64,000 nt of DNA, taken from Desulfurella acetivorans A63. Its GTDB lineage: Bacteria > Campylobacterota_A > Desulfurellia > Desulfurellales > Desulfurellaceae. The stretch's first letter is position 1, and every line of letters starts with the position of its first letter. A model generated the notes under the pieces. It was not told the origin of the DNA and ran no database searches. It saw only the letters and a list, made by a program, of their open reading frames with translations. The stretch covers positions 519,039-583,038 of the forward strand of contig CP007051.1 of the NCBI GenBank assembly GCA_000517565.1. Direction: 5' to 3'. Of the stretch, positions 1 through 64,000 are shown one piece after another. Made by a program: the position numbers and the translations under genes.

Positions 1-435
1 TCATGCGATATTATACTTGCTCAAAGCAATGCTAAATTTGGTTTTCCAGAAGTAGGCCTTGGTATAATACCTGGCTTTGGCGGTACGCAAAACTTATCCC
101 GTCTGATAGGAAAATCATTGGCTAAAGAGCTAATTTTTAGTGCAAAGATGATAGATGCTTCAAAAGCAAAAGAACTTGGCATAGTTAGTGAAGTTTATCA
201 AAGCAAAGAAGAGCTGCTCCAGGCAGGAAAAGCCTTATCTGAGCAAATCCAAAAAAATGCACCTTTGGCAATAGCTCTTGCAAAAAGGGCAATAGTTGAT
301 GGTTATAATCTAACAAAAGAAGATGGTCTAAGGTATGAAGCAAGTTTATTTGGCGTGGTATTTTCAAGTAACGATGCCAAAGAAGGCTTAAGTGCATTTG
401 TAGAAAAAAGAAAACCAAATTATACAGGAGGATAA
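1..435 (+). CDS. Enoyl-CoA hydratase/isomerase (crotonase), 5' end outside window
   Basis: The frame is open from base 1, so this is the C-terminal ~144 residues of a ~260-residue protein. The visible part carries the crotonase signature FGFPEVGLGIIPGFGGTQ; the Glu after Pro matches one of the two catalytic glutamates of enoyl-CoA hydratases, and the other lies upstream of the window. It ends with the usual crotonase C-terminal helices. Family role: reversible hydration of trans-2-enoyl-CoA (for example crotonyl-CoA) in the cytoplasm. An acyl-CoA dehydrogenase starts 1 base after its stop, which supports a shared beta-oxidation operon. The exact substrate cannot be told from the fragment. Confidence 0.93.
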   Translation, partial: SCDIILAQSNAKFGFPEVGLGIIPGFGGTQNLSRLIGKSLAKELIFSAKMIDASKAKELGIVSEVYQSKEELLQAGKALSEQIQKNAPLAIALAKRAIVDGYNLTKEDGLRYEASLFGVVFSSNDAKEGLSAFVEKRKPNYTGG

Positions 436-436
436 T

Positions 437-1594
437 ATGAACTTTCAATTAACAGATGAAGAAAGAATGGTTCAAGATACTGTAAGAAGCTTTGCACAAA
501 AAGAGCTAAAACCCATAGCATCAGACATTGACAAAAACCACAAGATACCAGATTCAATAATAAAGGGTTTAGCAGAACTTGGTCTTTTTGGTGTTTATAT
601 TCCTCAAGAGTACGGTGGCGCTGGTTTGTCTTTTTTATCATACGCAATAACCGTAGAGGAAATCTCTAAAGTGTGCGCATCAACCGGTGTATTAATAAGC
701 GCACACACATCGCTTTGTGCAAACCCTATATACGAGTTTGGCACTAAAGAGCAAAAAGAAAAATACTTAATACCTCTTGCAAGTGGCCAAAAGATTGGTT
801 GCATTTTGCTAACCGAACCTGAAGCAGGCTCAGATGCAGCAAATGTATCCACAACGGTAAAAAATGAAGGCGACTACTACATAGCAAATGGCAATAAGAT
901 ATTTGTTACAAATGGCGGTTATAAGGATATTGGTATATTAATTGCAACACATGACAAATCACTGCGCCACAAAGGCATAGATGCATTTATTTTGGATTTG
1001 AAGTCCGAAGGTGTGGAGCTTCAAAGAAATGAAGACAAAATGGGCATAAGGGGCACATATACATCCGTTTTTGCCTTAGAAAATGTTAAGATACCAAAAG
1101 AAAATCTGCTTGGCAAAGAAGGAGAAGGCTTCAAAATCGCAATGGATTGCCTAGATGGTGGCAGAATTGGTATAGCTGCACAGGCACTGGGTATAGCAGA
1201 AGGCGCATATGAGAAAGCCCTAGAGTATGCCAAAGAGCGCAAGCAGTTTGGAAAAACATTGAGTGAGTTTCAGGCAATTCAGTTTAAGCTAGCCGATATG
1301 GCAATGCACATTGAAGCAGCAAAGTTACTTGTATATGAGTCTGCATGGATAAAGGATAACCTAAAAAACGGAGCAAGCTACAATGATCTAATAATAAAAT
1401 CTTCAATGGCAAAAGCTTACGCATCAGAAACCGCTACCTATGTAACCAAAGAAGCGCTCCAGATTCATGGTGGCTATGGCTATATTGCAGAATACGAGAT
1501 AGAGCGCATGTATAGAGATGCAAAGATAACAGAAATATACGAAGGTACAAATGAGGTTCAAAGGATAGTAATATCAAAACAGTTGTTGAAATAG
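437..1594 (+). CDS. Acyl-CoA dehydrogenase (short-chain / butyryl-CoA type)
   Basis: 385 residues, the standard length for the family. The N-terminal helical domain is followed by the FAD/substrate motif LLTEPEAGSDAA (about 125-136) and the C-terminal TEIYEGTNEVQRIVIS, whose Glu in YEGTNE is the catalytic base of butyryl-CoA dehydrogenases. It oxidises acyl-CoA to enoyl-CoA and passes electrons to ETF. The start is supported by AGGAGG at 426-431. It sits between a crotonase and IcmF, with an EtfD-like quinone-linked protein downstream, so butyryl-, isobutyryl- or 2-methylacyl-CoA are likely substrates. Sequence alone does not separate these. Confidence 0.95.
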   Translation: MNFQLTDEERMVQDTVRSFAQKELKPIASDIDKNHKIPDSIIKGLAELGLFGVYIPQEYGGAGLSFLSYAITVEEISKVCASTGVLISAHTSLCANPIYEFGTKEQKEKYLIPLASGQKIGCILLTEPEAGSDAANVSTTVKNEGDYYIANGNKIFVTNGGYKDIGILIATHDKSLRHKGIDAFILDLKSEGVELQRNEDKMGIRGTYTSVFALENVKIPKENLLGKEGEGFKIAMDCLDGGRIGIAAQALGIAEGAYEKALEYAKERKQFGKTLSEFQAIQFKLADMAMHIEAAKLLVYESAWIKDNLKNGASYNDLIIKSSMAKAYASETATYVTKEALQIHGGYGYIAEYEIERMYRDAKITEIYEGTNEVQRIVISKQLLK

Positions 1595-1603
1595 GAGGGT
1601 TTA

Positions 1604-2128
1604 ATGTCAAAATATCCGGAGCTGGATGCTTTAGATAAAGAGGAATTAATAAAAGTAATAGAAGATGAAGCTAAAAACTGGCTTGCACATGACGGGTTAT
1701 GGTTTCAGGCTGTTGAAAGGCATTTTGGAATGGATGCTGCAATAAAGCTTGATGAAGAAGCATGGAAGGATTTTACACAAATTGAAGCAAGAAGGATTAT
1801 TGAACGGCTTAACTTGCCTGAAAATAGTGGTCTTGATGGTTTAGAAAAGGCGCTTAACTTTAGAATGTATAGACGCATAAATGAACAGGTTATAGAAAGA
1901 CCAGATGAACATACATTAATATTAAAAATGGTTACATGTCGGGTGCAAGCAGCACGCCAGAGAAAAAAAATGCCATTTTTCCCATGTAAAAGCGTTGGGA
2001 TTATTGAGTATGGCTATTTTGCAAGCACAATTGATAGCCGAATAAAAACAAGAGTTATTAAGTGTCCACCAGATGATATTACAGGTGCTGGCTATCACTG
2101 TGCATGGGAGTTTAAGTTAGAAGAATAG
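1604..2128 (+). CDS. Conserved cytosolic protein, DUF6125-like
   Basis: 174 residues, acidic and helical at the N terminus (start MSKYPELDALDKEELIKVIE), with no signal peptide or membrane segment. The C-terminal half has a conserved-looking block with single cysteines (MVTCRVQ, FPCKS, VIKCPPDD, YHCAWEF) that resembles the DUF6125 / 'hypothetical cytosolic protein' family by memory of its pattern. AGGAGGG precedes the ATG. It lies 9 bases after the acyl-CoA dehydrogenase and 11 before icmF, so it is probably co-transcribed with acyl-CoA catabolism. Four cysteines could bind a metal or flavin, but no function is assigned. Confidence 0.75.
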   Translation: MSKYPELDALDKEELIKVIEDEAKNWLAHDGLWFQAVERHFGMDAAIKLDEEAWKDFTQIEARRIIERLNLPENSGLDGLEKALNFRMYRRINEQVIERPDEHTLILKMVTCRVQAARQRKKMPFFPCKSVGIIEYGYFASTIDSRIKTRVIKCPPDDITGAGYHCAWEFKLEE

Positions 2129-2139
2129 GGAGGTAGTGT

Positions 2140-5100
2140 ATGTATGCATCTAAGAACAATTTGAGGTTTGTTACAGCAACAAGCCTATTTGATGGTCACG
2201 ATGCCTCTATTAATATTTTTAGAAGAATTATACAAGACAGTGGTGCAGAAGTTATACATTTAGGTCATAATCGCAGCGCTTATGAAGTAGTGCAAACTGC
2301 AATTGAAGAAGACGTAAATGCTATTGCAGTAACTTCATACCAAGGTGGTCATATTGAGTTTTTTAAGTATATGTATGATTTGCTAAAAGAAAATAAATCT
2401 GAATATATCAAAATCTTTGGTGGGGGAGGGGGTGTTATTGTCCCTTCCGAAATTAAAGAATTGCAAGATTATGGTATTTGTAAGATATTTTCTCCTCAAG
2501 ATGGTATGCAGATGGGACTGGAAGGAATGGTTGATTATATGTTAAAGGAAAGTGATTTTTTAACATTTGAGGAAGAAAAATTTGAAGAATACTTGCAGAA
2601 TTTACCCAAAACTCTGCCAAAAGCAATAAGTTTGGTTGAAAAGCTTATAACTCAAGATAGTTGGACTGATCATCACGAAGAATTGTTTCAAAAATATTTT
2701 AAAGAGCTTTCAAAAGATACTAAAGTGCTTGGTTTTAGCGGGTCTGGTGGTGCTGGCAAATCATCTCTTATTGATGAATTGCTCAGGCGATTTTTAAATA
2801 ATTATCAAGATAAAAAAATTGGTATATTGGCGGTTGATCCCACAAAGAAAAGCAAGGGTGCTTTACTTGGTGATAGAATAAGGATGAATTCTCTGCCGCA
2901 CAAAAACGCTTATATGCGTTCTATGGCGACAAGAAGCTCAAATATGTCAATATCAAAAGCTACACAAAAAGTCATTGATCTGTATAAAATGTCTGGTTTC
3001 GATTTGATAATTCTAGAAACCGCCGGTATTGGTCAAAGCGATATAGCAGTTATTGATATAGCAGATTACAATATTTATGTGATGACACCAGAATATGGTG
3101 CCGCATTGCAGTTAGAAAAAATTAATATGCTTGATTATGCTGATGTAGTAGTATTAAACAAATATGACAAGGAAAGCGCTGAAGATGCCCTCTACGAAGT
3201 AAGAAAACAGTATATGCGAAACCACAAGCTTTTTGATAAAAAATTAGAAGAAATGCCAGTTTATCATACGGTAGCTTCAAATTTCAATGATGCTGGTACA
3301 AATTACTTGTTTTATAAATTAATGCAACTTGTCGGTCTGGAGAGTCAAAAGATTTTTGAACCAATTAGTGATGTATCTGTAAACTTTTTAATACCACCTC
3401 ACAGAAGTAGATATTTAAGTGAAATTGTTGCAAGCATTAGAGATTACAAAAAAATGGCAAATAAACAAATAGAACTTGCAAGCAGTTTATATGCACTTGA
3501 AGGAACAAAAAAAATACTGCAAAAGCAACTTAATACTTCTATTGAACCAAACGAAGATTCTGATTTTGCAGATTCAAGTATTGATGAAAGCTTAAAAAGA
3601 GAAAATTTAGAAAAAGCGCTAAATGTAGTAACTCAAGAAATACAAAAAATAAGCTCACAGCTTGATACGCAAACAATAAGAATGATTGAGAACTGGAATA
3701 ACCTAAAAGACATGTATTCACAGGATTTTCTTGTATCCAAAATACGAGATAAAGAAATAAAGTATGAATTGACAAGCAAAACTTTATCTGGTAACAAAAT
3801 ACCAAAGATATCTTTGCCAAAATCAAACGATTATGGAGAGATTGTAAAATTTCAATTGTTAGAAAATGTACCTGGTAAATTTCCCTATACAGCAGGCACA
3901 TTTCCTCTCAAAAGGCAAGATGAAAAACCAACAAGAATGTTTGCAGGTGAAGGTACGCCAGAGCGCACAAACAAGCGATTTCACTATCTTTCTGAAGGTC
4001 AGCCTTTCAGCAGACTTTCAACTGCTTTTGATTCAATAACCTTATATGGTCAGGACCCAGATTTAAGACCCGATATTTACGGTAAAATTGGTAATGCAGG
4101 AGTATCTATTGCAACGGTTGACGATGCAAAAAAACTCTACAGTGGTTTTAATTTATGCGATCCTAACACATCTGTTTCTATGACAATAAATGGACCAGCG
4201 CCTATGATGCTTGCAATGTTTTTTAATGCTGCAATTGATCAGCAAGTAGAGAAATATCTAAAAGAATCTGGTAAGTGGGGTCAAGCCCAAGACAAAATAG
4301 ATAGCTATTACAAAAAACTAAATGTTGAACGTCCTAAATATAATAAGGCTTTTGGTGTTAAAGATGCTGATGAAAATCATCTGGGTTTAGGTTTACTTGG
4401 CATAAGTGGAGATTTGGTTATTGATAAAGCTACATATGAAGAAATAAAAAAATATACTCTAAATGTGGTACGTGGTACAGTCCAGGCAGATATTTTAAAA
4501 GAAGATCAGGCTCAAAATACATGTTTGTTTTCAACAGATTTTTCGCTAAAACTTATGGGCGATATACAGCAATACTTTATAGATAATGCTGTCAAGAATT
4601 ACTACTCTGTATCGATATCTGGATACCATATTGCAGAAGCAGGAGCAAACCCTATAACTCAACTTGCTTTTACTTTGGCAAACGGTTTTACCTATGTTGA
4701 GTATTACCTGGCACGTGGTATGAAGGTTGATGATTTTGCGCCTAATTTATCGTTTTTCTTTTCAAATGGTCTTGATATAGAGTATTCTGTTATCGGTCGA
4801 GTGGCTCGCCGTATTTGGGCTATTGCTATGAAAAACAAGTATTCTGCAAATGAACGCAGCCAGAAACTAAAATACCACATACAAACATCCGGTAGATCTC
4901 TGCATGCAATGGAAATAGCTTTCAATGACATAAGAACAACACTCCAGGCTTTAACTGCCATTTACGATAATTGTAACTCTCTTCATACAAATGCTTATGA
5001 TGAAGCAATTACGACTCCTACAGAAGAATCTGTTAGAAGGGCGTTGGCTATTCAAATGATAATAAATTACGAATTTGGAATGGCAAAAAATGAAAACCCT

Positions 5101-5568
5101 CTTCAAGGTTGTTATATTATAGAAGAATTAACTGACTTGGTAGAAGAAGAGGTGTTAAATGAGTTTGAAAGACTTTCAAAAAGAGGCGGCGTGCTTGGAG
5201 CAATGGAATCAAGGTATCAAAGAAACAAGATCCAGGAGGAATCTCTATACTATGAGAGACTTAAAAATACCGGAGAGTTGCCAATTATAGGTGTAAATAC
5301 ATTTGTAAATGATAAATATATACAAGAAGATAAAATTGAACTATCAAGGTCAACAGAAGAAGAAAAGAAGTGGCAACTGGACAACTTAATTGCATTTCAA
5401 AAGCGCAATGAAGCGTTCTCAAAGCAATATCTGGATAAATTAAAATATATAGCTCAAAGTAGTGGTAATATATTCGAAGAACTCATGGAAACCGTAAAGT
5501 ACGCATCACTGGGTCAGATTACAAATGCCTTATTTGAGGTAGGTGGCAAATACAGAAGAAATATGTAA
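2140..5568 (+). CDS. icmF: Fused isobutyryl-CoA mutase with built-in G-protein chaperone (IcmF)
   Basis: 1142 residues with three domains in the IcmF order. The N-terminal B12-binding domain (about 8-135) has the DGHD motif, with His20 as the expected lower cobalt ligand, plus a Gly-rich loop. The central MeaB-type GTPase has P-loop GSGGAGKSS (201-209), a [14 protein letters not shown] stretch and [10 protein letters not shown] charged linker (about 440-550) precedes the large-subunit mutase barrel (about 560-1130). In the substrate region, Phe in GTFPLK replaces the Tyr of methylmalonyl-CoA mutase, and [16 protein letters not shown] follows IcmF rather than MCM; both favour isobutyryl-/butyryl-CoA interconversion. 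Cofactor: adenosylcobalamin. AGGGAGG precedes the ATG. Pivalyl-/isovaleryl-CoA variants remain possible. Confidence 0.95.
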
Positions 5569-5586
5569 TTTTTGTAAGGAGTTGAA

Positions 5587-7581
5587 ATGGAAAGTTTAAT
5601 TTTTGGGATAGTGCTTTTAGTAAGTATAGGTTATTTTTTCTACCGCGTAAATTATTTATACTCACTGCTTAAGTTTGGTCAAAAAGAAAACCGTTTTGAT
5701 AACCCTTTTGAGCGCCTAAACAGTGCTGTAAAAAATGGTCTGTTGCAAATGTGTCATTTTAAAGTAAACGATAAGGATATAAACTACGCTGGCATTATGC
5801 ACGCTCTTATTTTCTTTGGGTTTGTAGTTTTGCTTTTTGGTGAAATAGAGCTAATTATAAAAGGTTTTATACCATCTTTCAGTTTTAGCTTTTTGGGAGT
5901 TTTGTACCCAATCTATCTATTTTTGGAAGATTTATTTGCATTTTTGGTGCTTGTAGCTATTGTTATGTCTTTAATAAGGCGATTTGTATGGCACCCCAAA
6001 AAGCTCAATTATCATTTCAGTGCATATTTGATACTTATTTTTATTACTATATTAATGCTTACATTACTTTATATGGCAGCGCTTGAGATGGCTAAGGCTA
6101 ATCAGATAAATCCATATGAACCATTTGCTTCTATTGTATACAGGTTGCTTAATATTAATTCATACAATGAATTAGCCTACCATATAGCTTTTTGGGTGCA
6201 TATGATTGTTTTACTAGCATTTTTGGATTTTATACCAAACTCAAAGCATCTGCATATTTTAGCAGGCATACCCAATAATTATTTTGTAAACTTAGGACCT
6301 TCAATGGCTTTAAGAGATCTTAACTTTGAAGATGAAAATGTGGAGAGTTTTGGTGTAAAAAATGTAAATGAGCTTACATGGAAGCAATTGCTAGACGGTT
6401 ATGCTTGCACTGAGTGTGGAAGATGCGCTCAGGTGTGTCCTGCAGCAAATACAAACAAGGTTCTTGTCCCAAGAGAAATTATACTTGGCATAAAAGAAAA
6501 TCTATTTCATAACGCTCAAAATTTATTTAATAAAAAAGAATTAATACCTATAGTTACAAATGAATTACCCAAAGATAACCCCCATGGGTACTATGAATAT
6601 GGCTTTACAATTCCAGATAAAGCGCTTTGGCAGTGTACCACATGTGGAGCCTGTCAAAATGTATGTCCTGTTGGAAACGAGCATATTAGAGACATGATTG
6701 ATTTAAAGCGTTATGCAGTTTTAACTCAAGGTGAGTTCCCAGAAAAACTTGTGCCTATTTTCAACAACATTGAAACAAACTCAAATCCATGGGGCATTAA
6801 TGCAGACTACAGGTTAGACTGGGCAAAAGGGCTCGATGTAAAAACCATAGATGAAGTGCCAGATGCAGAAGTTTTATACTTTGTGGGTTGCGCCAGTTCT
6901 TTTGATGATAGGAGCAAAAAGATTGCCCAGAGTTTTGTTAAGGTTTTACAAAAAGCCAATGTAAAATTTGCTGTTCTTGGCAAAAAAGAAAAATGCTGTG
7001 GTGATAATGCAAGACGACTTGGCAATGAGTATTTGTTCTACAACCTTGCATTAGAAAATATAGAAACTTTTAAATCCTACAATGTAAAAAAAATAGTTAC
7101 TACATGCCCACATGGCTACTATACACTAAAGAATGAGTACAAAAAGCTTGGAGGGGAATTTGAAGTTCTACATCACAGTCAGTTTATAGGTCAACTATTA
7201 AAAGAAGGAAGAATTAAGTTGTCAAATAAACTAAACCAGACTGCCACATTCCACGATTCTTGCTATTTGGGCAGGCACTCAAATATATATCAACAGCCCA
7301 GAGAAATTTTATCACAAGCTGGACTAAAGCTTTCTGAAATGAAAAATGCCTTTTGCAATAGTTTTTGCTGTGGTGCAGGCGGAGGTATGATGTGGCTTGA
7401 AGAAGAGGGAACACGCATGAATAAAGTAAGAACAAATCAGGCTATTGACACAAGTGCTTCAAATATAGTAACTGCATGTCCGTTTTGTATGATAATGTTG
7501 GATGATGGTGTAAAAGATTTATCAAGGGATGATATTAGCGTGCTTGATATAGCGCAAGTGGTTGAAAAAAGCATGGCTTGA
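5587..7581 (+). CDS. Membrane FeS oxidoreductase, ETF:quinone type (EtfD / HdrD-like)
   Basis: 664 residues. Residues ~1-225 hold about five or six membrane helices of the NarI/HdrE-like type. Two ferredoxin-type [4Fe-4S] motifs follow (CTECGRCAQVCP near 276 and CTTCGACQNVCP near 352), then two CCG domains (KEKCCGDNARR and FCCGAGGGMMW), as in HdrD. This arrangement is known from EtfD (Rv0338c type) proteins and syntrophic butyrate oxidisers, where it moves electrons from reduced ETF to menaquinone. Its place directly after the acyl-CoA dehydrogenase/IcmF genes supports that role. EtfA and EtfB are not visible here. The ATG is preceded by AAGGAG. Confidence 0.88.
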   Translation: MESLIFGIVLLVSIGYFFYRVNYLYSLLKFGQKENRFDNPFERLNSAVKNGLLQMCHFKVNDKDINYAGIMHALIFFGFVVLLFGEIELIIKGFIPSFSFSFLGVLYPIYLFLEDLFAFLVLVAIVMSLIRRFVWHPKKLNYHFSAYLILIFITILMLTLLYMAALEMAKANQINPYEPFASIVYRLLNINSYNELAYHIAFWVHMIVLLAFLDFIPNSKHLHILAGIPNNYFVNLGPSMALRDLNFEDENVESFGVKNVNELTWKQLLDGYACTECGRCAQVCPAANTNKVLVPREIILGIKENLFHNAQNLFNKKELIPIVTNELPKDNPHGYYEYGFTIPDKALWQCTTCGACQNVCPVGNEHIRDMIDLKRYAVLTQGEFPEKLVPIFNNIETNSNPWGINADYRLDWAKGLDVKTIDEVPDAEVLYFVGCASSFDDRSKKIAQSFVKVLQKANVKFAVLGKKEKCCGDNARRLGNEYLFYNLALENIETFKSYNVKKIVTTCPHGYYTLKNEYKKLGGEFEVLHHSQFIGQLLKEGRIKLSNKLNQTATFHDSCYLGRHSNIYQQPREILSQAGLKLSEMKNAFCNSFCCGAGGGMMWLEEEGTRMNKVRTNQAIDTSASNIVTACPFCMIMLDDGVKDLSRDDISVLDIAQVVEKSMA

Positions 7582-7627
7582 TAATTGCCAAAAGCGAGTT
7601 ATCTTGTATAACAAGGAGGTTTTGCTT

Positions 7628-8212
7628 ATGTCAAAAAAAATATTAATGCTTGTTGGAGATTATGTAGAAGATTATGAAGTTATGGTACCATTTCAAATGC
7701 TACAGATGGTTGGTTTAGAGGTTTATGCTGCTTGTCCAAACAAAAGAGCACTTGAGTTTGTTAAAACTGCGATTCATGATTTTGAAGGTGACCAAACATA
7801 CTCAGAAAAACGTGGACATAATTTTATGTTAAACTGCACATTTGAAGACATAAAAGAAGATAGTTACGATGCACTTGTGCTTCCAGGTGGTAGGGCACCA
7901 GAATACATAAGACTAAATGATAGAGTAATTGAAATTGTAAAACATTTTGCTCAAAATAAAAAACCTATTGCGGCTATTTGTCATGGTCCACAAATTTTGA
8001 TTGCAGCAGATGCGATTTCTGGATACGAGCTTACTGCTTATCCAGCATTAAAACCAGACATAATAAGAGCTGGTGGCAAATGGCTTGACCCAAACCAAAC
8101 TTTTTCAAATGCGTATGTTGATAGAAACTTAGTTACAGCACCAGCCTGGCCAGCTCATCCTGAGTGGATAAGAAAGTTTCTGGATGTACTTGGTGTTAAA
8201 ATTACTTTTTAA
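7628..8212 (+). CDS. DJ-1/PfpI family protein
   Basis: 194 residues from the ATG at 7628, which follows an AAGGAGG at 7613-7619; an upstream in-frame start at 7562 would overlap the previous gene and has no such site. The fold is a type-1 glutamine-amidotransferase-like domain with the nucleophile elbow AAICHGPQILI (reactive Cys, then His) and a conserved Glu in MLVGDYVEDYEV. Family members include intracellular peptidases, chaperones and glyoxal-repair enzymes. PfpI-type proteins are common in thermophiles. The specific activity cannot be chosen from sequence. It is the last gene of the + block and converges on the TonB receptor gene. Confidence 0.9.
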   Translation: MSKKILMLVGDYVEDYEVMVPFQMLQMVGLEVYAACPNKRALEFVKTAIHDFEGDQTYSEKRGHNFMLNCTFEDIKEDSYDALVLPGGRAPEYIRLNDRVIEIVKHFAQNKKPIAAICHGPQILIAADAISGYELTAYPALKPDIIRAGGKWLDPNQTFSNAYVDRNLVTAPAWPAHPEWIRKFLDVLGVKITF

Positions 8213-8274
8213 AAGTGTATTGTAAAAGTGTTTTTTTGACAAAGCCTGTAAAAAGGGCTGAGTTTTACATTGGA

Positions 8275-8329
8275 GGAGATTCTTCATTTGCTTTTGTTTT
8301 TTTCTTAAAGTGCAAAACGAAGAATCTCC
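8275..8329. repeat. Imperfect inverted repeat in a convergent gap
   Basis: GGAGATTCTTC (8275-8285) is exactly complementary to GAAGAATCTCC (8319-8329), and the match continues imperfectly through TTTGC / GCAAAA. It lies between the convergent DJ-1 and TonB receptor genes (8213-8371), where nothing else is seen. It could fold as a hairpin and serve as a bidirectional terminator, but no long T run follows it. The same AGATTCTTCGTTTTGC core, with one change, recurs at 49810-49825, so a small dispersed repeat (MITE-like) is also possible. Confidence 0.55.
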
Positions 8330-8371
8330 TTTGTCTTAAATACACAAAGTTGCAAAACTGTTGTATGAGAA

Positions 8372-10585
8372 CTAAAATTTTACAGATAAACTTGCCACTA
8401 CACTAAAAGGTGCACCTACTTGATATGTAGTTTGGCTATACATTGAAAAGTTTGAGTCTGGTGCATTTATTGCACTTATATAACGTCTATTCAGTAAATT
8501 TGTAAAATCAAGACTAAATAAAATTTCTTTTAATTTCCATAGATTTTTTTGCTCATAACTTATATTAAGGTTTGCAAGAAATACTGATGGTACTTCTTGT
8601 GTATGCATCAGATCGCCATAACGTTTTGACATATAACTAAAATACGGCGTAAAAGAAAAATGATCAAATTTGTATGTAAAACCTGCTTTGAGAATATTTT
8701 TGGGCACGTTTATTATTTGTTTTCCTTTTACATCATAATAGTTATTCATAAAAGAAACATTTTGCGTATAATAAAACCTATTGTAGCTATAATCTGCAAA
8801 AATAAGTAAATCTTTAAACGGAGTATATCCTGCTGCCAATTCAAAACCATATGATTTTGCTTTTGCAGTGTTGGCTGGCATTTCTGCTATTGTATTGTTG
8901 TTAACTTTTATTGGTGCATATGTACCAATGTTTTTTACATCACTGTAAAATACTGTGGGATAGAAATAAACATTATTATTGTTGTATCTTAAACCTATAT
9001 CAAAATTATCTGCTGTTGTCATTTTGAAGTATTTATCCCATAAGGATTGCAAAGTAATGCCTTTTTTCTCAAAAACTACTTTGTTTTGAGCAAAAGAAGG
9101 CCATAAATTAAAGTTTGGTGCTTGAAAACTTTTACCATAGTTTGCATATAAATTGATATAATCGTTTAGCTGATAATTTATGCCAATGTATGGCAAATAC
9201 TGCCTAAAAAGTTTAGCATCGGCTGTTTCAAACTGGTCTTTTTTGGCAAGGCTTATTGCTTGGTTGGCATCTTGAGTAGTTATGCCGTAAGTATTATAGC
9301 CATTGATTTGAGCAGTTTTGTACATTAGATATTTTAAGCCGGCATCAACCTTAATTTTTTTTGTTTTTGCTTCTATGTTTATAAAAGGTGAATTTATAGT
9401 ATGATAGCTGTGATCTGCAAGTATGCCCCATTGTTTAAATACAAGTGTATTATTTTTTGGGACGAAGTTTTCTATTGCATAGGGAGGTCCTGGCATTTGT
9501 TGCTTGTGAAACCAATATCCTGCACTTATTTTATAATTTTTTGTTATATCCCAATCAAAACTTGAAACTATTCCAAAAATATTACTATTGTATAAAAATT
9601 TTTGCACGAATTCAGAATTATTTGAAGTATAGTAATTATAACCTCTAACTGACCAATAGTAAGGTTTTAAGACAAGCTTTGATGTGTTTGAAGTATTGAT
9701 AGTAAAACTTGGTAAAACAAAGTAATCTCGTGTATTTACATAATTATAGTTGTAATACAAGGGACTGTTTGGGTTATTATTGTAATCTAAAGCATAATTT
9801 TGGTTTACATTTGAAGCTTGAGAATAGTTTAAGCCTAAGTATGTGTTGTGAAAATCACTATTGTAGCCTAAGTAGAGTTCGAAGTTTAGTAAATTATCAA
9901 AATTTTTTGTTAAACCAAACATTACATTTTTGCGCACAAAGTTACCATCGCCTTTCCACTTATTTGCATAAGCTAAAGACGATGAAATGAAAGTTCTAAA
10001 TCCATTTATATTGCCTGAGTCTAATCTTACAAAACTTTTAGAATAATCATAACTACCAAAACTTTGATTTATTATAGCATCAAGTTTATCCGATGGTTTC
10101 TTAATAGTTAAATCAATGATGCCAGGAAAATCACCAAATGAATTGAATCCAATATTTGGCTTTATGGCTCCATCGTAAACTGAAATATTTTGAATATTTT
10201 CTAAATCAAATACATTTGAAGTGAGATTCCCTGTTGGACCATTTGGTGTTGGGACACCATTAATGTTTATTATACCAGCTTTTGTACTATCAATACCCCT
10301 TAGTCTTAATGTTTCATCGTTGCCGTATGCATCTGGACCTTGAGTATTTACAGATGGAATCATGTTTATTGCATTAAATACAGAATTATTTGAGCCAGAA
10401 AATGTCTTTATTGCTTTTGTATCTAAATTGTATTGGGTTGTAGTTTGTGTGTCAAGAATTTTTGTATAATCGTTAACCATGAATTTTTTTGAAGCCTCAA
10501 CAGTAATACCACTTAATTCTAAGGCGTAGGATTTTTGTGCAATTAAACAACAAAAAAGCCCAACAGCAATTAATTTTTTTTTCAT
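8372..10585 (-). CDS. TonB-dependent outer-membrane receptor
   Basis: About 737 residues from the preferred start MKKKLIAVGLFCC, which has a CCTCCT-complement ribosome site just upstream; an in-frame ATG seven codons earlier (10606) is less likely. It has a signal peptide ending near SYA-LE, a plug domain (about 45-170; pattern LRLRGIDSTKAGIININGVP) and then a beta-barrel of alternating aromatic strands, ending in SLSVKF with the C-terminal Phe typical of outer-membrane proteins. Tyr and Asn are very abundant. It is the last gene of the eight-gene uptake operon. The substrate is unknown; a metal chelate is inferred from the neighbours. Confidence 0.92.
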   Translation of the reverse strand: MKKKLIAVGLFCCLIAQKSYALELSGITVEASKKFMVNDYTKILDTQTTTQYNLDTKAIKTFSGSNNSVFNAINMIPSVNTQGPDAYGNDETLRLRGIDSTKAGIININGVPTPNGPTGNLTSNVFDLENIQNISVYDGAIKPNIGFNSFGDFPGIIDLTIKKPSDKLDAIINQSFGSYDYSKSFVRLDSGNINGFRTFISSSLAYANKWKGDGNFVRKNVMFGLTKNFDNLLNFELYLGYNSDFHNTYLGLNYSQASNVNQNYALDYNNNPNSPLYYNYNYVNTRDYFVLPSFTINTSNTSKLVLKPYYWSVRGYNYYTSNNSEFVQKFLYNSNIFGIVSSFDWDITKNYKISAGYWFHKQQMPGPPYAIENFVPKNNTLVFKQWGILADHSYHTINSPFINIEAKTKKIKVDAGLKYLMYKTAQINGYNTYGITTQDANQAISLAKKDQFETADAKLFRQYLPYIGINYQLNDYINLYANYGKSFQAPNFNLWPSFAQNKVVFEKKGITLQSLWDKYFKMTTADNFDIGLRYNNNNVYFYPTVFYSDVKNIGTYAPIKVNNNTIAEMPANTAKAKSYGFELAAGYTPFKDLLIFADYSYNRFYYTQNVSFMNNYYDVKGKQIINVPKNILKAGFTYKFDHFSFTPYFSYMSKRYGDLMHTQEVPSVFLANLNISYEQKNLWKLKEILFSLDFTNLLNRRYISAINAPDSNFSMYSQTTYQVGAPFSVVASLSVKF

Positions 10586-10651
10586 ATTTTCCTCCTTTGT
10601 TTTCATAAAAATAAATTTATGCTTATAAATTTTTGCAAAAATTATCTCCCT

Positions 10652-12574
10652 TTAAAATTTTAAAGATAGTGTAGTGTAAAAAGACCTTGGTGGCGTTGCA
10701 TAACCGTAACCCCATGAAGCATAATAAAACCTGTTAAATATATTTTGAGCGTAAAGGCCAATTTTTGCGTTATTGTTTATTTTGTAAGATAGATTGGCAT
10801 TAAATACTGTGTATCTTCCAATTTGATGACCAGAATTATCATACATAGTGCTTATGTATTGGCCATTAAGTTGAGCATAGATTCTGTCATAATTAAATGA
10901 AAGTGCACCTGATGTGCTATTGTATGGAATGTTGCTTGTCTGACCAAATGGACCATCTGATTGAGTATATGTATCAGAAAGCGATAATTCTAAGTATTTA
11001 ATTGGTTTGTAAGTTAGAGTTGATTCTACGCCTTTTGATATGGTTTTACTAATGTTTATTGGTATAAAATACTGAGATCCTCCAATTAAAGAAGCATATT
11101 TTGTATCTATTAGGTTATCAATTTTTGACCAGAAAAATGAGCTTGATATCTGAAGTTTATCGCCGAAATTTTGAATAAAGCCTATATCAAATGTTTTGGA
11201 TTTTTCTGGCTGAAGGTTGGGGTTTCCTTTTAAGTAACCAAATCTAAATGGTGCTCCATTAGCATATAAGTCAAACATGCTTGGCGCAACAAAACCAGTA
11301 CCCCAGTTTGCTTTAAATATAGTATTTGTTGGTTCAAAGTAATAGTTTGCCCCAAGCTTATAAGTAAAGGTGTTGCCAAATGTTTGATAGTGATCTTCGC
11401 GGGCACTTGCTTGCAAGTTTAGATTTTGTATGGTTTGTAAAACCTCTAAAAAGGTACCTGCATGTTCTCTTGATACATTAATTTGAGGTGTGTAATCGTA
11501 TATTGCCCTATCTTTGCCATAGTCTACACCAAGGACGATTTTTGTTGTGGGTGCAACATTGTAACTAAAATTAAGACTTGCACCATAAGTGCGGCCTTTC
11601 CACGGTGCGCTTGATGGCGAGTAGTAATAACTATTATTTTGCATGTAGTGAGTTTCAAAGTTTAATGTAGCTTTTTCAAATTTTTTCTCAACGTTTAGTT
11701 TTGTAAAATAATAATCAACTTCATGCCTTGATGATTGAGCTAATGGTGTGAGATTTGAAGGTGCGGAGTTATTGGGACAAACAGGATTGTCTTTGGAATA
11801 TTTGCATATATCAGTATAATTTGTACTTTTATATGAGTCTGTTATGAGGTTTGCACTTAGACCATCGCCAAAATCGTAACCTAAATTGCTATAAAATGAG
11901 TATTTGTGATAGCCATCTCTTTTGCCACCTTGCGAATATGTGTGTGTTTTATAATTATACGAGTAAGTTTGTGGTATTCCTGTTGTGTCATATGCAGAAC
12001 CTGCTACATAAAAATTGAACTTTTTAATCTCGCCAGAGAGTGCCAAATATTCTTTAGTTGTACCAAAAGAACCGTATGTTTGATTGTAGTCAATATGGGG
12101 CTTGCCTTTGCCTTTTTGGGTTATAATGTTTATAACACCGCTTGCTGCATTTGCACCCCAAAGACCACTTTGGGCACCTTGAAGTATTTCTATTCTATCA
12201 ATATTATCTGGCATAATTGGCCCAAGATTGAAATGTGGAAATGGATAATAGGGACTCATGATACTAACTCCATCCATCATAACTTTTGGGCTTACCGGAA
12301 TTCCTCTTATAAAAGCCATCGTTTCACCACCAATACCACCACCTTGTTCTACTGATACACCTGGTAATTGATTAAGCATATAACTTAAAAAGAGATTACC
12401 ATTATCTTCCATTTTTTGTTTAGTTAAAACCTGGATATAAGTAGGTGAATCTTCTATTTTTTGATTTACTTTCGATGCACTTACTACAATTGTATCTAAA
12501 TTTACTGCAAGGGCATTTTGAAATAAAGCAAGACAAAATACTGATGTTAAAATAAATTTTAACTTTAACTTCAT
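10652..12574 (-). CDS. TonB-dependent outer-membrane receptor (BtuB/siderophore-like)
   Basis: 640 residues. A signal peptide ends at ALA-VN, followed by a TonB-box-like DTIVVSASK, a plug domain (about 35-160, with FIRGIPVSPKVMMDGV and EILQGAQSGLWGANAASGVINI) and a C-terminal barrel ending in LSLKF. The plug motifs are the best conserved parts and resemble BtuB and FepA/CirA-like receptors. It lies 45 bases upstream of the second receptor and 9 bases after the ModA-like gene, so it is in the same operon. Two different receptors in one operon suggest two related ligands, or complexed and free forms of one ligand. Confidence 0.93.
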   Translation of the reverse strand: MKLKLKFILTSVFCLALFQNALAVNLDTIVVSASKVNQKIEDSPTYIQVLTKQKMEDNGNLFLSYMLNQLPGVSVEQGGGIGGETMAFIRGIPVSPKVMMDGVSIMSPYYPFPHFNLGPIMPDNIDRIEILQGAQSGLWGANAASGVINIITQKGKGKPHIDYNQTYGSFGTTKEYLALSGEIKKFNFYVAGSAYDTTGIPQTYSYNYKTHTYSQGGKRDGYHKYSFYSNLGYDFGDGLSANLITDSYKSTNYTDICKYSKDNPVCPNNSAPSNLTPLAQSSRHEVDYYFTKLNVEKKFEKATLNFETHYMQNNSYYYSPSSAPWKGRTYGASLNFSYNVAPTTKIVLGVDYGKDRAIYDYTPQINVSREHAGTFLEVLQTIQNLNLQASAREDHYQTFGNTFTYKLGANYYFEPTNTIFKANWGTGFVAPSMFDLYANGAPFRFGYLKGNPNLQPEKSKTFDIGFIQNFGDKLQISSSFFWSKIDNLIDTKYASLIGGSQYFIPINISKTISKGVESTLTYKPIKYLELSLSDTYTQSDGPFGQTSNIPYNSTSGALSFNYDRIYAQLNGQYISTMYDNSGHQIGRYTVFNANLSYKINNNAKIGLYAQNIFNRFYYASWGYGYATPPRSFYTTLSLKF

Positions 12575-12583
12575 ATACTCCTC

Positions 12584-13225
12584 CTAAAAACCAAAAGAAT
12601 TTAATATTTGTTTTGATCGTTTTGAATTTATTAAAAAATCAAAAAACTCCTGTGCTTTTTTGTTGTCTTTCGATAGTAAAACACATTTTTGAATAACTGG
12701 AAAATAGCTATTTTCTAATATTTTAAAGTTGTTATCTTTTAGTGTGCTTTTTACAAAAGAAACAGGCAAAAAAGCAACCTGGGCAATGTGCTCTAATACA
12801 AGTCTTGATACTTCAAATGGACTTTTACCAAACAGTAGATTGTTTTTTACTAAATCCATTAGTTTTGTATTTTCTAAATACTCAAAAGCCGCTTTACCGT
12901 AAGGCGCAATGTTTGGATCTGGAAGAGCTATTTTTGCAGTAGAAATCTCTGGTATTTTATTTTCAAAAGACCACAGGCAAAGTTTTCCTTTTGCATAAAC
13001 TTCACTTGTGCTTGCAAGATTCAAAGAAACTAAATCATCAGCACTTTTTTCATCGGCGCTTAAAAAAATATCGTACTTTTTTCCTTTTAAAATCTCTTGA
13101 TAGTATACATTACAGTTTTCTCCTATAGTTAATTCAAATGAAACCGATTTGTCTTCAAAATTATCTATAATTTCTTCTATAATGCCACTTAAGTTTGGTG
13201 CACATGCAATGCTAACAGTTTCCAT
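12584..13225 (-). CDS. ModA-like oxyanion-binding-fold protein lacking a signal peptide
   Basis: 213 residues. The sequence follows the molybdate-binding ModA pattern: a first beta-strand VSIACAPNLSGIIEEI, the block YDIFLSADEKSADDLV, then IALPDPNIAPYGKAA, which is very close to the conserved ADP..APAG.A stretch of ModA. The start METVSIACA begins directly with the mature domain, and a good GGGAGG ribosome site stands just before the ATG, so no signal peptide was missed. The canonical SG of the anion site is replaced by NCNVY. It should therefore be cytoplasmic, which is unusual for this fold. Within this operon it may buffer, sense or hand over molybdate, tungstate or a related ligand; this is inference. 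Confidence 0.75.
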   Translation of the reverse strand: METVSIACAPNLSGIIEEIIDNFEDKSVSFELTIGENCNVYYQEILKGKKYDIFLSADEKSADDLVSLNLASTSEVYAKGKLCLWSFENKIPEISTAKIALPDPNIAPYGKAAFEYLENTKLMDLVKNNLLFGKSPFEVSRLVLEHIAQVAFLPVSFVKSTLKDNNFKILENSYFPVIQKCVLLSKDNKKAQEFFDFLINSKRSKQILNSFGF

Positions 13226-13269
13226 AAAACCTCCCAGTGTATAAAAATTTATATAACGAATACAAAAAA

Positions 13270-14973
13270 TTACCCAATACCCGTATAAAATGATTTATTC
13301 AACGGTGTATATTTTTTGTTGTTAAATAAAAAATATTTACTTTCAATATTAAAATTGTAAATATGAGGGTAAGCGACATTGGCAATATACATTAATCCAA
13401 AAATCCATTCAACGCTACCAAAGTCCCACCCGAAAGGTAATTTATAAACTTTTTTATATTTTGTGGCATTAATATTAATATTATGATTTTGACAGTAATC
13501 AATAAAATCTTCAGTTTTGCATGAAATAAAACCTGAGATAAAAACGATATCTGGATTGTATGAGATAAGAGTTTCTTTGGATATATTTATACCAGGTTTT
13601 CCTTCTTTTTCTAATTTTAAAACTTCAAGGCCAACAAAACTTGTCAGTTTATTTTCAAATCTATGCGTATTTAGAGCAAAAATAGGAGTGCCCATTACAT
13701 AATAAGATTTTAATTTTTTATCAATTTTTTTGCGTTTTAGCTTAATATCATCTAAAATTTCTTTGTAAAAATCAATTAGTTTTTTTGGGTTTGCATTTGA
13801 AAGTTTTGCAAGCAGTTCGACTATATCAAAATAATTTTCAAGATTTGAATTTATGTCATCTTGCGTTTCATGAAAAAAATTAAGGAATGTTTTGTCTTTT
13901 AAAATTTCAGTAATAACACTGGCAATGGTTTTTTTATCTGTTACATTAAGTGCATTTAATATACCAATTACCATCTCAAGGGCTCTTGTGATCCTGTAGC
14001 CACCAAAAAATCCGTCCTCTTCATAATCTTTTTTCGATACATCACCTATTATGCAGTTGGGCTTTCCTTTTATTGATATGATATGTGCTCCCATTGGACC
14101 ATAAAAGCTGCGCTTAATGTCAAAATTATCTGAATTTGTATCTAAATACTTTGTACCAGGTGAGTTAAATAAATAAACATAATCTAAATGTTTTTTTAGT
14201 TCTTCTACCAAATTTTCAGATTCTTTAATTGATGGCTCAAGCTCACCCGAGGCTTTATCAAAAGGTATAAAACGCATAATTTGCAGTGGTATTTGCTTTG
14301 ATAGTTTAGATAAAAATTTTGCAACATTTATAAGTTCATTTTCAACTCCTTTTGAGTAAACAATAGAAACTTCAAAATATACATTGTTTTTGAATAGATA
14401 AACAATATTCCTATATACTGGTTTTGAATCTGGTGCTTTGCAAAACTTTCGGTAAGTTTCTTTAGTGTATCCTTTTAAGCCTACATTAACAAAATCCAGG
14501 TATTTGATTAATTTAAATAGTGATTCTTTTGTGTAGTAAAGATTTGTAGATATACCAAATAACAATTTGTTTTCTTTGGCAATTTTAGCTAGCTCAAGCA
14601 AGCTAAAATAGTGCATGGTAGGTTCGTTTATACCAAAGCTTATGCCTTTGCAATTTTCTTCAAGTGCTTTTTGTACAATTTCTTGTGCACTGAGTTTTTT
14701 AAAAGCATTTTTATATATATCAATGTATTTTACAAAAATATTAGATACACAACCTTCGCATTTAAAATTACAACCTACGCTTCCAATCTGCAAAAATTTG
14801 TGGTTTACAAAAAAATGCAACATTGGCTGTGTTTCTATTGAAATAGGATTTACAAATAAGTACGAATTCTTAAAACGTTCTGTGATTTGACCATTTATAT
14901 TTTGATACATACCGCATGATCCTATTTTTGAATTTTCAATATTGCACCTAAATTCACAGATGTAACATTTCAC
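13270..14973 (-). CDS. Radical SAM protein with C-terminal periplasmic-binding-protein-like lobe
   Basis: 567 residues. The N terminus is Cys-rich (C3, C6, C10, C20), similar to PflA/AmmeMemoRadiSam-type proteins. The radical SAM motif is CNFKCEGC (C68, C72, C75), and the SAM-domain pattern GISFGINEPTMHYF follows. From about residue 400 the sequence matches the C-terminal lobe of BtuF/FecB-type binding proteins, including NPDIVFISGF, KKVYKLPFG and SVEWIFGLMYIANVAYP, and it parallels the true binding protein of this same operon. There is no signal peptide, so both halves should be cytoplasmic. The chemistry is unknown; the fusion suggests that the imported ligand is bound and modified. Confidence 0.85.
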   Translation of the reverse strand: MKCYICEFRCNIENSKIGSCGMYQNINGQITERFKNSYLFVNPISIETQPMLHFFVNHKFLQIGSVGCNFKCEGCVSNIFVKYIDIYKNAFKKLSAQEIVQKALEENCKGISFGINEPTMHYFSLLELAKIAKENKLLFGISTNLYYTKESLFKLIKYLDFVNVGLKGYTKETYRKFCKAPDSKPVYRNIVYLFKNNVYFEVSIVYSKGVENELINVAKFLSKLSKQIPLQIMRFIPFDKASGELEPSIKESENLVEELKKHLDYVYLFNSPGTKYLDTNSDNFDIKRSFYGPMGAHIISIKGKPNCIIGDVSKKDYEEDGFFGGYRITRALEMVIGILNALNVTDKKTIASVITEILKDKTFLNFFHETQDDINSNLENYFDIVELLAKLSNANPKKLIDFYKEILDDIKLKRKKIDKKLKSYYVMGTPIFALNTHRFENKLTSFVGLEVLKLEKEGKPGINISKETLISYNPDIVFISGFISCKTEDFIDYCQNHNININATKYKKVYKLPFGWDFGSVEWIFGLMYIANVAYPHIYNFNIESKYFLFNNKKYTPLNKSFYTGIG

Positions 14974-14978
14974 AACTT

Positions 14979-15590
14979 TTACTCCTTTGTTATGATTATC
15001 CAGAAACCACTTTCATTATTTATGATTGAATAAGTTTTAATATTTGAGTTGTTCATTATATTTTTTATTACTTCAGGGTTAGTCTGTTTAAGGCGTTCTT
15101 TAACCTGGTTGTGCCAGTTTGGATTTTTCTTTGACATGATCTTAAATATTTTTTCTTTCAGGTCTTTATTACCAAAGCCACCACCAATGTATGTTATGCC
15201 ACCTTTTTTTAAAATTCTATAGATTTCTCTGAAGCCTTTATCTTTGTTTTCCCAAAAAAACATTGAACCCCTGCTTATAATTAAATCGGCAAAGTTACTG
15301 CTAAACGGCAGAGCTTCTACGTTTGAAACAATCGGCAAGATAGTTTTTTTGTTTTCTTTTTCGATGAATTGTTTTGCACTAAATGCCATATCAAACTCTA
15401 AGTCAACAGCAAAAATTTGAAAATTTCCAAAATTATATAGGTTTCTTGATAAAATAGCGCTTCCACAGCCAATTTCTACTACAGTGCCACTTTGTTTTTT
15501 AAATAGTTCAAATATGTTTTGGGCTATTTGTGGGTATATATCCTTAAAGACATTTTCTGCTATATCGACAAAGCTTGCATATTTACTCAT
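14979..15590 (-). CDS. Class I SAM-dependent methyltransferase
   Basis: 203 residues. Motif I VVEIGCGSAILSRNL (about 36-50), the acidic motif II FAVDLEFD, motif FADLIISRGSMFFW and the post-motif RILKKGG mark a UbiE/Methyltransf_11 fold. It starts inside the end of the ATPase gene (4-base overlap) and stops 5 bases before the radical SAM gene, so translation is probably coupled. The target is not known. Together with the radical SAM enzyme it suggests chemical processing of a ligand brought in by the ABC transporter. Confidence 0.88.
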   Translation of the reverse strand: MSKYASFVDIAENVFKDIYPQIAQNIFELFKKQSGTVVEIGCGSAILSRNLYNFGNFQIFAVDLEFDMAFSAKQFIEKENKKTILPIVSNVEALPFSSNFADLIISRGSMFFWENKDKGFREIYRILKKGGITYIGGGFGNKDLKEKIFKIMSKKNPNWHNQVKERLKQTNPEVIKNIMNNSNIKTYSIINNESGFWIIITKE

Positions 15591-16354
15591 ATAAACTCCA
15601 ATGGCGTAATGAATAGCTTGCCGTTGTTATTTATAACTGTAATTTTTGTTTCGTATAGCTCACTTAAATTTTGGGCATTCATTATAGATTTTACTGGACC
15701 AAATTTAAGCAAAGAGCCATTTTTTATCATTATTACAATATCAGAAATCCATGCAGCAAGGTTTGGATCGTGAAGCGTTATTATTGCTGTTAAATTGTGT
15801 TTTTTTATGAGATTTTTTATAAGATTTAATATAGCATATTGGTTTGAAAAATCTAAATGATTCGTTGGTTCATCAAAGAGCAAAATTTTAGCTTCTTGCG
15901 CAAGAGCTTGTGCTATTAAAACAAGCCTTTTTTGACCACCGCTTAATTGTGTAAAAGGCTTATTAATAAGGTTTTGCAAACCAACGAGTGATATTGCTTT
16001 TTTGGCAATCTTGATATCTTCTTTTGAAGGTTGGTTTAACATGCCTACATTATGGGCTCTTCCTGTTAAAACTATATCGAAAACGCTAAAAGAAAAAGAA
16101 ACTTCATTTTCCTGGGCGAGGTAGGCAATTTTTTTTGCAACATTTTTAATACTCAAATTTTCTAAATTTTCATTTTCTATTAAAACAGTACCTTTTTTTG
16201 GTTTTAATAATTTGTCCAATATTTTTAATAGTGTACTTTTACCAGAACCGTTTGGTCCAAGTATTGTACATATTGAAGATTCACTTATGCTAAAAGCTAT
16301 ATTTTTTAATATATCTACATCATAAGAGAAATTTAAATCTTTTGCTTCTATCAT
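15587..16354 (-). CDS. ABC transporter ATPase, FecE/BtuD/MolC family
   Basis: 255 residues. Walker A GPNGSGKST, Q-loop AYLAQEN, signature LSGGQKR, Walker B ILLFDEPTNHLD and the H-loop TLHD are all present and in normal order. The family energises import of siderophores, heme, vitamin B12 or, in the MolBCA case, molybdate/tungstate through FecCD-type permeases. It overlaps the permease gene by 4 bases upstream and the methyltransferase by 4 bases downstream. It is a complete and apparently active ATPase. Confidence 0.95.
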   Translation of the reverse strand: MIEAKDLNFSYDVDILKNIAFSISESSICTILGPNGSGKSTLLKILDKLLKPKKGTVLIENENLENLSIKNVAKKIAYLAQENEVSFSFSVFDIVLTGRAHNVGMLNQPSKEDIKIAKKAISLVGLQNLINKPFTQLSGGQKRLVLIAQALAQEAKILLFDEPTNHLDFSNQYAILNLIKNLIKKHNLTAIITLHDPNLAAWISDIVIMIKNGSLLKFGPVKSIMNAQNLSELYETKITVINNNGKLFITPLEFI

Positions 16355-17313
16355 AGGCGTTTTTGTTTTTTATAAAGCCAAGCAAAAAATGGAGCACCCA
16401 AAAGCGATGTTAAAATTCCAACAGGTATTTCTCCAGAAATTAAACTGCGTGCTAGATCATCTATAATTACCATAAATATACCACCAACAAAAATGCTTGT
16501 GGGCATGACGTTTCTATTATCACTGCCAGAAATCAAGCGTGAAATGTGCGGTATAATAAGCCCAACCCAACCTATTATGCCAACAACAGCTACACTTGCT
16601 GCTGTTGTTAGGGTTGACAAAAGTATGATTATTTTTCTCAAATTTATTATATTTACACCTAAAGATTTTGCTTCATCATCGCCAAAAGCTGCAATATTTA
16701 ACTGCCATCTTAAAAGGTATAAAAAAACTACGCATATGCCAATTATAATAAATGCACCCCATGCGCTAAAGCTTACATTTGCAAAACTACCCATTAACCA
16801 GAAAACAATCTGGGGCAATTGGTTATTCGGATCAGCAAGATACTTTATAATACCCAAAAGTGCAGTAAAGAAAGAACCAACAATTATTCCCGATATTACA
16901 AGGTTTAATACAGGTAACTCTTGCTTTGATTTTGCAAGAAAAAATGCTATATAAACTGCTATTGTTCCAAACACAAAAGCAAAAATTTCAATAAAGTAAA
17001 AATGATTTAGCGTAAGTATAGCTAAAGCGGCGCCAAAAGCAGCACCGCCTGATACACCCAAAATGTCGGGCGAGACAAGGGGGTTTTTAAACATAGCCTG
17101 ATATGCACTTCCAGCTGCGCTAAGCCCAGCACCGACAAAGTATGCAAATAACACTCTGGGCAATCTTATATCTAATACAATTGTTGAGTCAATTGATGCC
17201 TTAGGATTAAAAAAGCACTTAACCACATCAATGGGTGCAATTTTGTATGGTCCAACACCTAAAGATACAACAATAACAACAAATGATAAAACAATTAAAA
17301 TAGTGTTTTTCAA
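16351..17313 (-). CDS. FecCD-family ABC transporter permease
   Basis: 320 residues with about ten hydrophobic helices, as in BtuC/FhuB halves. Typical family motifs are DIRLPRVLFAYFVGAGLSAAGSAYQA, NPLVSPDILGVSGGAAFGA and the cytoplasmic coupling region SLGVNIINLR, followed by VGIIGWVGLIIPHISRL. It should form a homodimer in the inner membrane with two copies of the ATPase. It overlaps both neighbours by 4 bases. Confidence 0.95.
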   Translation of the reverse strand: MKNTILIVLSFVVIVVSLGVGPYKIAPIDVVKCFFNPKASIDSTIVLDIRLPRVLFAYFVGAGLSAAGSAYQAMFKNPLVSPDILGVSGGAAFGAALAILTLNHFYFIEIFAFVFGTIAVYIAFFLAKSKQELPVLNLVISGIIVGSFFTALLGIIKYLADPNNQLPQIVFWLMGSFANVSFSAWGAFIIIGICVVFLYLLRWQLNIAAFGDDEAKSLGVNIINLRKIIILLSTLTTAASVAVVGIIGWVGLIIPHISRLISGSDNRNVMPTSIFVGGIFMVIIDDLARSLISGEIPVGILTSLLGAPFFAWLYKKQKRL

Positions 17314-18344
17314 TTTTTTAGTCCTATAATGTGAATTTCATCGGGGTTTATATTCCAGAAAGTTTTATAATAATAATCTGCTTGTGATTTGAGGTTAAGA
17401 GATTTAAAACGTTGTGGATGCAAAAGTTTTGCGCACCAGAGAAGACCAAGAGGTGCTTTTTCTGGAGCAAACCAGTTTGAGTAGAGACTTCCACCATCCT
17501 GCGGTACCAAATACACTCTTTTGTGAATGATAGCAGCTACATAGCGTAAATCTTTGTCGGCGTATATGTTTTGAATTGTTTTTTTATTTCCACTGCCAAG
17601 TAGTATAAAGTCTGGTTGCCACTTCAGGATATCTTCTTTTGATATTTGGCCAAATTTACCCTTTACATTTCTAGATACACTTATACCACCAGCTTTTTGT
17701 ATAATATCATTAACTAGTGTATCAAATTGTCCACCTGAGGTTAGTTTGTTGCCTTTAGGCCCTTGATAACTCAAATATAATACTTTTGGTTTTTCTTTTA
17801 TACCATTTAGATGACTTTCTGCATATTCTACTGTATGTTTATAATAGGAAATTAACTTTTGGGCATCTTTAACATGATTTGTAGCCTCACCTAGACTATT
17901 TATGCTTTGATACAAGTCGTTTAAATTTCCAAAGCAAGCGCTAAAGCCAATAACAGGTATGCCCAATTTTTCAAATTGTTCGTTGTCTGCTTGCATATTT
18001 ATATTAACAATAAAACCAGGTTTTAGAGCAACTATTTTTTCAATGCTTGGACCAAAAGGATAACCAACGTCAGCAACTTTTTTCAAAAAATCTGGCATTT
18101 TCTTTAAAATAAGTTGACCACTAAAATAAGGCACAGCATTTCTACCCATGCCTGGATACCCTACAAGATCATCTGAAGCATTAATCATAAAAACAAAAGG
18201 TAAAGCCTGTGGAAAAAGCACAACAAAACGATCTGGATTTTTAATTTCAATTTTCTTCCCAAAATTGTATACTGTAATTGTTTTAGACCAGGCACTTGGC
18301 AAAAAAACCAACAGGGCAAATAAAACTACAAAAATTTTTTTCAT
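17310..18344 (-). CDS. ABC transporter substrate-binding protein (BtuF/FecB/TroA-like)
   Basis: 344 residues. A cleavable signal peptide (MKKIFVVLFALLVFLPSAWS) has no lipobox Cys. The N-terminal lobe has PFGPSIEKIVALKPGFIVN and the C-terminal lobe has WQPDFILLGSG and KRVYLVPQDGG, the usual class III binding-protein pattern with a long linking helix. It is the first gene of the operon and lies directly behind the promoter at 18366-18394, with AAGGGGG before the ATG. Ligand: a metal chelate, corrinoid or oxyanion. Similar proteins serve all three, so it cannot be settled here. Confidence 0.93.
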   Translation of the reverse strand: MKKIFVVLFALLVFLPSAWSKTITVYNFGKKIEIKNPDRFVVLFPQALPFVFMINASDDLVGYPGMGRNAVPYFSGQLILKKMPDFLKKVADVGYPFGPSIEKIVALKPGFIVNINMQADNEQFEKLGIPVIGFSACFGNLNDLYQSINSLGEATNHVKDAQKLISYYKHTVEYAESHLNGIKEKPKVLYLSYQGPKGNKLTSGGQFDTLVNDIIQKAGGISVSRNVKGKFGQISKEDILKWQPDFILLGSGNKKTIQNIYADKDLRYVAAIIHKRVYLVPQDGGSLYSNWFAPEKAPLGLLWCAKLLHPQRFKSLNLKSQADYYYKTFWNINPDEIHIIGLKN

Positions 18345-18365
18345 TTTTCCCCCTTGTTTTAGCGA

Positions 18366-18394
18366 AGTATATATAAATACATATCGATTGTCAA
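18366..18394 (-). promoter_or_regulatory. Sigma70-type promoter of the uptake operon
   Basis: Read on the minus strand: TTGACA (-35, 18394-18389), 17 bases, then TATACT (-10, 18371-18366). The start codon of the binding-protein gene lies 22 bases further on, so the leader is short. No Fur box or riboswitch-like fold was recognised in the short leader; I did not find an obvious operator. Confidence 0.8.
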
Positions 18395-18456
18395 GAAAGA
18401 TTTTTACTCAAAAGATTTGAAATTTTTTGCTTGATTTTTAAGCTGAATTTTATAAC

Positions 18457-18485
18457 TTATCATAAGATAGCTGGATAATTATACT
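18457..18485 (+). promoter_or_regulatory. Putative promoter of the cas operon
   Basis: TTATCA (18457-18462), 17 bases, TATACT (18480-18485). The -35 matches consensus at four of six positions, so this is a moderate prediction. A transcript starting near 18492 would fit a cas6 start at 18526 and would rule out the upstream in-frame GTG at 18490. The block just upstream (18391-18430) is the part that recurs after the CRISPR array. Confidence 0.5.
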
Positions 18486-18525
18486 TTAAGTGAAATTGCA
18501 AATTGTTTTTAAAAAGGAGGCTTAC

Positions 18526-19257
18526 TTGGTAGTTAAATTTAGAATAAAGTTGCTAGATTGTACTAAAATAACAACAAATTATCGCAAAAATTTTGTTTCT
18601 TTAATTAAAGAGGCTTTTAATCGAAGCGGAAATGAAAAACTAAAAAATTTAAACACCATTACAAAACAAAAGCCGTTTACTTTTTCAGTTAAATTTTCTG
18701 TAAAAAATTCTAATGATAATCAATTAGAGCTTGAAAATAGCGTATTTGATTTTTATTTTTCAACAAACGATTATTTGATTTTGATGTCGGTTTATAATTT
18801 TATAATTAGTCATTTAAATGACTACAATATTTTTGCAAATTGCAAGAATATTTTAGTTAAAGTAATGCTACTAAATAAGCCAACAATTGACAAAGATTCT
18901 GTTGTATTTAAAACTTTAAGTCCAATAGTTGTGCGCGATATGATAAATAAAAATGGCGATAGAACATTAAAATTTAGTGATGAAGGTTTTATATATAACT
19001 TAAAACTTTCAATAAAAAGCCAGATAAAGGCTTTTATGTGCCAAGATGTTGATCAAAACAGTATTGGTATAAAGGTTTTAAAAATGAAAACAGATAATAT
19101 AAATAGTTTTGGTAACAATAAAAACTCTTATGGTTTGTATGCAAATAGTGGATTGCTTGAGTTAAATTTAAAGTCCGAATATTTACAGCTTTTGTATGAC
19201 ATAGGTGTTGGTGCAAAAAGAAGCCAGGGTTTTGGCATGTTGGAGAAAATATTATGA
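18526..19257 (+). CDS. cas6: CRISPR pre-crRNA endoribonuclease Cas6
   Basis: 244 residues if it starts at the TTG at 18526, five bases after AAGGAGG (18514-18520); a GTG 12 codons upstream has no such site and puts the ribosome site inside the coding region. It ends with the Gly-rich Cas6 signature GVGAKRSQGFGMLE, and the middle has the SPIVVRD block typical of RAMP Cas6. It would cut the repeat transcript to leave an 8-base 5' handle; the repeats here end in ATTTAAAG, matching that length. It overlaps cas8b by 4 bases. Confidence 0.92.
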   Translation: MVVKFRIKLLDCTKITTNYRKNFVSLIKEAFNRSGNEKLKNLNTITKQKPFTFSVKFSVKNSNDNQLELENSVFDFYFSTNDYLILMSVYNFIISHLNDYNIFANCKNILVKVMLLNKPTIDKDSVVFKTLSPIVVRDMINKNGDRTLKFSDEGFIYNLKLSIKSQIKAFMCQDVDQNSIGIKVLKMKTDNINSFGNNKNSYGLYANSGLLELNLKSEYLQLLYDIGVGAKRSQGFGMLEKIL

Positions 19258-20846
19258 TTGAAGTAATGGATTTTAGCCAAAAAGAAAGAATTTACTTGAG
19301 GGATTGGTATTATAATGCTGGCATTGTTGGTTTTTTAAAGGTAATTAGCGATGGCAATTTGGATATTGAAAAGCTAAAAGATTTTGGTGACAAATTATAT
19401 ATTGGCGAGGATTATATTGAGTTTGATTTGAGTATTCTTGAAAATTTTAAAGAAAAATTCTACAGACAGCTTTTTTTGCATTATTTTGATTTAGGGCAAT
19501 ATCAAGCTTACCTAAACAAAGCATTACAATATAAAGCCGATAAAATATCAAAAATACTTAAAGAAATAGATAAATATCCTTTTAAAGGTTTGCATATTTT
19601 TTTGGGTTATTCACTAGATACTTATGATGATATTGTAAATTACAAAGAAAAAATAAGTGAACTTACAAAAGAACAAATTTACGATAAAACAAGGGATACG
19701 GGTTTTGTTGTTGATTTTGTAGGAAATACAACAAAAAATATAATCGGTCTTTCTAAGTTAGATGATTATTTAAATAGCGTAAGAAAATTATCGTTTAAAA
19801 TAAGAAAAAGATCTGATAAGCTCTGTATGTCATGCCAAACAAGAAAAAAAGAATTTGATATGAATAATGCAATATCAAATATCATAGGGTTTAATCCTGA
19901 CAATTCTAATTGGATTTGGGGTTTTGATGCTAATAAAGTTAAATTATGTTCAATTTGTTCACTCGTATATTTATGTGCAAGCGTGAGTTTGGTATTTCAC
20001 AAAAAAGACAGTAACTATAAATATTGTTTTTATTTTATTAATCACAACAGAAGCATTAGAAAGCTGGTAGATAGCTATAATGGTTTTCAGGGGCAAGTTA
20101 ATATAAAAGTTAACAATAAAGAAATTTACCCTATAATGGTAAAAGAAGCTGTTAAATTCGTTAAAGAAGAACAAGCTAGTCAAACACTGCAAAATATTTC
20201 TTTTATTGAGATACAAGAAAATAATATGGGAGGTCAAAGCACCAAAAGTTATAATGTTTACTCTTTTTCTTTGACAAAAAAGCTTGCGGAATTTATAGAT
20301 CACAATATTGAAAAAATACCAAAGGGTTTTTATTTTATAAAAAAAGATTATTTCGATATTGAATATGAAATTTTAAAGAAAACGATAGAAAGAAATCTTA
20401 ACTATAATGACATTGACAAATACTTTAGAATGTATTTTTCCTCTAAGAGTAACAATTTTGTAAAGTTTAACTCAAATATTTACTCTATTGTTGACTACAT
20501 TTTAAAGTATATATCTTATATATTTTTAGGAGGTATGATGGATTTAGAAAAAATTTCTAAAAAAGGTTTTGTAAATGGCAAGCAGCTCAGAGAACGACTT
20601 GGTAAAGAAAAAGAAAACCAAATTAACGGTCTTGCTTACCAATTCTTAAATGATTTGAAGGTGGGCGATAGGGATAAGTTTTTAGACAAATATCTTAGGG
20701 TTTCTATTTCAAATCAGATGGAATCTCGTTTTGGTCAAGATGAAATGAACAGCAAAGAGGCTTTTTTGCACTTTGGTTACAGTTTTATAAATGGACTATT
20801 AAATACTTATGAAAATAATTCTAATAAGGAGAATAAAAATGAATAA
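19254..20846 (+). CDS. cas8b: Type I-B Cascade large subunit Cas8b1/Cst1 (CXXC-CXXC)
   Basis: 530 residues. Two CXXC pairs (C191/C194 in CMSC, C232/C235 in CSIC) are the mark of the Cst1 family and probably form a zinc site. The rest is helical with little recognisable motif, as usual for Cas8 proteins, which recognise the PAM and hold the target in Cascade. The first and second cas genes overlap (ATGA). The C-terminal ~103 residues can be translated alone from an internal AGGAGG-ATG, listed separately. Confidence 0.9.
   Translation: MIEVMDFSQKERIYLRDWYYNAGIVGFLKVISDGNLDIEKLKDFGDKLYIGEDYIEFDLSILENFKEKFYRQLFLHYFDLGQYQAYLNKALQYKADKISKILKEIDKYPFKGLHIFLGYSLDTYDDIVNYKEKISELTKEQIYDKTRDTGFVVDFVGNTTKNIIGLSKLDDYLNSVRKLSFKIRKRSDKLCMSCQTRKKEFDMNNAISNIIGFNPDNSNWIWGFDANKVKLCSICSLVYLCASVSLVFHKKDSNYKYCFYFINHNRSIRKLVDSYNGFQGQVNIKVNNKEIYPIMVKEAVKFVKEEQASQTLQNISFIEIQENNMGGQSTKSYNVYSFSLTKKLAEFIDHNIEKIPKGFYFIKKDYFDIEYEILKKTIERNLNYNDIDKYFRMYFSSKSNNFVKFNSNIYSIVDYILKYISYIFLGGMMDLEKISKKGFVNGKQLRERLGKEKENQINGLAYQFLNDLKVGDRDKFLDKYLRVSISNQMESRFGQDEMNSKEAFLHFGYSFINGLLNTYENNSNKENKNE
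20538..20846 (+). CDS. Predicted Cas11b small subunit from an internal start in cas8b
   Basis: In frame with cas8b, TAGGAGG at 20527-20533 is followed by ATGATG at 20535-20540. The second ATG has 4 bases of spacing and gives a 102-residue helical, charged protein (MDLEKISKKGFVNGKQ...) that matches the C-terminal helical part of Cas8b. Independent translation of a small subunit from within cas8 is established for several type I systems, including I-B. The Shine-Dalgarno here is as strong as those of the true gene starts in this window. Expression itself is an inference. Confidence 0.65.
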   Translation: MDLEKISKKGFVNGKQLRERLGKEKENQINGLAYQFLNDLKVGDRDKFLDKYLRVSISNQMESRFGQDEMNSKEAFLHFGYSFINGLLNTYENNSNKENKNE

Positions 20847-21783
20847 CGGTTATTTACACTTTGGCGTAGTTTTTAAGGCAGCAAACTTAAATTATGGGGA
20901 AAGCATAGGAAACATAATGTCACTAAAAAAATTGTCTGTCGAAGAAAAAACCTTTTCCTACATTAGCAGACAAGCCCTCAGGTTTGACATAGTAAGAATA
21001 TTAGAAGAAGAATGCAACTATAATAAAGCTGAAATCGATAAAGCACAAGGCGTTGTTCAGTTTTCGAAAGATTCCACAATTGACAAATATCCAGAAATAG
21101 ATTTTTTTGGTTATATGAAAACTGAAAAGAAAAAACAGACTAAAAAAGATGAGGCAAGCCAAGAAGAAGAAAAGGAAGCTAAAACTAAGATAAGAAAAGC
21201 AGTAGTAAGGCTTAGTGATGCAATAAGCTTAGAGCCATTTTATAACGAAATTGATTTTTCTACAAATATGGGACTTGCAAGCAGGTCAGCTTTAGATAAT
21301 GATATATACCAAACAGAGATTCACAAAAGCTACTATACATACACCATTACAATTGATTTAGACAAAGTCGGCGTTGACGAAAACGATAAAATCTACCTTG
21401 AAAACGAAGAAAAAGTTAAAAGGCTAAATGCCCTATTGTATGCTATTAAAGTGTTAAATAGAGATATAAAAGGCAAGAGAGAAAACCTATCGCCATTATT
21501 TATCATTGGCGGTATATACTCAAGCGGAAACCCGTTTTTTTATAACCAGATAAAATTATCATTTTCAAAAGATGGTATTATGATTAATGATGATATTATA
21601 AATGCTGTTTTACAAACAAAGATGTTTAATGGCGAAACAGTTGGAGATAAGACATATTTAGGCTTTGTGCCAGGATATTTTAATAATATTGACAAAATAT
21701 CTCTGCAGGTTGATAAGAAAATGGGTACAGAAAGCTTTTTTGAGGCACTAAAAAACGATATATCAAACTATTATAAGGTTTAG
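20839..21783 (+). CDS. cas7: Type I-B Cascade backbone Cas7/Cst2 (DevR family)
   Basis: 314 residues from the ATG at 20839 (AAGGAG upstream; an in-frame start at 20809 lacks one and lies inside cas8b). The N terminus, NGYLHFGVVFKAANLNYGES, is the DevR/Cst2 start. A highly charged Lys/Glu loop (about 98-125) probably marks the thumb or a disordered insertion. A Gly-rich IGGIYSSGNPFFYNQ lies in the C-terminal half. It should polymerise along the crRNA. It overlaps the end of cas8b by 8 bases. Confidence 0.92.
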   Translation: MNNGYLHFGVVFKAANLNYGESIGNIMSLKKLSVEEKTFSYISRQALRFDIVRILEEECNYNKAEIDKAQGVVQFSKDSTIDKYPEIDFFGYMKTEKKKQTKKDEASQEEEKEAKTKIRKAVVRLSDAISLEPFYNEIDFSTNMGLASRSALDNDIYQTEIHKSYYTYTITIDLDKVGVDENDKIYLENEEKVKRLNALLYAIKVLNRDIKGKRENLSPLFIIGGIYSSGNPFFYNQIKLSFSKDGIMINDDIINAVLQTKMFNGETVGDKTYLGFVPGYFNNIDKISLQVDKKMGTESFFEALKNDISNYYKV

Positions 21784-21785
21784 TT

Positions 21786-22487
21786 ATGATTGCCTTAAAG
21801 TTGCAATTGTATCAAAATATGGTCAATTACCGAAAAGAAAACAGCTTTGGGTATATCCAAAGCTACCCGTTGCCCACGCCATCAATGGTAAGAGGTATGG
21901 CTCATAGTTTATTGGGTTTAAAAGAATACAAGCCGTTAAGAATATCTATACAGGGCGATTTCGATAGCGTTTGTACCAATGTGCAAAAAGTTATTAAATT
22001 TGACCGAGATCCGAAAAACAGACCAGGTAATCCTTATAAAATAATATTAGGCACAACGCTAAAGACAGCAACACACAGTATTGCATTTGTAGATTGTTTG
22101 GTTAATTGCAAACTTTTATTGCATATAGCTTTTGATGACGAAGAATTGACAAAAAAACTATATGAAAAAGTACTTTCAAATACAGTTATTTTGGGAAGAA
22201 ATGAAGATATTGCAAGGGTTGACTTTAACAAAACAAAAATAGTTCAAATTACTCAAGATGAGGAGGTTGAACTAAAATATCCAATATATCTGGATACAAA
22301 AATTACAAAAGAAAACCAGTTGGTGGGCACACATTATAAGTTGCCATTTTATTATGAAAATGTATCTGGTTTTGACGATTTGCGTATTTTTAAGTTTGTC
22401 GATTGTGTGTATGTATCAAAAGGAAAGATAGATAATCTTTATGTTGATGAAGATAATGATGCTGTTTGTTTTCTTGGGATAAGTTAG
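21786..22487 (+). CDS. cas5: Type I-B Cascade subunit Cas5 (Cas5t-like)
   Basis: 233 residues. The N-terminal RAMP strand IALKLQLYQNMVNYRK is followed by SYPLPTPSMVRGMAHSLLG, the conserved Cas5 stretch of the I-B/Tneap group. It binds the 5' handle of the crRNA and caps the Cas7 filament. It is tightly packed: 2 bases after cas7 and directly abutting cas3. Length is normal for Cas5t. Confidence 0.9.
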   Translation: MIALKLQLYQNMVNYRKENSFGYIQSYPLPTPSMVRGMAHSLLGLKEYKPLRISIQGDFDSVCTNVQKVIKFDRDPKNRPGNPYKIILGTTLKTATHSIAFVDCLVNCKLLLHIAFDDEELTKKLYEKVLSNTVILGRNEDIARVDFNKTKIVQITQDEEVELKYPIYLDTKITKENQLVGTHYKLPFYYENVSGFDDLRIFKFVDCVYVSKGKIDNLYVDEDNDAVCFLGIS

Positions 22488-24626
22488 ATGTATGATTTGC
22501 TTAAAAAATACTATGCAAAATCAGATCCACTCATAACAATCTTTCAACACAATGAAGACCTAAAAAACAGATATTATCAATTAAAACCCTATTTGCCAAA
22601 AGAGAAAGTTGAGCGGTACGAAGATGTGATTATTAAAATCATAGAATATCATGATTTGGGCAAAATGAATAAAAAATTTCAGAACAAAATTACAACAGGA
22701 AAAAGAGCATTTGATGAGATACCTCACGAGTGGCTGAGTGTAGCTTTTGTTAATAAAGAATTAAAAAGATGGCTTAAAACATTTAATAAAAACAATATTA
22801 ATTTTTATACACTTTTTTGTTATATTATTGCGAATCACCATACTAGAAATAAAGATTTTTCAACTGATATATTAAAAAATACAATTATTAATGATATGCC
22901 AAAAGATATTGCAAAAGATACTATGAATACCAGCTATGACATAAATGATGATTTTAACTACAAAATTAATGAGTATTTTGATGAGTATTTCGAGGATTTG
23001 ATTTTTTTTAAAGGCATTTTACATAAATGCGACTATAGTGCATCAGCTGGTATAGATGTAGAGCAAAAATATCTTGGAGATTACAATGCAGACTTTTTAA
23101 ATGGTTTAAAAACCAAAAACATAACATTGAGACCATTTCAAGCTAATGCCGTAAATTTGTCTGATAAAAATGTTATTTTAATAGCTTCTACAGGTATGGG
23201 TAAAACAGAATACGCTATGAATTGGGCAAATGGCAATAAAGTTTTTTATTTGCTTGGCATAAAGATAGCCGTTAATGCAATGTATGAAAGATTTAAAAAG
23301 TTTTTCGGCGATAATGTATCACTTTTGCACGGTGATATAAATTATATGTTAGTTAACGACATAGATGATATAAAAGATTTCGATTTTAAACTTGCAAAAG
23401 CCAGACAGTTTAGCTATCCGATAACAGTTGCTACTGCTGATCAGTTAATTGTAAGTGTATTTAAATTCAATGGCTTTGAATTGCACTATTTAACAGCTAG
23501 CTATTCAAAAATTATAGTTGATGAAATACAAAGCTATAATCCAGAAACAATTGCCTGTATTGTTGTATTTTTGCAGGAAGTTTCAAGTCTTGGTGCAAAA
23601 TTTTTAATTATGAGTGCAACAATACCGCCTTTTATAAAAAAAGAATTTGAAAAGATTGCATATTTTGAAGAACCGCAATTATTGGATAGAAAAAGGCATA
23701 AAATTGAGATTAAAGATTGTTTTATTGAAGAGTATGATTTTTTAGATGTAGATTTTGACAATCAAAAGGTATTGATTATATGTAATACGATTAAAAAAGC
23801 CCAATTGATTTACGAAAAACTATTAAAAAAAGGTTTAAATGCAAATTTGCTTCACTCACGCTTTATTAGATTAGACAGGAAGAAAAAAGAAGATGAAATA
23901 TTAAAGTTTGAAAAAAACAATGTTGGTGGAATTTGGATAACAACACAAATTGTAGAAGCAAGCCTTGATATTGATTTTGATTTATTGTTAACAGAATGTT
24001 CAACAATAGATAGTATGCTACAAAGGTTTGGCAGGTGCTACAGAAAAAGAGATTACAGCAAACCAAAGCCAAACATTTTTATTTTCAAATACGATAGTAT
24101 CTCTAAAAAAGTCTATGACCCAGAACTTTTAGAAAGAACCTACAATGTGCTTGTTGGCTATAATGGCTTATTACTTACAGAAGAACAAAAACAGAATATG
24201 ATAAACGAGGTGTTTGATAATATTGAACATACAAAATACTACCAATCATACAATGAGTATAAGAAACTTTTAAAAAGCGGTTTTAGGGCAAATAAAAAAG
24301 AATCTCAAGAATTATTTAGAAAAATTACAGATCAATGGATAGTTATACCAAAACCTGTTTATTTAGAAAATGAAGATTTAATAAATGATTATATTAAAAA
24401 TATTGATTTAAGCAAAGGACTAGAAAAGATTAGACAAAAAGAGAAGTTTTTTGATTTTTGTGTTAATTTGCCTATTTTAAACAAAAAGAAATCTTTATTA
24501 CAGGACTTTCCAGTTAAAAGCAATTTTTTGACTAACTATGATATAAAAATGTTAGACGGTGTAAGTTATGATAATGCAGTGGGTTTGAAATATAATGATG
24601 AAGAAGAAATAGACAATATAATATAA
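22488..24626 (+). CDS. cas3: CRISPR helicase-nuclease Cas3 (HD + DExH)
   Basis: 712 residues. The N-terminal HD nuclease has H55-D56 in EYHDLGKMNKKF, HEWLS and the ANHH metal-ligand region. The helicase part has Walker A ASTGMGKT (233-240), a DEIQ box at 345-348 (in place of the commoner DEVH), MSATIPP, and motif VI QRFGRCYRKR. It cuts and unwinds target DNA recruited by Cascade. All key motifs are present, so interference should be functional. Confidence 0.95.
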   Translation: MYDLLKKYYAKSDPLITIFQHNEDLKNRYYQLKPYLPKEKVERYEDVIIKIIEYHDLGKMNKKFQNKITTGKRAFDEIPHEWLSVAFVNKELKRWLKTFNKNNINFYTLFCYIIANHHTRNKDFSTDILKNTIINDMPKDIAKDTMNTSYDINDDFNYKINEYFDEYFEDLIFFKGILHKCDYSASAGIDVEQKYLGDYNADFLNGLKTKNITLRPFQANAVNLSDKNVILIASTGMGKTEYAMNWANGNKVFYLLGIKIAVNAMYERFKKFFGDNVSLLHGDINYMLVNDIDDIKDFDFKLAKARQFSYPITVATADQLIVSVFKFNGFELHYLTASYSKIIVDEIQSYNPETIACIVVFLQEVSSLGAKFLIMSATIPPFIKKEFEKIAYFEEPQLLDRKRHKIEIKDCFIEEYDFLDVDFDNQKVLIICNTIKKAQLIYEKLLKKGLNANLLHSRFIRLDRKKKEDEILKFEKNNVGGIWITTQIVEASLDIDFDLLLTECSTIDSMLQRFGRCYRKRDYSKPKPNIFIFKYDSISKKVYDPELLERTYNVLVGYNGLLLTEEQKQNMINEVFDNIEHTKYYQSYNEYKKLLKSGFRANKKESQELFRKITDQWIVIPKPVYLENEDLINDYIKNIDLSKGLEKIRQKEKFFDFCVNLPILNKKKSLLQDFPVKSNFLTNYDIKMLDGVSYDNAVGLKYNDEEEIDNII

Positions 24627-24627
24627 C

Positions 24628-25128
24628 ATGGATAAGCAGTCAATTTTTATTACAGCAACACAAATAAATTATTTTTTTGTGTGTAAAAGAAAATTATGGC
24701 TATTTTCCCACAATATCACCATGGAACACAACAGCGAGTTAGTTGAGTTAGGAAACTTGCTTCATCAAGAATCTTACGCAAAAAAACGCAAAGAAATAGA
24801 ATTTGATGGAATAAAGATAGATTTTTTTGAAAAGAATAAAGCACTGATTCATGAAGTTAAAAAAAGCAAAGCGATAGAAAAATCTCATGTGTGGCAAATA
24901 AAATACTACCTTTACCGTTTAAAAGAGTTAGGCGTTGAAGTGGAAGGTGAAATTGATTACCCATTGCAGAGAAAAAAAGAAAAATTCTCATTAACTGACA
25001 AGGACGAAAAAGTAATTTTAAATATTATTGCTGAAATAAAGCTAATATTAAAAGAGCCATTCGCACCGCAAAAAATCGATCAAAAAATTTGCAAAAAATG
25101 CAGCTATTATGAGTTTTGTTATGCGTGA
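24628..25128 (+). CDS. cas4: CRISPR adaptation nuclease Cas4
   Basis: 166 residues. One Cys near the N terminus (FFVCKRKLW) and three near the end (KICKKCSYYEFC) form the four-Cys [4Fe-4S] site of Cas4. The RecB-type nuclease core shows HEVKKSKAIEKSHVWQIKYY. It trims prespacers and helps PAM-correct integration with Cas1-Cas2. It overlaps cas1 by 8 bases. Confidence 0.95.
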   Translation: MDKQSIFITATQINYFFVCKRKLWLFSHNITMEHNSELVELGNLLHQESYAKKRKEIEFDGIKIDFFEKNKALIHEVKKSKAIEKSHVWQIKYYLYRLKELGVEVEGEIDYPLQRKKEKFSLTDKDEKVILNIIAEIKLILKEPFAPQKIDQKICKKCSYYEFCYA

Positions 25129-26110
25129 TTATTATATTTTTAAAAGTGGTAGATTAAAACGACAAGACAATTCAATTATTTTTGAATATACAGAAGACAA
25201 TGTTGAAAAGAAAATCCCAATACCAGTTAACGATATAGACTCGATTTACCTATTTGGTGAGGTTGATATAAATACTAAGTTAATTAATTTCTTGTCTCAA
25301 AATAATATTATTATTCATTTCTTTAATTATTATGGTTATTATACAGGAAGCTTTTATCCCAAAGAGTTTTTGTTGTCTGGAGATTTACTGGTTAAACAAG
25401 TTTTACATTATTACTCTAAGAAAAAAAGGTTAGAGTTAGCAAAAGAGTTTGTAAAAGGTGCGATATGCGGGGCTATTTTAAATCTCAAAAGATATAAAGA
25501 AAAAGTTGATACTGAGATAAATGATTTACAAAATTTGATGAAAAGCGTTGAAGAACAATCTAGCATTTCCATGGTAATGGGCGTAGAAGGCAATGCCAAA
25601 GAAATCTATTACAATGCCTTTCCAAAAATTATAAATCAGCCGATAGAATTTAAAAAAAGAGTTAAAAATCCACCAGACAATATGATAAATGCTCTAATTT
25701 CATTCACTAATAGTCTTGTTTATACTGCTGTGCTTAAGGAAATTTATAAAACTCAACTTAATCCGACAGTAGCTTATTTACATGAACCAAGTGTAAGAAG
25801 ATTTTCTTTATCTTTAGATGTGAGTGAAATATTTAAGCCAATTTTTGGTGATAGATTAATTTTTGCTTTATTAAACGATGGAGTTTTAAAACAAAGTCAT
25901 TTTGATAAAGATTTAAATTTTGCGTATTTAAAAGAAGAGGGTAGAAAAATTGTAGTTAAAGCTTTTGACGATAAATTAAATGCTACTTTTCATCATAAGG
26001 GTTTAGGCAGAATGGTAAGTTATAGAAAATTAATAAGACTTGAGCTTTATAAACTTATTAAACATTTAATAAACGAGGACAAATATAAAAGTTTAAACTT
26101 TTGGTGGTAA
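25121..26110 (+). CDS. cas1: CRISPR integrase Cas1
   Basis: 329 residues from the ATG at 25121 (MRDYYIFKSGRLKRQD). An N-terminal beta domain is followed by the helical catalytic domain. The metal ligands lie in GVEGNAKEIYYNAF (Glu), YLHEPSVRRFSLSLDVSEIFKP (His, then Asp). It is intact and within the normal size range. It ends 2 bases before the cas2 start, so adaptation genes are co-translated. Confidence 0.95.
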   Translation: MRDYYIFKSGRLKRQDNSIIFEYTEDNVEKKIPIPVNDIDSIYLFGEVDINTKLINFLSQNNIIIHFFNYYGYYTGSFYPKEFLLSGDLLVKQVLHYYSKKKRLELAKEFVKGAICGAILNLKRYKEKVDTEINDLQNLMKSVEEQSSISMVMGVEGNAKEIYYNAFPKIINQPIEFKKRVKNPPDNMINALISFTNSLVYTAVLKEIYKTQLNPTVAYLHEPSVRRFSLSLDVSEIFKPIFGDRLIFALLNDGVLKQSHFDKDLNFAYLKEEGRKIVVKAFDDKLNATFHHKGLGRMVSYRKLIRLELYKLIKHLINEDKYKSLNFWW

Positions 26111-26112
26111 AA

Positions 26113-26394
26113 ATGTATATTATTGGTGTGTATGATATTTGCACTACTGATGAAAAAGGTCAGGCAAGACTGGCAAAAATAATGAAAGTATTTAGAAAAT
26201 ACTTGCACCATACACAAAAATCAGTATTTGAAGGAGAACTAAGTGAGGCAAAATTTAAATCTTTGATTATAGAAACCACAAAAATTATTAACAATAGCGA
26301 AGACTACCTAATTTTTTATAGAATAGATAATAAAAATAATTGCAAAAGAGAGTGTTTTGGCAAAGACAATGAGCGCGTTAATACTATTATCTAA
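26113..26394 (+). CDS. cas2: CRISPR adaptation protein Cas2
   Basis: 93 residues from the ATG at 26113. The first strand YIIGVYDI carries the conserved Asp, followed by the helix KIMKVFRKYLHHTQKSVFEGEL typical of Cas2. The start four codons earlier would overlap the end of cas1. It is the last cas gene; the CRISPR leader begins right after its stop. Confidence 0.95.
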   Translation: MYIIGVYDICTTDEKGQARLAKIMKVFRKYLHHTQKSVFEGELSEAKFKSLIIETTKIINNSEDYLIFYRIDNKNNCKRECFGKDNERVNTII

Positions 26395-26486
26395 GTAAAT
26401 TCCACATTAGCGGTTCGAGAAAAAATCGCACGATCTTTGATATAAAAATACTATACAAATCAATTTTATTTGCTAAAATTTAATGG
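26395..26486 (+). promoter_or_regulatory. CRISPR leader
   Basis: The 92 bases between the cas2 stop and the first repeat are AT-rich with an embedded GC patch (GCGGTTCGAGAAAAAATCGC) that could pair partly on itself. TATACA at 26452-26457 is a candidate -10. The orientation is supported by the invariant repeats on this side and by the variant block at the other end. No further motif was recognised. Confidence 0.6.
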
Positions 26487-29400
26487 GTTTTAGCCCCCAA
26501 TTGTGGGATTTAAAGTGTGAACATTTTATTATTTATTACTGGCACAATTAGGTTTTAGCCCCCAATTGTGGGATTTAAAGATGTAGAATTGCCAGCAGCT
26601 GCGCCAGCGTATAAATTGTTTTAGCCCCCAATTGTGGGATTTAAAGGGGCGCGCTCAAAAATTCTAATCTTTTTGTGACTTTGTTTTAGCCCCCAATTGT
26701 GGGATTTAAAGTTGATTGCAAAAAGCAATAAAAAACACGAACCAGACCGTTTTAGCCCCCAATTGTGGGATTTAAAGTATATTAACTGTTATTTAATGAG
26801 TGTCATTTTTAGTTTTAGCCCCCAATTGTGGGATTTAAAGGACAATTTTTACTGTTTTATTAGTCTTTTTGTTCTGGTTTTAGCCCCCAATTGTGGGATT
26901 TAAAGTTTAATTATATCGAATTAAAAAATAATATGTTTTTTGCGTTTTAGCCCCCAATTGTGGGATTTAAAGCGCTTTATGCTTAACAGATAGATTTGGT
27001 TTTACTTTGTTTTAGCCCCCAATTGTGGGATTTAAAGATGGTGAAGAAGTTTACATATTAAAAACTGCATACTGTTTTAGCCCCCAATTGTGGGATTTAA
27101 AGTAGTAAAAGTAGATGATGATATTATCACAAAATACACAGTTTTAGCCCCCAATTGTGGGATTTAAAGTTGTGAACAAGTATTCCCATCCACCTTTCTG
27201 CTTTTTGTTTTAGCCCCCAATTGTGGGATTTAAAGTTCATTCGGATGATTACAATAATGTAAAGGAATATTGTTTTAGCCCCCAATTGTGGGATTTAAAG
27301 TTTGTGGCAGGCAATATTTGTCTTGTCCACAATGGGACGTTTTAGCCCCCAATTGTGGGATTTAAAGATACTGTTCTCTAGATATATGGATTTTTCCTTC
27401 TTGTTTTAGCCCCCAATTGTGGGATTTAAAGTTTTGTGACAGGCTAACGTTTAAATAATCCCATGCCGTTTTAGCCCCCAATTGTGGGATTTAAAGTTTT
27501 AAAAATTTATTTTTAGGAGCTTATATATGTATGTTTTAGCCCCCAATTGTGGGATTTAAAGAACAATTTTTACTGTTTTATTAGTCTTTTTGTTCTGTGT
27601 TTTAGCCCCCAATTGTGGGATTTAAAGTAAAAAACTAATCGATGAAATGATAAAAATCGGCGGGTTTTAGCCCCCAATTGTGGGATTTAAAGATTATTGG
27701 CATAACGGACGCAAGACTGTTGCACTAGGTTTTAGCCCCCAATTGTGGGATTTAAAGCCTTGCCACGTAGCAAGCAACTCTCGCTGCACTACGGTTTTAG
27801 CCCCCAATTGTGGGATTTAAAGTTATATCCACCACCAAATACTCCGAATTCAGATGGTAGTTTTAGCCCCCAATTGTGGGATTTAAAGAAAAAAGGAGTT
27901 TGTATGAAAGAATGCGTTAATTGGTTTTAGCCCCCAATTGTGGGATTTAAAGGGCTACAAGTGAAGGCAAGTTTCCGGACACAATTCCGGTTTTAGCCCC
28001 CAATTGTGGGATTTAAAGCAAATAAAAAGAGTGCTGCTTTTTTTAACACTTCAGTTTTAGCCCCCAATTGTGGGATTTAAAGGGTTCATTAGCTTGTTAG
28101 TCTACAGGGGGGCTTGCACTGTTTTAGCCCCCAATTGTGGGATTTAAAGTTTGATTTTTATGTTTGTGAAATAATCAGGTATGTTGTTTTAGCCCCCAAT
28201 TGTGGGATTTAAAGCTGTAAACAAATTTATTTTAATGTTTTAGACGGTGAGTTTTAGCCCCCAATTGTGGGATTTAAAGTCATTACATATTTAGATGAAT
28301 CTGTTATTAAACCAGTTTTAGCCCCCAATTGTGGGATTTAAAGGGCAAAAAATACAAAAATACATTCAGAAAACACATCGTTTTAGCCCCCAATTGTGGG
28401 ATTTAAAGGCTCTTTTTAGATTTACTTAGCTTTATTTCTTATGAGTTTTAGCCCCCAATTGTGGGATTTAAAGAAAAACGAGCAAGAGAGCGTTAGCGTC
28501 CTAAACCGGTTTTAGCCCCCAATTGTGGGATTTAAAGCTGCCATCACTTGCAACGCTTGAAGGTCAGTCAAAAGTTTTAGCCCCCAATTGTGGGATTTAA
28601 AGGATAACATAAATTTTAAATTATTTTGATTTGTAATTGTTTTAGCCCCCAATTGTGGGATTTAAAGAATTTACTATTTCTAATAGACTAATGGTAACAG
28701 GGGTTTTAGCCCCCAATTGTGGGATTTAAAGGCATTGATATTAACTGTTATTTAACAGGGGTCATTTGTTTTAGCCCCCAATTGTGGGATTTAAAGATGG
28801 GATAGTCTTATTTCAAAAATAGACAACGCATACAGTTTTAGCCCCCAATTGTGGGATTTAAAGTTTTGTAGCCTCATACCCCAACGCTTGTAAAAACTCA
28901 GTTTTAGCCCCCAATTGTGGGATTTAAAGAGAGCGGGCTGCCTGACCAACAGCCACAAAAACGCGTTTTAGCCCCCAATTGTGGGATTTAAAGGACGATT
29001 TTTACTGTTTTATTAGTTTTTTTATTTTGTTTTAGCCCCCAATTGTGGGATTTAAAGTTAAAGCTGTGCAAAAGCTGGCAATGATGCAATGAGTTTTAGC
29101 CCCCAATTGTGGGATTTAAAGTTATAATCGAGGATATGCTTGATTTGGGATTCTTAATGTTTTAGCCCCCAATTGTGGGATTTAAAGTATGCTGTTTATT
29201 ATGGAGCAACAGGCGAGATATCTTGTTTTAGCCCCCAATTGTGGGATTTAAAGGAATAACGCGGAAGCTTGTTAAGCAACGCAAAAAATGTTTTAGCCCC
29301 CAATTGTGGGATTTAAAGTCAATATTACCAACTATGTTGGCTCTAAACGGCGTCGTTTTAGCCCCCAATTGTGGGATTTAAAGCCAGGGGGGGGCTTTAC

Positions 29401-30815
29401 TCAAGGGTTGATATTGGTGTTTTAGCCCCCAATTGTGGGATTTAAAGTCATTCAACAATTATAATTTTTAGTATTTCACTCACTGTTTTAGCCCCCAATT
29501 GTGGGATTTAAAGTATATCGCCGTAGGACAAAACAACGTATTATATGCAGTTTTAGCCCCCAATTGTGGGATTTAAAGTATTGGTTTACAGGGCTTGCTA
29601 ATAGATAATAAAACGTGTTTTAGCCCCCAATTGTGGGATTTAAAGCCTTTTTAAAAAAATGCTCAAAACATATCAATGTTTTGTTTTAGCCCCCAATTGT
29701 GGGATTTAAAGTCGGACGATTGGCATTTTTTGTTATTGTGACAAGGGTTTTAGCCCCCAATTGTGGGATTTAAAGTAAAATATATCAATGTTTTAAAAAA
29801 AGATAGCATTGAGTTTTAGCCCCCAATTGTGGGATTTAAAGGTATAGTTCCTGGACTATTATTATGAAGCGGTTCATATGTTTTAGCCCCCAATTGTGGG
29901 ATTTAAAGTCGGGCAATTGGCATTTTTTGTTATTGTGACAAGGGTTTTAGCCCCCAATTGTGGGATTTAAAGCAGTTAAAGCTTTTTATAGCGCTTGTTT
30001 CTTTAATGTTTTAGCCCCCAATTGTGGGATTTAAAGTAATTGATGCATATCTACATATGCTATAAACCTGGTTTTAGCCCCCAATTGTGGGATTTAAAGT
30101 CATCAATACTTACAACGGATGAAGAGCAGGACTTAGTTTTAGCCCCCAATTGTGGGATTTAAAGCTTGAGGGGCTCCACAGGGGGCTTTACTACTCAAGG
30201 TTTTAGCCCCCAATTGTGGGATTTAAAGTTGATATCAAAATGGTTTTTTTTGTTGTCAATTGTATAAGTTTTAGCCCCCAATTGTGGGATTTAAAGTAGG
30301 GAAATTATACACCACCTTTATGGGCTATTCCCCGTTTTAGCCCCCAATTATGGGATTTAAAGAAGTTTTTTACAATTATGCTTTTTAATAGATAGCCTGT
30401 TTTAGCCCCCAATTATGGGATTTAAAGGTTTTTGGGTAGCGGCACAACAACATTAGCCGCAAAGTTTTAGCCCCCAATTATGGGATTTAAAGTTTTAAAA
30501 TATTACAAGGGGGCTAAAAAATGTATTAGTTTTAGCCCCCAATTATGGGATTTAAAGGTAATTTTATTAATTAGTTCTCCATCTTTGTAAATCGTTTTAG
30601 CCCCCAATTATGGGATTTAAAGTTTAATGCATCTATGAATTTATGGGGGTGGATTATAGTTTTAGCCCCCAATTATGGGATTTAAAGTTTAATGCATCTA
30701 TGAATTTATGGGGGTGGATTATAGTTTTAGCCCCCAATTGTGGGATTTAAAGTGGGTTTTTCAAGAAGTTTTACTTGTTTTTTTTGGTTTTAGCCCCCAA
30801 TTGTGGGATTTAAAG
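26487..30815 (+). CRISPR. CRISPR array, 67 repeats / 66 spacers, 29-base repeat
   Basis: The repeat begins GTTTTAGCCCCCAATT, continues GTGGG and ends ATTTAAAG (29 bases). Spacers are mostly 34-38 bases. By my count there are 67 repeats, the first at 26487 and the last at 30787-30815. The CCCCCAATTGTGGG part can form a short hairpin just before the presumed 8-base handle, as Cas6 substrates do. Repeats at 30334, 30399, 30464, 30529, 30594 and 30659 have ATTATGGG instead of ATTGTGGG. The final two repeats return to the major form. Several spacers are near copies of one another and one is exactly duplicated (see findings). Confidence 0.98.
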
Positions 30816-30840
30816 AAAAAACAATAAAAAAATACTTATT

Positions 30841-30880
30841 TCAAGAAAGATTTTTACTAAAAAAATTTGGAATTTTTTGC
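30841..30880 (+). repeat. Degenerate copy of the cas-operon upstream region
   Basis: By eye this matches 18391-18430 at 36 of 40 positions: TCAAGAAAGATTTTTACT is identical, then a few changes, then AATTTTTTGC is identical. It has the same orientation as the original, which includes the -35 of the uptake operon and the area upstream of cas6. It is followed about 15-20 bases later by a cas6 remnant, so the two belong to one degraded copy with an internal deletion of roughly 200 bases. Confidence 0.75.
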
Positions 30881-30896
30881 TTTAAAAATTAAATAT

Positions 30897-30975
30897 TTAA
30901 TACTATCACAAAACAAAAACTTTTCATTTTTATTGTAAATTTTCTGTAAAAAATTTTAATGGTATCAATAATGTA
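30897..30975 (+). pseudogene. Remnant of cas6 (internal fragment)
   Basis: This stretch matches the coding sequence of cas6 at about 18652-18722. ACAAAACAAAA and AATTTTCTGTAAAAAATT are shared, and the translated start TITKQK is identical. A one-base deletion before the AATTTTCTG run shifts the frame into a stop, so it cannot be functional. The rest of 30816-31133 holds only this remnant, the upstream copy just before it and AT-rich DNA with no gene; a TATACT at 31099-31104 may be a -10 element for the next genes. Confidence 0.7.
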
Positions 30976-31133
30976 ATGTGAATTACAATTAAATTTTTTT
31001 GTTATTTATTTAATTTTTACTTATATGTATAGTACGCTACAGATTACAATTAACATTTTTTACACAAATTGTCTATATTTTTTTCATAAAATTGAGCATA
31101 TACTAAAATAATTTAAAATAGGAGGTAAAAGTT

Positions 31134-31190
31134 ATGAAAATGAATTATAAAAATGTAAAAATTGAACTTGAAAAAAAAATATGTTTTTAG
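31134..31190 (+). CDS. Tiny reading frame with good ribosome site (18 residues)
   Basis: ATG at 31134 follows AGGAGG at 31120-31125 and encodes an 18-residue Lys-rich peptide before TAG. It lies 28 bases before the htpX start. It may be a leader peptide for htpX or the truncated head of a lost gene; the surrounding decay favours the second. No family was recognised. Confidence 0.3.
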   Translation: MKMNYKNVKIELEKKICF

Positions 31191-31218
31191 TTGAATTATT
31201 TAAAAGGAGGGAGGAGCT

Positions 31219-32074
31219 ATGAATTACTTTAAAACATTTATGCTGATGTTTGCGCTTACTGTATTGCTTATGCTGGTAGGTGATGCTATTGGTGGCAGTC
31301 AAGGTTTGATTATAGCTTTAATTTTTGCAGGGATCATGAATTTTATCTTATTGGTTTTCTGACAAAATTGTTTTGAAAGCTTATCATGCAATAGAAGCTA
31401 ATCAACATCAATACCCTCAGCTTTACTCGATTGTAAACAATTTGGCACAAAAGGCAAACTTGCCAATGCCAAAGATTTATGTGGTTAATAGCAACACACC
31501 AAATGCTTTTGCAACAGGTAGAAACCCAAAAAATGCAGCAATATGCGTTACAACTGGAATATTAAATTTATTAAATACTAATGAATTATCTGGTGTTTTA
31601 GGTCATGAGCTAACTCACGTTAAAAATAGAGATATCTTGACTGCTACATTAGCTGCTACAATAGCTGGAGCAATAAGTTATTTAGCATGGATGGCTCAAT
31701 GGTCAGCTATATTTGGAGGCATGGGAAATAATAGAAGAAATAACAATATGTTTGGTTTGCTTTTTGTAGCTATCCTAACGCCTATAATAGCTACAATTAT
31801 TCAACTTGCCATATCAAGACAAAGGGAATACGCAGCCGATAAGGGCGGGGCAATTTTATCTGGAAATCCTATGTATTTAGCCAGCGCTTTAAAGAAGTTA
31901 GAATCAGCAAATAAACTTTCACCAATGCCAAACACACATTTTTCTCAGACAACCGCTCATATGTTTATAGTAAATCCATTTAAAGGAGAAACATTTAAAA
32001 GTTTATTTAGTACACATCCACCAATTGAAAAAAGAATTGAGCGTCTAGAGAATATGAAGATTGAAATAGATTAA
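31219..32074 (+). pseudogene. htpX: Membrane zinc metalloprotease HtpX, frameshifted
   Basis: The ATG at 31219 (after AGGAGGGAGGAG) opens the HtpX N terminus (two membrane helices, ...GIMNFI) but meets TGA at 31360-31362. Removing one T near 31345 restores YWFSDKIVLKAYHAIEA and a full ~285-residue protein. Downstream the zinc site HELTHVKN and the third ligand EYAADKGG are intact, with two further membrane helices. The family degrades misfolded inner-membrane proteins. A shorter product could start at the TTG at 31373, but that would lack the first helices. A sequencing error is possible, but the next gene is damaged too. Confidence 0.8.
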
Positions 32075-32095
32075 ATAAATTTTTGGGGATGATTT

Positions 32096-33398
32096 ATGTT
32101 TAAATCTCATAAAAAACACCACTTTTTTTTGGTTTTTGTTATAGGTATAATAGTGGTAGCTATTTTAGGTTTATTTAAGGCATTAACGCTTACAAATAAA
32201 CCTCGTTTATTGCTTAATATACCAAAATCTTATCATGCAGTTGGTAATTTAAACATAAAATGGCCTTATGGAACAGAAGGCGCTATAATGATCGATCGTT
32301 ATGGAATTATTTCACAAACGCCACATTAACAACCTATACCTATTGCTAGTGTAGCTAAAATAATGACAGCTTATTTGATTCTTAAAAATCATCCATTACA
32401 TTTAGGTCAGAATGGACCAGATATAACCATTACAAAAATGATGTTAAAAATACAAGAAAGATTTAAAAAATCAACAATCAGTTTTGAAAATAGCAGCAAA
32501 TGAAAAACTCAGCGAAAAGCAACTTTTGGAAGGTTTATTATTGCCTTCTGGCAACGATTGCGCAACTGTATTAGCAAAATGGGACGATGGAACCGTCAAA
32601 GCATTTGTAGATAAGATGAATAAAATGGCCAAACTTTTAAATATGAATCATACTCACTATGCAGATCCTGCTGGCGTAAGACTTTATACGGTTAGTACTG
32701 CAAATGATCAGTTAAAGCTTGCGCAAAAAGTTATGCAAATCAGAGAATTTAGATATCTAGTATTAAAACCACAGGCAACTTTACCTGTTGCTGGTACTGT
32801 TTACAATGTAGATTACGATTTAGGTAAAGATGGAATTGTTGGTATAAAAACAGGTTCTATGCCACAATCTGGTGGGGATTTTGTTTTTGCATCCAACCAG
32901 TATTTAAAATGGAAACATATTTTAATATTAGGTGCGCTACTTGGAGAATATGGAGAAAGGCCATTAATGGATGCTCTTAAATCAACTATAAAAATAATAA
33001 ATCAGGTAAAAAATAATATACATTTGTCTCAACTTTTTAAAAAAGACCAAAAAATAGGATATGTAAAGTTTGAATGGCTTAAGCCTATACCTTTAATAAC
33101 CGGATCATCATTTTACAGGATAACATGGCCTGGTATAAATTACAATATAAAATTTGAAAAAAATCCAATTATGTTACCTATAAAAAAGGGCTCAATTATT
33201 GGCTACATTGATGTTTATAACAAATTTTTACTAAAAAGATTCCAGTTAGAATTGCAGGTATGGTGAAAAAACCTACATTAATTGAAAGGTTAAAAAGTAT
33301 TCTGAGAATCTAAAATTAGATAGCAATGTATTGGCCTGGTGTTTTATCTTGTTATATGTATTATTGTTGCTTTTGTAATGATGTTATTGTTTAAATAA
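32096..33398 (+). pseudogene. D-alanyl-D-alanine carboxypeptidase (PBP5-like), multiply broken
   Basis: Joining frames gives a PBP5-type protein with an N-terminal membrane segment, SVAK (catalytic SxxK, near 32357), LLLPSGND (SxN) and GIKTGSMP (KTG), then a C-terminal domain and a hydrophobic tail ending in LLFK. The gene is interrupted by an in-frame TAA at 32327-32329, by frame changes at A/T runs around 32430-32465, by another near 33236, and by at least one more before the tail. The longest intact piece is 32484-33266 (TTG start, 260 codons), which lacks the active-site serine. It is therefore probably inactive. Confidence 0.8.
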
Positions 33399-33417
33399 AA
33401 AGTTAGGAGAAAATTAT

Positions 33418-33831
33418 ATGAGATACAGTAAGCAAAGAGGTGTATTTTCTAATATAAACATAACACCTTTGGTTGATGTTATGCTTGTTTTGCTAGTTAT
33501 TTTTATGGTTACTACCCCAATGATTGTAAAAGGTATAAAAGTTAACTTACCAAGAACTCATTCTGGCAGTGCAAATATCTCAAAAAAAGATATAATAATA
33601 ACAATAACAGAAAGAGACAGACTTTATATAGATAAGCACTTATCAACTTATACAGAACTTAATTCATTTTTAAAGCAAAATAGTAAATCTTCTATAGTTA
33701 TTGAAGCTGATAAAACAGTACCATATGGTTTGGTTGCCAAAATAATAAATATTGCAAAAGCTGATAGTATCCAAAAGGTTGCTCTTGCAACTCGCAATAA
33801 ACCGACATTAAAAAACAACAATTTATTTTAA
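33418..33831 (+). CDS. exbD: ExbD/TolR-family protein (orphan)
   Basis: 137 residues and intact. One N-terminal membrane helix follows the signature NITPLVDVMLVLLVIFMVTTPM, with the conserved Asp that carries protons in ExbD/TolR. A periplasmic domain follows (SIVIEADKTVPYGLVAKIINIA). These proteins normally work with ExbB and TonB (or TolQ/TolA), whose genes usually sit next door; none is seen here. GTTAGGAG precedes the ATG. The neighbours upstream are broken, so this may be a survivor of a decayed operon. Confidence 0.9.
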   Translation: MRYSKQRGVFSNINITPLVDVMLVLLVIFMVTTPMIVKGIKVNLPRTHSGSANISKKDIIITITERDRLYIDKHLSTYTELNSFLKQNSKSSIVIEADKTVPYGLVAKIINIAKADSIQKVALATRNKPTLKNNNLF

Positions 33832-33997
33832 CACCTTACTTTTCAATTATCTGTATATTACTTTTAATTAAAATTCGCTTACAGCAAAATTTTTTGTACG
33901 ATTTTGATGGTTTATTTGATGTTTAAAAGATTATTGCAATATATTATTGTTTAAAATTTTGTAATTTAAAAAATTCAAATAATAATTAAATTATATC

Positions 33998-34026
33998 TTG
34001 ACAAATATTAAAAGTAATAATATTAT
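33998..34026 (+). promoter_or_regulatory. Strong promoter of the tolC-emrAB operon
   Basis: TTGACA (33998-34003), 17 bases, TATTAT (34021-34026). The tolC ATG at 34049 follows AAAGGAGG, leaving a very short leader of about 15 bases. This settles the tolC start, since the in-frame TTG at 33998 is the promoter itself. The rest of the gap from 33832 is AT-rich, and nothing else was recognised in it. Confidence 0.8.
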
Positions 34027-34048
34027 AACATGCGCAAAGGAGGTATCC

Positions 34049-35365
34049 ATGCATCTTAAAAAAACCCTGCTTTCTATATCCATTTTAGCTTTGTTTGCAA
34101 ATAATGCATTTGCTTTATCTTTGAGTGAAGTCCAGACTTTAAGCTCAAACAATAACTACCAGATAAAACAGTACGAATCTCTTTATGAGTCTTCCAAAGA
34201 ATTAAAGCAAAGTGCTTTTAAAAGTTTTCTGCCAAATCTATCTACAAGTTACTCATATACAAGGCTTGATGAACCACCATACCAGATTGTTAATGGAAAT
34301 AAATTGATTATGGGCTCAAACAATAACTACCAGTGGAATGTAACCATAACCCAGCCAATTTTTACAGGCTTTTATTTACTTAATAAGTACAAGTATGCAA
34401 AGTACGATGAAGCATTTTCAAAAGCAAACTTAGAGGTTATAAGAAACCAGGTTATAACAAATGCAAAAATAGCTTACTTTAATGTATTGTACAACCAAAA
34501 GATGCTGGAAACAAGACAACTTGCAGTTGCTCAGTATGAATCACACCTAAAAGACGCTCAAAGCTTTTACAAACAGGGTCTTATACCAAAGGTAGATTTA
34601 CTAAAATCAGAAGTAGCTTACTCAAATGCAAAGCAAGAGCTAAAACAAGCCTACTCAAACCTTACAGATGCAATAGCTCAGCTAAACCAATTGCTAAATG
34701 AACCCATAGATAAAACACATACATTTGAACAGGTAGCAGATGTGGTGGATTTAAAAACACCACTTGACTCACTCTATGCCCAAATAGACAACCGCCCGGA
34801 TATAAAAGCTCTAAGCTATGCAATCCAGAAGGCTAATGCACAGGTAGGCATGGTAAAGTCTGGCTATTACCCACAGCTACAGCTAAGAGCAAACTACAAC
34901 AGAAATGGTCAAAACCTTGATATGAGCAATAACCCATACTCAGATAACTCTATATACAGCTTAAACATCATAGCAAACTGGGATATATTTGATTGGGGTA
35001 AAACCAAAAACGATGTCCAGGCTGCAAAACTACAGGAAATAGCATTGCAAAATGAGCTAAATAACCTCAAAACACAATCCAAAACTCAAATACTTAACGC
35101 ATATGACCAGGCTCAGGTAGCATACCACAATATATCTGTAGCCCAAACTGCACTTACTCAAGCAAATGAAAACTATAAACTAACCAACGAGCGCTACTTA
35201 AACCAGCTTGCAACTTCAACAGACATACTTGATGCAAGAGCGCTTCTAACGCAGGCTGAAGCTAACTATTATGGAGCTATCTACGGTTACTGCATAGCTT
35301 TGGAAAAACTTGCAAATGCTGTTGGTAAAACAGATGAATTTGATTATTTGATAAGGTTTAGGTAA
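34049..35365 (+). CDS. tolC: TolC-family outer-membrane efflux channel
   Basis: 438 residues from the ATG at 34049. A signal peptide ends ANNAFA-LS. Two OEP repeats of long coiled-coil helices alternate with barrel strands (SYSYTRLDEPPYQ, LRANYNRNGQN); typical motifs are AKIAYFNVLYNQKMLETRQ and DILDARALLTQAEANYYGAIYGY. It forms a trimeric channel across the outer membrane and periplasm. It is the first gene of a tripartite drug-efflux operon with an EmrA-type adaptor and an EmrB-type pump. Confidence 0.94.
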   Translation: MHLKKTLLSISILALFANNAFALSLSEVQTLSSNNNYQIKQYESLYESSKELKQSAFKSFLPNLSTSYSYTRLDEPPYQIVNGNKLIMGSNNNYQWNVTITQPIFTGFYLLNKYKYAKYDEAFSKANLEVIRNQVITNAKIAYFNVLYNQKMLETRQLAVAQYESHLKDAQSFYKQGLIPKVDLLKSEVAYSNAKQELKQAYSNLTDAIAQLNQLLNEPIDKTHTFEQVADVVDLKTPLDSLYAQIDNRPDIKALSYAIQKANAQVGMVKSGYYPQLQLRANYNRNGQNLDMSNNPYSDNSIYSLNIIANWDIFDWGKTKNDVQAAKLQEIALQNELNNLKTQSKTQILNAYDQAQVAYHNISVAQTALTQANENYKLTNERYLNQLATSTDILDARALLTQAEANYYGAIYGYCIALEKLANAVGKTDEFDYLIRFR

Positions 35366-35380
35366 AAGGAGGAAAACCCA

Positions 35381-36466
35381 ATGTCCAACTCTAAAAAAAA
35401 GCTTATTCTTATTGCAAGTGTAGTTGTAATTACCATTGCCTGTATAATCTACTGGATATACACAAGAAACTTAGTTTCTACTGATGATGCCCATGCAGAT
35501 TCACATATCTATTATTTATCACCAAAAGTAGGTGGTTTAATAAAGTATGTTTATGTTGATAATTTCTTTCATGTAAAAAAAGGTGAGCTTCTTGTAAAGA
35601 TTGACCCCATTGATTATGAAAATCAGCTAAAGAGTCTAATGCACCAGTACAATGCAACACTTGATACAATAAATAGTCTAAAACAGGAAAGCTTATCCAT
35701 ACAAAAAAGTTCAACTGGTCAGATTGGTTCTTTGGAAGAAAACATAAAAGCTTCCCTTGCTCAGCTTGAATCCTACAAGGTAAATTTACACAAAGCTCGT
35801 CTTGATCTAAAGCGATATGAAAACCTCTACAACCAGAAAGTGGTATCTGCAAATGAGCTTGAAATAGAAAATCAAAAATACCATGCGGCTTTATCTGCCT
35901 ATGAAGCCCAGCAGCGCAATATTCAGTCGTTGCAATCACAAATTTCTGGCCTATCAAGCTATACATACCAGGTAGCCAAGATAAAAGAACAGATAAAGTC
36001 TTATGAAAATCAATTAAAAAGCTTGAAAAACCAGATAAACATAGCCCAAAACAACCTAAAACATACAAACATAATAGCCCCTGTAGATGGTATTGTAACT
36101 CAAAAAAACATAGAGGTTGGTCAGTATGTTCAGCCAGGTCAAACACTACTTATGGTAGTACCCCTAAAGCCTGCATGGATTAATGCAAACTTCAAAGAAA
36201 CACAGATACACAGAATAAAAATAGGCGATAAAGCAACAGTAACCATAGATGCTTACCCAGGTGTAGAATTTAAAGGCTACGTAAAAGACATAGATGCAGG
36301 AACAGGTGATAGGTTTTCACTACTACCACCACAGAATGCTTCTGGAAACTACATAAAGATAGTCCAGAGGGTACCTGTAAGAATAGAGCTCTACCCATAT
36401 GACTACAAAAAATATCCTCTAAGGGTTGGTCTAAACTGTGAAGTTACAGTGCATGTTAAACACTAA
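35381..36466 (+). CDS. emrA: HlyD/EmrA-type membrane fusion protein
   Basis: 361 residues. One N-terminal membrane helix (about 7-26) is followed by STDDAHADSHIYYLSPKVGG, typical of EmrA. Two half-lipoyl motifs flank a long coiled coil (about 85-225), and the beta-barrel part has APVDGIVTQKNIEVGQYVQPGQ. It links the inner-membrane pump to TolC. It starts 15 bases after tolC and ends 10 bases before the transporter gene. Confidence 0.94.
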   Translation: MSNSKKKLILIASVVVITIACIIYWIYTRNLVSTDDAHADSHIYYLSPKVGGLIKYVYVDNFFHVKKGELLVKIDPIDYENQLKSLMHQYNATLDTINSLKQESLSIQKSSTGQIGSLEENIKASLAQLESYKVNLHKARLDLKRYENLYNQKVVSANELEIENQKYHAALSAYEAQQRNIQSLQSQISGLSSYTYQVAKIKEQIKSYENQLKSLKNQINIAQNNLKHTNIIAPVDGIVTQKNIEVGQYVQPGQTLLMVVPLKPAWINANFKETQIHRIKIGDKATVTIDAYPGVEFKGYVKDIDAGTGDRFSLLPPQNASGNYIKIVQRVPVRIELYPYDYKKYPLRVGLNCEVTVHVKH

Positions 36467-36476
36467 GGGGCTATAG

Positions 36477-38036
36477 ATGGCACAACAGAAAGTAAACCCA
36501 TACGTTATAGCACTTACGGTTATGATACCAACCTTTATGGTGCTTATGGATACATCCATTGTTAGTGTAGCTTTACCGTATATTGCAGGACCATTATCTG
36601 TTACATCAGATGATGCAGCCTGGACATTAACAGTCTATATTGCAGCCAATGCAATAATTCTGCCCGTTACAGGCTTTTTTTCTCAAAAGTTTGGTAGAAA
36701 AAAATTTTTTCTTTTTAATGTTATTGCTTTTACTGTATCTTCATTTTTGTGCGGTATTGCTCCAAATCTAGACCTTTTGCTAATATTTAGGGCACTTCAA
36801 GGTTTTAGTGGTGGTACGCTTCAGCCATTATCTCAGGCAATACTTATGGAGAGTTTTCCTATTGAAAAACGCACGCAAGCAATGAGCATTTTTTCTATAG
36901 GTGTTGTATTTGCACCAATTTTGGGACCTTTGCTTGGAGGCTATATTGTAAATAATTACGATTGGCGCTGGATGTTTTTAATCAATGTGCCATTTGGCAT
37001 TCTTTCTACCATAATGATAATTTTATTTATATTTGATCCGGATTATGCTAAAGCTAAAAAAGAATTAAAAATAGACTATACTGCCTTAAGTTTTTTAGTA
37101 CTTGGCATTGGCTCACTGCAAACAATGTTAGATAGAGGCCAGGAGTATGATTGGTTTAATTCTAATTTTATTGTGGTGCTTGGATTGATGAGTTTCTTTT
37201 TTATATCAATGTTTTTAATTAAAAATTACTTTTCAAAAACACCGCTTATTAGAATGTATTTGCTAAAAGATAAAAATTATGCATTTAGCGCAATTGCAAT
37301 GTTTTTTCTGGGTTTTTTGTTTTTTACCACAGTAGCTTTACTGCCAAATTTAGTACAAACATTGCTAAAGTATGATGCCTACACTGCAGGTCTTATAATG
37401 ATGCCAGGTGGTATTGCAAGCCTGGTTGTAATTGTTATTCTTGGACGGTTTTCTACTAAAATTAATCAAAAGATAGCTATTTTTATAGGTAGTCTGATTG
37501 TGTTTTATGCTCTTTATTTAATGGAGCAGATAAACCTAAGCGCATCACCGTACTTTATAACACTTGGAAGAGTTATAATAGGTTTTGGCTTACCTTTGAT
37601 TTTTATACCTATAAATGTGCTTGCATTTAATTTTTTAAAAAAGGAAGATATAAATGAAGCAAGCAGCGTTATTAACTTTACAAGAAATATAGGCGGAAGC
37701 TTTGGAATATCGTTTATGATCGATACACTTGTGCAAAGAAGATGGGAATTTCACAGAGATACACTGGTATCACACATAAATAGTGCTAATCCAATTTTTA
37801 ATAGTCTATTTGAAAAAATGAGACTTTACCTGGTGGATAGGGGATTTTCTTTTGCAGACTCATACCACAAAGCTATTGCTTTGGCAAACAATACGCTTAA
37901 TGCGCAAAGTTTGATAATGTCTTACCAAGATGCATTTCATGTAATGATGTGGATATCTTTGATATTTATAGTATTTTTACCATTTATTAAACGTGTAAAA
38001 AATAAAGCTAGTACTCCGGTTAACCTTGATATGTAG
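36477..38036 (+). CDS. emrB: DHA2-family drug:H+ antiporter (EmrB/QacA type)
   Basis: 519 residues with about 14 membrane helices. DHA2 motifs: LMDTSIVSVALPYIAGPL in helix 1 (Asp conserved), motif A SQKFGRKKFF, and motif C GVVFAPILGPLLGGYIV. It exports hydrophobic compounds with TolC and EmrA. The specific drug or metabolite cannot be predicted. The operon has no regulator gene next to it. Confidence 0.94.
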   Translation: MAQQKVNPYVIALTVMIPTFMVLMDTSIVSVALPYIAGPLSVTSDDAAWTLTVYIAANAIILPVTGFFSQKFGRKKFFLFNVIAFTVSSFLCGIAPNLDLLLIFRALQGFSGGTLQPLSQAILMESFPIEKRTQAMSIFSIGVVFAPILGPLLGGYIVNNYDWRWMFLINVPFGILSTIMIILFIFDPDYAKAKKELKIDYTALSFLVLGIGSLQTMLDRGQEYDWFNSNFIVVLGLMSFFFISMFLIKNYFSKTPLIRMYLLKDKNYAFSAIAMFFLGFLFFTTVALLPNLVQTLLKYDAYTAGLIMMPGGIASLVVIVILGRFSTKINQKIAIFIGSLIVFYALYLMEQINLSASPYFITLGRVIIGFGLPLIFIPINVLAFNFLKKEDINEASSVINFTRNIGGSFGISFMIDTLVQRRWEFHRDTLVSHINSANPIFNSLFEKMRLYLVDRGFSFADSYHKAIALANNTLNAQSLIMSYQDAFHVMMWISLIFIVFLPFIKRVKNKASTPVNLDM

Positions 38037-38078
38037 AAAATTAATTTAAATTTTTAACAATGTAAATATCAAAATAGT

Positions 38079-38106
38079 TTGATAAATTTTTTTATTGGTA
38101 TATAAT
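38079..38106 (+). promoter_or_regulatory. Promoter upstream of ppiD
   Basis: TTGATA (38079-38084), 16 bases, TATAAT (38101-38106, perfect -10). The ppiD ATG at 38135 follows GGAGGAAG. From here to 49.8 kb the genes mostly touch or overlap, so this may drive a very long transcript. Confidence 0.75.
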
Positions 38107-38134
38107 AGCAGTAAATTTTTTTGGAGGAAGATGA

Positions 38135-40054
38135 ATGTTAAGTTTTTTTAGAAAGCACAAAAAATATTTTTTTGTAGTGCTTGTTCTTGCTACGCTAAGT
38201 TTTATTGCAGGGGGTGCATACCTTTATGTAGCAGGCCCATTTAAAATGGGTCAAGATGTTGCAATTAAAGTAGGTTCTACAAAAATATCTACGCAAGAGT
38301 ATTTAAACACATATAATCAACTTTATAGTTTTTACTCTAATTTGCTTGCCCAGATGAAAGGTGGTAATGTTACAGAGCAAGATATCAAAAACCTTCATTT
38401 GAAACAAAAAACAGCTGATTTATTAATCGATAGAGCATTGTTATTGCAAGAAGCGAAAAGGGAAGGCATAAAAGTAACGAAAGAAGATATACAAAAAAGT
38501 ATAGAAAAAAATCCAGTATTTGCAGAAAATGGAAAATTTTCCAAAGATAAATATTTGCTTGTTTTAAGGGAAAATCATTTAAAGCCTGCCGAATTTGAAG
38601 CATCTATAAAAAATGATTTATATATAGAAAAACTAAAAGATTCGATGGCAAAAAAAATCAATATTACTGATCAAATGGCAAAAAAATATTTTATAGATAA
38701 TTTTTCTAATATAAAATTATCTTATGTGGATTTTGATGCAAATGCTTTTACACAAAAAGTAACCTATAATGATGCTGACTTAAAGAATTATTATAATAAA
38801 AACAAGCAGGAGTTTACAGAACCGGCTAAAGTAGATATAAAATATGCTGCAATTGATATAACTTATCTTGCACCAAAAGAAAAGGTTACAGACCAGGAAA
38901 TGAAGAGTTTTTATGATACGCATCAGCAAAGTTTTCAGACACCACCACTGTATAAAATTGCTCATATTTTAATTAAGCCAAATGGAAATTCAAAAGAAGA
39001 TTTAAAAGCAACACAAGCCAAGGCAGAAGAAATTTATAAAAAATTAACTCCAGATAATTTTGAACAAATGGCACAAAAATATTCAGATGATCCCTACTCA
39101 AAACCAAAAGGAGGCGTACTTGGTTGGTTGTATCAAAGTATGTTTAAACCAGATAGTGAATTTGCAAAAGTAGCTTTTAGTCTAAAAAAAGGTGAAATTT
39201 CCAAACCTTTCGAAACGCAACTTGGCTATGAAATAGTTTATGTTATGGATACGAAACCTTCAAAAACAATTAGTTTTGATGAAGCAAAACCATATATAAA
39301 ACAAGTATTGCAAATGCAAAAAGCACAGGATAACTTATTCAGAGAAAGCAAAAGAATAGCTTTAATGATTAAAAATCCTGCAGATTTTGATAAAATTTGT
39401 AAACAAGAAGGCTTAAAAGTACACCAGACAGGGTTGGTAGCAATAGATTCTAATGTATTACCTCAAAATATTCTTCAGAAAGCTTATGAATCTACAACAA
39501 ATACATTACTCGGTCCCGATGAAGTTAAAGTAAACAATAATACTGCTTACATAATTTATGAAACTACAGAAAAGAAAAACCCATACTTACCAGATTTTGA
39601 TAAAGTAAAAGACAAAGTTATAAAAGCTTACATTAAATATAAAGCTAAAGAGCTAGCAAAAGATGCATTTTTAAAAGCTTTAACTGAAAAACCACTTAAT
39701 TTAGAGAAGATAGCGTCTGAGTATAATTTAAAAATTCAAACAACTCCAATGTTTTCAAAAATGAACCCAGACCCTAATTTTGCCTGTTTTAATAATGCAG
39801 AAAATATCGATTTTATTTTCAAGCAAAATAAAGGTTTTGTAGGTAGCTGCAGCGCAAATTCGGATAATTATATTTACCAGATTGCCGACAAAAAAGCAGA
39901 TATGAATCTTTATGAGCAATATAAAAATCAGCTTAAAGCTCAAATAAAAGATCAAGAAGTTAGCAAAGCTCTTGAAAATTTATTAAAGACTCTAAAAGCA
40001 AATACAAAAATTGTAATAAATCCCCAAATTGTAAATGAAAGTGCAAATCAATAA
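38135..40054 (+). CDS. ppiD: Membrane-anchored periplasmic chaperone/PPIase (PpiD/SurA-like)
   Basis: 639 residues. One N-terminal membrane helix (about 12-33) is followed by a SurA_N-type helical domain containing [19 protein letters not shown] parvulin domain (about 265-380) includes [29 protein letters not shown] and [19 protein letters not shown] second helical/PPIase-like region makes up the C terminus. It helps outer-membrane and secreted proteins fold. The 3' end overlaps nth by 20 bases. Confidence 0.9.
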
Positions 40055-40685
40055 GATAATTGAGATACTTAAAGAAATTTACCCTTCCTTGCAAGAGCCT
40101 ATTGTTACAGAGGTTGCAAGAGAGGGTAACCCTTTTTTTGTTTTGATTTCTACTATACTGAGTTTGCGCACAAAAGATAAAACAACAAAAGAAGCTACTC
40201 AAAGGCTATTAAGTGTAGCAAAAACGCCAAATGAAATGCTCAAATTAACGCAAGAGCAAATTGCAAAACTTATTTACCCGGTAGGTTTTTATAATGTCAA
40301 AGCAAAAAACATACTCGAAGTATGCAAAATTCTGGTAGAAAAGTACGACTCTAAAGTGCCAGATAGTATTGAAGATTTGCTTAGTTTGCCAAATGTTGGA
40401 AGAAAAACGGCAAATCTTGTTTTATCAAAAGGTTTTAATATTCCTGCAATTTGTGTGGATATTCATGTTCATAGAATTTCTAATAGATTAGGTATTGTAA
40501 AGACAAAAACACCAGTTCAAACAGAATTTGAACTTATGAAAGTGTTGCCAAAACAGTACTGGATTGAGTATAACGATTTGCTTGTGCCTTTTGGTCAAAA
40601 TATATGCACGCCAATATCGCCATTTTGCTCAAAGTGCAAGTTAAGTTTTATATGTCCTAAAATTGGCGTTAAAAGCTCAAGATGA
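40035..40685 (+). CDS. nth: Endonuclease III (base-excision repair glycosylase/AP lyase)
   Basis: 216 residues. The HhH motif [20 protein letters not shown] includes the catalytic Lys region, and the catalytic Asp lies in [14 protein letters not shown]. The C-terminal iron-sulfur loop C-x6-C-x2-C-x5-C ([17 protein letters not shown]) is complete. It removes oxidised pyrimidines. The start lies inside ppiD; GTG at 40041 is an alternative two codons later. Confidence 0.95.
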
Positions 40686-41443
40686 GTTACATTGAAACGC
40701 TTAAAAATTGTGCTAAAGATAAAAAAAGAGGCTCGCTTGATATAGCTTTAGATATTATTGAAGCAAGTTTTGCGCTTGCAAACTTAAATGAAAACAAAAA
40801 ACTAATTGTATTATTGAAAGAAATAATAAAAAAGCAGCCTTCGATGGCTCTTGTTATAAATGTGTGTTTTAAAATAATAGATTTGTTAAAACAAGATGAA
40901 ATCCAAAAGATAGCTTTTTTAAAACAAGATTTACTTGACTTTATACAAGAATCTACACTAAAAGCCTCAAAATTTTTAGATGGAAAATCTGTATGTACAA
41001 TTTCTTACTCAAAAGAAGTTTTTTTAAGTATTGCAAAATCTTTGTGCAAAACTATTTATATTGGTATAGGTCATCCAAAAAAGGAAGGTGAAGCTTTTGC
41101 TTTAGATTTGAAAAAAATCGGTAAGAATGTTGTGGTATTTGAAGATAATAATTACTTATTTGGTGCCAAAATGTGTGATGTATTTTTAAGTGGTGCAGAT
41201 GCTTTGTTTGATGATTTTTTTATAAATAAATCGCAAACCTTTTGTTTATGTTTGCTTGCAAGATACTTTAAAAAGCCTTTTTATGTAATAGCAAACAAAT
41301 ACAAATATTTACCAGAAAAGCTAAAAAATTACTATAAAATTTTACAAATGCCAAAATCTGAGGTTACAAAAAAAGATTTAGATACATATAATGTATATTT
41401 TGAAGAAATACCTTTAGAATTTGTTACTTTAATAGGGGGTTAA
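40682..41443 (+). CDS. eIF2B alpha/beta/delta-like protein
   Basis: 253 residues. The pattern of the eIF-2B/MtnA/ribose-1,5-bisphosphate isomerase superfamily is visible in the C-terminal Rossmann part: [17 protein letters not shown], then [20 protein letters not shown], and [16 protein letters not shown] near the end. The N-terminal part is helical. The family isomerises sugar phosphates or binds nucleotides. The Asp in SGADA is kept, but the Cys/Asp pair needed for MtnA activity was not confirmed. It overlaps nth and lies 2 bases before a radical SAM gene. Confidence 0.75.
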
Positions 41444-41445
41444 AA

Positions 41446-42369
41446 TTGGAGTTTTTATTTGGACCGGTGCCATCAAGAAGGTTAGGTTTAAGCCTTGGGA
41501 TAAACATAATACCTCACAAAACCTGCAATTATAATTGTGTGTATTGTGAAGTAGGAAAAACCACTAATTTGACAAACAAAAGGCAATCGTTTTACAATAT
41601 TGAAGATATAAAAAAAGATTTTGTTGAGCATGTAGATAAAGTAGGAAAATTTGATTTTATAACTTTTTCTGGTAGTGGCGAACCTACTTTAAACAAAGAT
41701 TTAGGGGAGCTTATAAAGTTTGTAAAAAGCTTTAATAAAGCGAAAATTGCTGTTTTGACAAACGGTAGTTTGCTTTATGATCAGGAAGTAAGGAGAGAGC
41801 TTTATGAAGCCGATGTTGTAATACCAAGTTTGGATGCAGCCATAGAATCCACTTTTAAACGTATCAATCAACCACATAAAGAACTTAACTTAAAAAATAT
41901 TATAGAAGGTTTAAAATTGTTTACGCAAGAATTTAGCGGGGAAGTGTGGCTTGAAATTGTTTTCGCAAAAGGTATAAATGACAAGAAACAGGATATTGAA
42001 GCGCTAATTAAAGCTATTGAGTATATTAAGCCAAAAAAAGTACAAATTGGTACAATTGAAAGGCCTCCAGCGTTCAATGGTATACAAAAACTATCAAATG
42101 ATGAGCTGATGAGTATTTATATGGCTTTGAAAGACTACAATGTTGAGCTTATAAAACCTTTTGCAGACAAAAATGTAAACTTTGATGAATTTTTAGAAAA
42201 ATCTATAATAAAAATGATAAGCATAAGGCCATGTTCAATAGAAGAGCTTTCAGATGTATTTGATGCTAAAAATGAAGATGTTGATAATATAGTTACAAGG
42301 TTAATTAATGAAAAAAAAGCATTTAAAAAAACATTTGGCAATAAGGAATTTATAAGCGCGAGGAATTAA
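41446..42369 (+). CDS. Radical SAM protein (COG0731-like)
   Basis: 307 residues with a TTG start after TAGGGGG. The N terminus FGPVPSRRLGLSLGINIIP is followed by CNYNCVYCEVG, a complete CxxxCxxC, and by FSGSGEPTLN, the SAM-binding GGE-like segment. This matches the 'PVPSRRLG' radical SAM family often annotated as tRNA-wyosine-like (COG0731) in bacteria, whose true role is unproven. A helical, winged-helix-like C-terminal tail follows. The downstream CDF gene starts 2 bases later. Confidence 0.9.
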   Translation: MEFLFGPVPSRRLGLSLGINIIPHKTCNYNCVYCEVGKTTNLTNKRQSFYNIEDIKKDFVEHVDKVGKFDFITFSGSGEPTLNKDLGELIKFVKSFNKAKIAVLTNGSLLYDQEVRRELYEADVVIPSLDAAIESTFKRINQPHKELNLKNIIEGLKLFTQEFSGEVWLEIVFAKGINDKKQDIEALIKAIEYIKPKKVQIGTIERPPAFNGIQKLSNDELMSIYMALKDYNVELIKPFADKNVNFDEFLEKSIIKMISIRPCSIEELSDVFDAKNEDVDNIVTRLINEKKAFKKTFGNKEFISARN

Positions 42370-42371
42370 TA

Positions 42372-43628
42372 TTGAATCAAGCGAATGTAGATTATAAAAA
42401 AGAATCAAAAAAAGTAATAAATAAATTACTTATAGCTTCAACTTTTATAAATTTAGCACTAACAATCATTAAATATGTTCTAGGTAAATGGATTGGAAAT
42501 GTTGCTTTACAGGCTGACGCACTTCACTCTAGTCTTGATGTGCTCTCCAGCGTTATTGTGTTTAGTGCGATGTTTTTTTCTTATATAAAAAGTGAAAAAT
42601 TTCCATTTGGCTTGTATAAATTAGAGAATATAGCATCGAGTTTTGTTTCTCTGCTTATTATATTGACTGCATTTGAGATAGGCTATAGTCTATTTGAAAA
42701 ACGAGAGCCAGTCCACACAAGTGTTTTAAACCAAATAATAGTTGCAATTGTACTATTTTTTATAGTTATTTTAATGTATTTATACAGTAAATATGAAAAA
42801 AAAATAGGTACACAATACTCATCAAGTGGTTTGGTTTCAGATGCCGAACATATTAAAAGTGATTTATTTTCAATTTTTATAATAATTTGTAGCATAATTT
42901 TTTCAATTTTCGGTTTGAATATAGATAAGTATGTAGCTATTGTAATTGTAGTTATGATACTGCATTCTGGTTTTGAATTGTTAAAAAATTCCACGCTTGC
43001 TTTGCTTGATATAAATGTTGATAAAAAGACAATAGAAGCTATAAAACAGGAAATTTCACAATTTGAACATGTAAATGAGATAACTTCCATTAAAGGTCGA
43101 AAAAGCGGACGTTTTATGCTTTTAGAAATTATTGTTAAGCTTGATATTGCAAGTTTTGAGGAAGCACATAAATTATCAAGCCAGATAGAACAGCGTATTT
43201 ATGAAAAATTTCCAAATGTTGATAATGTTATAGTCCACTATGAACCAATTGAAAAAAAGATTGTAAAAATATGTATACCTCAAACAAAAAACGAGCAGAT
43301 ATCAGAAGATTTCAGCAATAGCAAATCTTTTTTGATTATAGATTATGATTTATCAAGAAAAAAAATTTTAAATAAACAGCAAAAACCAAATGATTTTTTA
43401 GAGTTAAAAGAAAAAAAAGGTATTCAGATTGCTTTATATTTAGTTAAAGAAGGCGTGGATATTATTGTAACCACAAAGCATATTGAAAATACTGGTCCAT
43501 ATTTTGTTTTTAAAACGCATAACAAAAAATTTTATGTAGTTGAAAATGTACAAATTGACAATCTGGAAGAATTATTAAAAAGCATTTCAAATAAAATATA
43601 TGTTAAGCAAACAGGGGAGGAAACATAG
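42372..43628 (+). CDS. Cation diffusion facilitator fused to a NifX/NifB-like C-terminal domain
   Basis: 418 residues with a TTG start. About six membrane helices carry the CDF metal site: DALHSSLD and DAEHIKSD. A cytoplasmic CDF domain (about 215-290) ends near HYEPIEK. Beyond the normal CDF length, residues ~292-415 look like a dinitrogenase-cofactor-accessory (NifX/NafY) domain: KICIPQTKNEQISEDFSNSKSF, KEKKGIQIALYLVKEGVDIIV, TGPYFVF. It exports divalent metals (Zn, Fe, Mn or Co); the extra domain may sense or bind metal. Confidence 0.85.
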   Translation: MNQANVDYKKESKKVINKLLIASTFINLALTIIKYVLGKWIGNVALQADALHSSLDVLSSVIVFSAMFFSYIKSEKFPFGLYKLENIASSFVSLLIILTAFEIGYSLFEKREPVHTSVLNQIIVAIVLFFIVILMYLYSKYEKKIGTQYSSSGLVSDAEHIKSDLFSIFIIICSIIFSIFGLNIDKYVAIVIVVMILHSGFELLKNSTLALLDINVDKKTIEAIKQEISQFEHVNEITSIKGRKSGRFMLLEIIVKLDIASFEEAHKLSSQIEQRIYEKFPNVDNVIVHYEPIEKKIVKICIPQTKNEQISEDFSNSKSFLIIDYDLSRKKILNKQQKPNDFLELKEKKGIQIALYLVKEGVDIIVTTKHIENTGPYFVFKTHNKKFYVVENVQIDNLEELLKSISNKIYVKQTGEET

Positions 43629-43630
43629 GT

Positions 43631-44065
43631 ATGATTATTATCGGGAGCGATCATGCGGGTTTTGCTATGAAAGAAGCTATTAAAGAATATTTAGCTGGTT
43701 TAAATTACCTTGTAGAAGATGTGGGCACATTTAATGAAGATTCAGTAGATTATCCCGATTTTGCAAAAAAAGTTGCAAAAAAGGTTCAAGATAGTGATAA
43801 TCTAGGTATTCTTATCTGTGGAACAGGTATTGGTATGAGTATTAGTGCAAATCGTTTTGTGGGTGTAAGATGTGCATTGTGTCATGATGCTTATACAGCA
43901 GAATTTGCACGCAAACATAACAATGCAAATATTTTAGCTTTTGGAGGAAGGACTACAGGTCTTGAGATAGCAAAACAAATGGTGTATATTTTTTTAAACA
44001 CGTCTTTTGAAGGCGGAAGGCATCAAAGGCGTGTAAATAAAATTGATACGGAAGGTGAAGAATGA
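43631..44065 (+). CDS. rpiB: Ribose-5-phosphate isomerase B
   Basis: 144 residues. The start [20 protein letters not shown], the catalytic Cys in [16 protein letters not shown] and the [12 protein letters not shown] block are those of RpiB. It interconverts ribose-5-P and ribulose-5-P in the pentose phosphate pathway. It overlaps glyA by 4 bases, an arrangement common in bacteria. Confidence 0.95.
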
Positions 44066-45306
44066 ATTTAAAAGACTCATTAAAAGATGCTGACATTGAA
44101 CTTTTTGAGGCTATAGAACAGGAAAAACAAAGACAAAATTTTTCTCTTGAAATGATTGCAAGCGAAAATTTTGTTTCAAGAGCAGTTTTGGAGGCACAGG
44201 GTTCAGTTTTAACAAATAAATATGCTGAAGGTTATCCAGCAAAACGTTATTATGGTGGATGTGAATTTGTTGATATTGCAGAACAACTTGCAATTGATAG
44301 GGCAAAAAAATTATTTGGTGCAGAGTATGTAAATGTCCAACCACATTCTGGATCTCAGGCTAACATGGCAATCTATATGGCAGCTCTCCAGCCAGGCGAT
44401 AGGGTACTTGGCATGGATTTAAGCAATGGTGGACATCTTACGCACGGCTCAAGGGTAAATTTTTCTGGAAAATTGTACCTTACATTTGGATATGGCGTAA
44501 ATCCTGAAACTGGTAGAATTGATTATGATGAAGTAGCTCAAATAGTTGATGAGTTCAAACCAAAACTCATTGTGTGTGGTGCCAGTGCTTATCCAAGGGA
44601 AATTGACTTTAAGAAATTCAGGGAAATTGCAGATAGAGTAGAAGCTTATGTTTTAGCAGATATTGCGCATATAGCAGGTCTTGTTGTGGCTGGTTTACAT
44701 CAAAGTCCAATTCCTTATTGTGAATTTGTTACCACAACAACACACAAAACTCTAAGGGGTCCAAGGGGTGGTATGATAATGTCAAAGGAATTTTTTGGAA
44801 AAGCCATTGATAAAACAATTTTCCCTGGTATTCAAGGTGGACCCTTAATGCATGTGATAGCAGCAAAAGCAGTTTGCTTTAAAGAGGCGTTAAGCCCAGA
44901 GTTTGTTGAGTATCAAAAGCAAATCGTAAGAAACGCTAAAAAACTTGCGCAAGTTTTGATGGAAAACGGCTTTAAGCTAGTATCGGGCGGTACGGATAAT
45001 CACATGATACTGGTTGATCTTACAAATAAAAACATTACAGGAAAAGAGGCTGAAGAAGCGTTAGGTCAAGTAGGTATAACCGTAAATAAAAATACAATTC
45101 CTGGCGAAACAAAAAGTCCTTTTATTGCAAGTGGCATAAGGATTGGAACTCCAGCACTTACCACACGAGGTATGAAAGAACAGCAGATTGAAATCATAGG
45201 TCAGCTAATCACTGATACATTGAATAATATTGGCAATGAAAAAGTTTATAATAATATTAGACAAGAGGTGAAAAAACTCTGCGAAGAATTTCCTTTGCAC
45301 TATTAA
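44062..45306 (+). CDS. glyA: Serine hydroxymethyltransferase
   Basis: 414 residues. The PLP lysine is in [14 protein letters not shown]; other family blocks are [30 protein letters not shown] and DNHMILVDL. It converts serine and tetrahydrofolate to glycine and methylene-tetrahydrofolate in the cytoplasm. It is complete with no anomaly. The reading frame of the next gene opens inside its 3' end. Confidence 0.97.
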
Positions 45307-45308
45307 TT

Positions 45309-47408
45309 TTGCTTTTTAGCTTTTTAATGCATATAAGCGCTTATGCCTTGAATATAGATTTAAGGAAGATTGGTGGTAAGGATTGTTTTGTGGTTTCAAA
45401 CATTCAAGCTGAATATAAACTTGAAGAACAAAATGGTTTCTTAAAAATACAAATTTTAAACAAAAAAGCCAATACTCAGTTTTATAAAGCTTTAAATAAT
45501 AAATTTTTTGATTTTGTAAGTCTTTTTAATACTTCTGGTAATGTAAATATAATTTTTGGGGCAAAAAAAGGCTATGAGTTGCTTACTAAAAAAGAAACAA
45601 ATGCACTAATTATTGAACCAAAAGAGATACTTCAAGAAAGTAAAGTTGAAAAAAAAGAAAATTACATTGAAAATTCGCTTTTTAAAAAGCCTGAGTTTAA
45701 AATAAGCCTTATTCAAACAAAACCAACAATACAAAATGTGTTTTTTTCAGGTCTGGATGCATATTCACGACATGATTATAAATTAAGTATAGTGCAGTTT
45801 AGTAAATTGACTACAGATCCAAATAATCCCTTTTTTTTAAATGCACTTTACCTTCTTGCATCAAGTTATGAAAAAATTGGTGATTTTGAAAAAGCTATAA
45901 AAACTTACCGTGATATATTAAATTATTCTCTTGAGTTAGATGCCCCGGGGAAAATCCTTTATCAAATTGCGCAAATTTACAAAAAGCAAGGTGATAGCCG
46001 CTATATTGATACGCTTAAAAAAATTGTCGAAGAGTTTCCTTACAGCAACTATGCCGATAAAGCAAAATTTGAACTCGGCAACATTTTTTATGATGCAAAA
46101 AAATACAATCAGGCAATCCTTTATTATACATCTATAACAAAAGAAAGTCCTTTGTATGAAATCGGTATGTTAAAAGCTGGCTATATTTTTTATTTAGAAC
46201 AAAATTATCCTCAGGCAGCTTATCTGTTTTATTTAATAGATTTAAAGAATGTTGATGTGAAAGATAATGAAAAATATATTGCAAAAGCTGCTTATGTGTT
46301 TTGCAAAATGAAAGACTTTAAAAGCGCTGAGAATTTTTTAAGTTATATTCAAACTACTCAATCACCTGATTTTTACATTTCAAAGTCTGAGTGTTTGCTT
46401 TTGCAAAATAATCCAAATTTAGCTTTAAACACAATTTCACAGGCTATTAAAGTTTTTCCATTAAATAAGCAAATCCAAGAAGAAAAAACCAAAATTGATC
46501 TTTTAACACAAAAATTAAACGAACAGCAGCTTGAAAATATAATAAAGCAATATAAAGATAACGAAAAAATTACCCCACTTGCAATGTGGCATTTGGCTAA
46601 AGTTTATTACAATAAAAAAGAGTATGCTAAAGTACTGAATTTGTATGCAAAAACTCTCAGTTCAGCAAATGTAATGGATGAATTTCAAAACCTGGCTCAA
46701 GATAGTTTAAATATGTTTGCAGACCAAAGCGCTAAAAACTTTGATGAAAAATCAATGCATGAAGCATTGAGACTTTCTAATAAATTGAAGCTTAAATTGA
46801 ATTCGTGTAGTTTGGCTAAAAGTTTTATGTTTATTGGGCAATATAAATTAGCTTTCGATTCTGTTGATAAAAATTCTTCCTGTTATAAGTTTATTAAAGC
46901 AAACTATGATATTCAAAAAGGTGATCTAAAAAGCGCGTTATCTGATTTGAATTCACTAAAAGACAAAGACTATCTAAATATTATTTACGGAAAGCTTTCT
47001 TATGCAAATGGAGAACTTAGCAAAGCTAAAATTTTCTTTGAAAAATGTGTAAATTCAAAGGATGAGCTTTTAAAACAATATGCGAAACTTAAATTATCAG
47101 AAATAAATATAGAAAAAAATATTCAAAACAAACCGATTGACAATAAAGAATTTAAAGGACCATTTTTAACAGAAAGCTTATTTTTAAACGCTATGTATTA
47201 TTTTAATAAAAAAGATTATGCCAATGCGATAAATTATTTTGAAAAAGTAGAAAATTACAAAAAATACAATGAACAGGCGCTTTTTTATGAAACATTATGC
47301 CTGATAAACTTAGGTAAAAAAGAGCTTGCATTAAAAAAGCTTGCAATTTTAGAAAAAAACTATCCAAACTCAACATTAACAAAAAAATTAAAGATTTTAC
47401 TACAATGA
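45309..47408 (+). CDS. Exported TPR-repeat protein, start uncertain
   Basis: 699 residues from the TTG at 45309. Residues ~140-330 and 400-690 are tetratricopeptide repeats (for example FSGLDAYSRHDYKLSIVQFS, NALYLLASSYEKIGDFEKAI). The N terminus is hydrophobic and ends ISAYA-LN like a signal peptide, but it lacks the usual basic residues. The open frame goes back to 45261 and would add [12 protein letters not shown], a much better signal sequence, yet only CTG (45279) or ATT codons could start it. It is probably periplasmic and binds proteins; no enzymatic motif was seen. Confidence 0.8.
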   Translation: MLFSFLMHISAYALNIDLRKIGGKDCFVVSNIQAEYKLEEQNGFLKIQILNKKANTQFYKALNNKFFDFVSLFNTSGNVNIIFGAKKGYELLTKKETNALIIEPKEILQESKVEKKENYIENSLFKKPEFKISLIQTKPTIQNVFFSGLDAYSRHDYKLSIVQFSKLTTDPNNPFFLNALYLLASSYEKIGDFEKAIKTYRDILNYSLELDAPGKILYQIAQIYKKQGDSRYIDTLKKIVEEFPYSNYADKAKFELGNIFYDAKKYNQAILYYTSITKESPLYEIGMLKAGYIFYLEQNYPQAAYLFYLIDLKNVDVKDNEKYIAKAAYVFCKMKDFKSAENFLSYIQTTQSPDFYISKSECLLLQNNPNLALNTISQAIKVFPLNKQIQEEKTKIDLLTQKLNEQQLENIIKQYKDNEKITPLAMWHLAKVYYNKKEYAKVLNLYAKTLSSANVMDEFQNLAQDSLNMFADQSAKNFDEKSMHEALRLSNKLKLKLNSCSLAKSFMFIGQYKLAFDSVDKNSSCYKFIKANYDIQKGDLKSALSDLNSLKDKDYLNIIYGKLSYANGELSKAKIFFEKCVNSKDELLKQYAKLKLSEINIEKNIQNKPIDNKEFKGPFLTESLFLNAMYYFNKKDYANAINYFEKVENYKKYNEQALFYETLCLINLGKKELALKKLAILEKNYPNSTLTKKLKILLQ

Positions 47409-48505
47409 ATAAAAATTTGGAAAATTTAGAGTATATATTTGAAAAACTTATAGAAACAACTCAAAATTTAGAAAAATCCCATGAATTGCTAAAACAAAAA
47501 ATTTCTTATTTAGAAGCTAAATTAGAAAATAATAGAAAATATTTGGAAAATATACTAAATAGCATCACAAATGGTGTATGTACAATTGACTTAAACCTTA
47601 AGATTAACTTTTTGAATCCTGCTGCAAAGAAAATTCTCAGTATTGAAGATTATCAAGATAAAAGTTTGAAAGATGTATTTAACATAGATACAAAAAATAT
47701 TGATGAGGTATTGGATTATTTTAATAAGCGTGAAGTATATAATATTAAATTAGACTCGATTAATAATAGAAAATTAAAAATCAATGCTTCCGCTGTATAC
47801 GATAAAGATTTAATAATTGGTGCGGTACTAGTATTTGAAGATATAACAAAGCTTGAAGCATTAGAACTTGAAAATAAGCAAAAAGAAAAACTTGCAACAC
47901 TTGGTCAAATGGCAGCAAGTATCGCGCATGACATAAGAAACCCACTTGCAAGTATACAACTATTTGTTTCACTTCTTGAAGAAGATGAAAGTGATAAAAA
48001 GGAAATTATCAAAAACATAAATATAAATATTAAAAGAATAGATGAAATTATTACCAATACTTTACTTATATCAAAAAAAGTTATAGCTAAGAAAGAACAA
48101 ATAAAACTAAACGAACTTATTGAACAAATAGAAAAAGAAGTAATAAATAAATTAGTTACATACAATGTAATATTTGTAAAAAATGTTCAACCTGTAACAG
48201 TAGTATCGGATGTAAATTTGCTAAGAAGCATAATTACAAATTTATTAACCAATGCCATAGAAGCTGCAAAAACATCTGTTGAGTTGTTTGTTAGTGTTTT
48301 TAATAATAAATTGGTAATTATTGTTAAAGATGATGGTTGTGCACTTAATGATACAAATACAATCTTTGAGCCTTTTTTTTCTGAAAAAAAATCTGGTGTT
48401 GGATTAGGCCTTTTTATTGTAAAAAAAGCCATAGAAGCTTTAGATGGCAAAATAAAGGTTTTTAATGTCAAAAAAACAATATTTATTGTGAAGATAAATG
48501 TCTAG
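47405..48505 (+). CDS. Soluble PAS sensor histidine kinase (NtrB-like)
   Basis: 366 residues and no membrane helix. A coiled coil (about 1-45) is followed by a PAS domain (about 45-150), a HisKA H-box AASIAHDIRNPLASIQ with His175, an N-box NLLTNAIEAAK and a G-box GVGLGLFIVKKAIEA. It would sense a cytoplasmic signal and phosphorylate a response regulator, but none is adjacent. It overlaps the TPR gene by 4 bases, so the exported TPR protein may be functionally linked. Confidence 0.92.
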   Translation: MNKNLENLEYIFEKLIETTQNLEKSHELLKQKISYLEAKLENNRKYLENILNSITNGVCTIDLNLKINFLNPAAKKILSIEDYQDKSLKDVFNIDTKNIDEVLDYFNKREVYNIKLDSINNRKLKINASAVYDKDLIIGAVLVFEDITKLEALELENKQKEKLATLGQMAASIAHDIRNPLASIQLFVSLLEEDESDKKEIIKNININIKRIDEIITNTLLISKKVIAKKEQIKLNELIEQIEKEVINKLVTYNVIFVKNVQPVTVVSDVNLLRSIITNLLTNAIEAAKTSVELFVSVFNNKLVIIVKDDGCALNDTNTIFEPFFSEKKSGVGLGLFIVKKAIEALDGKIKVFNVKKTIFIVKINV

Positions 48506-49127
48506 TTTAATAAAATGGATGAAAATAATTTTTTATATGTTTTTTTATTATATTACACAAAAGGATATCAAAGTTGCAACCAAAATGTTTTCGAAAAAAG
48601 TAATAGAGATTTGCAAAACCCAAATTATTTCTAATAAACTTGATTTTGATCTGAAGAATTTTGTAATAATGGCCACACATAAGAGCTATTTTGATATTTT
48701 TTGTATTGAGGATTGTTTTAGTAATGTTAAAATTATCTGGTTTGCAAAAAAGGAATTATTTAAAATCCCAATTTTTGGACATATATTGAAAAAAACTGGA
48801 GCTGTATGCGTTGATAGGGGCTCTGTTTTGCACTCAGCTTTGATGATTAGAAGATTTTTTAAGGATAAAAAAAACGATGTTGCTTTTGCAATTTTTCCAT
48901 ACGGAACAAGAAAACACACTAAGGCTTTTAAAAGTGGTGGGATTTATTTTGCAAAAAAACTCAAATTACCTATAATTCCAGTAAAGATAGAAGGCAGCGA
49001 AAATGTTATGCCCCTTGGAAAAATAACTATACAAGAAAATCAAAAGGTTAATGTCAAAATTTATGATAAAATTAGCCCAGATTTAGAGGTTGATAAAATA
49101 GAATCTACATTGAAAAAACTTATATGA
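48498..49127 (+). CDS. 1-acyl-glycerol-3-phosphate acyltransferase-like (PlsC family)
   Basis: 209 residues. Motif I HKSYFD (HX4D), motif III FPYGTRK and motif IV LPIIPVKIEGSENVMP are present. The Glu of the usual FPEGTR is replaced by Tyr, which is uncommon and may alter the substrate. An N-terminal hydrophobic stretch anchors it to the membrane. It should add an acyl chain to lysophosphatidate or a similar lipid. It overlaps the kinase gene by 8 bases and rlpA by 4. Confidence 0.85.
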   Translation: MSSLIKWMKIIFYMFFYYITQKDIKVATKMFSKKVIEICKTQIISNKLDFDLKNFVIMATHKSYFDIFCIEDCFSNVKIIWFAKKELFKIPIFGHILKKTGAVCVDRGSVLHSALMIRRFFKDKKNDVAFAIFPYGTRKHTKAFKSGGIYFAKKLKLPIIPVKIEGSENVMPLGKITIQENQKVNVKIYDKISPDLEVDKIESTLKKLI

Positions 49128-49792
49128 AAAAGCTGTTTTTTTTGGTTATTTTTTTGGTTAGCTTTTATATGCAAAGTTGTTCTTATATTCCATTTGTAAG
49201 CTCAACGCCTTCTATACACCCTATGAAATCTGTTAATGTTGGGTATACAGAGGAAGGGTTAGCATCGTGGTATGGACCACAATTTCAAGGTCAATTAACT
49301 GCAAGCGGTGAAATATTTGATATGTATAAATTAACAGCGGCAAGCAGGACGTTGCCCTTGAATGTTTATGTGAGAGTTACAAATTTAGACAATAATCGCT
49401 CAACCGTTGTAAAGATAAATGATAGGGGTCCATTTGTTCATGGAAGAATAATTGATTTATCTTATGAGGCGGCCAAACAACTTGGTATGTTGCAAGCGGG
49501 TGTTGTTCCTGTAAAAATTACTGTTGTGTCTCCTAATTATTATGTGCTTGCAGCAAATGAAAAATTTACAATACAGGTTGGGGCATTTACCGATTTTAAA
49601 AATGCTTTTGATTACAGAAACTATCTATCTCGCTATTTTGATCTAGTTTATATAAGTAGTTTTTATACAGGAAGAGAAACTTATTATAGAGTAAGAGTTG
49701 GTATATTTGATAGTCAGCAACAAGCGCAAATGTATGCTCAAAACGTAGTAAGTTCCATAGTTAAGGATTATTTTATAGTAGCAAAAGATTAA
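49124..49792 (+). CDS. rlpA: RlpA-like septal lipoprotein with SPOR domain
   Basis: 222 residues. A lipoprotein signal (SFYMQSC, Cys18 of the lipobox region) is followed by the double-psi beta-barrel of RlpA: LASWYGPQFQGQLTASGE, TAASRTLPLNVYVRVTNL and VKINDRGPFVHGRIIDLS with the conserved Asp. A C-terminal SPOR domain (about 145-220; FTIQVGAFTDFKNAFDYRNY) binds denuded septal glycan. It probably works as a lytic transglycosylase in daughter-cell separation. Confidence 0.92.
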   Translation: MKKLFFLVIFLVSFYMQSCSYIPFVSSTPSIHPMKSVNVGYTEEGLASWYGPQFQGQLTASGEIFDMYKLTAASRTLPLNVYVRVTNLDNNRSTVVKINDRGPFVHGRIIDLSYEAAKQLGMLQAGVVPVKITVVSPNYYVLAANEKFTIQVGAFTDFKNAFDYRNYLSRYFDLVYISSFYTGRETYYRVRVGIFDSQQQAQMYAQNVVSSIVKDYFIVAKD

Positions 49793-49809
49793 TTATTTTT
49801 CTTAAAAGT

Positions 49810-49825
49810 AGACTCTTCGTTTTGC
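49810..49825. repeat. Second copy of the short AGAnTCTTCGTTTTGC repeat
   Basis: AGACTCTTCGTTTTGC differs at one base from the core of the inverted repeat at 8275-8329. Like that one it lies at a convergent junction (rlpA and the metallophosphoesterase gene), and its right edge abuts and continues into the last codons of the latter. Confidence 0.45.
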
Positions 49826-50890
49826 TCAGGATGATATATTAATTACAACAATTTCAGATTTAGAAAAAATTCTAAATGGTGGTCCCCATGTACCAGCACC
49901 ACTGCTTACAATTAAATGCGAACCATTTATTTTAAAGTATCCAAAATCTCTATTGCGATAAAATGCTTTTGTTATAAGTGTAAATGGAAACATTTGACCA
50001 GCATGCGTATGTCCGCATAAAGCCAAATCAAATAAATTAAAATCTTTTTCTTTTATTAGTGGTCTGTGTTTGACAAAAATAATAAATGTTTTTTTGTCGC
50101 AATTGTTTAAAATATCGGAGTTTTCTTTATTTGTTATAGTTTCATCGTCTATACCTGCTATGCTTAAGAAGTTATTGATTTTAATACATTTGTTTCTCAA
50201 GAGAAAAAAACCAACTTTTTCAAGCTGTGTTTGGCATCTATCTACACCTCTATAAAACTCATGGTTGCCAAGTACTGCAAATTTACGCATGGGAGCTTCA
50301 ATTGTTTTTAGTGGTTGAATATTATGTTCTATGCCATCAATTGATGAATCAATAACATCTCCACCTGCTATTACAATATCTGGTTTTAAATTGTTTATTG
50401 TTTTTGAGACTTTATTAACATATTTATTATTTGTCATAAGTCCGGCATGTAAATCGGAAAAAAATACAATACGTATAGGTTTTTGAATTTTTGTAGATTT
50501 TATTACTATTGTTCTAATATTTAACTTTTGAGCATTAATATATCCAAAACATAAAAAAGCTAAACTTAAAATACTTGCAAATGCAAAATTTATTTGTTTG
50601 ACTGAGAAAGGTTTGTAAATAAGACCGAATAAAAATATAACTAATGAAAAAAATACAAATAATATTAAAAAACCCATCCAGTAAAAACTGATATGCGCAA
50701 GAAAACTTGCAATTTGAGTTTCAAATTCTTCAATTTTTCTTATTATAAAAAGCGAGAATGTCATGTATATTAAAATTATAAAAATAACTGAGTTTATATA
50801 AGAATTTTTAAAAATTGAAGCAAAAAGCCAACCAAAATATACGTTAAATAAGCCGTATATAGTTAAAAAGACGACAAAAAAATAACTCAA
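49826..50890 (-). CDS. Membrane metallophosphoesterase (YaeI/YkuE-like)
   Basis: 354 residues. About four N-terminal membrane helices (1-125) precede a calcineurin-type phosphoesterase domain with all metal motifs: FFSDLHAG, GGDVIDSS, GNHEFYRG, FVKHRP and GHTHAGQM. The length and the N-terminal helices fit the YaeI/YkuE-like group, whose substrates are mostly unknown (some act on lipid-linked nucleotides). It is the last gene of the minus-strand cell-wall/his block. Confidence 0.88.
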   Translation of the reverse strand: MSYFFVVFLTIYGLFNVYFGWLFASIFKNSYINSVIFIILIYMTFSLFIIRKIEEFETQIASFLAHISFYWMGFLILFVFFSLVIFLFGLIYKPFSVKQINFAFASILSLAFLCFGYINAQKLNIRTIVIKSTKIQKPIRIVFFSDLHAGLMTNNKYVNKVSKTINNLKPDIVIAGGDVIDSSIDGIEHNIQPLKTIEAPMRKFAVLGNHEFYRGVDRCQTQLEKVGFFLLRNKCIKINNFLSIAGIDDETITNKENSDILNNCDKKTFIIFVKHRPLIKEKDFNLFDLALCGHTHAGQMFPFTLITKAFYRNRDFGYFKINGSHLIVSSGAGTWGPPFRIFSKSEIVVINISS

Positions 50891-50892
50891 TT

Positions 50893-51645
50893 TTAAATTC
50901 GCACATTTATATTGTTTTGTAATAAGTATTTTTTGGTTTCTTGGATTGAAACTTCTCCAAAATGAAATATTGATGCAGCTAGTGCAGCATCCGCTCCAAT
51001 TTCAAAAACCTGTTTTATGTGTTCCATTTTTCCAGCACCACCAGAAGCTATAACGGGTATTGTTGAATTTTCACAAACAAGCTTTGTTAACTCTAAATCG
51101 TATCCTTCTTTTGTGCCATCTTTATCCATACTGGTAAGAAGTATTTCGCCAGCACCTCTTTCCTGGACTTCAATTAGCCAATCAATAACTTTTTTATTTG
51201 TATTTACTCTGCCACCATCTATAAAAACATAAAAATCATTACCTATTTTTTTTGCATCAATGGCTACTACTATACATTGACTTCCAAAAACCTTTACGGC
51301 TTCGTTTAAAAAATCAGGGTTTCTTACAGCAGCTGAATTTATAGAAACTTTATCAGCACCAGCTTTAAGCAGGTTTCTTATGTCTTGTATTGTTCTTATA
51401 CCACCACCTACTGTTAATGGCATAAATATGTTTTGGGCGCAAGCTGAAACTACGTCAATCATTATTGAGCGTTTTTCGTAACTAGCTGTAATATCTAAAA
51501 AAACAAGCTCATCTGCTGATTGGCTATCGTATATAATCGCTTGCTCTACAGGATCGCCTGCATCTTTCAAGTTTACAAAGTTTATGCCTTTTACTACTCT
51601 GCCTTCTTTAACATCAAGGCATGGGATAATACGCTTTGCTAACAT
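50893..51645 (-). CDS. hisF: Imidazole glycerol phosphate synthase, cyclase subunit
   Basis: 250 residues. The TIM barrel has the catalytic Asp of [14 protein letters not shown] and the second Asp of [14 protein letters not shown], with phosphate loops [10 protein letters not shown] and [13 protein letters not shown]. It combines ammonia from HisH with PRFAR to make imidazole-glycerol phosphate and AICAR. It is separated from hisA by a metallo-beta-lactamase-fold gene that abuts it. Confidence 0.97.
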
Positions 51646-52467
51646 TCAATCACCTAAATCAATCACTGTGCCTACATTGTTGTAAATTATTTTATCTGGA
51701 AATTCATTTGCAAGCGCACAGGTCATAGCTATTCCGGTACAATGTGATGGTCCAATAATTTTAAGTTGTTGCATGGTTTTTAGAGTTTCAACGGTCTTTT
51801 CTTTTTGAAATTTACTTGCTGGTCCTAAGTGTGTACCACCAATAAAACCTATTACTTTTTTGTTAAATGTATTTTCACAGTGGTTTATGATATTAATTAT
51901 ACCTCTGTGTGCGCAACCAAAAACAACAAAAAGTCCTTCTTTTAAATCTAAAACTAAACTTAAATCGTCTGGCACATCATCTTTTATATGTTGACCATTT
52001 GATTCAAAAACGAAATCTTTATCAACTTCTTCAAAATCTGTTTTTAGCTCTACAAAGCCTGTTGTATAAATATTTTTACTAACTTGTTGAGGCTTTGTGC
52101 TAAATTCAAAATGTGCACCTAAATGTTCAAAAAAACTTTTGTCTTCTATGCCTATGTATCTTAATTTATCACCTTTTTTAGAGTATCTCTTTCTAAATAT
52201 TTCTGGGTGGGCTATAATTGGTGCTTTTGCATATTGCAATACATACTTCAGGCCACCGACATGGTCGTAATGGCCGTGGCTTAGCACAATTTTATCTATG
52301 TTTTGTAAATTTACATTAAGTGTTTTTGCATTATGTATAATACAATCGCTTTGACCAGTATCAAAAAGTACTCGAGAGTTTTCTGACTCAATGAGCACAC
52401 TTAAACCATGTTCTGCTTTTAATGTGCCACCTGTTGATGTATTTTCTACAAGTGTTATTAGCTTCAT
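51646..52467 (-). CDS. Metallo-beta-lactamase-fold hydrolase
   Basis: 273 residues. The metal-binding motif SHGHYDHVGGL is complete and SHGH occurs at the end of the second strand; further His/Asp ligands lie in VFGCAHRGIINI and GGTHLGPAS. The overall pattern resembles the pterin-phosphate-synthase-like (RFA-P synthase-related) group of small MBL proteins. It overlaps hisA by 4 bases and touches hisF, so it is translated together with histidine genes. The substrate is unknown. Confidence 0.85.
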   Translation of the reverse strand: MKLITLVENTSTGGTLKAEHGLSVLIESENSRVLFDTGQSDCIIHNAKTLNVNLQNIDKIVLSHGHYDHVGGLKYVLQYAKAPIIAHPEIFRKRYSKKGDKLRYIGIEDKSFFEHLGAHFEFSTKPQQVSKNIYTTGFVELKTDFEEVDKDFVFESNGQHIKDDVPDDLSLVLDLKEGLFVVFGCAHRGIINIINHCENTFNKKVIGFIGGTHLGPASKFQKEKTVETLKTMQQLKIIGPSHCTGIAMTCALANEFPDKIIYNNVGTVIDLGD

Positions 52468-53183
52468 AATTGTCCTCCGTGTATCTGGCTTAAATCAATT
52501 GTGCCTTCATATATCGCTTTGCCTATTATAGCGCCAATTAAGCCATCTTTTTCATGTTTTTTTAAGCGCATTAGATCATCTATGTTTTTTATGCCACCTG
52601 ATGCTATTATATCCATTGAACTTTTTTTTGCAATTTGGGCATAAAAATTTTCATCTATCCCGCTTAGCATGCCGTCTTTTGAAATATCAGTTACAATTGC
52701 CTCACTTATACCCAAGTCTAGAGCCTGTTTGAGAAAATCTACACAATCAACTTGCGTTTCTTCTTCCCAACCTGAGATTTTTACTTTATTATTTTCTATA
52801 TCAACACCTATTACAATGTATTTTAAAAAGGATTTTAAAATTTTTTCGAATTCAGCTTTATTTTTAAATGGAAGGCTCCCGATTACAATTCTTTTCACAC
52901 CTGAATCTATTATTTTTTGTGCTATATCAAAATTTCTTATTCCACCACCAACTTCTAATTCTATATTGGAATTTTTTGCAATTTTGTAAATTATATCTAA
53001 ATTATTACCCCTGTTAAATGCAGCATCTAAGTCAACAATATGGATTCTTTTAAACCCAAGTGATTCAAAATACAATGCAAACTCAAGAGGATTTTGACTG
53101 TATTCTTTCGCGCTTTCGGCTTTACCTTTTGTTAGTCTTACTACTTTTGAATCAATTAGATCAATAGCTGGCACAACTAACAT
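52464..53183 (-). CDS. hisA: ProFAR isomerase (HisA)
   Basis: 239 residues. The catalytic Asp in PAIDLIDSKVVRLTKG and the second in VTDISKDGMLSG are present, with the phosphate loop IASGGIKNIDDL. It isomerises ProFAR to PRFAR in histidine synthesis. It overlaps hisH by 7 bases on one side and the MBL gene by 4 on the other. Confidence 0.97.
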   Translation of the reverse strand: MLVVPAIDLIDSKVVRLTKGKAESAKEYSQNPLEFALYFESLGFKRIHIVDLDAAFNRGNNLDIIYKIAKNSNIELEVGGGIRNFDIAQKIIDSGVKRIVIGSLPFKNKAEFEKILKSFLKYIVIGVDIENNKVKISGWEEETQVDCVDFLKQALDLGISEAIVTDISKDGMLSGIDENFYAQIAKKSSMDIIASGGIKNIDDLMRLKKHEKDGLIGAIIGKAIYEGTIDLSQIHGGQL

Positions 53184-53791
53184 TTTTCTTCACACATATT
53201 GCAGAAATTTTTATATATTCTAAGACCCAAAGTTTGACTTTTTTCTGGATGAAACTGAACACCAAATACATTGTCTTTTTGACTTGCACTCGTAAATGTG
53301 CAACTGTAGTCAGTTTTGGCAACGCAACTATCATCAGAATCGGTATAGTATGAGTGTACAAAGTAAAAGTAAGAGTTATTCTTGATACCGTCGAATAAAT
53401 TACATTGTCTGGTGTAATAAACAGTATTCCAGCCCATATGGGGTACTTTATAGGTTTTGCTTGGTATAAATTTTACACATGAGCCTTTAAATATACCAAA
53501 CCCTTTGTGAATACCAAATTCAAAACCTTCTTCAAAAAGCAATTGAAACCCTACACATATGCCTAAAAATGGTTTTTTTGATTCGATGCTTTCAAGTATG
53601 GTGTCTATTAAATCGTACTTTCTAAGCTTATCTATGCAATCACCAAAAGCTCCAACTCCAGGTAAAACTACACCACTTGATGCTTTAATTATTTTTGGAT
53701 CTTTTGTTAAGCAAGCCTTATAGCCAACTTTTTCAATTGCTTTTGTAACAGATGCAACATTTCCTGCATCATAATCTATTACTGCTATCAT
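53177..53791 (-). CDS. hisH: Imidazole glycerol phosphate synthase, glutaminase subunit
   Basis: 204 residues. The class I amidotransferase triad is seen: Cys in FLGICVGFQLLFEEG, and His-Glu in GVQFHPEKSQ. N-terminal IAVIDYDAGNVASVTKA is typical. It supplies ammonia to HisF. It overlaps murI by 4 bases, so histidine synthesis is tied to the cell-wall operon here. Confidence 0.97.
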   Translation of the reverse strand: MIAVIDYDAGNVASVTKAIEKVGYKACLTKDPKIIKASSGVVLPGVGAFGDCIDKLRKYDLIDTILESIESKKPFLGICVGFQLLFEEGFEFGIHKGFGIFKGSCVKFIPSKTYKVPHMGWNTVYYTRQCNLFDGIKNNSYFYFVHSYYTDSDDSCVAKTDYSCTFTSASQKDNVFGVQFHPEKSQTLGLRIYKNFCNMCEEKC

Positions 53792-54534
53792 AATTCCTCT
53801 AAATCAACCAATTTAACTCCATTGAAATTTTCACCTAAAAAAAGTTTACCAATTTTAGAAAAATTTTCTGGTGAATCTGTTGCGTAAAATTCGATTTTAC
53901 CACTTCCTTTTAACATGTTTTTATCAATTGTATTGATAATAGATGTGCCAGAATCAATAATTTGAGCATTAGGAACAATTTCTTTTATTATATGTTTGAT
54001 TAATGGATAATGAGTACACCCAAGCACGAGTGCTTGTGCCTGGATACCATTCAAATAGCGCTTTGCTACTAATTTTGTTATTTCATCGTCAATTAGTCCT
54101 TCTTCAATTAGAGGTACAAATAAAGGGCACGCTTTTTGTTGCACAATCGCATTTTGATTAAACATTTTTATTGTTTTTTCATAAGCATTACTTTCAATAG
54201 TTGCTTTTGTTCCAATTACAGCTATAGAGTCAAATTGACAAGCCACTTTTGCTGTAGATTCCACAACGCCATATATAGGTACATTAAAGATACTTCTTAA
54301 GGTATCTATTGCAAGACTTGATGCAGTATTACATGCTACAATTATAAAATCAACACCTTTGCTTAGCAAGAATTTTGTATTTTCAATAGAGTATTTAATA
54401 ACTGTTTCTTTAGATTTGTTTCCATATGGTACTCTTGCAGTATCACCAAGGTAAATTATATCACTTTTAAAATATTTAATTAACGGTTTTATTACGGTTA
54501 AGCCTCCAACTCCAGAATCAAATATACCAATCAT
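53788..54534 (-). CDS. murI: Glutamate racemase
   Basis: 248 residues. Both catalytic cysteines are present: IIVACNTASS and LVLGCTHYPLI. The start IGIFDSGVGGLTV and YLGDTARVPYG are family signatures. It makes D-glutamate for peptidoglycan and fits the upstream mur genes. It overlaps its neighbours by 4 bases on each side. Confidence 0.96.
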   Translation of the reverse strand: MIGIFDSGVGGLTVIKPLIKYFKSDIIYLGDTARVPYGNKSKETVIKYSIENTKFLLSKGVDFIIVACNTASSLAIDTLRSIFNVPIYGVVESTAKVACQFDSIAVIGTKATIESNAYEKTIKMFNQNAIVQQKACPLFVPLIEEGLIDDEITKLVAKRYLNGIQAQALVLGCTHYPLIKHIIKEIVPNAQIIDSGTSIINTIDKNMLKGSGKIEFYATDSPENFSKIGKLFLGENFNGVKLVDLEEL

Positions 54535-55148
54535 ATAACACCGTTTATAAGTTTTGCCAAAAAGAAATTACCATCTGTCAAAAAATGGTTTATGCACGCA
54601 AAATCCTGCGAAACAGATAAAATCTTTTCATCTTTTAGATCCATAAAATACTTTATTAAAACTCTATTTATTCCACCATGCGCTACAATTAAAGTATCTT
54701 TTTCAAAATCAAACTCGCTCAAAAAGCTGTTAACGCGATTGTATACATCAAAAAAACTCTCGCCATTTTTTATTTTAAAATTAAATGGATCTTTTAAAAA
54801 ACTTAATGCTTCAAGCGGATATTTTTGTTCTATTTCTTTCCAGCTAAGTGATTCAAAAATACCAAAATTTCTCTCTTGTAGTCTGTAGTCTACTATTAGC
54901 TCACAATTTAAGCCATCCTGTATAATTTTAGCGGTTTTCAGACATCTTTTAAGGGGACTTGAAAATATTTTTTTTATATTTTTATACATAAAAAATTCTT
55001 TTAATTTTTGTGCCTGTATTATTCCATTTTCCGACAAATCGACATCTATGGATCCATTAAATACCATCATTGAAGCGTTTTCAACTTCTGGATGCCTTAT
55101 AAAATAGAGGTTAATGGTTTTTTTTGTAAAAAACTCCAACTTTTCCAC
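54531..55148 (-). CDS. Histidine phosphatase family protein
   Basis: 205 residues. The catalytic His motif is YFIRHPEVEN (RHP rather than the usual RHG), with RCLKTAKII, the Glu in LQERNFGIFESL and the second His in LIVAHGGINR. This fits CobC-like alpha-ribazole phosphatases or phosphoglycerate-mutase-like phosphatases. Given the B12-dependent IcmF in this window a cobamide role is possible but not shown. Confidence 0.82.
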   Translation of the reverse strand: MEKLEFFTKKTINLYFIRHPEVENASMMVFNGSIDVDLSENGIIQAQKLKEFFMYKNIKKIFSSPLKRCLKTAKIIQDGLNCELIVDYRLQERNFGIFESLSWKEIEQKYPLEALSFLKDPFNFKIKNGESFFDVYNRVNSFLSEFDFEKDTLIVAHGGINRVLIKYFMDLKDEKILSVSQDFACINHFLTDGNFFLAKLINGVI

Positions 55149-55184
55149 GTATTATATTTTACAGTAAAAATTTATATTTGCAAA

Positions 55185-56261
55185 CTATAATTTTCTTGAT
55201 AAGCCTAAAACTGCACCAATAAACATAGCGTTTACAACCAAACTTGAACCTCCATAGCTTACAAACGGTAGCACTGTACCTTTTGTAGGTATTAAATGAA
55301 AAACGCTAAAAAGATTTATTAATATCTGTATGGAAAATAAAAAGCCAGTGCCGAAAACAAAAGCTTTTTCGTAGTAATTATTCAATTTGTTTGCAATAGA
55401 AAATATTGAGTAAATAAGCAAAAATAATAGTATTATAACAAGCAATACTCCTAAAAAACCCAGATCTTCACCAATGGAAGCAATAATAAAATCATTGTAA
55501 GCATCAGGTAAAAATAAACTTTTAAAACTACCATTGCCAATACCTCTTCCAAATAAGCCTCCTCCGGCAAGTGCAATGAAGCCTTGGTGAACCTGGTAGG
55601 GAAGGTGATTATTATGTATAAAACTGCTAAGTCTTTGTAAACGTTCTGGGTGAACTAAAAAAACTAACGAAAAAACTATAACGCCTAAAGCCAAAATAAT
55701 ACCTATATAGCTCGTCCTTAAACCAAAAATATAAAGCACAAGAAGAACTACAAGACAAAACAGAAATGCACCACCAATATCTGGTTGAGAAATAATTAAC
55801 AAAGCTATAATACCAAAAACTAAAAAAAGTGGTGAAATTACATTTAAATCATTTAATGATTCGTATTTGCGATCAATAAAATCTGCTAAATATAAAATAA
55901 ATGCAAAACGTGCAAATTCTGTTGGCTCAAATGAAAAAAAGCCAAAATTAAACCATCTGACAGCACCCCTAATATTTACACCAAAACCTAAATGAAGTGC
56001 AATAAGAAACACAATAGCTAAGCTTAAAAAAAGAGGTATCAATTGTCTTAATTTTTGAGGGTTTATCTTGTAAAAAAACAATCCAACAAAAAATGAGACA
56101 ACTATGTATATTAAATATCTTTCAAGTAAAAAGTTTGGTTTACCAAAATGCTGAAAGAAAAAATAATTAGAAGCACTCCATGTCTCTACTAAACCAATAA
56201 AAACTAGTATAAATGTGCAAAATATTATGATTGTAGGTTCAAAGGCGCGGTGCTTTGTCAT
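55185..56261 (-). CDS. ftsW: Lipid II polymerase FtsW (SEDS family)
   Basis: 358 residues from the preferred ATG at 56261 (MTKHRAFEPTIIIF); an in-frame start at 56345 would overlap murD by over 100 bases. About ten membrane helices, with VNIRGAVRWFNFGFFSFEPTEFARFA, QPDIGGAF and FVSYGGSSLVVNAMFIG, are the SEDS signatures. It polymerises septal peptidoglycan with FtsI. The overlap with murD is 23 bases. Confidence 0.95.
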   Translation of the reverse strand: MTKHRAFEPTIIIFCTFILVFIGLVETWSASNYFFFQHFGKPNFLLERYLIYIVVSFFVGLFFYKINPQKLRQLIPLFLSLAIVFLIALHLGFGVNIRGAVRWFNFGFFSFEPTEFARFAFILYLADFIDRKYESLNDLNVISPLFLVFGIIALLIISQPDIGGAFLFCLVVLLVLYIFGLRTSYIGIILALGVIVFSLVFLVHPERLQRLSSFIHNNHLPYQVHQGFIALAGGGLFGRGIGNGSFKSLFLPDAYNDFIIASIGEDLGFLGVLLVIILLFLLIYSIFSIANKLNNYYEKAFVFGTGFLFSIQILINLFSVFHLIPTKGTVLPFVSYGGSSLVVNAMFIGAVLGLSRKL

Positions 56262-57549
56262 ATTCTTCTTTAAATGCAAGGCATTCTGCTTTAAAAGCTT
56301 CACCTCGCTCTTCAAAGTTTTTGAATTGGTCAAAACTTGATCCACCTGGACTAAATAGTACTATTCCACCTGGTTTTGCAATATGAAATGCAGCAATAAC
56401 AGCTCCTTTAACATTAACAGCAGGAAGTGGTATAGGTCTTAATTTGTTTAATTCTGCTATGATTTTTTTTCTATCTTCGCCAAAAACTACGACGCCCGTT
56501 AATTGAGGCAACAAGTCCATTAAGTTTGCATATGATTCACCTTTGTGTTTACCGCCAAGAATTATTACAATATCTTGTTTGTTTTCAAATGATTCAATGG
56601 CTTTTCTTACAGAGTCTATATTTGTGCTTTTTGAATCGTTGTAAAATTTTACACCTTCAATTTCACAAACATACTCAAGCCTGTGTGGCAATGTTTCTTG
56701 ATTCATAGCTACCTCCAAAATAGTATTTTTATCTACATTGCATATTAGACTTGCAAGGCTTGCAGCTGCGATATTTTGCATATTATGTGTGCCTATAAGT
56801 TTTGTATTTTTTATCTCAAAATGTTCTTTGAAATTAATAGTTACACTATTTTGAGATACTTTTGCCTCAACATTATCTTTATGAGTAGAAAAGCCAATTA
56901 CATTAAAAGCATCAACACTGTAATCTTCGTCGAGATTTCTTATCAAAAAGCCTTCATTTAAAAGGTTTTTGGCAATTTTTAACTTGGCTTGTTTATACTC
57001 TTGAAAACTCCCATGCCAGCTTAGATGGTCTTGAGTTATATTTAAGATTATTGCAATATAGGGTTTAAAAGTATCAATAAACTCCAACTGAAAACTACTT
57101 ACTTCTACAATTAAATAATCAAGCAAATGTGAAACCTGTGCAGCTTTTGTTAAAGGCAAACCATAATTGCCACACATAAGTACTTTTTTGCCTGATTTTT
57201 TTAACATATTGTATATTAATTTTACGGTTGTTGATTTTCCATTTGTACCTGTTATTGCAATAATTTTACATTTTGTAAGCCTAAATCCAAACTCAAGTTC
57301 ACTTATAATAGGAAAATTTTTATTTAAAGCATGTTTTATGAATGGGTGATGTTTTGGTATACCAGGTGAAACAACAACAAGGTCAAAATTCATATCAAAA
57401 AAAGCTTTAGATTTATCTTGACCAAAAAAATTCAGTTTATCAGGTAATTTATTATCGTCAAACACAAATACTTCATCTTCATTCTTTTTTACAAGTAAGT
57501 CATATACGCTTTTGCCACTTTTTCCAAAGCCCAATATTGCAATTTTCAT
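56239..57549 (-). CDS. murD: UDP-MurNAc-L-alanine:D-glutamate ligase
   Basis: 436 residues. The ATP-binding loop GTNGKST, ILNITQDHLSWHG and FYNDSKSTNIDSV are Mur ligase motifs in MurD order, with KAIESFENKQDIVIILGGKHKG near the C terminus. N-terminal IAILGFGKSGKSVYDLL binds UDP. It adds D-glutamate made by the MurI nearby. Confidence 0.97.
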   Translation of the reverse strand: MKIAILGFGKSGKSVYDLLVKKNEDEVFVFDDNKLPDKLNFFGQDKSKAFFDMNFDLVVVSPGIPKHHPFIKHALNKNFPIISELEFGFRLTKCKIIAITGTNGKSTTVKLIYNMLKKSGKKVLMCGNYGLPLTKAAQVSHLLDYLIVEVSSFQLEFIDTFKPYIAIILNITQDHLSWHGSFQEYKQAKLKIAKNLLNEGFLIRNLDEDYSVDAFNVIGFSTHKDNVEAKVSQNSVTINFKEHFEIKNTKLIGTHNMQNIAAASLASLICNVDKNTILEVAMNQETLPHRLEYVCEIEGVKFYNDSKSTNIDSVRKAIESFENKQDIVIILGGKHKGESYANLMDLLPQLTGVVVFGEDRKKIIAELNKLRPIPLPAVNVKGAVIAAFHIAKPGGIVLFSPGGSSFDQFKNFEERGEAFKAECLAFKEEYDKAPRL

Positions 57550-57553
57550 AGAT

Positions 57554-58645
57554 TTACCTCAATTTTAATGCAGTCAAAGCAACTAAAGCTAATAATATTG
57601 ATATTATCCAAAACCTAATTATTACTTTTGATTCTGGCCAGTTTTTTAATTCAAAATGGTGATGTATTGGAGCCATTTTAAAGATTCTCTCACCTGTTGT
57701 TTTAAAACTTGCTACTTGTAAAATAACAGAAATAGTTTCAAGTACAAAAATACCGCCAGCTATTACAAGTACCACTTCTTCTCTGATAATAATTGCTATT
57801 GTACCAAAAATCGCTCCAAGACCTAAAGAGCCAGTATCACCCATAAATACCTCTGCTGGATAGCAATTATACCATAAAAATGCCAAACATGAACCAAATA
57901 ATGCAGATAAAACAACCGTGATTTCTCCGCTTCCAAATACATAAGGCAATCTTAAGTATCCAGCCAGTATCAGATTTCCAGAAACATAAGCAAATATAGC
58001 CAGTGTAAATATTGTTGTTAAAGATGGCCCGGTGGCTAACCCATCAAGTCCATCTGTTAAATTAACAGCATTTGAAGCGCCAACTATTACAAATATGCTA
58101 AATAATATATAAAAAAGACCCATATTAAAAACTAAGTTTTTAAAAAAGGGCATATAAAAACAACCAGGACAAACCGAGTATCTGCTATATACAACATATA
58201 TCAAAATAGATACAACACTTGCAAAAAAAATTTGAAGGTAAAATTTTGTTCTTGCTTTAAGACCATTTCCTTTACCTCTTTTTATCTTTAAAAAGTCATC
58301 TAAAAAACCTATAAAACCGAAAGATATTGCACTAAATAAAATTATCCATACCCAATTTACATCCAGTTTAGCCCATAGTAAAACACTAATAACAAAACCA
58401 AACCATATAATAATTCCACCTATTGTTGGAGTGCCAGCTTTTTGTAAGTGTCTTTTTGGCCCATCTTCTCTTATTGTTTGACCTATTTGTTGTTTTTTTA
58501 AAAAGGGTATAAAATAATGTGAAAATATCATTGATAGCAAAAAGCCTGTTGCCGCTGCTGCCATAGACCTAAACGTAATATAATAAAAAACGTTGAAAAA
58601 ATGAGCGTAGACAATTAGTTGCTTATAAAATAAATAATAAAACAC
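57554..58645 (-). CDS. mraY: Phospho-MurNAc-pentapeptide transferase (MraY)
   Basis: 363 residues with a GTG start abutting murF. About ten membrane helices carry the catalytic patterns DDFLKIKRGKGNGL, NLTDGLDGLATGP, VFMGDTGSLGLGA and APIHHHFELKNW. It makes lipid I at the cytoplasmic membrane. The family order murF-mraY-murD is kept. Confidence 0.97.
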   Translation of the reverse strand: MFYYLFYKQLIVYAHFFNVFYYITFRSMAAAATGFLLSMIFSHYFIPFLKKQQIGQTIREDGPKRHLQKAGTPTIGGIIIWFGFVISVLLWAKLDVNWVWIILFSAISFGFIGFLDDFLKIKRGKGNGLKARTKFYLQIFFASVVSILIYVVYSRYSVCPGCFYMPFFKNLVFNMGLFYILFSIFVIVGASNAVNLTDGLDGLATGPSLTTIFTLAIFAYVSGNLILAGYLRLPYVFGSGEITVVLSALFGSCLAFLWYNCYPAEVFMGDTGSLGLGAIFGTIAIIIREEVVLVIAGGIFVLETISVILQVASFKTTGERIFKMAPIHHHFELKNWPESKVIIRFWIISILLALVALTALKLR

Positions 58646-59968
58646 TTAAGTTAACCCTCTCAAATTATAAAATATTTCTTCCATTTTAAGCTTTCTTGAA
58701 CCTTTTATTAAAATCCAATCATATTTTTCGTAGATTGATCTTAAAGTTTTTAATAATTCTTCTTTGTTTTCAAAGACCTGTATATTTTTATTTGCTAAAG
58801 CTATATATTTTGCGTTATGTCCATAAGCAAGACAATCTATATCAAAAGCCGAAATATATTCTCCAATTTTTTTATGTAAACTTTCTGTGTGTATACCAAG
58901 CTCCAATACATCGCCAAGTATTGCAAGCTTTTTGCCTTTTTTTGTATTAAGCTCATCAATTGCAAATTTAATTGATTCAAAACTGGCGTTGTAACAATCT
59001 AAAATGAAATTTGTGTGCCCAAGTTTTTCAAGTTGCATTCTATAATCTGGCAAAATTATATTGTTTAATGCCTCTTGAAAATAATTTTCATCCAATAGTT
59101 TTTGAGACCCAAGAAATGCTGCAGTTGCTAGTATATTTGAAATATTTAACCAAAATGGTGCTTTCACTTTAAATTTTCTACCAAATACATTTAAGTAAAG
59201 CTTATTAGAGTATTCATCTTTTTGGTAATCAATTAAATACACACAAGCATTAGGATCAATTTTTGAATAACTAATTTTATTTTTATCAAAATTGTTTTTT
59301 TGTATTGGGTTATCTAAATTGTATATAACATTTTTTTTGTCTTCAAGAAAATTTACAATAGATGACTTTTCTTCGAAGATCGCCTCTATTGAGCCAAAGT
59401 TTCCAATATGAGAAGTTCCAATTTCTGTAAAAATAACAAAATCTGGTTTTAAAAAACTTGCAATTTCAGCAATTTCGCCTTTATGATTTGTGCCTGTTTC
59501 TACTATACCAAATGTAGAAGAACTTGAGGCTCTAAGTAATGTTTTGCAAACCCCTATCCAATTATTTTCATTTTTTTGCGTATAAAAAAAATTTATTTTT
59601 GACACATTAAAATATGATTTTAATAACTCTTTTGTACTTGTTTTTCCTACAGAGCCCACAATGGCAATAACTTTGGTTTTGCTTTTTATTTTATTAAAAC
59701 TCGCCAGATCTTTTAGAGCTTTTTTTGAGTCCAAAACTTTTAAATATGGTTTATCTATGCTTTTTTCGCATATACATAAACTGCAACCTTTATTAAAAGC
59801 TTCATTTATAAAGTCATGACCATCTTTAAACTCACCTTTAAATGCCAGAAAAATATCGTCTTTTTCAATTGCCCTGGAATCTATAGATATATTTTTAAAG
59901 TTAACTTTTTTTGGCTTTAAAATTTCAATCGGCTTTAATTGTTCAATAATTTCATTTAGATTCCACAT
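58646..59968 (-). CDS. murF: UDP-MurNAc-tripeptide D-Ala-D-Ala ligase
   Basis: 440 residues. The ATP loop GSVGKTSTKELL, NENNWIGVCKTLL, ETGTNHKGEI and LDCYNASFESIKFAI are MurF motifs. It adds D-Ala-D-Ala to the tripeptide precursor. It overlaps the end of murE by 17 bases, so translational coupling is likely. Confidence 0.95.
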   Translation of the reverse strand: MWNLNEIIEQLKPIEILKPKKVNFKNISIDSRAIEKDDIFLAFKGEFKDGHDFINEAFNKGCSLCICEKSIDKPYLKVLDSKKALKDLASFNKIKSKTKVIAIVGSVGKTSTKELLKSYFNVSKINFFYTQKNENNWIGVCKTLLRASSSSTFGIVETGTNHKGEIAEIASFLKPDFVIFTEIGTSHIGNFGSIEAIFEEKSSIVNFLEDKKNVIYNLDNPIQKNNFDKNKISYSKIDPNACVYLIDYQKDEYSNKLYLNVFGRKFKVKAPFWLNISNILATAAFLGSQKLLDENYFQEALNNIILPDYRMQLEKLGHTNFILDCYNASFESIKFAIDELNTKKGKKLAILGDVLELGIHTESLHKKIGEYISAFDIDCLAYGHNAKYIALANKNIQVFENKEELLKTLRSIYEKYDWILIKGSRKLKMEEIFYNLRGLT

Positions 59969-61364
59969 TCCAAAAATCTCTTACAACCTCTCTGTCGTCA
60001 AAATGATATTTTTTTTCTCCAATAATCTGATAATCTTCATGCCCTTTACCTAAAATTGCCACGCAATCACCTTCGCTGGTACTCTCAAGCCCTTTAATAA
60101 TAGCTAATTTTCTATCTTTTTCAATTATAATTTTTTTACTTTTATCTACACCTTCTAAAATGTCATTTATAATGGCATCTGGATTTTCTGTTCGTGGATT
60201 ATCATTTGTTATTATAATTATATCAGCTATACTACTTGCTACTTTACCCATTTTGGGCCTTTTAGTTTTATCTCTATCTCCTCCTGCACCAAATACCACT
60301 ATTAGTTTACCTTTTGTAATAGTTTTTAGCGTTTGTAATACATTTTTTATAGCATCATCTGTGTGTGCATAATCTACAATAGCAGCTTTGCCATTTTTTA
60401 TAAATTTTTCGAGCCTTCCGGGAACATTTTTAAAATTGTAAAGTGCTTGAAGTACTTGCGCTTTTGGTTTGCCAAAAAAAACACTGCAGCCAACTGCTGC
60501 CATGATGTTGTATATGTTATATATGCCAATCAGGTTTGATTGTATTTCATAGACATCACCAAAAACATTGAGTCTTAGATAAATCCCGTTTATATCAAAT
60601 TTATAGTATAGAGGATAAATGTCAGAGTCTTTAAAACCGTAAGTTATTGTGAAGCCTTTTTTATATAGTGTTTTTCCTAAATTATCATCGATATTTACTA
60701 CCCTAAAATCATTTTCTTTAAAAAAAGCAGCTTTTGCTTTTGCATAATTTTCCATAGTTTGATAAAAATCTAGGTGATCTTGACTTAAATTAGTAAAAAC
60801 CTTTAGTTTAAAATCTATGCCTTCTATGCGATCAAATGTTACTGCATGTGAGGATACTTCCATAAACACATAGTCAACATTAGGCATCATTTCTAGCAAT
60901 ATTTTATTTAAATCAATTGATTCTGGCGTTGTGTTTTCTAGTTTTTTTACCACATGATTAAAACGATACCCTGTTGTGCCAATTATACCACTTTTTTCAA
61001 ATATTTCTTTAAGTAAATATGTGGTTGTGGTTTTTCCATTTGTACCGGTAATACCTACTACGTTTAGCTTTTTTGATGGTTGATTGTAAAAGTAATTTGC
61101 GATTTTCCCCATGCATTTGCGGATATCTTTGACCTCTATACAATTTTCAATATCACTGCAATCTTGTGATACTACTGCTATTGCTTTTTTTGAAAATGCA
61201 TCTTTGATAAATAATCTACCATCGGTTTTTTGTCCTTTTATTGAAAAAAACAAAAAACCTTCATTAACCTTTCTTGAATCATACGCAAGACCTTTTATTT
61301 CTTTATTTTTTAAATAATCTGGTACTTGAGAGTTACAAATATTTTCGATGTCACCTAATAACAT
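59952..61364 (-). CDS. murE: UDP-MurNAc-dipeptide:meso-diaminopimelate ligase
   Basis: 470 residues from the ATG at 61364, which follows GGGAG; an in-frame ATG 19 codons earlier lies well inside ftsI. The ATP loop GTNGKTTTTYLL, TPESIDLNKI, and the substrate motif DNPR (TNDNPRTENPDAI) are present. DNPR is the mark of enzymes that use meso-diaminopimelate, so the organism has Gram-negative-type peptidoglycan. Confidence 0.96.
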   Translation of the reverse strand: MLLGDIENICNSQVPDYLKNKEIKGLAYDSRKVNEGFLFFSIKGQKTDGRLFIKDAFSKKAIAVVSQDCSDIENCIEVKDIRKCMGKIANYFYNQPSKKLNVVGITGTNGKTTTTYLLKEIFEKSGIIGTTGYRFNHVVKKLENTTPESIDLNKILLEMMPNVDYVFMEVSSHAVTFDRIEGIDFKLKVFTNLSQDHLDFYQTMENYAKAKAAFFKENDFRVVNIDDNLGKTLYKKGFTITYGFKDSDIYPLYYKFDINGIYLRLNVFGDVYEIQSNLIGIYNIYNIMAAVGCSVFFGKPKAQVLQALYNFKNVPGRLEKFIKNGKAAIVDYAHTDDAIKNVLQTLKTITKGKLIVVFGAGGDRDKTKRPKMGKVASSIADIIIITNDNPRTENPDAIINDILEGVDKSKKIIIEKDRKLAIIKGLESTSEGDCVAILGKGHEDYQIIGEKKYHFDDREVVRDFWNVESK

Positions 61365-63018
61365 TACCACTCCCTTCAATTTTGTAATATGCAGCAAGCA
61401 TTGAAACCAGTTTTGCAACAACAGGTGCTGCTACTTCACCACCATAGTTTACACCTTTTGGATCAAAAACGGTAACTAAAATAACAAACTGAGGGTTATC
61501 AATTGGAAATATACCTACAAAACTACCAGTGTAATCGTTTAAGCTGTATCCGCCTTTGTGTGAAGCTACTTGAGCTGTGCCTGTTTTACCGCCTATTGCA
61601 TAATATTGAATTTTAGCGTTTGTGCCTGTGCCTTCTTCTACAACTAATTTTAGAATTTGCTTTACCTTTTCAATTGTTTGTGGCGAAAGTATTTGTTTTT
61701 TTGTTTCTTTATGTTTGTACAAAATTTTTTTGTCTTTTTCAATATAATTAACTATGTAAGGATTTACCAAGTACCCGCCATTTGCTATAGCAATGTAGGC
61801 TCTAACAATTTGAATAGCACTTACGCCGATTCCCTGTCCAAATGCCATTGTTGCTAAATCAAATGGTTTTAGGTTAACGTAGTCTTTTACAAGTCCGTCT
61901 GTTTCGCCTGGCAGGTCAATGCCTGTTTTTTTGCCAAAACCAAAAGCCCACAAATACTTATAAAAAATTTCTTTGTTTTCTTTTAGTGCAATTTTTGCAG
62001 AGCATATATTGCTTGAGTATGCAAAAACTTTATCAAATGGCAAATCGCCATTTTTTTCAACATCTGATATCACGTGACCAGAAAATTTCCATTTGCCATT
62101 TTCACAAAACAATGTTTCGTTGCCAGTAAATGTATTTGAATCTAAGGCGCTTGACATTGTCACAATCTTAAATATGCTTCCTGGTTCAAATAAATAATTT
62201 ATAGAATTATTTCTAATATTAGCATAACTATAGTCATAAAATTTATTATTATCATAGCTTGGTACGCTATCTAATGCAACAATGGCACCATCTGGTTTTG
62301 CAATTATACCAATTACCATTTTTGCCTGTCTTTCTTTTAAAGTTTCTTTTAGTAAAAAATGAAGGTAATTTTGAATATCTACGTTTATTGTGAGGTGTAG
62401 GTTTGCTCCATCTAAAGGTTTTTTTAAAAACTCAAAGTTACCATATGGCGTAATTTTAACTTTTTGCTTTATATTTTGGCCCGAAAGAAAGATATCGTAT
62501 TCTTTTTCTAATCCTTCAAGACCGTGTTTGCTATTACCGCAAAAGCCAACAACTTGCGACACATTATTTGCATATGGGTAAAATCTGGAATAATTTTTAA
62601 TTAGACCAAATCCTTTTGGTAAATTGGCTCTAACCCATTCAAAATCTTTAGGCTTGATCGTACCAATATTAAAATAGCGTGTATTTTTGTTTTGCTCGAT
62701 TATATTTTTTATGTTTAGTTGAAAGTTGGAATTGATATAATTAAAAAAGTTTTTATCATCGGTTTTATTATATTCAGTATAAAACTTTGGGTCCACAAAC
62801 AACTGATAAGATGGAATATCCAACGCGAGCGTTTTGTTGTTACAATCATAAATATATCCTCTTTTGCCCTGAATATCTATTAGTGGTTCAACACATTTTG
62901 CATAAGCAAGTCTATAGTTTTTATTATCTGCTATTTGAACCAAAAATGCCTTAAAAGCAACCAAAAAAAATCCAGCTATAATTAAAAAAAATAAAAAATT
63001 AAAACGTGTTTTTTTCAC
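61351..63018 (-). CDS. ftsI: Septal penicillin-binding protein FtsI (PBP3-like)
   Basis: 555 residues. A short cytoplasmic tail and one membrane helix (about 8-26) are followed by the PBP dimerisation domain and the transpeptidase domain with SxxK (FEPGSIFKIV), SxN (SSNICSA) and KTGTAQVASH. There is no PASTA domain. It cross-links septal peptidoglycan with FtsW. It overlaps murE by 14 bases and ftsL by 4. Confidence 0.95.
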   Translation of the reverse strand: MKKTRFNFLFFLIIAGFFLVAFKAFLVQIADNKNYRLAYAKCVEPLIDIQGKRGYIYDCNNKTLALDIPSYQLFVDPKFYTEYNKTDDKNFFNYINSNFQLNIKNIIEQNKNTRYFNIGTIKPKDFEWVRANLPKGFGLIKNYSRFYPYANNVSQVVGFCGNSKHGLEGLEKEYDIFLSGQNIKQKVKITPYGNFEFLKKPLDGANLHLTINVDIQNYLHFLLKETLKERQAKMVIGIIAKPDGAIVALDSVPSYDNNKFYDYSYANIRNNSINYLFEPGSIFKIVTMSSALDSNTFTGNETLFCENGKWKFSGHVISDVEKNGDLPFDKVFAYSSNICSAKIALKENKEIFYKYLWAFGFGKKTGIDLPGETDGLVKDYVNLKPFDLATMAFGQGIGVSAIQIVRAYIAIANGGYLVNPYIVNYIEKDKKILYKHKETKKQILSPQTIEKVKQILKLVVEEGTGTNAKIQYYAIGGKTGTAQVASHKGGYSLNDYTGSFVGIFPIDNPQFVILVTVFDPKGVNYGGEVAAPVVAKLVSMLAAYYKIEGSGNVIR

Positions 63019-63353
63019 TGATAAAACATTAACTGGCTTGTATTTATAGGTTTTAAACCAAGCTTACTTGCTTGAATTAACTCTTTATCTGTACCAAACA
63101 GATGATCAGATTTGTTTAAAAGTGCCGCTTTTTCTATTTGCAAGTTTTTAAGTATTTTTTCTTGATGACTAATATTGTAATTTAACACAGATGCTTTAAG
63201 AGCAATAATTACATTTAGCATAATTAAAAATAAAAAAATAGAGCTTAAAATCAATAATCTTTTGCTTAAAACAATTGGAGCAAAACTAACGGATTCCTGT
63301 GTTGTTTCAACAGTCTTGCTGTTTCCAAGCCAATAATCTGAGTAATCAATCAT
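63015..63353 (-). CDS. ftsL: Cell-division protein FtsL-like
   Basis: 112 residues. It has an N-terminal cytoplasmic part, one membrane helix (about 33-53) and a coiled coil (about 54-90, YNISHQEKILKNLQIEKAAL) with a short periplasmic tail, the FtsL plan. Sequence identity in this family is low, so the call leans on position between rsmH and ftsI. It overlaps both neighbours. Confidence 0.8.
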   Translation of the reverse strand: MIDYSDYWLGNSKTVETTQESVSFAPIVLSKRLLILSSIFLFLIMLNVIIALKASVLNYNISHQEKILKNLQIEKAALLNKSDHLFGTDKELIQASKLGLKPINTSQLMFYQ

Positions 63354-64000
63354 ATGTTACCTCCAATTTTTCAGAGCATCTTAATTTTGCGCTGCGAGAT
63401 CTTGGATTTTCATTAATTTCTTGCAAAGATGGTACAATAGGTTTTTTTGTAAGAATGGATAAAATTTTTTGTTGCGAAAAATTTTTGAAAGTGTCTTTAA
63501 CAATTTTATCTTCAAGCGAATGAAAACTAATTACAACTAACCTTGAATAGGGTTTTAATAGTTTAATTGCATCATTTAGTCCTTTTTTTAAACTATCAAG
63601 TTCTGAATTTACTGCAATTCTTAGTGCTTGAAATGTTTTTGTGGCAGGGTGTATTTTTTTGTAAAAGTAAGCAGGTACGGCTTCTTTTACTATATTAGCT
63701 AACTCAAGCGTTGTTTCAATTGGTGCTTTTGCCCGTTTTTCTTCGATTTTTAAAGCAATTCTTTTCGCAAATCTCTCTTGACCATAATTGCGAATAATTT
63801 GTTCTAGTTCCTGTCTGCTCCAATTGTTAATAATTTCTCTTGCACTTAGTGGATTATCTTTGTCCATTCTCATATCAAGTGGGCCGTCTTTTGAAAAGCT
63901 AAATCCTCTTTGGGCATCATCTAATTGAAAAGAAGCTACACCTATGTCCATTATTATCCCATCAAATGAATCAAAGCCTATTTCTTTAACCACACTGTAG
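63346..64000 (-). CDS. rsmH: 16S rRNA m4C1402 methyltransferase (RsmH/MraW), 5' end outside window
   Basis: The frame is open to base 64000, so about 218 C-terminal residues are visible of ~310. GIIMDIGVASFQLDDAQRGF, FSKDGPLDMRMD and VVISFHSLEDKIVK are RsmH signatures. It methylates C1402 in 16S rRNA. A GTG at 63993 is not a credible start because the normal N terminus with the SAM-binding motif I is missing upstream of it. It heads the division cluster. Confidence 0.94.
   Translation of the reverse strand, partial: YSVVKEIGFDSFDGIIMDIGVASFQLDDAQRGFSFSKDGPLDMRMDKDNPLSAREIINNWSRQELEQIIRNYGQERFAKRIALKIEEKRAKAPIETTLELANIVKEAVPAYFYKKIHPATKTFQALRIAVNSELDSLKKGLNDAIKLLKPYSRLVVISFHSLEDKIVKDTFKNFSQQKILSILTKKPIVPSLQEINENPRSRSAKLRCSEKLEVTYD

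Follow-up and report, generated by a model that had tools for sequence, protein, structure and literature searches.

Gene content and layout of the operon

The window analyzed here is a stretch of 64,000 nt from contig CP007051.1 of Desulfurella acetivorans A63; "the genus" refers below to Desulfurella. The first-pass annotation had described an overlapping set of eight genes comprising a FecCD-type importer and two TonB receptors. All eight ORFs, their overlaps and their Pfam/NCBIfam families were verified:

17310..18344, minus strand: periplasmic binding protein (SBP), class III, Peripla_BP_2, with signal peptide (profile match and PDB search)
16351..17313, minus strand: FecCD-type permease, TTG start (PF01032, 294.6 bits)
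15587..16354, minus strand: ABC ATPase (Pfam/NCBIfam, ABC_tran)
14979..15590, minus strand: class I SAM methyltransferase (Methyltransf_11; motifs SRGSxFFW and GGGFG), conserved partner of the fusion gene
13270..14973, minus strand: radical SAM/half-SBP fusion protein, 567 aa, GTG start (Pfam, PDB profile, Foldseek)
12584..13225, minus strand: ModA-like protein without signal peptide (SBP_bac_11/modA)
10652..12574, minus strand: TonB-dependent receptor 1, closest to the colicin I receptor and BtuB (Pfam/NCBIfam)
8372..10606, minus strand: TonB-dependent receptor 2, siderophore-receptor type (Pfam/NCBIfam)

The SBP and permease, permease and ATPase, and ATPase and methyltransferase genes overlap by 4 nt each, and the remaining gaps measure 5, 44, 9, and 45 nt. 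The SBP with its signal peptide, the PF01032 permease and the ABC ATPase make up a FecCD-type (BtuCD-like) ABC importer. The best PDB relative of the SBP is 4ovk (E 1.5e-26), followed by HI1472/MolA, 3psa (E 4e-16). A sequence search for a PDB relative of TonB-dependent receptor 2 found none, and receptor 1 is missing from the operon in genome G001.

The ModA-like protein scored over the TIGR01256 family cut-off (90.9 versus 62.5 bits). Its lack of a signal peptide, as originally annotated, was borne out: the protein's first residues already make up strand one of the ModA fold, the N-terminal hydrophobicity maximum is 1.36, compared with 2.6 to 3.5 in the SBP, the TonB receptors and the true ModAs of the genome, and the start position is identical in both other genomes of the genus. 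The oxyanion loop reads GENCN in place of a GSSG-type sequence, with Ser replaced; the Thr position is occupied by Pro, and Asn and Tyr are retained. The oxyanion-binding residues of periplasmic ModA are thus not all conserved; a site devoid of the oxyanion-binding Ser is counter-evidence to the function proposed below. Cys8 and Cys38 are conserved within the genus. The protein thus has its fold and over-cut-off family score in common with ModA but differs in the missing signal peptide, the replaced Ser and the two Cys residues, and it adjoins a FecCD importer rather than modBC.

The radical SAM fusion protein and its conserved neighborhood

The protein encoded at 13270 to 14973 is composed of two recognizable parts:

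14134..14973, minus strand: radical SAM domain, residues 1 to 280, with C68-x3-C72-x2-C75 plus N-terminal C3, C6, C10, and C20
13306..13842, minus strand: residues 378 to 556, linker helix plus binding-protein C-lobe, class III (PDB profile, Foldseek)

The CxxxCxxC motif and a PFL-activase-like fold place the first part in the radical SAM superfamily, and its Cys residues, including C68, C72, and C75, are invariant in 40 sequences. Pfam detected Radical_SAM followed by a weak C-terminal Peripla_BP_2 match (E 0.002, under the cut-off). The resemblance of the C-terminal region to a binding-protein lobe, already suspected at first pass, was confirmed by a PDB profile search, in which residues 378 to 556 aligned to 4ovk 133 to 319 (E 1e-16), and by a confident structure model (pLDDT 90.6). 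Foldseek assigned the N-terminal part of this model to PFL-activase and the C-terminal part to 4ovk, 4hn9, and CeuE. High-affinity capture by the SBP part alone is doubtful, because it has no N-lobe.

For the N-terminal domain, the best NCBIfam relative was TIGR04337 (AmmeMemoRadiSam), at 88.7 bits where the cut-off is 220, and assignment to this family was rejected. A separate AmmeMemo-like gene, with 29% identity, is present in the same genome. The Trs/DVU_1556 families were likewise discarded, since the methyltransferase reached 34.8 of the 155 bits needed for NF045667 and the fusion gave no TrsS (NF045646) match. HemN-type families were absent among the Pfam and NCBIfam matches of the fusion, whose best relatives are of the PFL-activase/AmmeMemo type. 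By these matches, the domain is PFL-activase/AmmeMemoRadiSam-like and not evidently a HemN-like class C methyltransferase, the type to which HmuW belongs, and this also counts against the function proposed below.

The fusion protein by itself gave no matches in a contig search, and it was the methyltransferase alignment that opened the way to other phyla. The fusion also occurs in archaea of the methanogen type and in bacteria of three further phyla, mostly adjoining the same methyltransferase and a FecCD importer. The conserved unit, found in many archaeal and bacterial genomes, consists of the SBP, the methyltransferase, the radical SAM-SBP fusion, the permease and the ATPase. No TonB receptors appeared at the archaeal loci, and in bacteria they vary. 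In other bacteria, radical SAM genes without the fusion lie next to SBP/FecCD genes, and the domain joined to the radical SAM enzyme thus corresponds to a neighbor in the operon. Searches of plasmids returned solely AmmeMemo-type and ordinary ModA relatives. A conserved neighborhood of the methyltransferase, fusion and ModA-like genes had been set as a check at first pass; the first two do co-occur across phyla, but the ModA-like gene was found only in the genus, and the exact eight-gene set is therefore local. Elsewhere, the same operon position is held by unrelated signal-less binding proteins, and such SBPs recur in the neighborhood.

ModE-box-like sites and Mo/W context

The following candidate regulatory elements were located:

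18366..18394, minus strand: sigma-70-like operon promoter, TTGACA-17-TATACT, 11/12 consensus bases (chance alone would yield many such matches)
18361..18388, no strand assigned: ModE-box-like site between and over the -35 and -10 hexamers, ATCGATATGTATTTATATATACTTCGCT
13233..13260, no strand assigned: ModE-box-like site immediately before the ModA-like gene, best PWM match in the 64-kb window

The operon had been annotated with one promoter. The match at 18394-18366 is a good one, but shuffled sequence yields promoter-like matches just as often, and they were therefore not used alone. A ModE-box-like site of its own also lies in the 44-nt gap ahead of the ModA-like gene, which makes a second regulated start possible there.

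Compared with the ModE consensus in its published Geobacter/E. coli form (PMC2700814), the operon-promoter site matches at 16 of 22 positions, and it is conserved in genome G001 (17/22). This box is weak on its own, ranking eighth in the window by a PWM trained solely on the modA and mop-modBC promoters. Its half-site plus -35 pattern otherwise occurs only at those promoters in this genome. Two diverged genomes of the genus each contain the pattern TTGACN{2,9}CGWTATRTA three times, and the copies precede this operon, mop-modBC and modA-modD in both. The site before the ModA-like gene scored 15.7 with the PWM (0.05 expected per 64 kb), and the best match in the 19-kb locus of genome G001 fell at the same place. 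Another match, at 29762, lies inside a CRISPR array and was rejected. The genome encodes a ModE over its curated cut-off which, together with the predicted operator at the promoter, points to membership in a ModE regulon. ModE-box-like sites also occur in operons of the Sulfuricurvum phylum.

In a first survey of 37 fusion loci, nearly all archaeal, Mo/W markers were near the fusion at 7 (P = 0.014 in a case-control comparison, with criteria set after some loci had been seen), and 30 had no Mo/W gene within 10 kb, a point against the Mo/W reading. Because those criteria were post hoc and the P value was only 0.014, the weight is carried by a later sample. There, Mo/W genes lay within 10 kb at 10 of 11 fusion loci and in 2 of 60 control stretches, where the controls came from genomes other than the cases and some of the loci are close relatives. 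The early guess of Mo or W as the metal is thus supported by the ModE-box-like sites, the ModE gene and the Mo/W neighbors in other phyla. The same sites and repeated neighbors argue against the import of another organometallic ligand (corrinoid, heme, Ni or Fe chelate) in a coincidental Mo/W context, as does HI1472, a molybdate/tungstate SBP, as second-best relative of the SBP. Such a ligand is very improbable in our view, despite the similarity of TonB receptor 1 to BtuB, of the permease to BtuC and of the fusion C-lobe to the nickel-binding CeuE as well; a check for a corrinoid system found neither a cobalamin riboswitch nor any other Rfam match within the window.

DUF364, proposed to produce a metal chelator resembling a pterin or flavin (PMC2954201), is encoded in several fusion loci. 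With the two SAM-dependent enzymes of the core unit, it would fit a biosynthetic role, in which a secreted Mo/W metallophore, assembled or matured by the methyltransferase and the radical SAM enzyme, is re-imported by the same operon, and the SBP lobe holds the product during synthesis or senses the returned complex. We regard this as unlikely, given that the window operon contains no exporter, scaffold-making enzyme or DUF364 and that nearly all loci have the importer and the half-SBP. Metallophore synthesis genes were not seen, which also counts against the uptake function proposed below. Salvage of an intact pyranopterin-type Mo/W cofactor or a fragment of it, dismantled or repaired by the radical SAM/methyltransferase pair, would draw on the same regulatory and genomic Mo/W evidence and on MoeA, which occurs at a single Bacillota locus (L264). 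The core unit has no cofactor-binding domain and the periplasmic SBP is of the metal-chelate/heme/corrinoid class, and cofactor salvage is accordingly rated as improbable.

Proposed function and comparison with known systems

The system most likely imports chelated Mo and/or W under ModE control, with the fusion and the methyltransferase processing the chelate in the cytoplasm of anaerobes; we hold this reading with moderate confidence. Gene content, domain folds, conserved neighborhood, ModE-box-like sites and Mo/W neighbors were observed directly, whereas a chelate as the ligand is an inference. Transport of the Mo/W complex to the cytoplasm would fall to the TonB receptors together with the FecCD importer, where the SBP half-lobe may present it to the radical SAM active site. 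The fusion enzyme and the methyltransferase would then change the organic part, presumably in the direction that frees the metal. In the genus, the metal or complex might be handed over to the cytosolic ModA-like protein. More tentatively, this could be a so far undescribed Mo/W metallophore pathway of anaerobes, common to bacteria and archaea, whose radical SAM enzyme takes the imported chelate by means of a captured SBP half and breaks it open in the cytoplasm.

Apart from free-oxyanion importers, Mo/W acquisition by anaerobes in sulfidic settings is poorly understood, and we know of no dedicated Mo/W metallophore in methanogens or in the genus. With the present system, the gene set is defined, a regulator and candidate operators are at hand, and two enzymes can be tested. 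The open-access literature, to which the search was confined, contained no description of a fusion between a radical SAM enzyme and an SBP or of a TonB system under ModE control.

Among known systems, MolBCA of Haemophilus influenzae, to which the HI1472 relative of the operon SBP belongs, shares the FecCD importer type and carries molybdate/tungstate; it is not known to be accompanied by a radical SAM enzyme, a methyltransferase or a cytosolic SBP. AmmeMemoRadiSam enzymes are related to the N-terminal domain of the fusion, but that family has no SBP domain. The enzymes of the HmuW/ChuW/HutW heme operons are class C radical SAM methyltransferases and are not known to be ModE-linked. Both those operons and the one described here combine uptake genes with a radical SAM enzyme, and metal release from the imported complex is proposed here as well, but the former act on iron/heme and have no known fused SBP lobe. 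DUF364 (PF04016), with a proposed role in heavy-metal chelation, has been linked through genome context to the transport of Mo, W, and V (PMC2954201) and is associated with the fusion system elsewhere rather than in the window operon. HmuW/HutW enzymes free iron from imported heme without oxygen (PMC10404700, PMC10035031). This anaerobic heme breakdown is the nearest functional precedent. As it does with iron in heme, radical SAM chemistry may liberate Mo/W from chelates, a possibility that the system described here suggests.

Operon architecture and the radical SAM fusion protein

All eight genes that the first-pass annotation had assigned to an uptake operon (window 8372-18344) were present at the positions claimed, on the minus strand, and family searches (Pfam, NCBIfam) concurred with its gene labels. 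In this 1.82-Mb genome (G000; window, C1:519039-583038), the operon order is as follows:

17310-18344 (-): periplasmic binding protein (SBP)
(-): FecCD permease
(-): ATPase
14979-15590 (-): methyltransferase
13270-14973 (-): radical SAM fusion
12584-13225 (-): ModA-like protein
(-): TonB receptor 1
(-): TonB receptor 2

The first four genes are linked by 4-nt overlaps. Apart from a generic radical SAM domain, no Pfam or NCBIfam model matched the whole fusion protein above cut-off; at its C terminus, the Peripla_BP_2 match (E, 0.002) lay under the Pfam cut-off. Using a three-sequence profile, residues 378-556 matched solved class III SBPs at 1e-16. An AlphaFold model built with 40 homologues as input (pLDDT, 90.6; pTM, 0.90) gave Foldseek matches to pyruvate formate-lyase activase and to 4ovk, 4hn9, and CeuE. 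Profile and Foldseek matches thus bear out the proposal that the C-terminal third resembles an SBP C-lobe; by position, this part corresponds to the linker helix and C-lobe, with the N-lobe absent. The radical SAM motif (C68/C72/C75) and four N-terminal cysteines were invariant in the alignment of homologues.

A frame-shifted fusion copy, broken near the domain border, lies beside an intact convergent copy at G190:C1:19689-21420 (locus L136). Two or three diverged paralogues per genome were seen in G303 (G303:C14:123668-127107; locus L120) and G152; those in L120 converge on each other.

Divergent from the operon start, window 18490-20846 encodes Cas6 (PF01881) and a 530-amino-acid protein without a Pfam match, which is likely a CRISPR-Cas subunit. 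A CRISPR array at 27500-31000 contains some 50 repeats, each about 29 nt long (GTTTTAGCCCCCAATTGTGGGATTTAAAG); TATGGG variants of the repeat follow one another at about 30330-30690.

Conservation and neighboring molybdenum/tungsten genes

Within the genus, the operon of G001 shows 73 to 82% protein identity and is without TonB receptor 1, and every operon part was found in G002, divided between two contigs. G011, a relative from another family, carries the SBP, permease, ATPase, methyltransferase, and start of the fusion gene, where the contig ends. Seven named loci outside the phylum were reached through the methyltransferase alignment, Methanospirillum locus L044 (see below) among them. By phylum, surveys with queries from their genomes detected the fusion as follows: that of Methanospirillum, 33/295 genomes; that of Syntrophorhabdus, 6/297, with an unfused short form in 4 more; a Bacillota phylum, 4/349; and that of Sulfuricurvum, 6/347. 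The recurring unit comprises SBP, methyltransferase, fusion, permease, and ATPase, so that the neighborhood of fusion and methyltransferase is indeed kept beyond this genome. In the fusion tree, the archaeal and the other bacterial sequences form groups; the branch of this genus is long and lacks a firm nearest neighbor.

Mo/W markers were defined as ModA, ModB, ModE/Mop, ModD, FmdE, or DUF364 no more than about 10 kb from the fusion. Earlier published work ties DUF364 to transport of Mo, W, and V and proposes a part in metal chelation (PMC2954201). In a first survey, a marker occurred at 7/37 fusion loci versus 2/60 control stretches taken from those genomes (P = 0.014; partly post hoc). In a later sample of 11 further loci, selected by the fusion gene alone with criteria fixed beforehand, 10 carried a marker (P = 1.5e-9 versus the same 60 controls, which come from other phyla than these loci; several of the 11 are close relatives). 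ModE or Mop occurred in all six Sulfuricurvum-phylum loci. One Bacillota locus reads fusion, methyltransferase, SBP, ATPase, permease, DUF364, ModC, ModB, and ModA, and another includes MoeA. Methanospirillum locus L044 reads methyltransferase, full-length fusion (39% identity), FmdE, ModA-type SBP, ModB, and ModC.

In locus L137, modABC and the fusion gene have as a neighbor a regulator with HTH_3 and PBP_like (PF12727) domains (11866-12978), which adds a further cytosolic binding-protein domain to this setting.

ModE-box-like sites and the ModA-like protein

Promoters of the operon (site at 18361-18388), modA-modA-modD, and mop-modBC share a half-site adjoining the -35 box, and their candidate sites are similar to the published ModE consensus, ATCGCTATATAN6TATATAACGAT (PMC2700814). 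G000 contains exactly three matches to the pattern TTGACN{2,9}CGWTATRTA, one ahead of each of these operons, and G001 also contains three, upstream of the same operons (backward control: 0 and 2, respectively); since the sites in G000 and the operon site in G001 served to derive the pattern, the independent test consists of the two G001 Mo sites. G000 encodes a ModE HTH protein (103.8 bits; curated cut-off, 98.5). With a PWM whose training set was limited to the sites at modA and mop-modBC in both genomes, the top hit in the 64-kb window was 13233-13260, within the gap immediately ahead of the ModA-like gene (score, 15.7; 0.05 expected), and the operon promoter ranked only eighth. At the G001 locus, the same gap ranked first and the promoter second. 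These ranks mark the candidate site ahead of the ModA-like gene as strong, and the promoter site as weak taken alone but conserved. The six Sulfuricurvum-phylum loci have ModE-box-like sites upstream of ModE or methyltransferase genes. The earlier suggestion of Mo or W as the metal gains from these sites and from the neighbor genes, and the weak promoter site in the window counts against it; a Mo/W role is very probable, and some other ligand highly improbable.

The Mo importer of G000 is split, with two tandem modA genes and modD (G000:C1:1580082-1581459; L161) about 100 kb from mop-modB-modC (G000:C1, 1484 kb; L162).

As annotated, the ModA-like protein has a ModA fold (model pLDDT, 92.1; best Foldseek matches 4kd5, 1atg, and 7t4z; TM about 0.8 to 0.9) and no signal peptide; two ordinary ModAs with signal peptides are encoded elsewhere in G000. 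Its expected co-occurrence with fusion and methyltransferase in other lineages was not borne out, the gene being confined to this genus within the genomes searched. Compared with 1atg, the Ser/Thr positions, which we take to be oxyanion contacts, are altered (GENCN loop; Pro in place of Thr), Asn and Tyr are retained, and Cys8 and Cys38 are shared across the genus. The protein may bind the metal in another form or with sulfur ligands. Signal-less SBP_bac_6 (extracellular binding protein family) proteins adjoin the same methyltransferase family in Bacillota and Bacteroidales loci, so a signal-less binding protein is a theme not unique to this genus:

L046, 6428-7294
L048, 11635-12660
L264, 4949-5824
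L265, 207-1073

A CobW-like GTPase adjoins the SBP_bac_6 protein in L048 and L264.

Proposed function and known systems

The SBP and FecCD genes indicate that a metal complex would be imported, and the TonB receptors that this ligand would be too large or scarce for porins. Once in the cytosol, it might be re-bound by the half-SBP, with the radical SAM domain in place of the absent lobe. In other bacteria, unfused radical SAM genes stand next to SBP/FecCD genes, in support of a functional link between radical SAM enzyme and importer. The chemistry could serve to destroy, repair, or build the chelator. Uptake followed by cytosolic processing and release is the reading we lean toward; that the operon serves biosynthesis seems unlikely, and cofactor salvage quite improbable.

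Searches of open-access literature turned up no description of this combination, of the fusion, or of a Mo/W link, and the system opens Mo/W acquisition by anaerobes to testing. Each component taken singly is already known: importers of this class, TonB receptors, and metal release by radical SAM enzymes. For the last, HmuW/HutW offer a precedent within an uptake operon, acting on heme (PMC10404700, PMC10035031); judged by its best relatives, the fusion enzyme would not belong to that type.
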